Origin: a virus
Virus record (IMG/VR): IMGVR_UViG_3300007344_000143
Coordinates: 1 to 31,002 of that record
Length of the DNA: 31,002 bases
Strand: one strand, 5' to 3'
The notes beneath the pieces are model-generated. The model did not search any database. It was not told the DNA's origin and saw only the letters and a program-made list of their open reading frames with translations. A program made the translations under genes and the position numbers. Below, piece by piece: positions 1 through 31,002 of this stretch (its first letter is position 1; every line of letters starts with the position of its first letter).

Positions 1-1
1 G

Positions 2-340
2 TATCACTTCGTAATTAATGTGGAGAAATCGCGATATGTTAAAGAAAAGTCTAAGATTCCTATCACTGTCAGTTGGGACGGTGGTGTACGTAATTTTTCT
101 GGTTTACTCGATTGTGCTCTTGCCGGTGGTTATGTTAATAAACCTTCTAACGGTTGGTACGCTGCAGTTGATAGAGAAACTGGAGAGATCGGCTCGAAAG
201 TCCGGTATGAACAAACTTTAGAAAAAGAATTCTGGGATCCAATCTTCGCTGAAACTGATTTTAAAGATTTTCTAAAAAAGCAGTATAGTATTGGCTACCA
301 AGCACCGATAGATATGGACACAATTGTGGAAGAGGTATAA
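2..340 (+). CDS. uvsX: UvsX/RecA-like recombinase, C-terminal part (cut by window edge)
   Basis: This is the C-terminal end of an open frame that enters from the left edge, so the true start is outside the window. The visible part reads YHFVINVEKSRYVKEKSKIP, then a stretch around WDGGVRNFSGLLDCA and KPSNGWYA. This matches the C-terminal region of T4 UvsX, the strand-exchange protein that coats single-stranded DNA and drives recombination-dependent replication. The Walker motifs would lie upstream and cannot be seen. The replicative helicase gene follows 490 bases downstream, an arrangement familiar from T4-like phages. The family call is from remembered motif similarity; a cellular-type RecA is less likely because the GLLDxA...KPSNGWY ending is phage-like. 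Confidence 0.85.
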   Translation, partial: YHFVINVEKSRYVKEKSKIPITVSWDGGVRNFSGLLDCALAGGYVNKPSNGWYAAVDRETGEIGSKVRYEQTLEKEFWDPIFAETDFKDFLKKQYSIGYQAPIDMDTIVEEV

Positions 341-342
341 GA

Positions 343-573
343 ATGTACGAAGAAGAACAATTTAAGTTTACATATAATAAATTTATAGATTTAGCCAATA
401 ATCTCTTAGAAGAAAAAGTTGATGCCATGATGGTTGCTGCTGTTATGTCTACTATTGGTATGTCACTTTATAGAACTTCTTTATCTGAAGAAGATTATAA
501 TAAAATGGTAAAAACTATGTTTGATTTAAGGGTTGAAGTAAAAACTTTTAACCCTAGTGAAGTGTTACACTAA
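343..573 (+). CDS. Small hypothetical protein between uvsX and helicase
   Basis: A 76-residue acidic protein that I do not recognise. It is predicted mostly helical (KFIDLANNLLEEKVDAMMVAAVMSTI and similar stretches) and has no signal peptide, cysteine motif or membrane segment. It starts two bases after the uvsX stop and ends directly at the start of the next gene (TAA followed by ATG), so it is probably translated from the same message as the recombination and replication genes. Its position suggests an accessory role in replication, but that is only context. Confidence 0.7.
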   Translation: MYEEEQFKFTYNKFIDLANNLLEEKVDAMMVAAVMSTIGMSLYRTSLSEEDYNKMVKTMFDLRVEVKTFNPSEVLH

Positions 574-843
574 ATGAAAGAGAATATAGATTATGAATTA
601 GTCCCTAACTCCGACAGAGACGATCACTGGAATATCCGAATCCTAACCGGAGAATTTGTTGAAACTGTTATTAGTTTTGGTGCAATAAAGGTGGCCGAAG
701 ACGGCGAGCATTTAAATTTTGACTTTTCGGTGGATTATTCCCCTGTTGGTGATTCTTCTGATAATGTGGATTTACAACTCACCGCAGGTTCGATACTATT
801 AGGCATAATAGAAAATTCAATAAAGGAAAGCGATGAACGCTAA
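574..843 (+). CDS. Hypothetical protein upstream of helicase
   Basis: An 89-residue acidic protein of unknown function. The middle section alternates hydrophobic and polar residues (TVISFGAIKVAEDGEHLNFD), suggesting beta strands, and the C-terminus is helical. It abuts the previous stop codon with no gap and overlaps the start of the helicase gene by 11 bases, so the two are likely translationally coupled. No catalytic motif is visible. It could be a small replication accessory factor, judged by location only. Confidence 0.7.
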   Translation: MKENIDYELVPNSDRDDHWNIRILTGEFVETVISFGAIKVAEDGEHLNFDFSVDYSPVGDSSDNVDLQLTAGSILLGIIENSIKESDER

Positions 844-2197
844 CATAGAGCAAACAGTCCTGCGCAATGTGCTTACTAACGAGAAGTTCATGCGTAAGGT
901 TTTACCGTTTATAAAGCCTGAATATTTCGATGGTGTTTATAGGCAGCTATTTAAAGAGGTTGCTAAGTACGTCGCCAAATATAATAGATTGCCTACACAG
1001 GAATCTTTTAAAATCGAGGTAGACCAGTCTGATAAATTTAATGACGAACAATATCAACATGCTGTAGAGATTATTCCAAACATATTTGCAGTAGAAGCTA
1101 TTGATGATAAATGGCTCTTTGATACTACCGAGAAGTGGTGTCAGGATCGTGCTGTGTACAATGCCATTATGGAGAGTATAAGTATCATCGACGGCAAACA
1201 TAGTACGCTAACTAAAAACTCTTTACCTGATATACTTACAAAGGCACTGGCTGTTTCTTTTGATACGAATATCGGTCACGATTATATTGAGAACGTAGCT
1301 GACCGATATGACTTCTACCATGAGGACTCACCCCGAATCCCGTTTGATCTTGACTACTTTAATAAAATTACTAAGGGCGGACTACTTAATAAGACGCTTA
1401 ACATCGCTCTCGCGGGTACGGGCGTGGGTAAATCTCTTTTTATGTGTCACGTCAGTGCCGCGGCTTTAAACGATGGTAAGAACGTCTTATATATTACAAT
1501 GGAAATGAGCGAAGAACGGATCGCGGAACGTATCGATGCAAATCTTTTGGATGTACCTATTGACCAGCTGGAAACCCTATCTAAGGATATGTTAGTCAAT
1601 AAAGTTTCACAGATTGCTGCCAAGACTAATGGTAAATTAATTATAAAGGAATACCCAACAGGTCAGGCCCACACCAATCATTTTCGTGCTTTGCTTAATG
1701 AGCTAAAGCTAAAAAAGAACTTTATACCTGATATTATTTTCATAGACTATTTAAATATATGTGCATCCGCACGTATGAAAGGGATGGGAGGATCTATTAA
1801 TTCTTACTCATATATTAAAGCTATTGCCGAAGAGATCCGCGGCCTTGCAGTCGAGTTCAACGTTCCGATTATCTCTGCAACGCAGACGACGCGTTCGGGT
1901 TATTCTAACTCGGATGTTGGGCTTGAAGATACGTCCGAATCTTTTGGATTACCCGCAACGGCGGACTTAATGTTTGCCCTAATATCAAATGATGAGCTTT
2001 CTAAAGATAATCAGATTATGGTAAAACAATTAAAGAATAGATATAATGATCCAAACATTAATAAGAGATTCTTAGTGGGTGTAGATCGGTCTAAAATGCG
2101 ATTATTCGATTCAGAAGGATCCAGTGACTTAGTAGACGATACGCCTACATTTGATAAAACAGAAATGAATGAACGATTTAAGGAGTTTAAATTATAA
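833..2197 (+). CDS. 41: Replicative DNA helicase, DnaB/T4 gp41 type
   Basis: A 454-residue DnaB-family hexameric helicase that would unwind DNA ahead of the phage fork. The N-terminal about 170 residues form the helical domain that normally contacts primase. The RecA-like ATPase core follows: Walker A GTGVGKS at residues 195-201, Walker B as a hydrophobic strand ending IIFIDYLN near residue 305, and later conserved text around SATQTTRSGYSNSDV, where DnaB proteins carry their H3 motif. Length is close to T4 gp41 (about 475). It lies downstream of uvsX in a run of overlapping genes, sharing 11 bases with the gene before and one with the gene after (TAATG). No primase gene is visible in the window. 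Confidence 0.93.
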   Translation: MNANIEQTVLRNVLTNEKFMRKVLPFIKPEYFDGVYRQLFKEVAKYVAKYNRLPTQESFKIEVDQSDKFNDEQYQHAVEIIPNIFAVEAIDDKWLFDTTEKWCQDRAVYNAIMESISIIDGKHSTLTKNSLPDILTKALAVSFDTNIGHDYIENVADRYDFYHEDSPRIPFDLDYFNKITKGGLLNKTLNIALAGTGVGKSLFMCHVSAAALNDGKNVLYITMEMSEERIAERIDANLLDVPIDQLETLSKDMLVNKVSQIAAKTNGKLIIKEYPTGQAHTNHFRALLNELKLKKNFIPDIIFIDYLNICASARMKGMGGSINSYSYIKAIAEEIRGLAVEFNVPIISATQTTRSGYSNSDVGLEDTSESFGLPATADLMFALISNDELSKDNQIMVKQLKNRYNDPNINKRFLVGVDRSKMRLFDSEGSSDLVDDTPTFDKTEMNERFKEFKL

Positions 2198-2397
2198 TGG
2201 CTAGATCATCAATGAAGACAGCTGGGATAGGCGTAACGCCTCTGGAAAAAATGTTAAATAAGCAACGGGCATTAGATAAAGGCAGGACCGTAGTCTATAC
2301 TATTGCCAATCCAAATAAGGAACAGACTAATAAACCGTTTATAAAAGTTAAGGTTTCTCCCCAATCTCGATATAAAAAATTGAAAGAGGTATCATAA
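2197..2397 (+). CDS. Small basic hypothetical protein
   Basis: A 66-residue lysine-rich protein with no recognised family. Its start overlaps the helicase stop by one base (TAATG), so it is likely made by translational coupling with the helicase. The composition (many Lys, Arg and Thr, no cysteine, no hydrophobic segment) would suit a small nucleic-acid-binding or helicase-associated protein, but that is inference from charge and position only. Confidence 0.65.
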   Translation: MARSSMKTAGIGVTPLEKMLNKQRALDKGRTVVYTIANPNKEQTNKPFIKVKVSPQSRYKKLKEVS

Positions 2398-2401
2398 GTA
2401 T

Positions 2402-3091
2402 ATGCATGCAAAGCTTATCTCCTATAGCCAACCCGGCGGTCGTATCCACGCAGGCGAAGCGGCTTACAAGGGATTGGATAACATCCAAGACCTCGTCGCG
2501 TATTGTGCCCGTGTCTCCAACCCGTCGAACCAGGCTAACACCAAAACAACGACAAAGCTACTCGACTACCTCATCAAGCACAAACACTGGTCACCCTTCG
2601 AAATGGCATCAGCCTGTATTGAAGTCGAAACCACAAGAGACATCGCAAGACAGCTCCTCCGGCACAGATCGTTTTCATTTCAAGAGTTTTCTCAGCGGTA
2701 TGCTGATATTCGTGATCTTGATGATGATTTTGTTATAAGAGATGCTCGCTTACAAGATCCAAAGAATCGACAGAATAGTATTGATAATGAAAATATTGAA
2801 CTTCAGCAAATGTGGAAAGGGTATCAGCAAGGTGTGATCAACACAGCAAAAGCTGCATATAATTGGGCAATAGAAAATGGAATCGCAAAAGAACAAGCTA
2901 GGGCAGTTTTGCCTGAAGGTAATACAGTTAGTAGGCTCTATGTTAATGGTACTATTCGCTCCTGGATACATTATGTCGAGCTACGTTCGGCAAATGGAAC
3001 CCAGAAAGAACATATGGAATTGGCGAGGGAGGTAGCTCGAGCTATATCTAAAATCTATCCAAAAATGGTAAACTTCATGAAGGAGGAATAA
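2402..3091 (+). CDS. thyX: FAD-dependent thymidylate synthase ThyX
   Basis: A 229-residue flavin-dependent thymidylate synthase. It makes dTMP from dUMP using methylene-tetrahydrofolate and NADPH, without the dihydrofolate by-product of ThyA. The signature RHRxxSxxExSxRY is intact at residues 87-100 (RHRSFSFQEFSQRY), and a second conserved zone lies near REQARAVLPEG-like text at about residues 160-170 (KEQARAVLPEGNTVSRLY). Length fits the family. The first third of the gene (about 2430-2670) is richer in C and G than the rest, which may reflect a mosaic origin. The nucleotide-pool genes that follow (MazG-like, Nmad1-like) suit a role in making precursors for phage DNA. Confidence 0.95.
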   Translation: MHAKLISYSQPGGRIHAGEAAYKGLDNIQDLVAYCARVSNPSNQANTKTTTKLLDYLIKHKHWSPFEMASACIEVETTRDIARQLLRHRSFSFQEFSQRYADIRDLDDDFVIRDARLQDPKNRQNSIDNENIELQQMWKGYQQGVINTAKAAYNWAIENGIAKEQARAVLPEGNTVSRLYVNGTIRSWIHYVELRSANGTQKEHMELAREVARAISKIYPKMVNFMKEE

Positions 3092-3325
3092 ATGGGAAAA
3101 AAGCTGTCTACCTTCTATAAGGATGATAAATCAGAATACTGTGAAATACACGTGGACTATAAAGAGGAATACTTTTATCTTAAATATTATAAAAAGGATT
3201 CCGCTAAGTGGTTTCACAAAGAAGATTTCATCGGGAAGTCTTTGAGATATGTAGAGGATGCAGCGGAAAACTGGGCTTTAGGGATTAAAAAAATCGACCC
3301 CCAGTATGATGGAACGCTACTTTAG
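3092..3325 (+). CDS. Hypothetical protein downstream of thyX
   Basis: A 77-residue protein rich in Lys, Tyr and Asp with no recognised family, signal peptide or membrane segment. It begins immediately after the thyX stop, with the strong ribosome-binding site GGAGG inside the end of thyX, so it belongs to the same operon. The sequence has aromatic beta-strand-like stretches (EIHVDYKEEYFYLKYYKK) followed by a helix. Function unknown. The gene is followed by a promoter that begins a new unit. Confidence 0.7.
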   Translation: MGKKLSTFYKDDKSEYCEIHVDYKEEYFYLKYYKKDSAKWFHKEDFIGKSLRYVEDAAENWALGIKKIDPQYDGTLL

Positions 3326-3327
3326 TG

Positions 3328-3356
3328 TTTACAATGTTAGATAATTCTATTATAAT
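3328..3356 (+). promoter_or_regulatory. Sigma70-like promoter upstream of MazG-like gene
   Basis: TTTACA at 3328-3333 and TATAAT at 3351-3356 are separated by exactly 17 bases. This is a textbook host sigma70 arrangement, placed about 30 bases before the MazG-like gene. The -35 hexamer is the same TTTACA that recurs in the G-run promoters elsewhere in this window, but the G-run itself is absent here. Confidence 0.75.
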
Positions 3357-3385
3357 GTGTTATATGAAATTAAGAAAGGTAATCC

Positions 3386-3805
3386 ATGTCAGAAAATTGG
3401 GTAGCAGATATTAACAAAATGCACGATAAGTTCGGCGTGCACGAGTGGTTTGAAAAGAATAAACACGATAAAGAACTAATGCAGACTTATCTCCGCTTCC
3501 GCCTTAATATGGTAGAGGAAGAGCTGGATGAAACCCGTGAGGCTATTGATAACAAAGATCCCGAAGAGATTGTAGATGGACTAATCGATCTATGTGTCTT
3601 TGCTATTGGTACACTAGACGTATTCGGTGTAGATGCATGGAAGGCTTGGAATGAGATCTGGATAGCTAATATGAAAAAATCGCCTGGTGTAAAACCTGGC
3701 CGCCCTAATCCATTCGGCTTACCGGATCTGATTAAACCGGATGATTGGGTTGGACCAAACCATAATGACAACCACGGCAACTTCTCATTAGCTGTTGGGG
3801 ATTAA
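3386..3805 (+). CDS. MazG-like nucleotide pyrophosphohydrolase
   Basis: A 139-residue all-alpha NTP pyrophosphohydrolase of the MazG/PRA-PH type. Such enzymes remove pyrophosphate from (d)NTPs or related nucleotides, using Mg bound by acidic residues on a helix bundle. The sequence shows the expected acidic pair: EEELDE at residues 44-49 and EExxDGLxD at about 60-68. The C-terminal tail (PGRPNPFGLPDLIKPDDW) is typical of phage members that act on modified dNTPs or on nucleotide alarmones. It follows its own promoter and sits in the nucleotide-metabolism block. The exact substrate cannot be told from sequence. Confidence 0.8.
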   Translation: MSENWVADINKMHDKFGVHEWFEKNKHDKELMQTYLRFRLNMVEEELDETREAIDNKDPEEIVDGLIDLCVFAIGTLDVFGVDAWKAWNEIWIANMKKSPGVKPGRPNPFGLPDLIKPDDWVGPNHNDNHGNFSLAVGD

Positions 3806-3806
3806 T

Positions 3807-4160
3807 ATGAAAGAGTCATTGAAAATATTACAGCGTGCTGCAGAGATCCAGAACCAAAAAGGTAACGATTACCAGAATCCAAAGTCACGTGTTCGACAAG
3901 CTATGTACTATCCACGTGGATGTGCTACTATCCTGGACATTATGACTGGCAAGATGCTTCGCCTGCAGTCTGTTATGGAGTCTATGGAATTAGATCCTGA
4001 TTATGAACCAAACTTCGAGTCATTAGAAGATTCTATCGTCGACCTTATTAACTATGCTTCCTTCTTTGGTGCATATATGAAAGGTGGCATCGATGGTCAA
4101 GATCCTAGACACGACTTCTTAAACCGTCCTCTTAAAATGCCAGGTGATAACAGCGAATGA
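3807..4160 (+). CDS. Nmad1/DUF1599-like protein
   Basis: A 117-residue protein resembling the Nmad1 (formerly DUF1599) family, named for association with phage nucleotide modification genes. The motif region KGNDYQNP at about residues 18-25 and the later helix with D-x-IVDLINYASFF match what I recall of that family. The ATG at 3807 was chosen because it sits one base after the previous stop and gives the family-like start MKESLKILQRAAEIQ. It is paired directly with the MazG-like gene, to which the fold may be distantly related. The role is probably in nucleotide pools or base modification; the reaction is unknown. Confidence 0.65.
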   Translation: MKESLKILQRAAEIQNQKGNDYQNPKSRVRQAMYYPRGCATILDIMTGKMLRLQSVMESMELDPDYEPNFESLEDSIVDLINYASFFGAYMKGGIDGQDPRHDFLNRPLKMPGDNSE

Positions 4161-4200
4161 AAATAATATTATTTAATTTTTTTCCTATAAAATGAAAAAA

Positions 4201-4234
4201 GGGGGTTTACAACTCCCTAAAAATAGTGTAGTAT
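4201..4234 (+). promoter_or_regulatory. G-run/TTTACA promoter upstream of the cell-wall hydrolase
   Basis: GGGGG at 4201-4205 runs directly into TTTACA (4206-4211). After a 17-base spacer comes TAGTAT (4229-4234). The 100-base gap 4161-4260 holds this promoter after an AT-rich stretch and no obvious terminator. The same G-run plus TTTACA design occurs at 12398, 13678, 15295 and 16147. Confidence 0.75.
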
Positions 4235-4260
4235 TCTCGTGAATATAAGGCTAAATAACC

Positions 4261-4725
4261 ATGAAACGTAAGATAATAAACACAGCGAGCGGGTTAATTA
4301 CCATGGGAATAGCAGCAGGATTATTTGCGACAGCACTAGCACTTCGTCCGGATATAGATCCGGAACAACATAAATGTATGGCTCTTAATATTTACCATGA
4401 AGCACGTGGTGAAGTCTCAGAGGGCCAAATAGCAGTAGCGCAGGTCACTGCTAACCGAGCCAAAGATCAACGTTGGCCAGATACTATTTGCGGTGTGGTA
4501 TATCAGGATAAACAATTCAGTTGGACCCACATGATTAAGGATCATACTCCGACTGATGAAAAGGCTTGGGAAAAGGCCCAGGTTATAGCACGAGACGTTA
4601 TGATAGGAAATGTAGAGGATCCATCGTTTGGGGCAAATCATTACCATGCTAATTGGGTTAATCCAGCTTGGGCGAAGGAAATGAAACTGGTTCGGGTAAT
4701 AGGTTCGCACCTATTCTATGAATAA
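4261..4725 (+). CDS. SleB-type cell-wall hydrolase (endolysin candidate)
   Basis: A 154-residue peptidoglycan hydrolase of the SleB/Hydrolase_2 family, which cleaves murein glycan strands. The core motif IYHEARGEVSEGQIAVAQV at about residues 44-62 followed by ANR is clear, with Glu47 or Glu51 the likely catalytic acid. Residues 9-28 form a weakly hydrophobic Gly/Ala-rich segment (TASGLITMGIAAGLFATALA) that could be a signal-anchor-release segment. That would let the enzyme export through Sec and await holin or membrane depolarisation. It has its own G-run promoter. It is the best endolysin candidate in the window, though the spanins lie 23 kb away. A host-wall remodelling role is the alternative. 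Confidence 0.85.
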   Translation: MKRKIINTASGLITMGIAAGLFATALALRPDIDPEQHKCMALNIYHEARGEVSEGQIAVAQVTANRAKDQRWPDTICGVVYQDKQFSWTHMIKDHTPTDEKAWEKAQVIARDVMIGNVEDPSFGANHYHANWVNPAWAKEMKLVRVIGSHLFYE

Positions 4726-4924
4726 GGATTTATATGTTACACCATGCATTCAAGTCTGTAAGATTGGTCCGAATAGGACATGCATTGGGTGTGGCAGAAC
4801 GATAGATGAGATAACAGAATGGATTTCATACGACCATGAAAAACGTATGGAAATAATGAGGAGACTTGGATATGGCAAAAGAAAAAAACGTCGTCACAAT
4901 CGATACATCAACCTTGATGATTGA
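4718..4924 (+). CDS. DUF1289 zinc-finger-like protein
   Basis: A 68-residue protein of the DUF1289 family: PCxxVC (Cys10, Cys14), then CxGCGRTxDEI (Cys22, Cys25), and a helix with WISYDHEKRMEIMRRLG. The four cysteines probably bind zinc. DUF1289 proteins are common in proteobacteria, especially alphaproteobacteria, so this may be host-derived. The start overlaps the end of the hydrolase by 8 bases and the stop lies inside the next gene, so all three are likely co-translated. The C-terminus is very basic (KRKKRRHNR), suggesting nucleic-acid contact. Function unknown. Confidence 0.8.
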   Translation: MNKDLYVTPCIQVCKIGPNRTCIGCGRTIDEITEWISYDHEKRMEIMRRLGYGKRKKRRHNRYINLDD

Positions 4925-5276
4925 CTCATCAGATTTTGAGGATTATAAGGATTGGCCCAAAGAGGGTTATGAAGATACCGAATATACGTTTACTCTCGTT
5001 CCAAATATTGATTATAAATTCAATGAAGCAGAACTAATCAAAGAATTTAAGGAGTACGTCGATAGCACATATGGTCAGCACTATGCAAAAGAAAAATTCC
5101 AAGCTACTGAATTTATTGTTGATGGTGGACATGGCACGGGTTTCTGTATTGGCAATGTCCTCAAGTACGCACAGCGGTACGGTAAGAAGGGTTCTTCTGC
5201 AGACGCTAGAAAAGACTTAATGAAGGTATTACACTATGCCCTCATCCAGCTCTACGTACACGATAAAGAAGTATAA
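4872..5276 (+). CDS. DUF3310-like phage protein
   Basis: A 134-residue acidic protein. The C-terminal half shows GFCIGNVLKYAQRYGKKG, then ADARKDLMKVLHYAL, which matches the DUF3310 family (sometimes labelled SaV-like or nucleotide-kinase-like in phages). The ATG at 4872 was chosen because a GGAG-type ribosome site lies 8-12 bases upstream; an in-frame TTG at 4866 is less likely. It overlaps the DUF1289 gene by 53 bases in another frame. The real activity of DUF3310 is not established. The context is nucleotide metabolism. Confidence 0.75.
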   Translation: MAKEKNVVTIDTSTLMIDSSDFEDYKDWPKEGYEDTEYTFTLVPNIDYKFNEAELIKEFKEYVDSTYGQHYAKEKFQATEFIVDGGHGTGFCIGNVLKYAQRYGKKGSSADARKDLMKVLHYALIQLYVHDKEV

Positions 5277-5351
5277 GAATATCACCATAGCATACGACGA
5301 GAATTGGAAAGTGATAATTATGTCACGAAGTAAAAATATAGTTTTATGGTA

Positions 5352-5380
5352 TTTACAATTTCTCGGATATGTGATTAAAT
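5352..5380 (+). promoter_or_regulatory. Probable promoter of the tmRNA
   Basis: TTTACA at 5352-5357 with TTAAAT at 5375-5380 after 17 bases. The -10 is weak, but the position, just before the first structured bases of the acceptor piece, fits a tmRNA promoter. The stretch 5277-5351 holds nothing else I can identify. Confidence 0.5.
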
Positions 5381-5384
5381 AAAG

Positions 5385-5655
5385 AAGTAGACGTTATAAA
5401 GGTTATATGGACCTGGGGGCGGTACCCAGCAGCTCCACCAAAAACACACTTCGCCTATCTGCACAATAGGTGTGGTGCAGCACACAACCCTTAGTCGGGC
5501 CAAGAAGGTGTGTTTTTGATGGGGCTGAAATAGGATCGACATGTAGTCCAGTTTACAAAACACAAATGCAAACGATAATTTTGCACCATCTGGATTTGCT
5601 CTAGCAGCATAATCACAGGGGGCGGCCACTGCCTAGCAACAGAAGTGTGGCGAAT
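5385..5655 (+). ncRNA. ssrA: Circularly permuted (two-piece) tmRNA, alphaproteobacterial type
   Basis: The order is permuted: the 3' acceptor part comes first and the 5' coding part second. The acceptor piece has GGAC, T-stem CTGGG/CCCAG around a 7-base loop, then CAGCTCC and ACCA ending at 5440. The coding piece begins GGGGCTG at 5521, which pairs with CAGCTCC to rebuild the 7-bp acceptor stem, and continues with AGGATCGAC, the tmRNA D-like region. ATGTAGTC (5541-5548) pairs with GGTTATAT (5401-5408) as helix P2, allowing G-U pairs. The tag frame starts at GCA 5568 and ends at TAA 5610-5612: ANDNFAPSGFALAA. GCCAC/GTGGC after the stop may be a pseudoknot. The spacer 5441-5520 is closed by AAAACACAC/GTGTGTTTT and should be cut out. 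Outer ends are approximate. It would rescue stalled ribosomes with host SmpB. Confidence 0.93.
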
Positions 5656-5677
5656 AACAAATAAAGGAATAACAATT

Positions 5678-5908
5678 ATGGAAATTCTAAACAAAGTAAA
5701 AACATGGGCAGGGGCACTAGCAGAAGTCGGTATTAGTATCGCAGCTCTTATGATTGTACTAGAAGTCTTGGGACTTGGTGCAATTCCGTTTCTCCCAACA
5801 GCTAGCGTAATTACTAATGTTAGCGGTATCATCGCGATGTTAGGCGCTCAAGGACTAGTTGGTTTGATCGCAGTTTGGGTTCTATATGAGATTTGGAACA
5901 AAAAGTAA
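5678..5908 (+). CDS. Small two-helix membrane protein (holin-like candidate)
   Basis: A 76-residue hydrophobic protein with two likely membrane helices (about residues 13-34 and 43-70), a short charged N-terminus and a basic end (WNKK). ATG 5678 was chosen because AAAGGA lies 9-15 bases upstream; an earlier in-frame GTG at 5645 would fall inside the tmRNA. Size and topology fit a small holin, but there is no diagnostic motif. It sits 22 bases beyond the tmRNA and 15 bases before the porin-like gene, opening the envelope-directed block. Confidence 0.75.
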   Translation: MEILNKVKTWAGALAEVGISIAALMIVLEVLGLGAIPFLPTASVITNVSGIIAMLGAQGLVGLIAVWVLYEIWNKK

Positions 5909-5923
5909 TAATAGGAAATAATA

Positions 5924-6715
5924 ATGAAAAAGTTACTTATCACATCCGCAATCGCTACATCGTTCGCCGGCGTAGCATTTGCTGAAGACACAACGGCCAG
6001 TGCAGGGCCAACTATTTCTGGCGAAGTCGGTATAACTTTAGCAGAAACTGCAGCCGGCGACATGGCCGGATCTATGGGTCTAGACCTTGGCATCGATGCT
6101 GCAGGTTTGGCTAACATAGACCTAGACTTTAGTGCAACAGATGGCAATGCCGTTGTACTAGATAACTGGACCGTAGGCACATCAGTTGCTGGTATCGGTC
6201 TTTCTATTGGTGACGACAACGGGCTTATGCCCGATGCAGAAGGAAACCAGACACTGGCTAAACCTGCCATGGCAGAGTCAGTGAAAGTGGAAGTAGCTGG
6301 TGCATCAGTAGCGGTAGGATTTACTGATTGGGGTACCGATCTGACAGATCTTAGCAATTTGCAAGGTTCTTACACACTCGGTGTAATGGGCATGGATGTT
6401 ACTGCAGCTCTGGACTACAACTTTGATACCGAAAACACTGTACTTGGTGCAGGTGTTAACGGGTTCGAAGCAGCTGGTTTAGGAGTTGGTGGGGCACTTT
6501 CATATGATATTGATGCAGAGAAACTTGGCTTCGAAACAACTGCGTCAATTATGGGTGCAACAGCTTACTTGAATGGTGATACTGATGAAACACTACAAAA
6601 CATAGGTGGTGAATATGTTTATAATCTTGGCGGAGCAGAAGTAAGCGCTGGCGCCAATTATAATTTTGATGCAGAAGAATTTAAGCCCAGCGTAGGTCTT
6701 ACATTCTCCTTCTAA
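5924..6715 (+). CDS. Phage-encoded porin-like outer-membrane beta-barrel
   Basis: A 263-residue protein with a clean signal peptide (MKKLLITSAIATSFAGVAFA, cleavage expected after residue 20). The mature protein is Gly/Asp-rich with regular alternating strands and ends in a C-terminal phenylalanine (VGLTFSF), the usual BAM recognition signature. There are no cysteines. It resembles small alphaproteobacterial porins. It would sit in the host outer membrane, perhaps altering permeability or replacing a receptor to exclude other phages. It is followed by a terminator, so expression may be limited to this pair of genes and the tmRNA. Porin type and pore size cannot be judged by eye. Confidence 0.82.
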   Translation: MKKLLITSAIATSFAGVAFAEDTTASAGPTISGEVGITLAETAAGDMAGSMGLDLGIDAAGLANIDLDFSATDGNAVVLDNWTVGTSVAGIGLSIGDDNGLMPDAEGNQTLAKPAMAESVKVEVAGASVAVGFTDWGTDLTDLSNLQGSYTLGVMGMDVTAALDYNFDTENTVLGAGVNGFEAAGLGVGGALSYDIDAEKLGFETTASIMGATAYLNGDTDETLQNIGGEYVYNLGGAEVSAGANYNFDAEEFKPSVGLTFSF

Positions 6716-6760
6716 TATTATCATAAATATTATTATCGGGTTGTCACGTAATAGACACGC

Positions 6761-6789
6761 AGGGAGCCACGGTTAGCTCCCTATTTTTT
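6761..6789 (+). terminator. Rho-independent terminator after porin gene
   Basis: AGGGAGC (6761-6767) pairs with GCTCCCT (6776-6782) around an 8-base loop, followed directly by ATTTTTTA. It lies 45 bases beyond the porin stop and before the next ribosome-binding site. Confidence 0.85.
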
Positions 6790-6804
6790 ATAGAGGAGAA
6801 TATA

Positions 6805-7236
6805 ATGTATGGAAGATATAGTATTATAAGAACTGCAATATTTCTAGCATGTTTTATTTTTGCTGGAACAGCATTAAGTGCTCAACAATTAGAGCCTCCT
6901 GCTAAGCCTGAATTACCCGAACCTGAAACTCAACCGGGCGGGAAGGGTGTTTTAATCCACGCACCTTGTGATTATTTCCCCATTGTATTCGACATTCAAA
7001 AGAATAGTGACGAAAGATTAATGTTTGTAGGTAACGGAGCTGTTAAGGAATATTCTAGCAATAGGTATTTTAGAGGTGCAGTTGCTGTTTGGTGGAATAT
7101 GGAAACCAAAAACGCTTCTATTACAATTCAGTTTCCCGATGGTATGATATGTTTACTTTCCCCTGCAGGGAACTTCCAACCCTGGACCGATCCCCAGCCC
7201 TGGGAGCCCCCAAAAGTAGATAAACAAAGTTTCTAA
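6805..7236 (+). CDS. Secreted hypothetical protein
   Basis: A 143-residue protein with an N-terminal signal peptide (hydrophobic residues 9-24, cleavage probable near ALSA-QQ at 26). A short Pro/Glu-rich linker (EPPAKPELPEPETQPGG) follows, then a compact domain with two cysteines (HAPCDYFP and GMICLLSP) that could form one disulfide in the periplasm. GAGGAG 11 bases upstream supports the start. I do not recognise the family. It sits among other exported proteins, so a periplasmic or outer-membrane task is likely. Confidence 0.75.
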   Translation: MYGRYSIIRTAIFLACFIFAGTALSAQQLEPPAKPELPEPETQPGGKGVLIHAPCDYFPIVFDIQKNSDERLMFVGNGAVKEYSSNRYFRGAVAVWWNMETKNASITIQFPDGMICLLSPAGNFQPWTDPQPWEPPKVDKQSF

Positions 7237-7246
7237 AAAATTTTTG

Positions 7247-7254
7247 TATAAATA
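7247..7254 (+). promoter_or_regulatory. T4-type late promoter (TATAAATA)
   Basis: An exact TATAAATA sits 33 bases before the ATG of the Thr/Asn-repeat gene in a non-coding gap. T4 late transcription uses this box with the phage sigma gp55. Two more exact copies stand at nearly the same distance before genes at 15668 and 16537. Confidence 0.7.
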
Positions 7255-7287
7255 CGAAAGACTAATAATTCATAAGGGAAAAATATT

Positions 7288-8277
7288 ATGAAGAGACTTC
7301 TGTCCGCAGTTCTCTTCGTTATGGCATCATCTGTTGTTCAGGCCCAAGTCGCTAATGACGCAGATGGTAATTTTGATAGTACTAGCTATGTAGAAACAAA
7401 CAATGATAGTACTACAACCACAACTAGCACTGTAACTACTGATAATACGAATACTAATGATACGACGATCACTAGTACAAATACAAATACTAATACAAAC
7501 ACGAATACTAGTACTGTAGATAGTACAACCACTTCGACAAACACGAATACGAATACTAGTACGACAAATAATACAAATACTAATACTAGTACAAATACTA
7601 ATACGAATACTTCGACTATAGATAACACTACCACTAGCACGGTCAATAGCACTTCTGATAATACATCTAGTGTGACTACGGATAACACCAACACAAATAC
7701 TAGTACAAATACCAATACCAATACGAATACTAGTACAAACACCAATACAAATACTAATGTTAATACAAACAATAACACTAGTAATACTACCATGAGTAGT
7801 ACGTCTAGCAATACTAATGCCAATGTAAATCAAAATACATCTACATCAGACGTTACTCAAAAGATTGAATCCCCACCGCCATCAGCAATAGCACCTACCA
7901 TTATGTCAGGTGGTAATGACAACTGTACAGTGACATGGTCTAGTTCTGTGCAAACCCAAATACTTGGGATGAGCGGTGGTGGGCACATAAGAGATATAAA
8001 CTGTGAGAGACTAAAGAACTCTAAAGCTCTTTATAATATGGGTATGAAGGTTGCTGCGGTAGCTTTAATGTGTCAAGATGCAGCGGTATTCAACGCTATG
8101 AGAATGGCTGGCACCCCTTGCCCATTTGATGGTACTATAGGAGACCAAGCACAGGCACTATGGGATGAATTCCCAGAAGAAAAACCTATTCCACAAACAG
8201 AAGAAACTACACCCCATGCTAAAGCAAACACTTTCATCGGTCTTGGTATGCTCTTGGCTCTTCTCGCAATACTCTAG
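7288..8277 (+). CDS. Secreted Thr/Asn-repeat protein with C-terminal hydrophobic tail
   Basis: A 329-residue protein. Residues 1-20 are a signal peptide ending VQA-Q. Residues about 36-190 are almost only Thr, Asn and Ser (runs such as TNTNTNTNT), a flexible and glycosylation-prone stalk. Residues about 205-290 form a compact domain with four cysteines (around NCTVTW, NCERL, MCQDA and GTPCPFDG), probably disulfide-bonded outside the cytoplasm. The last 18 residues are hydrophobic (FIGLGMLLALLAIL), suggesting a membrane anchor. A late promoter lies upstream. I recall similar secreted proteins in marine T4-like phages but know no function. It overlaps the next gene by 62 bases. Confidence 0.8.
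   Translation: MKRLLSAVLFVMASSVVQAQVANDADGNFDSTSYVETNNDSTTTTTSTVTTDNTNTNDTTITSTNTNTNTNTNTSTVDSTTTSTNTNTNTSTTNNTNTNTSTNTNTNTSTIDNTTTSTVNSTSDNTSSVTTDNTNTNTSTNTNTNTNTSTNTNTNTNVNTNNNTSNTTMSSTSSNTNANVNQNTSTSDVTQKIESPPPSAIAPTIMSGGNDNCTVTWSSSVQTQILGMSGGGHIRDINCERLKNSKALYNMGMKVAAVALMCQDAAVFNAMRMAGTPCPFDGTIGDQAQALWDEFPEEKPIPQTEETTPHAKANTFIGLGMLLALLAIL
7400..7840 (+). repeat. Degenerate AAYACN hexamer repeat coding Thr-Asn
   Basis: Within the coding frame the DNA repeats AATACT, AATACA and AATACG units and frequent ACTAGTAC. Third-codon positions vary freely (ACT, ACA, ACG, ACC; AAT, AAC) while the Thr-Asn protein pattern is kept. That points to selection on the protein repeat. The region could expand or contract by slippage or recombination. 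Confidence 0.85.
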
Positions 8278-9979
8278 CGCGCAGGACCTAACCCAACAAG
8301 ATATTGATATGGGAACGCTGTATGCTGCTCCATCGAATCCTGATGATCTGTTGGAATATAATGAACGCACATATATGGAACAGCTGATTGATAATAATGT
8401 TACTGCAACTACGACTGGAGACGGTGGGTTTTTAGGAACGGGATGGTTTGAAAGTGAAAATACAACTTACTCTATAGACTCTTGGACAGCCACAACTGGA
8501 TGTTTAGATCCTTCAGCTTCTAATGGCGGAGATGGATCTTGGGGTGGAACGTCTGGTGGTTCATGTGCTAATATAGGTACTAATGGTGATGGAGCTATTC
8601 GTTTCGGATTTAATAATACAATAGTTTCTCAAACACAAGACATTATAAATGATGCTTTAAAAGTTGCTGGTGTTCAAGTTGTTGGATACTTATGGCAATG
8701 GAAAGTTAAAAATTACAATGCTAATGATACAAGTGCAAATCAAGCCAATAATCAAGACCCATTATATGTAAGAGTCATTGTCAAAGATAATGATGGAAAT
8801 GTCCTTGATGAAAGAGAGTGGGATTACTCATATTCAATAAGTGACTGGGAACAAAAAAATGGAATGCAGTGGTATGATCCTTTTTTAATGGGCGATAAAG
8901 TTGATACACTTACGCTAGAAGTTGAGGGTAAAGATGCTGGTTACTGGGCTGGCTACTGGGGTCCAGAGTTTAGAGAAGCTGGTATCTATTCCATCTTTGT
9001 TTATAAAGAACCATTGGATTGTAGTGATCCTTTGAATGATGCTAGATGCCCTGGATATGCTACGGCACTACAAGAACAACAAGAGGCCATGTTGGCCGAA
9101 CAACTAGCAATGGCGGAGATGACAAATGACACAGGAACAATTGAAGAAGTTAATGAAACTCCACGTACTGAGAAAGTTATTGAAGAATCTCAACCAGGAC
9201 CAGAACCAGTAGTAGAGGTAATAGAAGATGCCATTGAAGAAGTGTTGGAAGAGCCCATAGAAGTTGCTGGCGATCTTGAACCAGATATATTAAATGACAC
9301 TGTGGCGGAAACTGGAACGAGCCCAAGGGTACGGATTAATCCGTTGGATGTGGCTAGAGGCGCTGTTGCTGACGCTGCTGCCGCGGCCAATAATGCCATA
9401 AGCAGTGCTACAACATCATCTATTCAATCAGACCAACAATCCACTAGTTTTGTAATGGAGCAGGCCCAAGAGTCTGCTGAACTATCCTTTGAAATGGAGG
9501 AGCAATTAATAGAGAACGTACAGTCAATTGCTTCTAATGTTTCACAACAACAATTTGCAGCTTTAAATTTAGAAGAGAATGTTTTGCAGTTAGAAATAAT
9601 TGTGGATGATGTAAATGTAGAAACCGCAAATGATATTTTAAATAATATTATAAGTCAAGTAACATCTCCTACATTCGAACTTAAACTACCAGAACCAAAA
9701 GAAGAAATTGCTGAACCTATGAGTACTATGGAAGAAGCCGAGCTGGTAGCAAAGGCATTTGAAGGCAGTGATGATGAAGATGCACGATCCGCACTTTTAG
9801 GATATAACCCATTATTCAGCCAATACCAACAACTTCAAATGGCTGACGCAGATTTTTATAAACCAAAGGAGATTTACCCAAACCAAAAAAATCATGATAA
9901 CCCAAATTCAAGATTCTTTAACGGGGCAAGTGACGAAAAACATAACGCACTAGTAAGGATGCAATACGACAATAGATGA
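8216..9979 (+). CDS. Large secreted hypothetical protein with acidic linker
   Basis: A 587-residue protein. ATG 8216 was chosen because it gives a signal peptide (MLKQTLSSVLVCSWLFSQYS, cleaved near SSA-Q); the longer frame from 8165 would put 17 charged residues in front. The N-terminal domain (to about residue 275) is rich in Gly, Trp and Tyr with four cysteines in its outer parts (GCLDP, GSCAN, LDCSDP, ARCPG). A Glu/Pro/Val-rich linker follows (about 330-370), then an Ala/Gln-rich helical part (380-480) and a charged tail. It shares 62 bases with the previous gene in another frame. The family is unknown to me; I recall similar proteins in marine T4-like phages. Confidence 0.8.
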   Translation: MLKQTLSSVLVCSWLFSQYSSAQDLTQQDIDMGTLYAAPSNPDDLLEYNERTYMEQLIDNNVTATTTGDGGFLGTGWFESENTTYSIDSWTATTGCLDPSASNGGDGSWGGTSGGSCANIGTNGDGAIRFGFNNTIVSQTQDIINDALKVAGVQVVGYLWQWKVKNYNANDTSANQANNQDPLYVRVIVKDNDGNVLDEREWDYSYSISDWEQKNGMQWYDPFLMGDKVDTLTLEVEGKDAGYWAGYWGPEFREAGIYSIFVYKEPLDCSDPLNDARCPGYATALQEQQEAMLAEQLAMAEMTNDTGTIEEVNETPRTEKVIEESQPGPEPVVEVIEDAIEEVLEEPIEVAGDLEPDILNDTVAETGTSPRVRINPLDVARGAVADAAAAANNAISSATTSSIQSDQQSTSFVMEQAQESAELSFEMEEQLIENVQSIASNVSQQQFAALNLEENVLQLEIIVDDVNVETANDILNNIISQVTSPTFELKLPEPKEEIAEPMSTMEEAELVAKAFEGSDDEDARSALLGYNPLFSQYQQLQMADADFYKPKEIYPNQKNHDNPNSRFFNGASDEKHNALVRMQYDNR

Positions 9980-10296
9980 ACTGTCTTTTAGGGTTGGCGC
10001 TGTCACTCCATTTGAATATGGATGACGGCTATAATATGATTCATCCATATGCCACATGTGAGCGAGGTCGTTATAATTACGGATTACTTGTAAATAGTGA
10101 AAAGAAAATAGGTAATTATTTAAGTTGGGATCTAAATGATAACATTGAATTGGGATTTATGACGGGATACACTTCAGCCCACATAGTTCCAATGGCTAGA
10201 TTTAAAGCTGGTAACTTTTTTGCTATGCCGGGGATAGAAGATTATAAGTTAAAGGGTATAGTAGCAGGAATAGAAATACCATTAGGAGAAAGATAA
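9976..10296 (+). CDS. Small hypothetical, possible beta-barrel fragment
   Basis: A 106-residue protein overlapping the previous gene by four bases (ATGA). It has a short hydrophobic start (CLLGLALSLHL) and then strand-like stretches with aromatic residues and glycine turns (IELGFMTGYTSAH, LKGIVAGIEIPLG). This pattern resembles part of a small outer-membrane barrel or an acyltransferase-like protein. There is no clear signal-peptide cleavage site. Function unknown. Translation is coupled to the large secreted protein, so they may act together in the envelope. Confidence 0.65.
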   Translation: MNCLLGLALSLHLNMDDGYNMIHPYATCERGRYNYGLLVNSEKKIGNYLSWDLNDNIELGFMTGYTSAHIVPMARFKAGNFFAMPGIEDYKLKGIVAGIEIPLGER

Positions 10297-10992
10297 ATGG
10301 CAGAATTTGAATTTGCTGGCACAACATTCAGGGGCGGAAAAATGTTTGCCGTTCTGACGGCATTATCCACGTTAGGCGGTGCAGCTTGGGCCGGCTTTGA
10401 GTTCTACAAAGACTACATGGATATGAAAGAGATTATACAAGAGATTGACATCGATGCTATAGCTGCAGAGAATGCTTTAGTGATACAAAAGCTAGATGAG
10501 TCTATGCTACGGATTGATGAAGCAATAACGTATACCAGAGATATTAAAAACGATCTAAAGGACGACCTGCTGAAGATGGAAGGTACCCTTGATCGTTTAG
10601 ATGCTAAGGTAGATGAATCAGTTGATAAGACAAAGGATTCAATCGAATCATTTGAAATTAAGACCGAAAATACTATAGATAAATTTGAGAATAAAACAAA
10701 ACAACAATTGGCTGAAGCCGCGGCTGATCTAAAAGAAGCTCAAGACGAACTAGAGGTAATGTCGAACAACCTAAAACTAGAGCTTGAAAAGATCAGAGAT
10801 ACTATGGGCGAAATTAGATCAGAAACTTCCGCTACCTTAAGGGAGGTGGAAATGACTATGAGAGAATCTGAAAAAGATACACGTGACGTTATGAAAGAGA
10901 CGACCGCTGATCTAGAATTTAAAATGGATGATCTTGAAACCGAAATCAAGAAAACAATTGAAGAGGCTTTAGACAATCCACTTAATGACTAG
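10297..10992 (+). CDS. Membrane-anchored long coiled-coil protein
   Basis: A 231-residue protein with one N-terminal membrane helix (about residues 16-36) followed by nearly 190 residues of charged heptad-like sequence (KDDLLKMEGTLDRLDAKVDE, many Glu/Lys/Leu), predicted as a continuous coiled coil. Topology suggests an inner-membrane anchor with the coil in cytoplasm or periplasm. It starts one base after the preceding stop and is followed by the lipase gene 8 bases on with GGAGG between. No enzyme motif is seen. It could act as a scaffold, tether or membrane-spacing element. Confidence 0.78.
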   Translation: MAEFEFAGTTFRGGKMFAVLTALSTLGGAAWAGFEFYKDYMDMKEIIQEIDIDAIAAENALVIQKLDESMLRIDEAITYTRDIKNDLKDDLLKMEGTLDRLDAKVDESVDKTKDSIESFEIKTENTIDKFENKTKQQLAEAAADLKEAQDELEVMSNNLKLELEKIRDTMGEIRSETSATLREVEMTMRESEKDTRDVMKETTADLEFKMDDLETEIKKTIEEALDNPLND

Positions 10993-11000
10993 GAGGTATT

Positions 11001-11729
11001 ATGTCTATTGAGAGATGTTATGAAATGTCGCAGTTGGCCGGCATTGCTTATTTGGATGGGAAAGAAGCCAAAAAGCTTTATAAGAAAATGGGATGGAAAG
11101 GTCACAAGTTCATCGAAGTGAAAGGTGCGCAGTGTCATGTAATTTGGGACGATAAGGAAATGGCTATATGTTTTAGAGGCACAGAGCCAGACGAATTTTC
11201 TGATATTAAAGCAGATCTAAATGCCTGGCCTGATGCAGCACACAATGGCCATGGTAAAGTCCACAATGGATTCCAAGAAGAAGTTAATAAAATTTGGCAC
11301 AACATTCTAGAGGTCATGGAAGCCCAGAAGTGTTACCATTTGTATATCTGTGGTCATTCTCTGGGTGGTGCAATGGCTACTATCGCAGCAAGCAGGTTGG
11401 GTGATAAAGTTACTGGTCTATACACATACGGCTCACCAAGAGCAGGAAATGCTGAATGGGTGAAATCAATTAAAGCCCCACATTATAGACATGTAAATAA
11501 CAATGATATAGTTCCTAAGGTTCCGTTTAAATGGATGGGATATAGACATCATGGGGAGTTGCGCTATATAAACTTCTATGGAAACATTAGGAAGATGACA
11601 AGTTGGCAAAGATTTAAAGATGGTTGGCGTGGTCGTCTGGCAGCATGGAAAAAAAGACAACCCTTTGATGGAGCGAGAGATCATGGCATGTCGAATTATA
11701 TCAAATATTTGGAGAAAGAAAATGGCTGA
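11001..11729 (+). CDS. Class 3 lipase (alpha/beta hydrolase)
   Basis: A 242-residue lipase of the fungal-lipase-like class 3 family, expected to hydrolyse acyl esters of lipids. The nucleophile elbow GHSLGGA is at residues 118-124 (Ser120). The acid is probably Asp169 in NNNDIVPKVP and the histidine His228 in RDHGMSNYIKYL. The oxyanion region CFRGTE is at about 57-62. All triad positions appear intact. There is no signal peptide, so it acts in the cytoplasm or on the inner leaflet unless carried by lysis. It lies between a membrane-anchored coiled coil and three tiny membrane proteins, which suggests a role in host membrane damage or remodelling. Confidence 0.9.
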   Translation: MSIERCYEMSQLAGIAYLDGKEAKKLYKKMGWKGHKFIEVKGAQCHVIWDDKEMAICFRGTEPDEFSDIKADLNAWPDAAHNGHGKVHNGFQEEVNKIWHNILEVMEAQKCYHLYICGHSLGGAMATIAASRLGDKVTGLYTYGSPRAGNAEWVKSIKAPHYRHVNNNDIVPKVPFKWMGYRHHGELRYINFYGNIRKMTSWQRFKDGWRGRLAAWKKRQPFDGARDHGMSNYIKYLEKENG

Positions 11730-11943
11730 AGAAAAACAAAAAATGATCGAAGCGGTGGATCATCCGGAAGGTAAGTTTGAGCTTGCAATCCGAATTTTAG
11801 GGAACGAAGTGCTCGGACTACAAATGAAGGTGGATGACTTTAAAATGAAATGGCTACTGATTGGTATATTCAGTATCGCAGTTCTTATGTGGGTCATGAG
11901 TTTGTTTGGTCCAGCTATTATGAGTACATACGGAGGAATCTAA
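11722..11943 (+). CDS. Small single-helix membrane protein A
   Basis: A 73-residue protein with a charged, amphipathic N-terminal half and one membrane helix at about residues 43-66 (WLLIGIFSIAVLMWVMSLFG). ATG 11722 is chosen because GGAGAAAG lies just upstream and overlaps the lipase stop by 8 bases; the longer open frame starting at 11620 lies inside the lipase gene. It is directly linked to the next gene by TAATG. Function unknown; a lipase partner or holin-like factor is possible. Confidence 0.75.
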   Translation: MAEEKQKMIEAVDHPEGKFELAIRILGNEVLGLQMKVDDFKMKWLLIGIFSIAVLMWVMSLFGPAIMSTYGGI

Positions 11944-12230
11944 TGGAAGTGCTATCAAGAATGTTCGGTGACACATTATGGATCTATACAGCCATTGCTG
12001 GATCTCTAGTGGGTGCAGCATTTTTGGCATGGTTTAGAAATACCCACGCTGCTTTATGGCTTATGTCTAAATTTGACAAGCTATTGGATTATCTTGTGGA
12101 TAGGTTTGGTTGGGACTGGTTACAGGATGATCCTGATGCCTGGCGTAAACGCTATCCCAAGGTAACCAGTAAAATAGACAGCATAGAAAAACGATTGGAG
12201 GAAATCGAAAATGGATTGGGTAAAAAGTAG
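11943..12230 (+). CDS. Small single-helix membrane protein B
   Basis: A 95-residue protein with a membrane helix at about residues 11-31, a Trp-rich middle (FGWDWLQDDPDAW) and a short charged coiled-coil end (SIEKRLEEIEN). ATG 11943 shares a base with the preceding stop (TAATG), indicating translational coupling. I recall similar short proteins in marine T4-like phages but no function. It overlaps the next tiny gene by 20 bases. Confidence 0.75.
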   Translation: MEVLSRMFGDTLWIYTAIAGSLVGAAFLAWFRNTHAALWLMSKFDKLLDYLVDRFGWDWLQDDPDAWRKRYPKVTSKIDSIEKRLEEIENGLGKK

Positions 12231-12369
12231 AATGAAGGAAAGAACCTCATGGGATGGGGCTGCCTTGGTAGCTTTAGGTCTTATGACTTTGTTTCTAGCC
12301 CCACTCGCTAAGATAGCCGCAGGAATAGCTATTGCCTATGGTGCTTGGACTATCTGGAAAAAAGAATAA
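12211..12369 (+). CDS. Tiny membrane protein C (52 residues)
   Basis: A 52-residue protein beginning MDWVKSRMKERTSWDGAALV and ending WTIWKKE. It has one long hydrophobic region (about residues 17-47, with a proline near the middle, so perhaps a hairpin). GGAGG lies about 11 bases before the ATG, within the end of the previous gene. The MDW-K-RTSWDG start and KKE end are familiar to me from small proteins of marine T4-like phages. It is the last gene of the lipase/membrane cluster, before a promoter region. Confidence 0.75.
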   Translation: MDWVKSRMKERTSWDGAALVALGLMTLFLAPLAKIAAGIAIAYGAWTIWKKE

Positions 12370-12397
12370 AAAAATTCGAAAAAAATGAAAAAAGTCA

Positions 12398-12438
12398 GGG
12401 GGGAGGGGATTTACATTTGAACTGAAATACATTATATT
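12398..12438 (+). promoter_or_regulatory. G-run/TTTACA promoter with conserved leader
   Basis: A G-rich run (GGGGGGAGGGG) precedes TTTACA (12410-12415). After 17 bases comes TATATT (12433-12438). It is followed by TAGTATTATCAAAGGAGAT, almost the same leader as downstream of the promoter at 16147. The gap 12370-12462 holds only this. Confidence 0.8.
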
Positions 12439-12462
12439 AGTATTATCAAAGGAGATAATACA

Positions 12463-12873
12463 ATGTACACTTTCGGTTCGAATGATGTTTTCTCAGACCT
12501 CGTAAAAGATGTTTATGGAACTCGTGACCCCGCCAGAGACGGCGGTCACCTTTCTAGTTTCTATCACGAATGCGACGAAGTTAAACAGCAGATGTGGGAC
12601 GAACTTTGCTACCAACTCGAAGAGAATACTAAAGCTGAAAAGCTCTTCGAAAAAGAGTGTATCGAAAAGTTCGAGGCTCGGATCAAAGACGTAATGGGTC
12701 TTGGTGCTATCGATCGCCTCACCGCTATCAGATGGATTATTGGTCCTGAAAAGTTCTATCACATTCAAGACGTAGAACATTTTGTTTGGGAACAAGGTAT
12801 CCTATTCACCCCTTATGGTAAGAAACTTATCAAAGAAATCGAAGCCGTAGTAGAATACGAGGAAATGGTATAA
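12463..12873 (+). CDS. Hypothetical acidic protein behind G-run promoter
   Basis: A 136-residue, mostly helical acidic protein with no membrane segment and no motif I recognise. The N-terminus contains YGTRDPARDGG. The start is well supported by AGGAG placed 8-12 bases upstream in the conserved leader. The downstream gene begins on the final base of its stop codon (TAATG). Expression from a strong host-like promoter suggests early takeover use, but no function can be named. Confidence 0.75.
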   Translation: MYTFGSNDVFSDLVKDVYGTRDPARDGGHLSSFYHECDEVKQQMWDELCYQLEENTKAEKLFEKECIEKFEARIKDVMGLGAIDRLTAIRWIIGPEKFYHIQDVEHFVWEQGILFTPYGKKLIKEIEAVVEYEEMV

Positions 12874-13100
12874 TGGGAGTTACATATAATGGAAAAAAAT
12901 ACGATGACCGCCATGGAGGTCCTTGGGATCGCGGATCTGCTGATTCGTATTATCGTCGTGGGTTTAATCCTCACTTTTTTTGCAGCGCAACTTATCAAAG
13001 TAATCGGGTAGATGAAGGTGAAATGAGCGCAGATGAACTTGAAGCCTATCGCGCTGGGTATGACTATAATGAAGAGATGGGTTACTATAAGGAGTGGTAA
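12873..13100 (+). CDS. Small hypothetical with DRGSADSYY motif
   Basis: A 75-residue, Tyr/Gly/Asp-rich protein containing PWDRGSADSYYRRGFNPHF and later AYRAGYDYNEEMG. I recall this DRGSADSYY...YRAGY pattern as a small family widespread in phages, with no known role. It overlaps the preceding stop by one base. No membrane segment is seen, and there is one cysteine (FFCSA). Confidence 0.7.
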   Translation: MGVTYNGKKYDDRHGGPWDRGSADSYYRRGFNPHFFCSATYQSNRVDEGEMSADELEAYRAGYDYNEEMGYYKEW

Positions 13101-13101
13101 T

Positions 13102-13335
13102 ATGAATATTCGTGGTATTGAAAATCTTCCTCTGGCAGAAGCAAAAGAGCTTGGATTAGAGTATTTAAAACAGCTTAAGGTCAAGAGGACTAAAATGTTC
13201 CGCTTGACTAAAGACATCAACGAAGCCCCTAATTCAGCCGAGGTGTCTCGGATACTTTGGATGTTAGAACTAGCCGGATCTGGAGATGGAGTTATTGGTT
13301 CGGCATTTAAAGGCCACTACAAGTACAATGCCTAG
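13102..13335 (+). CDS. Small hypothetical protein
   Basis: A 77-residue helical, basic protein of unknown family. ATG 13102 is chosen: it lies one base after the previous stop and has AAGGAG about 8 bases upstream; the frame stays open upstream but inside the previous gene. It overlaps the start of the uracil-DNA-glycosylase-like gene by 8 bases, so the two are likely coupled. Confidence 0.65.
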   Translation: MNIRGIENLPLAEAKELGLEYLKQLKVKRTKMFRLTKDINEAPNSAEVSRILWMLELAGSGDGVIGSAFKGHYKYNA

Positions 13336-13678
13336 TATAATCATTGGAATAAATCCTACTAAGGCACAGTACCGTAAAGGCTGTGCCTGGTATCGTCTAC
13401 AGGATTGGATTGATGAATTGGATGTGGGCATTGTAGCCTTTACCAATCTATCCCACGATCCACACTGGGACAAGCGCACCCTCGACCGCGAGCACGTACT
13501 CGCGTGCGTAAGCGGGCACGATAAAGTAATAGCATTAGGTGGTTTAGTCTCTAAGGTACTAACTAAACTTGGTGTGGATCACTTTACCTTACCCCATCCA
13601 TCGCCCCTCAACCGTCAAATAAACGACCCTAAATTTATTTCAAATAAATTAAAAAAATGTCGTAATTATTTGAATTAG
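13328..13678 (+). CDS. Uracil-DNA-glycosylase-superfamily-like protein
   Basis: A 116-residue compact protein that looks like a minimal member of the uracil-DNA glycosylase superfamily. It has an N-terminal strand followed by GINPTKAQYR (motif 1-like, residues 7-16) and, near the C-terminus, LPHPSPLNR (residues 93-101), which matches the HPSPL motif 2. A Gly-rich strand (VIALGGLVSKVL) lies between. It is much shorter than typical UDGs (about 200), so activity may differ. The role could be base-excision repair or quality control of uracil in phage or host DNA. ATG 13328 is chosen for the family-like start; longer reading frames lie in the previous gene. Confidence 0.7.
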   Translation: MPSIIIGINPTKAQYRKGCAWYRLQDWIDELDVGIVAFTNLSHDPHWDKRTLDREHVLACVSGHDKVIALGGLVSKVLTKLGVDHFTLPHPSPLNRQINDPKFISNKLKKCRNYLN

Positions 13679-13716
13679 GGGGTTTACAAATGAATCGAAA
13701 TACGACAAGATAGTAT
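13678..13716 (+). promoter_or_regulatory. G-run/TTTACA promoter before DUF932 gene
   Basis: GGGGG (13678-13682) leads into TTTACA (13683-13688). The -10 is less clear: AAGATA at 13707 (18-base spacer) or TAGTAT at 13711 (22-base spacer). The following TAGTATCTATCAAATAGGAG parallels the leaders at 12438 and 16180, so the element is the same type. Confidence 0.7.
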
Positions 13717-13738
13717 CTATCAAATAGGAGAATATATT

Positions 13739-14695
13739 ATGGCACATATGGTTGAAACTATGGCATACGCTGGCGAACTACCTTGGCACGGTCTTGGTGA
13801 AAAGGTCTCTAACGATCTTACACCAATTCAAATGATGAAAAAAGCTGGAGTGGATTGGGAAGTTCACGCAGTCGAGTCATTCGTAGAATTCAATGGCGAA
13901 AAAATGCCCACCGGTCAAAAATCACTTATCCGTGGTTCAGACGGTCGCATCCTCACCAACATCGGTGAAAACTGGAACCCAGTCCAAAACGAAACCGCCT
14001 TCGAATTCTTTTCAGAATTTGTTCTTGCTGGTGATATGGAAATGCACACAGCAGGTTCATTACGTGATGGTGAATATGTTTGGGCACTGGCAAAGGTCAA
14101 GGAATCATTCGACGTATTCGGCGAGGATACTATCGATTCTTACTTGCTCTTTAGTAACCCTCATAAGTATGGCAAATCAATCGATGTTCGCTTCACACCA
14201 ATCCGTGTGGTTTGCAACAATACATTGACTATGTCACTGGAAGCCGAATCTAAAAATAGTGTACGTCTTTCTCACCGTACTGAGTTTAATCCAGATATGG
14301 TAAAAGAAACACTTGGCATCGCTCACGAGAAATTTGCTAAGTACAAAGAAATGGCTCAGTTCCTTGGTTCACGTAAAACCTCTGCCGAGTCACTTATCGA
14401 ATACTATAATTCAGTATTCCCAAATACTTCTCGCACAGAAATGCCAAAAGAAGTTAAAGCTTACGAGGATCTTTCTCGCAATGCTAAACTCTGCTTTGAT
14501 GTTCTTGATACCCAGCCAGGTGCAGAATTTGCACAAGGTACTTGGTGGCAGGCCTTCAACTCAGTAACCTTTGTTACCGATCACGTACAAGGTCGGAACA
14601 AAGATAACCGCCTCCACTCTCAGTGGTTTGGTCAAAACGCAGCACGTAAGGTTGTTGCAGCAAACAAGGCAGTCGAACTGGCGACTGCCGCTTAA
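13739..14695 (+). CDS. DUF932 family phage/plasmid protein
   Basis: A 318-residue protein of the DUF932 family (also known as the TIGR03299 phage/plasmid-like family). Familiar parts are the start with PWHGLGEKV, then GRILTNIGENWNPVQNE, then FTPIRVVCNNTLT around the middle. Such proteins occur in phages and plasmids; their biochemical role is not firmly known, and DNA recombination or replication support has been suggested. It has its own G-run promoter and a good ribosome site (TAGGAG), suggesting abundant early expression. It is complete and of normal length. Confidence 0.85.
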   Translation: MAHMVETMAYAGELPWHGLGEKVSNDLTPIQMMKKAGVDWEVHAVESFVEFNGEKMPTGQKSLIRGSDGRILTNIGENWNPVQNETAFEFFSEFVLAGDMEMHTAGSLRDGEYVWALAKVKESFDVFGEDTIDSYLLFSNPHKYGKSIDVRFTPIRVVCNNTLTMSLEAESKNSVRLSHRTEFNPDMVKETLGIAHEKFAKYKEMAQFLGSRKTSAESLIEYYNSVFPNTSRTEMPKEVKAYEDLSRNAKLCFDVLDTQPGAEFAQGTWWQAFNSVTFVTDHVQGRNKDNRLHSQWFGQNAARKVVAANKAVELATAA

Positions 14696-14711
14696 TCTAA
14701 GGAGATACATT

Positions 14712-15242
14712 ATGGAAATTACGGAAATTATGCTTAAAAGTCAAAAGTATGGCGATCTTGCACTGGACGTGATGCGTTATCAGCCCATGTCAGAGACGTA
14801 TGTATGTCAGATCATCGCTGATGATAACGGTGACCATGATTGGCTACTAGTAGATAAACACAATATTGAGATTGAACATGGGGATGAGATGTATCTTTAT
14901 ACCGACACTGCTGATTACGTCAGCGGCGGAAATTTCGTTCAACCAGTAAATAACGACCGCGAGAACGATTTACTTGCTGAAAGCCTTCCGACTAATAGAT
15001 TTACTTGGGATAACTATGAAAAGTTCTACCAAGAATCTATTAATAATAATCTAACCTTTGCAACCTTTAATGATTTCGCTAATCACTTTGATATTCAAGG
15101 GTTTAGATTCTGTCCCAAGATTACGGACACAAATAAAATGAAACAAAATAAAAATTTAGCCAAAAAAGGCGCAAAACGTCTTAAAATTAAACGTGGTGTC
15201 GATTTTGCAGATATCATTCTCGAATATCGGAATGCTGCTTAA
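14712..15242 (+). CDS. Hypothetical protein downstream of DUF932 gene
   Basis: A 176-residue protein. ATG 14712 is chosen because AAGGAGAT stands 9-15 bases upstream; the frame is open into the DUF932 gene but has no ribosome site there. The N-terminal half looks beta-rich and acidic (HDWLLVDKHNIEIEHGDE). The C-terminal 50 residues are strongly basic (KMKQNKNLAKKGAKRLKIKR), possibly nucleic-acid binding. No family recognised. It belongs to the DUF932 transcription unit. Confidence 0.72.
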   Translation: MEITEIMLKSQKYGDLALDVMRYQPMSETYVCQIIADDNGDHDWLLVDKHNIEIEHGDEMYLYTDTADYVSGGNFVQPVNNDRENDLLAESLPTNRFTWDNYEKFYQESINNNLTFATFNDFANHFDIQGFRFCPKITDTNKMKQNKNLAKKGAKRLKIKRGVDFADIILEYRNAA

Positions 15243-15244
15243 CC

Positions 15245-15436
15245 ATGACCAAGTACGTGCACGATAACCATGTTCACGTATACTATTTGTCTGAGGGGGT
15301 TTACGGAACAACCTTAAGGCAGTATAGTAAAGACGATGGCGTTCCTGCATCTAAGATAACCTTGGATGCAGACGCTGTGGTTAAATTCAAAGAGATGCTT
15401 GCAAGAGGAGGATGGTATGAATCAACGGCGGGGTAA
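15245..15436 (+). CDS. Small hypothetical containing an internal promoter-like site
   Basis: A 63-residue protein (MTKYVHDNHVHVYYLSEGVY...) of unknown family. It begins two bases after the previous stop and has no strong ribosome site, so translation may depend on coupling. The codons for SEGVYGT carry GGGGGTTTAC, identical to the early-promoter element. The stop overlaps the next gene by 20 bases. It could be a real small gene or a short frame retained around a promoter. Confidence 0.55.
   Translation: MTKYVHDNHVHVYYLSEGVYGTTLRQYSKDDGVPASKITLDADAVVKFKEMLARGGWYESTAG
15295..15328 (+). promoter_or_regulatory. Intragenic G-run promoter copy
   Basis: GGGGG (15295-15299) is followed by TTTACG (15300-15305), a 17-base spacer and TATAGT (15323-15328). 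It matches the window's recurring promoter although it lies inside a short coding frame. It would feed the genes at 15417 and beyond. Confidence 0.5.
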
Positions 15437-15635
15437 AACACATAAGGCAGCATTAGGTGACGGTCTGCAGGATATGAAACTAAAAATGTTTTTCAAAGAT
15501 TGCGCAGAGGTCTTAGATGCTGACGGTCAGGAGGATGCCGCCTTTTACTTCCATCAAATTGTAGAACACCTTATGGCTGGTAAGTCCTTACCACATGATA
15601 ATAAAAGAGAGGCGGCTCGTATTCTAGGGGTATAA
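15417..15635 (+). CDS. Small helical hypothetical protein
   Basis: A 72-residue protein with a basic start (NQRRGKTHKAALGDGL) and a helical body (FFKDCAEVLDADGQEDAAFYF). ATG 15417 is chosen because GAGGAGG lies immediately upstream; the frame is open further back but inside the previous gene. No family recognised. Its stop codon is part of the late promoter TATAAATA that serves the phosphate transporter. Confidence 0.68.
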   Translation: MNQRRGKTHKAALGDGLQDMKLKMFFKDCAEVLDADGQEDAAFYFHQIVEHLMAGKSLPHDNKREAARILGV

Positions 15636-15638
15636 ATA
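15631..15638 (+). promoter_or_regulatory. T4-type late promoter (TATAAATA)
   Basis: An exact TATAAATA, overlapping the stop codon of the preceding gene and 29 bases before the ATG of the phosphate transporter gene. It has the same spacing as the boxes at 7247 and 16499. Confidence 0.7.
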
Positions 15639-15667
15639 AATCGTCTTTTAATATTAAGGATGATGAT

Positions 15668-16141
15668 ATGTCAACTACTAAACTCTGGAAAAAGGTAAAA
15701 AAAATGGACCTAGGAAATCCTGTAATCACCGCCCTTGTAGGGTTGGTGATTTTTTATATTGGCCTCAAAACATTCTCGGGAGGTATGAAGTCGATGGGTA
15801 ATATGGACCACCTTCAGTTCTTTTTAGGTAATCCAATTTATATGTTCGTCGGCGGAATAGTCATGACTCTTTTGTGGCAATCCTCCTCTCTTTCAACTAC
15901 AGCTATTATTGCATTAGTTGCATCTGGGGCTTTACCTCTTCCAGCTGCAGTTGCAGCAGTTCTAGGGGCTAATATTGGTACCACGGGTACGATATGGCTA
16001 GCTGGCTTTTTTGTTTCAGACGGATGGCCTAGAGGTGATACCCTTCGAATAGCTATGGCACATACTGGAATGAATTTAATAATGGCATTGATGCTTCTAC
16101 CATTTGTTGGGCATATAGCAAAATATCTTTATAAATTTTAA
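15668..16141 (+). CDS. Half-size Na+/phosphate cotransporter (NptA/PF02690-like)
   Basis: A 157-residue membrane protein that contains one copy of the repeat found twice in Na+/Pi cotransporters. QSSS at residues 71-74 is followed by LSTTAIIALVASG, then GANIGTTGT at 100-108 and AHTGMN at 131-136. About four hydrophobic segments are seen (near 19-37, 57-70, 77-99, 126-148). Cellular family members have two such repeats plus a PhoU-like domain and run to about 500 residues or more. This phage form could work as a dimer, with each chain giving one half. It would bring phosphate into the infected cell to support DNA synthesis in phosphate-poor water. It has a T4-type late promoter. Confidence 0.85.
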   Translation: MSTTKLWKKVKKMDLGNPVITALVGLVIFYIGLKTFSGGMKSMGNMDHLQFFLGNPIYMFVGGIVMTLLWQSSSLSTTAIIALVASGALPLPAAVAAVLGANIGTTGTIWLAGFFVSDGWPRGDTLRIAMAHTGMNLIMALMLLPFVGHIAKYLYKF

Positions 16142-16146
16142 AAAAA

Positions 16147-16180
16147 GGGGGTTTACAATCGATTTGAAAAGCGGTAGAGT
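16147..16180 (+). promoter_or_regulatory. G-run/TTTACA promoter with conserved leader
   Basis: GGGGG (16147-16151) followed by TTTACA (16152-16157), a 17-base spacer and TAGAGT (16175-16180). The leader TAGTATTATCAATAAGGAGAT follows, nearly the same as after the 12398 promoter. Confidence 0.8.
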
Positions 16181-16206
16181 AGTATTATCAATAAGGAGAT
16201 ACCTCT

Positions 16207-16461
16207 ATGATTATTAAGTCTGACCGCACAAACTCTTATATCGCAACTGTAGATCTGAAAGACCCCGATGACCAAGCTTGGATCAAGGCAATCCGCAAGA
16301 CCGTAAAAGAATCCAATGAATTCCAAAAGTCTAAAGGTAGTTCAAGACGTCAGTATGTAAAGCTTCAAGGTCGGGGCCATAGAATGGGTAATCGTCGTTA
16401 CAATGTATCCCTTCCCCTTTCCTTCGCTGAAAAAGCAGACATATACGTTTACGATCGGTAA
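16207..16461 (+). CDS. Small basic hypothetical protein
   Basis: An 84-residue basic protein of unknown family, with an Arg/Lys/Ser-rich middle (KSKGSSRRQYVKLQGRGHR) and no membrane segment. The charge would suit RNA or DNA binding. It is the only gene between a G-run promoter and a strong terminator, so it is a single-gene unit made at high level, probably early. Its leader and ribosome site (AGGAGAT) are strong. Function unknown. Confidence 0.78.
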   Translation: MIIKSDRTNSYIATVDLKDPDDQAWIKAIRKTVKESNEFQKSKGSSRRQYVKLQGRGHRMGNRRYNVSLPLSFAEKADIYVYDR

Positions 16462-16464
16462 TTC

Positions 16465-16492
16465 AAAACCCGGGTCTTTCCCCGGGTTTTTT
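16465..16492 (+). terminator. Strong Rho-independent terminator
   Basis: AAAACCCGGG (16465-16474) and CCCGGGTTTT (16481-16490) form a 10-bp stem with a 6-base loop, followed by further T. It ends the short transcription unit just before the late promoter of the virion gene block. Confidence 0.93.
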
Positions 16493-16498
16493 GTGTCT

Positions 16499-16514
16499 TA
16501 TAAATACATAAATA
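16499..16514 (+). promoter_or_regulatory. T4-type late promoter, tandem TATAAATA/ATAAATA
   Basis: TATAAATA (16499-16506) is followed within two bases by a second ATAAATA (16508-16514). The first box ends 30 bases before the ATG at 16537. It opens the long virion gene block, directly after a terminator. Confidence 0.75.
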
Positions 16515-16536
16515 CAGTTAAAAACAAGTAACGGTA

Positions 16537-17937
16537 ATGCTTCGATTCAGAGATTTTTTAACGGAAAGACGTAGTATGTATTCACCTATGACACGTGCTC
16601 AGTGGCTAAAAGTAAAGGCGCGTACCACTGACGTGCGGTTGGACATTTTAGCACAAGCTATAAAAGATGGGAGTGCAATCCCAGATGTAAATGGTAAGGA
16701 TGTTTCTATACCTAACACTAAAGCAAATCTAGATGCTATTGAAAACTTTAAATCTAGCAAAGATCAATATTTCATTCTTACCCTTGCTGATAAATCTAAC
16801 ATACTTTCTAACACACTGGGTAAAGCGCCGATATTCGGAGGCGCAGGACAAGGAGCTGGTGCGACAGGTGTTACCGCTAACGGAGAAGCCCTTCAGTGTT
16901 TATATCTTGCTGCACTGATAGGTGAAGGGGTAAAGAAGGAATTTTCACATTTTACTCCTGAAGTCCTGAAGAAATATTCTACAGTTATCGATACCGATCG
17001 TACATTTGAAGATATGATGAGCGCTGCAGAAGGTTGGCACATATCTGCATACGTATCAGGCAAGGCATTGATTGATAAAAAATATGTGGGGAAGGATCAC
17101 ACTTTCCATAGAGGCTCTACTAAAATGAATGAAATCTATAAAATGAAAACGAAAGCTTTTAGGGCGGATGGGAAACCCCAGTTGGCAGGCGATAAATGGA
17201 ACCCTGGAGATATATGGGCGATTAAGAAAACCATTAATCTATCTACTAAATTGGATGCTACTAGTGTACAGAATCTTAATTCTACAATTAAGCAGGCTTT
17301 CATAGATCGGGACATTGTTGGTATTTCTCTAAAGCAGATTAATAAACTTACTACCAAAGCAAAGTTAACCGATTATAATTTGGATGGCGTGGAGCTTGGT
17401 AAACATACCTATGATCATTCTATTCTTAAAGCCTCTACTAGAAACGCTACATTCTGGTCATCAAAAGGCGGATATATATTCTTTGATCGTCAAAAGAAAA
17501 TGGATGTTAGAGCCCCTACTAATTTAGGTCCACTAAACGTAGAGATTCAAGGAACTGGCGCAAGAGGTGGACGTAGTGGATATGGTTCAATTGAATACGC
17601 TGCGAAGGAGTATTTAGGTGTAACATTAAAAACTAACGATCAGCTTAAAACTGCTTCGCGAGCAATGCTAGGTGGAAAGAATGAAACTTCGGCAAAAGCG
17701 CTTTGGGAAAAAGCACATTCAATTCATTCGGATATAGCCTGGGAGCCGTTTTGGGAGGAACTAAAAAAACAAAGTGTTGATCGGATTCATGCTAACTTGG
17801 GTGCTACAGAAATAATCTATGCAGTGGATCAAGCAACTAAAACAAAACGGGATCAGTTTATTTCTTATCTAGTTAATCTGGCCGGATCTAAAACCTCTGA
17901 TTCTTCAGTATATGTAAAAGTGGAGGCTGGAGCATAA
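16537..17937 (+). CDS. Hypothetical virion protein with capsid-targeting-like N-terminus
   Basis: A 466-residue protein whose function I do not recognise. It begins MLRFRDFLTE, which matches the T4 capsid-targeting pattern (hydrophobic core, then F-[IL]-x-E) seen on T4 internal proteins, where gp21 cuts after the Glu. A Gly-rich stretch (FGGAGQGAGATGVTANGEAL) lies near residues 99-118, and a second (GTGARGGRSGYGS) near 336-348. Both could be nucleotide or substrate loops. It has a late promoter and lies one base before the next structural gene. It is most likely a head-packaged protein; enzymatic activity is possible but unproven. Confidence 0.75.
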   Translation: MLRFRDFLTERRSMYSPMTRAQWLKVKARTTDVRLDILAQAIKDGSAIPDVNGKDVSIPNTKANLDAIENFKSSKDQYFILTLADKSNILSNTLGKAPIFGGAGQGAGATGVTANGEALQCLYLAALIGEGVKKEFSHFTPEVLKKYSTVIDTDRTFEDMMSAAEGWHISAYVSGKALIDKKYVGKDHTFHRGSTKMNEIYKMKTKAFRADGKPQLAGDKWNPGDIWAIKKTINLSTKLDATSVQNLNSTIKQAFIDRDIVGISLKQINKLTTKAKLTDYNLDGVELGKHTYDHSILKASTRNATFWSSKGGYIFFDRQKKMDVRAPTNLGPLNVEIQGTGARGGRSGYGSIEYAAKEYLGVTLKTNDQLKTASRAMLGGKNETSAKALWEKAHSIHSDIAWEPFWEELKKQSVDRIHANLGATEIIYAVDQATKTKRDQFISYLVNLAGSKTSDSSVYVKVEAGA

Positions 17938-18819
17938 ATGGCACAGTTCAGTCAAAAACGATACGATTTCTTTAATCCTACAAATAATGATTTGTATGAA
18001 GTAATGATGATTGCTAATAAGAATGGTCTTGTTGTTAATTCTGACAACCCCTTTCCTGTTACTATGGGAAGTGGAGGCCTTAGTGGTGGTACTATTTCTG
18101 CTAAGCCTTGGGGCTTAGATGTTTCACAAGGTAATGTGACTGGTCATTCATTTGTTCATAAATTTGGTGCTGTTCCAGCAATGAGTAACAACCAAAGTGG
18201 GTCAGTCTGGGATGTTAACGATACTGATTATCCTTGGTCAGCATTCGATACTCCAGGTATAATTACAATTGCAACAACAGCTGCAAATGGATCTACTGTT
18301 ACGACAGATAATGGATTGAATGTTGTTATTGAGGGATTGGATTCTGATTATGCTCCTGCAACAGACACACTTACAATATCTGGAAGCACTGCAACTGGCA
18401 CAACGACATTCAAAAGAGTATTCAGAGCTTATGTTACTGATGGTTCAAGTTCTAACACTTCACAGATCCGTATGAGTCGTGGAGCTACTGAGGTTGCAAG
18501 AATTAATATTGGTAAAAGCCAAACTCTTATGGCTGTGTATACAATTCCTGCTGGCAAGACAGGATATTTAATGCAAGGAACAAGTTCAATTCAATATGGA
18601 GCGGATGCAACCGGCGACATGTTTGTCAGATATTTTGGTCAAGATACATTTAGAGTTGGTCATTCATTTGAAGTTTCTGGTGCAGGTGGATACTATAACT
18701 TTAGCTTTGGTTTTCCAATTCCTGTACCACAAAAATCAGACATTGATGTAAGAGCTTCAATGAGAACAAACAATGCTCGGTTAACAGCTTCATTTGATTT
18801 ATTATTAGTTGACAATTAA
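17938..18819 (+). CDS. Putative virion structural protein
   Basis: A 293-residue protein rich in Gly, Ser, Thr and Val with repeating beta-strand patterns and no cysteines or membrane segment. The start MAQFSQKRYDFFNPTNNDLY and the ending LTASFDLLLVDN are familiar from structural proteins of marine T4-like phages, but I cannot name the part (head decoration, fibre and tail-surface roles are all possible). It starts directly after the previous stop. Codon use is more T-rich than in neighbouring genes, which may reflect high expression or recent exchange. Confidence 0.7.
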   Translation: MAQFSQKRYDFFNPTNNDLYEVMMIANKNGLVVNSDNPFPVTMGSGGLSGGTISAKPWGLDVSQGNVTGHSFVHKFGAVPAMSNNQSGSVWDVNDTDYPWSAFDTPGIITIATTAANGSTVTTDNGLNVVIEGLDSDYAPATDTLTISGSTATGTTTFKRVFRAYVTDGSSSNTSQIRMSRGATEVARINIGKSQTLMAVYTIPAGKTGYLMQGTSSIQYGADATGDMFVRYFGQDTFRVGHSFEVSGAGGYYNFSFGFPIPVPQKSDIDVRASMRTNNARLTASFDLLLVDN

Positions 18820-18821
18820 TG

Positions 18822-18850
18822 TTGACTTTATTGTAACGAGGTAGTATAAA
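18822..18850 (+). promoter_or_regulatory. Sigma70-like/late-like promoter close to the next ATG
   Basis: TTGACT (18822-18827), a 17-base spacer and TATAAA (18845-18850). The box TATAAAGA also matches the T4 late element at 7 of 8 positions. Only six bases separate it from the ATG at 18857, so a transcript from here would begin at or near the start codon. Confidence 0.6.
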
Positions 18851-18856
18851 GATTAC

Positions 18857-20098
18857 ATGGAAAACTTTAGCTCATATATAACAGAACAGAAAAATACACA
18901 CATGACTCATATTGAGGACAAGGTCCTCTATGGAGGTGTCAAAGGAACACGGGATGCTATAATGGCTCTTCGGAGTCTAAGAGATATGTTAAGAGGTGAG
19001 CATGACGGTAATGTATCTGTTAAGTGGGATGGCGCTCCTGCTATTTTTGCTGGCACTGATCCACGTGACGGCAAATTCTTTGTCGCCAAAAAGGGAATCT
19101 TTAATAAGAATCCTAAGGTCTATAAATCTGATTCTGACGTGGATGCTGATACTAGCGGTGATCTGGCTGTTAAGCTTAAGCTCGCACTAAAGCATTTACC
19201 AGAGTTAGGAATTAAAGGTATTATCCAAGGTGATTTTTTATATGGACCAGGGGATATTAAAAGGAAAAAAATTAATGGTGAGGACTATATTACTTTCCAC
19301 CCTAATACTATCGTCTATGCTATACCTGCTAGCAGCCCTTCTGCTGCAGCGGTCAGAACCGCGAAAATCGGAATTGTTTGGCACACAACTTATAGATCAT
19401 CCAATCCAAGTGGAGGTTTTGCCACCTATAGGGCAGACTACGGCGTCGATGTTTCCTCGCTAAAGAAAAGTAAAAATGTTTGGTCACAAGATGCAATGTT
19501 AAGGGACCTAACTAAAGCAACCATGAGTAAAAAGGACACAGATGATGTTAACGCGAATCTTTCCGAAATTGGCAAACTATTTAACCAGATCGCCGGATCA
19601 ACCCTTAGGGAGCTCGAATCACATGAAGAGCTACCGCGCCTCATTGAGCAATTCAATAATAAGTATGTCAGAAAGGGACAGGTCATTGGAGATTCAGGAA
19701 GACACGTATCAATGCTCATTAGGTGGATCAGACTTAGATACGCCAAAGAAATAGCTAAAAGAACAAGCGAAAAGGGTAAAGCAACCCAAAGAGATAAACT
19801 AGAAAAAATATTAAGCTTTTTTTCGAACGATAATAAAAAATCACTAGAAAAGATGTTTGATCTACAAAAATTGATCGTTCTTGTGAAATTAAAACTTATA
19901 AATAAGCTTAATACTTTACAAAATATTTCAACTTTTGTTAAGAGTAAGAATGGATTTAAAGTAACGGGAGCCGAAGGCTTTGTTGCTATTGACAAATTAG
20001 GTGGTGACGCTGTGAAACTTGTTGATCGTATGGAGTTCTCATACAACAACTTTTCACCAGATATATTAAAAGGATGGGACAAACCAACGAGGAACTAA
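18857..20098 (+). CDS. Ligase-like nucleotidyltransferase, DUF6267-like, likely head-packaged
   Basis: A 413-residue protein. MENFSSYITE at the start fits the T4 capsid-targeting pattern. It then reads KNTHMTHIEDKVLYGGVKG. At residues 54-60 VSVKWDGA carries the KxDG motif of covalent nucleotidyltransferases (DNA/RNA ligases, capping enzymes), with FFVAKKG (74-80) and GIIQGDFLYG (121-130) in the places expected for further active-site motifs. Known to me as an uncharacterised T4-like phage family (DUF6267). Inference: an enzyme that forms a lysine-nucleotide intermediate and enters the cell with the DNA. A later start at 18902 would remove the targeting sequence but has no better ribosome site. 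Confidence 0.78.
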   Translation: MENFSSYITEQKNTHMTHIEDKVLYGGVKGTRDAIMALRSLRDMLRGEHDGNVSVKWDGAPAIFAGTDPRDGKFFVAKKGIFNKNPKVYKSDSDVDADTSGDLAVKLKLALKHLPELGIKGIIQGDFLYGPGDIKRKKINGEDYITFHPNTIVYAIPASSPSAAAVRTAKIGIVWHTTYRSSNPSGGFATYRADYGVDVSSLKKSKNVWSQDAMLRDLTKATMSKKDTDDVNANLSEIGKLFNQIAGSTLRELESHEELPRLIEQFNNKYVRKGQVIGDSGRHVSMLIRWIRLRYAKEIAKRTSEKGKATQRDKLEKILSFFSNDNKKSLEKMFDLQKLIVLVKLKLINKLNTLQNISTFVKSKNGFKVTGAEGFVAIDKLGGDAVKLVDRMEFSYNNFSPDILKGWDKPTRN

Positions 20099-20551
20099 AT
20101 GGCAAAGGTCAGTTTTAAAGATTTTACACCAGTAGATTATATGCCGGGCGAAGATGAACTAATTAAGCGTCAGGCAAAGAAAAGAAAAATGGATACACCG
20201 ACAGGCAACACAGGGGAATCTGTAGAGCCAACGGATGAAGCTCTTACAATGGCTCAACGCCGTAAGAAAGCTCGTACCATGAGAAAATACCAAGCCCGTA
20301 TAAAAGTCGGTGCTAAAAAAGCCAAAGCTAAAATTGCTAGTGCTAAGGTTCTAGCTAAGAGAGCCCAAAAAGCTGCTCGTAGAGCAATGGCTAAAAAGCT
20401 GACTCAAGGTATTGCTAAGAGAGATCTTACCCCCTCTAGAAAAAAAGAAATAGAAGCCCGTCTAGATAAAATGAAGCCGCGGGTTAACCGGTTGGCTAAA
20501 AAGTTGTTACCACAACTAAGACGTGCAGAAATGGGTAAAAAGCGATCTTAA
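20099..20551 (+). CDS. Very basic internal head protein candidate
   Basis: A 150-residue protein with about one-third Lys plus Arg. From residue 50 onward it is a long basic helix-forming region: ALTMAQRRKKARTMRKYQAR, then many KKAKAKIA-type repeats. I recall this ALTMxQRxxK...RxKARI pattern from marine T4-like phages, where it sits beside head genes. The first 45 residues contain SFKDFTPVDY, weakly like a targeting sequence. Charge and position suggest a DNA-binding protein packaged with or condensing the genome. It begins immediately after the ligase-like gene and ends one base before the next start. Confidence 0.75.
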   Translation: MAKVSFKDFTPVDYMPGEDELIKRQAKKRKMDTPTGNTGESVEPTDEALTMAQRRKKARTMRKYQARIKVGAKKAKAKIASAKVLAKRAQKAARRAMAKKLTQGIAKRDLTPSRKKEIEARLDKMKPRVNRLAKKLLPQLRRAEMGKKRS

Positions 20552-20552
20552 T

Positions 20553-21956
20553 ATGTTTAACAGTTTTTCACAGTTTTTAGTAGAAGAGGAAAAGACTGTA
20601 TTCTTTACGTTCGGGAGAATGAATCCCCCGACGATTGGTCATGGTAAGTTGCTTGATGTTTTATCCCAGAAATCTGGATCCAATCCGTATAGAGTCTTTC
20701 TATCCCAATCCCAGGATCAAAATAAGAATCCATTAAAATATCAAGAAAAGATTAAATTTGCTAGGAAGTTATTCCCTAAGCATGCTCGATCCATTATGAT
20801 GAATAAAAAAGTTAATAATCCTATGGCAGCAGCATCTGCTTTATATGATGAGGGATTTATAAATCTAGTAATGGTAGTCGGATCAGATCGTCTAAACGAG
20901 TTTGATATATTACTGAAGAAATATAATGGTAAGAAATCTACTCATGGATTCTATAATTTTAAATCAATTAAAGTAATCTCTGCAGGTGAGAGAGATCCTG
21001 ATTCAGAAGGTGTTGAAGGTATGTCAGCATCTAAGATGAGAGGTTTTGCAAAGGATAATGACTTTGTATCCTTTTCACAAGGATTACCAAAGGCAGTTTC
21101 TAATCCTGATGCCAAAAAAATGTTTAACACTATTCGTAAGGCAATGGGATTAAAAGAGGCTAAACAGTTTAAAAACCACGTACAACTAGAGCCAGTATCC
21201 GAACTTAGGGAAGCCTACATTCGAGATAACATATTTGAGAAGGGGGACCAGGTCGTAATGACTAGACACGGGATTGTTGGTAACATCCAACATCTTGGTA
21301 CGAATTATGTTATTGTGGAATCTAAAGGAGAGACCTGGAGATGTTGGCTGGATGATATTTCTAAGGTTGATCCTAATCAACAAGTAAACTGGGATGTACA
21401 GGATATACCTAATGATGATTTTGATGGCGTCATTAGAGAAGCTTTAAACGAAGAAACAACCCCATATGAATGGGGTACTGATGCATCTGCTAAACACGCT
21501 AAGAAGATGACCCCAGGTCAGAATGAAAGTCTATGGGCTAACATTTGGGCCAAACGCGCACGTGGCGAGCGGATGAGAAAAAAAGGCGAAAAGGGTGCAC
21601 CAACACCAGATGCTTTGAGACGGGCAAAGGGTGAAGATGTAAACGAATATGGTGGCCCGCCAATTTCTCGTAAGAAATACCTAAAGCAAAAGCCTATGCA
21701 GGAAAAGATCCAGGTTCGTCAGGATCCTGATATTGATGACCGTAAAGGTTCACAGCCTGCTACATTCCAAATGGGTATAAAGTCTAAGTCCACAAAGGCA
21801 GCACGTGACGCACACTTTAAGAAAATGTCTAAGCGTGATGATCACGGTAATCCAGATCTATATAAAGATGCACCAGGTGATAAGAAGGCTAGAGCAAAAG
21901 GCACAAAGCCATCACAGTATACGAAAAAGTTTAAACAAATGTACGGGGATGACTAA
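20553..21956 (+). CDS. HxGH-type nucleotidylyltransferase with KOW-like domain, likely head-packaged
   Basis: A 467-residue multidomain protein. The start MFNSFSQFLVEE fits the capsid-targeting pattern. The Rossmann nucleotidylyltransferase domain follows (residues 15-200): GRMNPPTIGHG at 21-31 with the TxGH motif, and SASKMR at 158-163 as the SxxxxR motif. Such enzymes join a nucleotide to a small phosphate substrate (for example NMN to NAD). A KOW/SH3-like barrel follows at 228-270 (KGDQVVMTRHGIVGNIQHLG), then a long charged tail with EYGGPPISRKKYLKQKPMQE. ATG 20553 was chosen because it preserves the targeting sequence. The substrate is not clear; NAD metabolism is one possibility. Confidence 0.8.
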   Translation: MFNSFSQFLVEEEKTVFFTFGRMNPPTIGHGKLLDVLSQKSGSNPYRVFLSQSQDQNKNPLKYQEKIKFARKLFPKHARSIMMNKKVNNPMAAASALYDEGFINLVMVVGSDRLNEFDILLKKYNGKKSTHGFYNFKSIKVISAGERDPDSEGVEGMSASKMRGFAKDNDFVSFSQGLPKAVSNPDAKKMFNTIRKAMGLKEAKQFKNHVQLEPVSELREAYIRDNIFEKGDQVVMTRHGIVGNIQHLGTNYVIVESKGETWRCWLDDISKVDPNQQVNWDVQDIPNDDFDGVIREALNEETTPYEWGTDASAKHAKKMTPGQNESLWANIWAKRARGERMRKKGEKGAPTPDALRRAKGEDVNEYGGPPISRKKYLKQKPMQEKIQVRQDPDIDDRKGSQPATFQMGIKSKSTKAARDAHFKKMSKRDDHGNPDLYKDAPGDKKARAKGTKPSQYTKKFKQMYGDD

Positions 21957-22213
21957 TGAAATCATTTCAATTATTTTTGGAGAGTTCAGATTCAGCTCTG
22001 GCTGATAAAGCTAAGAAATCAGGATTCTCATTAGGAATCCTGAAAAAGGTTTATAGCAGAGGCGTAGCAGCTTGGAAGGTTGGTCACAAGCCTGGTACCA
22101 CCCCACAACAATGGGGAATGGCTAGAGTAAATAGTTTTATTACTGGTGGAAGAACAAGAGTTAAAGGCGATCCCGATCTATGGGCTAAGCAAAAAGCGAG
22201 GTTAAATAAATGA
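21956..22213 (+). CDS. DUF5824-like small protein, capsid-targeting-like start
   Basis: An 85-residue basic protein. It begins MKSFQLFLES, close to the capsid-targeting pattern, followed by KAKKSGFSLGILKKVYSRGV and HKPGTTPQQWGMARVNSFIT, the signature of the DUF5824 family that is widespread in large phages. The role is unknown. Its start shares a base with the preceding stop, and its own end overlaps the next gene by four bases (ATGA). The context suggests it is packaged in the head or linked to assembly. Confidence 0.8.
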   Translation: MKSFQLFLESSDSALADKAKKSGFSLGILKKVYSRGVAAWKVGHKPGTTPQQWGMARVNSFITGGRTRVKGDPDLWAKQKARLNK

Positions 22214-24762
22214 AAACCATAAAAGAAATGAAAGAAAACTGGGATAAGACCACGCAATCGGCTGATAAGAAGCCTGAGAAATATATTGATAAGGATGGTA
22301 AGACTAAAATCCGGATGGTTCCTGTGAAAAAGGAAGAGACCAATGAAAAGACCTTGACCCCTGCTGAGAAAAAGAAGCGGGAGGAGATTGCAAAGGCTAT
22401 GGAAAGGGATAATCCAGGTATGGATATGAAAAAGAAAATGGCCATTGCTACATGGCAAGCTAAAAAGATAGCAGAAGGAGCATATTTAAAAGGTAGCATT
22501 GAGAGCCGGGCTGATGCACATGAAGATCAAGCTAATCATCACAACTCGCAAGCTGAAAAAGCGCATAAAGCTGGTGATAAAATGGCAGCTTCTGCACATA
22601 AAGCAGCTGCAAGAGCTCATATGAAAGCTGCATCATATTTCGATAAACATCTTTCTAAGCCAGCTCATCTTCGTCCCCAAGCTGCCGGTGGTGCAACTAG
22701 CCAAGCAGCACATGCAGCCACTCAAAAAGCCAATCAATATAATGAATCAGTAAAAGAAGGGACAGAGATTCTAGAAGCACAAGATCCAGAAATGGAAAAG
22801 GTTAAGCAGCTTGTTCGCCTAGGTCTTATGGATAAAAAGGATATGACGAAGATCGTTCGTGCCTTAACACTTATGAAGGATGGTAAAGCTGTTCCACAAA
22901 AAGAACGGGGCATTCTATTCGATATGCTTGGAGAATTAATTGGCATGATTACTGGTGACGATGCTATGTTCAATAAAGCCCGTAAGGCAGTCAAAGAAGA
23001 AAAAGATATGAATGGTATGTGCTGCAAACACTGTGGTGACGAATTCGGTAAACCAAAGAGTGAAAGCTGCATGTACGATGCATATAATCCAGAAGGAAAG
23101 AACTGGATTAAAAAAGAGTCTTACACAGAAGCTAAAGATCCTGGCGAATATGATAACGAAGGTGCAATGGCTAAGACCCAGCTAAAAGGTATTCTAACAG
23201 ATGCAGAGCACATGATTAAGATGTTCTCTGACGATCAAAACTTACCAGAATGGGTACAAAATAAAATTACTAAGGCAGCAGACTATCTAAACTCTGCACA
23301 TCGTTATATGATGAATGACGACGATGCCCAAACGAATGAGGACTTAGCTGCCGACCTTAGACGTGAAAGAGAAAAACAAGCTAGAAATAAAGCACGGACA
23401 GCAACAGCCAAAACAGAAATTGATAGAAATAAGGCAACTGATAAACTTCATAAAATGGGTCTAAATCGTAGTATGGATAGAGCTAAACACTATGATGCTC
23501 GTATGAAATTATCCGGCCTCAAAAAAGAAGAAGTTGAACTAGATGAAGATCGTAGAATGGAACTTCACCATCAATCAATGATGTTTACTCATGCTATGAA
23601 ACAGGCTGAATTTAAAAAGAAAGATCCTAGATTAGCAAAACAACATGATATGGCTGGCAAGTTGCATGCTAAAGCGGCAGATATGCACGTTGATAACCAT
23701 CCAGATGCAAAAAAGCATTCAGATAAAGCAAATAAAGCATCAAAGCTATTAGGCGAAGAAGTAGAACTCGATGAAGCAGTTGGCACATCTGCTAAGTATG
23801 CCGGTAAATCTGGCGTATTTGGCAATAAGTATACATCTACAGACCATATGATGTCTATGAAGAACTTTAATGCAATTCGTGATAAGCGTGCTAAGCAGCG
23901 TGATGCAGAACATCAGAAGCAAGATCCAAAAATGGCTAAAATGGGTTATGCTAAGCATATGATGGACACTGATAAGGCTGATGCAAAAGCTCGTAAGCGT
24001 GGTATCAATCCAGACGGTCAATACGACAAGTACAAAAAGAAAAACAATATCAAAGATTCTGTACAAGTTGATGAAGGTAACATGGCGACAGCAGCAAAAG
24101 AGTTGGAAGCTTATGCACGTAAGTCTGGTGGAATTGACAAAAACGACTTTATGAAAGCTGTTATGTTGATGAAGAGAAATCAAAGCAAACAGCTTAACAA
24201 GTTTGTTGATGAGTTGGATACTGAACCACGTGAAAAGATTCTATCTGTTATGCAAAAACATATTAAAATGCTAAGAAAAGAAGAAACCGTATCTGAGGCC
24301 GGACCACGCCACACAATGACCACAATGAGAAATAGATTCGGGCCAAGTGTGGACTCTAAAAAGTTTGGTGTATATAAGGATCATATGAAAAAGCATAATT
24401 TAGATGAACCAACTGTACGTATGGCTCACCAAAATCCTGATAATCCCGAGTCTAAAAAAATGATGAAGAATCCTAAGTATGCGAAGGGATTAGAACTTTA
24501 TAAAGCTTCGATTAGGGAAGAAAAAGGTGAATGGAAAACAGATACCGGATGGAAGAAGCCCGAGCCCGAAAGAAAAGATCAATTTGGTAATGTTATAAAA
24601 ACAAAAAATCTAGCAAAACGTCTAGCAAAAATGGCTGCTAAAAAATCTGCAGAATCCCCTAAGAATGAATCAGCTACTAATATGAGAAACATGAAGCTGA
24701 TTAACAAAATTAAAAAGTCAGGCACAATAAAATCTGGTTCTATGGCAAAGGATGAGAAATGA
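22210..24762 (+). CDS. Large modular head protein with repeated prohead-protease-like sites
   Basis: An 850-residue Lys/Glu/Ala-rich helical protein built of modules separated by short acidic linkers that resemble T4 gp21 cleavage sites. These are IAE-G (89/90), ILE-A (189/190), YTE-A (307/308), LDE-D (446/447), LDE-A (522/523), VDE-G (622/623) and VSE-A (696/697). EEVELDE occurs twice (440-446 and 516-522). Modules at 190-262 and 624-690 look alike as small helical domains. Residues 308-370 (PGEYDNEGAMAKTQLKGIL) are a unit I recall from other phage head proteins. A possible zinc site CCKHCGDEF lies at 271-279. Probably a head-interior polyprotein or scaffold-like protein processed during maturation. 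Confidence 0.75.
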   Translation: MKTIKEMKENWDKTTQSADKKPEKYIDKDGKTKIRMVPVKKEETNEKTLTPAEKKKREEIAKAMERDNPGMDMKKKMAIATWQAKKIAEGAYLKGSIESRADAHEDQANHHNSQAEKAHKAGDKMAASAHKAAARAHMKAASYFDKHLSKPAHLRPQAAGGATSQAAHAATQKANQYNESVKEGTEILEAQDPEMEKVKQLVRLGLMDKKDMTKIVRALTLMKDGKAVPQKERGILFDMLGELIGMITGDDAMFNKARKAVKEEKDMNGMCCKHCGDEFGKPKSESCMYDAYNPEGKNWIKKESYTEAKDPGEYDNEGAMAKTQLKGILTDAEHMIKMFSDDQNLPEWVQNKITKAADYLNSAHRYMMNDDDAQTNEDLAADLRREREKQARNKARTATAKTEIDRNKATDKLHKMGLNRSMDRAKHYDARMKLSGLKKEEVELDEDRRMELHHQSMMFTHAMKQAEFKKKDPRLAKQHDMAGKLHAKAADMHVDNHPDAKKHSDKANKASKLLGEEVELDEAVGTSAKYAGKSGVFGNKYTSTDHMMSMKNFNAIRDKRAKQRDAEHQKQDPKMAKMGYAKHMMDTDKADAKARKRGINPDGQYDKYKKKNNIKDSVQVDEGNMATAAKELEAYARKSGGIDKNDFMKAVMLMKRNQSKQLNKFVDELDTEPREKILSVMQKHIKMLRKEETVSEAGPRHTMTTMRNRFGPSVDSKKFGVYKDHMKKHNLDEPTVRMAHQNPDNPESKKMMKNPKYAKGLELYKASIREEKGEWKTDTGWKKPEPERKDQFGNVIKTKNLAKRLAKMAAKKSAESPKNESATNMRNMKLINKIKKSGTIKSGSMAKDEK

Positions 24763-25067
24763 TTACCTTTAAGACTTTCTGCGAAGAAAAAGATCCTAGG
24801 ATTGCTAGAGCGGGAGTAAAAGGTTTTAATAAACCCAAGCGTACTCCTGATCACCCAACAAAGAGCCACATTGTGGTAGCGAAAGATGGCGATAAAGTTA
24901 AAACAATTCGATTTGGACAGGCTGGTGTTACTACTGCTGGGGCACCTAAAAAAGGTGAGTCAGATCGTCAAAAAGCTAGACGTAAGTCGTTTAAGGCTAG
25001 ACACGCTAAGAACATTGCTAAAGGTAAAATGTCAGCCGCTTATTGGGCGGATAAGGAAAAGTGGTAG
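24759..25067 (+). CDS. Conserved small basic phage protein, capsid-targeting-like start
   Basis: A 102-residue basic protein. It opens with MITFKTFCEE, resembling the capsid-targeting pattern. The remainder contains VVAKDGDKVKTIRFGQAGV and QKARRKSFKARHAKNIAKGK, ending SAAYWADKEKW. I recall this R-KSFKARH-KNI-KGK-SAAYWA pattern as a common domain in tailed phages, sometimes fused to virion proteins, without known activity. It overlaps the polyprotein gene by four bases. A structural or packaged DNA-binding role is likely from charge and context. Confidence 0.75.
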   Translation: MITFKTFCEEKDPRIARAGVKGFNKPKRTPDHPTKSHIVVAKDGDKVKTIRFGQAGVTTAGAPKKGESDRQKARRKSFKARHAKNIAKGKMSAAYWADKEKW

Positions 25068-25077
25068 GATTATAGAT

Positions 25078-25356
25078 ATGCCAGAGAGTACAAATAACAG
25101 ACTAGATCGAATCGAAGAAAAGCTCGACAAGCTTGGTGATGTAATAGTCTCTATTGCTCGCTTTGAAGAGAAGATGGATGCTTATAATGAGTATCGTGAA
25201 CGATCATGGGAACGTATGAACAAGTTTTCAGAAAAACTTGACGCAATAGAAAAAAAAGTTGAAGACAACTGTCGTACGGTACATACAATAAATAAACTAT
25301 TCTGGATAGCACTAATAGCTATTTCAGGATCAATCGCAGCTCAACTTTGGGTGTAA
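25078..25356 (+). CDS. Tail-anchored coiled-coil membrane protein
   Basis: A 92-residue protein with a coiled coil (residues 5-65, LDRIEEKLDKLGDVIVSIAR) and a C-terminal membrane helix (about 70-90, LFWIALIAISGSIAAQLWV). ATG 25078 was chosen because the longer frame lies inside the preceding gene. Small coiled-coil proteins with one terminal helix in phages are sometimes holin-like or superinfection factors, but no motif allows that call. It is unusual in being a membrane protein amid virion genes. Confidence 0.72.
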   Translation: MPESTNNRLDRIEEKLDKLGDVIVSIARFEEKMDAYNEYRERSWERMNKFSEKLDAIEKKVEDNCRTVHTINKLFWIALIAISGSIAAQLWV

Positions 25357-25369
25357 GGAGAAAACAATC

Positions 25370-25993
25370 ATGAGCGAATGGATCAAAAAGTTGGCTGAAA
25401 GATATTCTGAAGTCAGCGTTAATGAATCAAAATTTTTAATTCCGGAAGAGATTCCAACAGCAGAACGTAATGCCTATATGGGTGCAGCTGCTGCAGCGCA
25501 TAAAGCTGGACAATCCCACTTTACCTTTAATGGTAAGAAACACCCAGTGACTATGAAAAAAGATACAGCGAAAGCTATCGCCGATCAAAAGGAAAGCAAA
25601 AAACCTGTGGGTGAAGAGGAAGAAGTGGTAATGAATCCTAAAAAGGATAAGAAAGAGAAAAAGGATCCTAATGCAGAAGCTGGAATGGCTGCAGAATCTA
25701 CTATCCCAACCATATATGCCCGTATTCTTGAGAAACGCGATGCGCACTATAAAAAAGCAGCTAAGTCTCAGGAGTGGGGCGATACCGAAAAAGGTAACAA
25801 AGGTGCTGAGGATATGAGAGCTGATAATGCTGTAGATGATAGCAGCAAGATCAGCAACTATGATAAGCTAGGTCATGACGATGCTTCTAAAGCAAATAAG
25901 GCAGGACCAAATGCTAAGCCACGTTCCAACGATAATAAGGCAGGTGATAAGAAAATTATTAATCCTGTAGCTGGAGCGGTAACTAAAGAGTAG
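25370..25993 (+). CDS. Conserved acidic/basic mosaic phage protein, probable virion-associated
   Basis: A 207-residue low-complexity hydrophilic protein. It contains EIPTAERNAYMGAAAAAHKA and FTFNGKKHPVTMKKDTAKAI near the N-terminus, then a Glu/Lys linker and TIPTIYARILEKRDAHYKKA. These sections are familiar from marine T4-like phage proteins beside the head genes. No enzyme motif is seen. The ribosome site is good (AAGGAGAA). A role in the head core or assembly is the most reasonable inference, mainly from neighbours. Confidence 0.7.
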   Translation: MSEWIKKLAERYSEVSVNESKFLIPEEIPTAERNAYMGAAAAAHKAGQSHFTFNGKKHPVTMKKDTAKAIADQKESKKPVGEEEEVVMNPKKDKKEKKDPNAEAGMAAESTIPTIYARILEKRDAHYKKAAKSQEWGDTEKGNKGAEDMRADNAVDDSSKISNYDKLGHDDASKANKAGPNAKPRSNDNKAGDKKIINPVAGAVTKE

Positions 25994-26002
25994 GAGAATA
26001 TA

Positions 26003-26386
26003 ATGGCTATAAAACCACCTAATTGGTGCAGAGGTGCAGTCCCAGTCTTATCGAAAGGCTGGGTTGATCCTAACACAAATGAACTTCTAGTTTCATCTAG
26101 ATTTAATCAAGCCCAGATCGACGAATTCTATGGAATGCCTTCGTTTGAAGAAATTCAAGATATGAATCAAGAGGGTAAAATCCAAGCAGCAATGGCTGCA
26201 GCCGGATTCGTCGAAGAAGAGAACGATGACGTTATCGCAGACCTGAATGATGATGGTGTTATAGATAGTCTAGAAGAAATGACTAAAGCAGAATTGGAAT
26301 CTCTCGGCAGAGAAAATGGTGTAGAACTAGATCGTAGAAAATCGAAAGCGAAACTAATTGAGACTTTGAGAGGTATCCTAGGTTAA
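26003..26386 (+). CDS. Conserved phage protein with HeH/SAP-like C-terminal domain
   Basis: A 127-residue acidic protein. It begins MAIKPPNWCRGAVPVLSKGW, with VDPNTNELL and a later acidic turn NDDGVIDSLEEM. The last 35 residues (LESLGRENGVELDRRKSKAK and the following helix) match the short helix-extended-helix (HeH/SAP/LEM-like) DNA-binding fold, often seen at the ends of phage head or neck proteins. The start is supported by GGAG 10 bases upstream. Likely a virion or assembly protein near the DNA portal; the precise part is unknown. Confidence 0.72.
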   Translation: MAIKPPNWCRGAVPVLSKGWVDPNTNELLVSSRFNQAQIDEFYGMPSFEEIQDMNQEGKIQAAMAAAGFVEEENDDVIADLNDDGVIDSLEEMTKAELESLGRENGVELDRRKSKAKLIETLRGILG

Positions 26387-26398
26387 TAAGGGCCTAAG

Positions 26399-26767
26399 AT
26401 GAAATTATTTGAAACTCTAACTGATGAAAACTTTTTATTATATGCAGCTCGAAATTATTATAAACCGAATGTTATAGATGCAGAAGAATTTTATGATGAC
26501 CTGAAAAGATTTAAATATTTAAAAAGGCTATTCTACAGGTATGCCAATGACGGTCAGCTTTCTGAAAGATTAATACTGAACCATCTTATTGTTATATTTA
26601 ATGTGTTTGATATAGAGCCTAGTTTAAAAATGTTAGAATTTCAAATTAAGCCAGACTATTGGCCTATGTTGAAACCGTTTTTGATATTCCTTCGTCATAT
26701 TAAGAATGATCAATATACAGAGATCCCGATGGATAAGACTGTGGTAGAAAGGCTAAGAAAAATATAA
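26399..26767 (+). CDS. Conserved hypothetical protein of T4-like phages
   Basis: A 122-residue, mostly helical protein (MKLFETLTDENFLLYAARNY). I recall relatives in T4-like phages with no known function. No membrane segment, cysteine or catalytic motif stands out. It begins 12 bases after the previous stop with AAGGG upstream, and its stop shares one base with the next start (TAATG). It is part of the same late gene string; a structural or assembly role is guessed from location only. Confidence 0.68.
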   Translation: MKLFETLTDENFLLYAARNYYKPNVIDAEEFYDDLKRFKYLKRLFYRYANDGQLSERLILNHLIVIFNVFDIEPSLKMLEFQIKPDYWPMLKPFLIFLRHIKNDQYTEIPMDKTVVERLRKI

Positions 26768-27366
26768 TGGGTATATTTAAATCTACCGGTGATATAATTT
26801 ATACACTTAGATTCCTTAGGCTTCTTACAACGCCATGGGAAAAGACTAAGGCATATGAATACGGTATTATAGATAAAGACGGTAAAAGACTTAAATCGTT
26901 TAACACGAATAGTCTAGAGGATAGAGACGCGTATAAAAACTACTATACGCCGTTCATCCGGCTTGTGTTTAATGTCAAAAGATTACTGAATAAACTCCCA
27001 TTTGGTAAAACTAAGATTGCATCTTATGCTGCAGCACTATATTTGTTGAAGGATAAGTATTCTGTTAATGAAGGAACTATCCTAAAGGGTCTAAAGGAAT
27101 TTGGTATAGATTCCCTAGACTTTTTAGAAGAGCAGACCGAGTGGTTTGTTCTAGAGGACCAAAGGCTTTCCCCCGGTGTATATAAGGTCATGAATGAAAA
27201 ACTTCTAAATGATTCTTTAGAGGAAATAGTTAACGTTCGTGATAAAATCAGGGTTGGAGAAGACTGCTATCCTGTCGGTGAAATGTTTGGTATTAACATA
27301 TATGAAGTCACACATATTAGGACTAATAAACCCATATATATTTCTATACCGGAGATTACTAGATGA
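26767..27366 (+). CDS. Conserved hypothetical protein, late gene block
   Basis: A 199-residue basic, helix-rich protein starting MGIFKSTGDIIYTLRFLRLL and ending in a beta-rich section around GINIYEVTHIRTNKPIYIS. It resembles uncharacterised proteins in marine T4-like phages. It is coupled to its neighbours on both sides (TAATG at the start, ATGA at the end). No known motif. A capsid or neck assembly task would suit the context, but there is no direct evidence. Confidence 0.68.
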   Translation: MGIFKSTGDIIYTLRFLRLLTTPWEKTKAYEYGIIDKDGKRLKSFNTNSLEDRDAYKNYYTPFIRLVFNVKRLLNKLPFGKTKIASYAAALYLLKDKYSVNEGTILKGLKEFGIDSLDFLEEQTEWFVLEDQRLSPGVYKVMNEKLLNDSLEEIVNVRDKIRVGEDCYPVGEMFGINIYEVTHIRTNKPIYISIPEITR

Positions 27367-27767
27367 AACGGAAATGGACCAGAGGCGGACCTGACGGAGA
27401 GATCCATACCCAACATAAAGGTGAGACTTGGAGAGTTCGTAAAAACTACGACCACAATGATCGTCACACAGGTGAGTATAGAATCGAAGTTAAAAAGAAG
27501 AATGCCTACAGTGGTCACGACTGGCACTGGCATGATACAGTCCACGGTAAAGAGAATGCTAAATCCAGATTACCTGAGGACGTCCAAGAAGAAATGACGA
27601 CCACAGCTGATGCTGGAATTCCACATGACACTAGAGATATGGGTCCAATGCTACCGAAACACATTCTAAGACGTCGTCTAGGTATACCAATAAATATGAC
27701 TGATCGCAGACGTAAGAAAAATCGTCCGCCAGTTTTGCTGAAAAGGTTTAGTAAATACAATGGCTAA
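27363..27767 (+). CDS. Hypothetical basic protein with conserved phage C-terminus
   Basis: A 134-residue His/Arg/Lys-rich protein. The middle has many His and Trp (YSGHDWHWHDTVHGKENAKS). The later segment EEMTTTADAGIPHDTRDMGP is one I recall at the ends of phage structural proteins and resembles a protease-processed linker. It overlaps genes on both sides by a few bases (ATGA, and 8 bases with the spanin). Function unknown; a virion role is probable. Confidence 0.68.
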   Translation: MKRKWTRGGPDGEIHTQHKGETWRVRKNYDHNDRHTGEYRIEVKKKNAYSGHDWHWHDTVHGKENAKSRLPEDVQEEMTTTADAGIPHDTRDMGPMLPKHILRRRLGIPINMTDRRRKKNRPPVLLKRFSKYNG

Positions 27768-28209
27768 GCTATATTTAATTATCATTGTTGCAGGCTTATT
27801 GTCCAGTGTTGGATACGGTGGATACCAGTATTATCTTTGGTCTGAAGCTACCATAAGTACTTTAAGAGAAAACAATGTTAAGCTAAAATCCGCTGCCGAA
27901 ACATTACAGAACACTGTAGAGAAAATGGCAGCCGATGCGAAAAAGAACGAACAATTAAATAAAGACCTTACTAAAAGGTTACAACAATCCCAAGAACATC
28001 TTGATAAGCTAAGAGGTGTTTTTGCAAAAATCGATTTGACTATGGAGGCATTAACGAATGCACAAGGACTTGAAGACAGAGTTAACAACGCCGTTAACAA
28101 ACTTATTGGGCGGATCCAAGATGAAACTACTCCTCCTTCTGACAAGCCCGATACTACTGATGGGGTGTCTGGGGAGAACACCGGAACCGGAAGTAGTAGT
28201 AACAACTGA
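27760..28209 (+). CDS. Inner-membrane spanin (Rz-like)
   Basis: A 149-residue protein with one N-terminal membrane helix (about residues 4-25, IIIVAGLLSSVGYGGYQYYL) and a periplasmic coiled coil (30-110, with long Leu/Asn/Lys heptads), ending in a Ser/Thr/Gly-rich tail. This is the layout of an i-spanin. Its last 89 bases overlap the start of a lipoprotein gene in another frame, a hallmark of Rz/Rz1 pairs. Together they fuse inner and outer membranes in the last step of lysis. No sequence motif defines spanins, so the call rests on topology and overlap. Confidence 0.8.
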   Translation: MAKLYLIIIVAGLLSSVGYGGYQYYLWSEATISTLRENNVKLKSAAETLQNTVEKMAADAKKNEQLNKDLTKRLQQSQEHLDKLRGVFAKIDLTMEALTNAQGLEDRVNNAVNKLIGRIQDETTPPSDKPDTTDGVSGENTGTGSSSNN

Positions 28210-28504
28210 ATATCAGGAACAAAATATTCCTATTCAGGAACGGCCTAAAGCTGTAGAGTTTCCTCCAGTCGATTGGTTTGTAATTACAGAAGAAAATCTA
28301 GAAGAGAAACTGGCTGAGATTCAATCTAAGACTGGAAATGTGGTTATGTTTACCATTACCCCGAAGGGTTATGAGAATCTAGCCATTGGTATAGCAGATC
28401 TTCGCCGGTATGTGAAAGACCAACAAGCAATAATTGCATACTATGAAGAAGCGCTTACACCGGATAAACCGAAGGATGATCCATCCACCTCGGAAAATCA
28501 GTAG
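28121..28504 (+). CDS. Outer-membrane lipoprotein spanin (Rz1-like)
   Basis: A 127-residue protein with a lipoprotein signal (MKLLLLLTSPILLMGC, lipid cysteine at residue 16). A Pro/Glu-rich linker (RTPEPEVVV to ERPKAVEFPPV) follows, then a compact domain with VITEENLEEKLAEI and YENLAIGIADLRRYVKDQQA. ATG 28121 was chosen because it creates the lipobox; the frame is open earlier but without one. It is embedded in the 3' end of the i-spanin gene in a different frame. I recall the ENLEE...YENLA...LRRY pattern in marine T4-like phages. It is longer than classical Rz1 (about 60 residues). Proposed outer half of the spanin complex. Confidence 0.8.
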   Translation: MKLLLLLTSPILLMGCLGRTPEPEVVVTTEYQEQNIPIQERPKAVEFPPVDWFVITEENLEEKLAEIQSKTGNVVMFTITPKGYENLAIGIADLRRYVKDQQAIIAYYEEALTPDKPKDDPSTSENQ

Positions 28505-28508
28505 ATTA

Positions 28509-28541
28509 ATTATATCAGAAAAAATAATTCTGTAAACCCCC
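28509..28541 (-). promoter_or_regulatory. Minus-strand G-run/TTTACA promoter-like element
   Basis: Read on the minus strand, GGGGG (28541-28537) is followed by TTTACA (28536-28531), a 16-base spacer and TATAAT (28514-28509). It points leftward into the spanin genes. The same bases form one arm of the hairpin at 28534-28556. Confidence 0.45.
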
Positions 28542-28558
28542 ATTTTTAGGGGTTTTCT
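28534..28558 (+). terminator. Probable terminator after the spanin pair
   Basis: AAACCCC (28534-28540) pairs with GGGGTTT (28549-28555) around an 8-base loop, followed by TTCT. The T tract is short, but the site lies just past the last gene of the virion/lysis string and before the RNR gene. Confidence 0.7.
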
Positions 28559-28637
28559 AAATCACAATAATCATATATAATGTATTTAAGTCAGTAACAA
28601 CTGCCATATGTCGTTTATGGCCAGAAAGGATTTATCG

Positions 28638-30866
28638 ATGTTCAAACTCATTCCTAATAACCCTGATAAAAATACTAGGAAGTTAATGTCAGAAACTAAA
28701 TTTTATGAAGGATATAGCAGATGGAGTGAGGATAAGAACAGATATGAGACATGGGAAGAATCTGTAGCCCGTGTCATGGACATGCACCGTGAATATTATG
28801 CTGACAAAATGACCCCAGAGCTTGCCCAGTATATCGATGAGGCAGAATCTCTGTATAAGCTGCAGTATGCACTAGGCGCTCAGAGAGCGCTGCAATTTGG
28901 CGGAGAGCAGTTACGTAAGCACCAGATGAGAATGTATAACTGTACGAGCTCCTACGCGGACCGTGCGGCCTTTTTTGGTGAGCTTTTCTATATTTTATTA
29001 TGTGGTGCGGGTGCCGGTTTCAGTGTACAAAATCATCATGTTGCAAAACTTCCTAATGTTGCAGAGCGTAAGAAACAAGCCAAAGGTTATGTGATTGAAG
29101 ATTCCATTGAAGGCTGGGCGGATTCTCTTTCAGTCCTTATGTCTTCTTTTTTTGTGGGCGGCGGTACGCATCCTGACTTCGAAGGTCGCAAGGTTTACTT
29201 CGATCTGCAAAACATCCGTCCAAAAGGTTCAAAAATCTCTGGCGGATTTAAAGCACCAGGTCCAGAACCACTTCGTCGTGCGCTAGATAAAATTGAGCAT
29301 ATGCTTCAAGGAATCGTATTATCTGGGCGTGACAGATTGAAGCCTATTGAAGTGTATGACATTGCAATGCATGCAGCAGATGCCGTGCTAGCTGGTGGTG
29401 TTCGTCGTTCTGCAACCATTTGTTTATTTAGTGCAGATGACGAAGAAATGATTAATGCTAAAACCGGTAATTGGTTTGTTGATAACCCACAACGTGGACG
29501 TAGTAATAACTCTGCAGTGATTGTTCGTGACGAGATCTCTCGGGATCAATTTAGAACTATAATGCAATCAATTAAAGAATTTGGTGAGCCTGGATTTTAT
29601 TTTGTTGACGATAAGGACTTTACTACGAATCCATGTGTTGAGATTGGTATGTATCCACAAATCGATGGAGAGTCTGGTTGGCAAGGTTGTAACCTGACAG
29701 AAATCAATGGCGGTAAATGTACGAGCACCTCTGAGTTCTTTAAAGCCTGCCGGGCAGCATCCATTATGGGTACACTCCAAGCAGGATATACAGACTTTAA
29801 ATATCTAAGTCCCACCAGTAAAAAAATATTTGACCGTGAAGCCCTGTTAGGTGTATCAATTACTGGGTGGATGAATAACCCGGACATTCTGTTAGATGAC
29901 CAGGTTCAAAGAGAAGGCGCTCGCATTGTTAAATCGGTTAATGAAGAAGTTTCTGCCCTTATCGGTATCAATCCGGCAGCACGGACAACATGTGTTAAAC
30001 CATCTGGCAATGCGTCAGTACTACTTCAAACAGCTAGTGGTATTCATGCTGAGCATTCTGCCCGGTATCTACGTCACGTCCAGTTAAATAAAGAATCAGA
30101 GGTTGCACAACTAATCGCTACTTCAAATCCATATATGGTCGAGGAATCAGTGTGGTCTGCGTCTAATACAGATTACTGTGTAGCTTTCCCAGTTATCTCA
30201 CCAGAAGGATCTTTTTATAAAGAAGATCTATATGGTACAGCTCTATTAGAAAAAGTAAAAATGGTTCAACAGAATTGGGTCGAGGAAGGTACTAATCCAG
30301 ACAGATGCGCGGACCCGCGCGTGCGACATAACGTTTCAAATACTGTAACAGTTCAACCTCACATGTGGGGACAGGTAGAGGATTATGTATATGACAACCG
30401 CCACAGCTTTGCTGGTATTAGTTTCTTGGCTGGTTCGGGTGATAAGGACTTTGCTCAAGCCCCAATGACAGAAATCATGACTGAAGACCAAATCGTCGAT
30501 AAATACGGTAAAGCAGCTCTCTTTGCTTCTGGTCTTATTGTTGATACACGTAAATCCGGTTTCAGGGATCTATGGGACGCTTGTTCGGTTGCTCAAATGG
30601 ATGAACAATATCGTGGAGAGGTTTCTGATATTAATAAGGAATGGATTCGTCGTTTCAAGAAGTTCGCTGATAACTATTTTATGGGTGATATGAAAGAAAC
30701 GGAGTATTGTTTGAAGGACGTATTCCTATTACATAAATGGACTAAGATCCAACAGAACTTTGCCGCAGTAGATTTTGTGACCCAGCTGAGTGAAAAGAGG
30801 TTTACTGATATTGATACGATGGGCGCAACAGCATGTCAAGGTGGTGCCTGTGAAATCGCATTCTAA
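28638..30866 (+). CDS. nrdJ: Class II (adenosylcobalamin-dependent) ribonucleotide reductase
   Basis: A 742-residue enzyme of the monomeric class II RNR type, which reduces ribonucleotides to deoxyribonucleotides using coenzyme B12. Key cysteines are visible: MYNCTSS (Cys102), NPCVEIG (Cys333 with Glu335 at the active site), GCNLTEI (Cys351), and the tail pair ACQGGAC that recharges the disulfide. The Gly-rich LCGAGAGFSV and PSGNASVLLQ stretches are also typical. Length fits the family. ATG 28638 is preferred because AGAAAGGA lies 8 bases upstream; in-frame ATGs at 28608 and 28617 are alternatives. It has no small subunit neighbour, as expected for class II. It supplies dNTPs in step with ThyX. 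Confidence 0.93.
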   Translation: MFKLIPNNPDKNTRKLMSETKFYEGYSRWSEDKNRYETWEESVARVMDMHREYYADKMTPELAQYIDEAESLYKLQYALGAQRALQFGGEQLRKHQMRMYNCTSSYADRAAFFGELFYILLCGAGAGFSVQNHHVAKLPNVAERKKQAKGYVIEDSIEGWADSLSVLMSSFFVGGGTHPDFEGRKVYFDLQNIRPKGSKISGGFKAPGPEPLRRALDKIEHMLQGIVLSGRDRLKPIEVYDIAMHAADAVLAGGVRRSATICLFSADDEEMINAKTGNWFVDNPQRGRSNNSAVIVRDEISRDQFRTIMQSIKEFGEPGFYFVDDKDFTTNPCVEIGMYPQIDGESGWQGCNLTEINGGKCTSTSEFFKACRAASIMGTLQAGYTDFKYLSPTSKKIFDREALLGVSITGWMNNPDILLDDQVQREGARIVKSVNEEVSALIGINPAARTTCVKPSGNASVLLQTASGIHAEHSARYLRHVQLNKESEVAQLIATSNPYMVEESVWSASNTDYCVAFPVISPEGSFYKEDLYGTALLEKVKMVQQNWVEEGTNPDRCADPRVRHNVSNTVTVQPHMWGQVEDYVYDNRHSFAGISFLAGSGDKDFAQAPMTEIMTEDQIVDKYGKAALFASGLIVDTRKSGFRDLWDACSVAQMDEQYRGEVSDINKEWIRRFKKFADNYFMGDMKETEYCLKDVFLLHKWTKIQQNFAAVDFVTQLSEKRFTDIDTMGATACQGGACEIAF

Positions 30867-30875
30867 GGCAAAAAA

Positions 30876-31002
30876 TGATAGAAACAAAATACTGGTTCGA
30901 ATGTGACGTCTGTGACAACTCTGGGGAATTCTTACCCTCAGAGGAGGTTATGGAAAAACCGGAGTTCTGCCCATTGTGTGGATCTCCGGTAGACTTCGAA
31001 GA
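30876..31002 (+). CDS. Zinc-ribbon protein, start only (cut by window edge)
   Basis: The first 42 residues of a frame that continues beyond the window. CDVC at residues 10-13 and CPLC at 32-35 form a CxxC...CxxC zinc ribbon. It begins 9 bases after the RNR stop, so the two are probably co-transcribed. No SD sequence better than AAGGC is seen. Such small zinc ribbons in phages may bind nucleic acid or, beside an RNR, act in redox support; the rest of the protein is needed to choose. Confidence 0.65.

Follow-up and report, generated by a model that had tools for sequence, protein, structure and literature searches.

The 31,002-nt window, the whole stretch of viral DNA analyzed here (IMG/VR virus record IMGVR_UViG_3300007344_000143, positions 1 to 31,002), encodes a porin by fold, whose 263-aa sequence founds what appears to be an undescribed family. 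Computational analysis showed its fold, family, charge, loop lengths and gene layout; the predicted general-porin fold is well supported, the barrel is strongly acidic, and nearly all of its surface loops are very short. We tentatively propose that the protein raises the permeability of the host outer membrane during infection.

A phage gene for a predicted 16-strand porin

The first-pass annotation had described a phage-encoded porin on the plus strand at 5924-6715, and its position and frame were exactly confirmed. The features of the gene are as follows.

5924..6715, plus strand: phage porin gene, 263 aa, ATG to TAA, predicted 16-strand general-porin fold
5924..5983, plus strand: signal peptide, residues 1-20, with predicted cleavage after AFA (sequence, low pLDDT of residues 1-24, A18/A20 conservation)
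6011..6709, plus strand: barrel, residues 30-262, 16 strands (AlphaFold2 model)
6212..6274, plus strand: L3-like loop, residues 97-117 (DDNGLMPDAEGNQTLAKPAMA), between strands 5 and 6 (model, alignment conservation)
6689..6712, plus strand: C-terminal strand SVGLTFSF (sequence; 90/90 members end in F)

A ribosome-binding site, AGGAAA, lies 5' of the ATG, and the ORF starts with the N-terminal signal MKKLLITSAIATSFAGVAFA followed by ED and ends with FSF. The signal peptide claimed by the earlier annotation was borne out by this sequence, by the low pLDDT of residues 1-24 and by the conservation of A18 and A20 among 81 aligned relatives; the claimed terminal Phe was likewise present here and in all 90 complete family members. 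The BAM β-signal follows the general pattern polar-x-Gly-x-x-aromatic-x-aromatic, which SVGLTFSF fits.

Next, the structure of the monomer was predicted by AlphaFold2 with 44 family members. The strand-rich body, for which a barrel of 12-16 strands had been expected, was modeled with 16 strands (pLDDT 82.6, pTM 0.72), and pLDDT was below 50 only in the signal peptide region and at residues 105-111. The antiparallel strands are connected by short periplasmic turns (six of 2 residues and one of 5), and the match to closed porins over the full length indicates a closed barrel. Strand residues alternate between inward G/S/T/N/D/E and outward L/V/A/I/Y/F. The constriction loop L3 of general porins lies between strands 5 and 6. 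At this position the model shows a longer, conserved loop of 21 aa.

A Foldseek search against the PDB ranked the porin of Rhodopseudomonas (Rh.) blastica first (E 3e-8), and V. cholerae OmpU and enterobacterial OmpC/OmpF were also retrieved. VIA-align, whose stated background is Z = 7-8, gave Z 20.1 for OmpU over 228 residues (rmsd 2.7) and Z ~19 each for OmpC, OmpF and PorB. A model of the distant member L020 (34-36% identity), built from 8 sequences, again showed 16 strands (pLDDT 73.3) and matched the Rh. blastica porin with Z 19.8 over 237/289 residues. The fold and these concordant matches therefore uphold the original identification as a phage-encoded porin.

Sequence family and its distribution

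A first scan of IMG/VR returned 19 relatives of the porin, and two alignment-based scans returned 118 and 198 matching stretches. The porin gene was located at 153 IMG/VR loci from uncultured marine phage sequences, a set in which a few entries are one contig counted twice. The 90 distinct complete proteins read from the loci are 250-272 aa long, and identity to the window porin drops to 32% among the relatives. Because the frame is kept in the 153 loci down to this identity and 90/90 proteins end in F, the ORF is far beyond chance. The gene was single copy in all 22 of the larger related phage contigs.

No relative was found among the cultured phages of INPHARED by tblastn with three family members as queries, nor among 84,980 cellular genomes in two scans keyed on short conserved peptides, which distant homologues could escape. 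Plasmids gave chance matches only, and the PDB gave one chance match by sequence and none by profile. Searches of the porin against Pfam, PHROGs, NCBIfam and PDB sequences yielded nothing above threshold; the PHROG families gave no match at E<=1, and PF13609 (Porin_4) matched nothing in the window at E<=10. When 81 members were compared with Pfam, no porin family (Porin_4, Porin_1 and others) was widely matched at the gathering score, and the best weak matches were to OMP_b-brl (E 0.00076) and DcaP (E 0.0018), with one member each. The VDAC/eukaryotic porin family (Porin_3) was rejected (E 0.023, 14.6 of 28.4 bits, 16 strands vs 19).

Homology to host porins, which the earlier annotation had suggested as a check, was thus undetectable by sequence or profile. 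Alphaproteobacterial porins (Rh. blastica 1prn/5prn; Porin_4/PF13609 type) have 16 strands, an L3-type loop and a C-terminal Phe in common with the phage protein, but identity is ~14%, and the phage porin is shorter, has almost no surface loops and contains 0 Arg and 4 Lys. With hhalign, the signal peptide alone aligned between the family and either OmpF or a Cereibacter porin, the latter having a similar signal peptide (43% over 21 residues). A Rhodobacter capsulatus porin sequence, used solely as a probe, retrieved one annotated Cereibacter plasmid porin and no phage. Gammaproteobacterial OmpF, OmpC, PhoE and OmpU similarly have the fold and C-terminal Phe in common with the phage porin, but are ~80-100 residues longer, with long surface loops. 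Since sequence homology to real porins was undetectable, we describe the protein as a porin by fold and not as a member of a known sequence family.

The phage porins known so far are mostly host-like genes on enterobacterial prophages. The lambdoid prophage porins Lc of phage PA-2 and NmpC are reportedly close relatives of OmpC on temperate enterobacterial phages. They resemble the present case in that a phage carries a porin gene; unlike them, the present porins form a separate family in which no cellular relative was found, on T4-like and jumbo-related marine myoviruses. Two phage proteins in BFVD annotated as OmpC/porin, A0A6J5L4P1 and A0A345MNG1, are also predicted barrels (Foldseek E 9e-5 and 7e-7), but they are 420 and 375 aa long with 9-10% identity and belong to another sequence family. 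Nothing relevant on a phage-encoded porin was found in the open-access papers searched.

The window helicase shares 69% identity with its counterpart in Phage C48C1, which is assigned to Kyanoviridae; thus, the window is probably T4-like. No porin is present at the corresponding place in C48C1, the nearest cultured phage by helicase, where an ORF resembles, by eye, the iron-sulphur protein of succinate dehydrogenase. Among the relatives, L137, a 183-kb contig, carries T4 gp23 and portal genes, and the terminase of L133, of 133 kb, is closest (57%) to those of jumbo phages PA5oct and Paride, with Sinorhizobium phage Phosso at 54%. The T4-type genes of the former and the jumbo-like terminase of the latter therefore indicate that the porin occurs in two or more lineages of myoviruses.

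Short surface loops and acidic charge

Loops were assigned by placing the N-terminus and the short turns in the periplasm, after known porins. In the model, seven of the eight surface loops comprise 3-6 residues (L1 5, L2 5, L4 3, L5 5, L6 4, L7 6 and L8 4, with 21 in L3), so that the barrel is nearly bald. Outside L3, the loops contain on average 29% acidic residues.

The mature porin has 22 D and 15 E (37 D/E), 4 K and 0 R, giving a net charge of -33, compared to -12 for OmpF and -10 for PhoE. Calculated pI was 4.05-4.17 across all 90 members; 30 of them are without Arg, and Cys is absent family-wide. General porins typically have a basic cluster on the barrel wall facing an acidic L3; with 0 Arg and 4 Lys, the phage protein departs from this pattern, although its fold is that of a porin.

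The acidic lumen and rim predict a preference for cations, which counts against phosphate import. A phosphate-selective porin of the PhoE/OprP type, having a basic, anion-attracting pore, was rejected on the net charge (-33 vs -10 for PhoE) and on the number of K+R (4 vs 35). The first-pass annotation had matched the porin with a phosphate transporter at 15668. The short Na/Pi-cotransporter domain there (15668-16141, 157 aa) is real, but the proposed match was unsupported, since the two genes are 9 kb apart, the transporter lies behind its own TATAAATA at 15631, and the porin carries a net charge of -33.

tmRNA, terminator and late-promoter leader

The porin gene is flanked by the following features.

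5349..5655, plus strand: permuted two-piece alphaproteobacterial tmRNA (ssrA), directly upstream of the porin (Rfam RF01849, E 3.7e-21; RF04321)
5678..5908, plus strand: 76-aa membrane-protein ORF separating ssrA from the porin gene (two hydrophobic stretches, judged by eye; no family match)
6761..6782, plus strand: terminator-like hairpin and T run after the porin (sequence)

ARAGORN did not detect the tmRNA at 5349-5655. A profile built from it was applied to 99 unique-porin loci, and a same-strand tmRNA was found upstream of the porin in 84 of them: at <=150 nt in 32, at <=600 nt in 20 more, and farther away within 10 kb in another 32. Thus, 52/99 loci have the tmRNA within 600 nt, and in many the porin ATG is merely 25-45 nt past it. 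In a quick tree of the porins with a midpoint root, ssrA-adjacent members fell on both sides of the deepest split, and ~20 changes of leader state were counted; the adjacency accordingly looks old and often broken. From the layout, we infer that the window porin is co-transcribed with the phage tmRNA.

The tmRNA type suggests an alphaproteobacterial host. Such a tmRNA can also occur in a phage of a host from another class, as described for Melnitz (PMC9004378).

Terminator-like hairpins followed the porin in 69/86 loci, compared to 19/300 control genes. In the window, the hairpin at 6761 may instead serve the next gene, because it is located after CATAAATA at 6722 and before that gene.

The T4-type late promoter core is TATAAATA. 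It was present <=200 nt upstream of the porin in 23/86 loci, compared to ~2.7 predicted from how often it occurs across these loci. Among 151 distinct TATAAATA contexts, 14 were followed by a strong hairpin, the porin accounting for 12 of them; the counts are descriptive, since related loci are not independent. In L013, L024, L035, L041, L057 and others, TATAAATA precedes a perfectly paired hairpin of 10-12 bp whose loop varies, 30-100 nt 5' of the porin ATG and almost exclusively at this gene. The typical leader reads ttataaataaaacagtg[AAAGGGCAAG-CGTCGAA-CTTGCCCTTT], followed by a ribosome-binding site. No late-promoter core or hairpin leader was found upstream of the window porin itself. A 5' stem-loop stabilizes mRNAs such as that of ompA, and by analogy the stem-loop of the porin leader may act as an mRNA stabilizer. 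The terminator in 69/86 loci and the 12/14 hairpin contexts at the porin indicate that the gene behaves as a dedicated unit.

Proposed function and alternatives

From the features above we infer the localization, pore activity, selectivity and benefit of the porin. Our leading reading, to which we give slightly less than an even chance, is that of an anionic pore assembled by host Sec and BAM, which would let small neutral and cationic solutes cross the outer membrane more readily. The gene would be transcribed with the phage tmRNA in the window, and many relatives would use a late promoter and a 5' stem-loop; host Sec would export the product, and host BAM would insert it into the outer membrane. 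Because the lumen and rim are strongly acidic and surface loops nearly absent, an open, cation-preferring diffusion pore is predicted. It would enhance the uptake of, for example, amino acids, ammonium, polyamines and divalent metals, with a benefit during virion building in an oligotrophic, probably alphaproteobacterial, marine host. Against import, late expression is less obviously useful than early expression, and a pore that prefers cations would bring no obvious gain because seawater is rich in them. Furthermore, the bald loops fit receptor avoidance equally well.

Porin loops are the usual binding sites of phages. A loop-less porin might therefore serve superinfection exclusion or progeny protection by replacing or diluting the host receptor porins or by poisoning host porin trimers, such that rival phages fail to adsorb and newly released virions of the phage itself escape capture by cell debris. 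In phage PA-2, porin Lc is said to replace OmpC, and T5 Llp is a further reported precedent. The seven loops of 3-6 residues point in this direction, as do the ~100 OmpC residues without a counterpart in the phage porin (243/346 aligned), and late expression would suit the protection of progeny at lysis; the PagP-like cluster with a member at 9976-10296 also suggests a broader remodeling of the outer membrane. However, a new porin leaves the old receptors in place within one lytic cycle, and exclusion systems usually act early. Moreover, the loops and L3 are about as conserved as the strands (entropy 1.8 vs 1.7 bits) and not diversified. On the whole, we regard exclusion as the main rival of the permeability pore, though less probable than it.

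An aid to lysis, in which a late porin would ease release by causing leakiness or osmotic fragility of the outer membrane, is improbable. The late promoters of many relatives and an endolysin gene near the porin in the window (4261-4725) are consistent with it, but the window already has this endolysin and an Rz/Rz1-like spanin pair, and the conservation of L3, the putative constriction loop, is unlike a lytic pore. Finally, a virion or other non-porin β-barrel protein, such as a tail or adhesin part that is merely porin-like, would agree with the lack of sequence homology to characterized porins but is highly improbable given the signal peptide, the F end of 90/90 members, the amphipathic strands and the full-length porin match, whose Z greatly exceeds the 7-8 background.

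Returning to the anionic permeability pore, a wider reading is conceivable but less likely than not, namely that virus-only bald anionic porins have become a regular component of infection in two lineages of marine myoviruses, the T4-like and the jumbo-related. Their expression would occur either in one unit with ssrA or from a late promoter devoted to the porin, with a stabilizing 5' stem-loop. If so, remodeling of outer-membrane permeability would be a core phage strategy and not an incidentally captured host gene. A diverse, single-copy, unannotated family spread over uncultured marine phages, physically linked to the phage tmRNA and equipped with a leader architecture of its own, would be evidence that ocean bacteria have their outer membranes altered by lytic phages. 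The protein itself would be an unusually small natural 16-strand porin whose channel can be tested, and a possible means of probing nutrient uptake or superinfection in cells under infection.

Neighboring genes

Genes near the porin in the relatives include those for plastocyanin/azurin-like and DoxX-like proteins, heme oxygenase, bilin reductase and CsgF-CsgG. CsgF and CsgG are encoded 1.5-9 kb downstream of the porin in eight relatives, L020 (5116-6878), L027, L029, L035, L037, L044, L053 and L133, and in 7/8 of these loci a possible curlin-repeat gene accompanies them (by eye; no Pfam match). Published phage curli clusters are stated to be without CsgA/CsgB. Pelagimyophages and Melnitz, which also carries an ssrA gene (PMC9004378), encode CsgG/CsgF curli pores (PMC7029224, PMC9004378), and the word porin is absent from both reports. 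The likeness is that outer-membrane pore genes occur on marine T4-like phages; CsgG, however, is an oligomeric secretion pore, whereas the phage porin is a predicted 16-strand monomer barrel.

A PcyX-type cassette of heme oxygenase and ferredoxin-dependent bilin reductase was found near the porin at 23-25 distinct loci, and immediately 3' of it in L110, L111 and L145. An exported copper protein of the plastocyanin/azurin family is encoded upstream of the porin in L014 (8975-9406) and at ~22 more distinct loci.

Within the window, 7288-8277 encodes a secreted protein with long N/T-rich repeats that matches phrog_20531 (unknown function) and is preceded by TATAAATA at 7247; its relative comes after the porin in L028, L119 and L137. 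The 106-aa protein at 9976-10296 falls in a cluster with members matching the PHROG of PagP, a lipid A acylation protein, and a role in outer-membrane modification is possible. A class 3 lipase is encoded on the phage at 11001-11729 (PF01764, E 9e-24). Overlapping Rz-like and Rz1-like spanin genes occupy 27760-28504 (starts 27760 and 28118). An adenosylcobalamin-dependent (class II) ribonucleotide reductase is encoded at 28608-30866, and its nearest cultured counterpart is that of Rhizobium phage RHph_I1_18 (66%).
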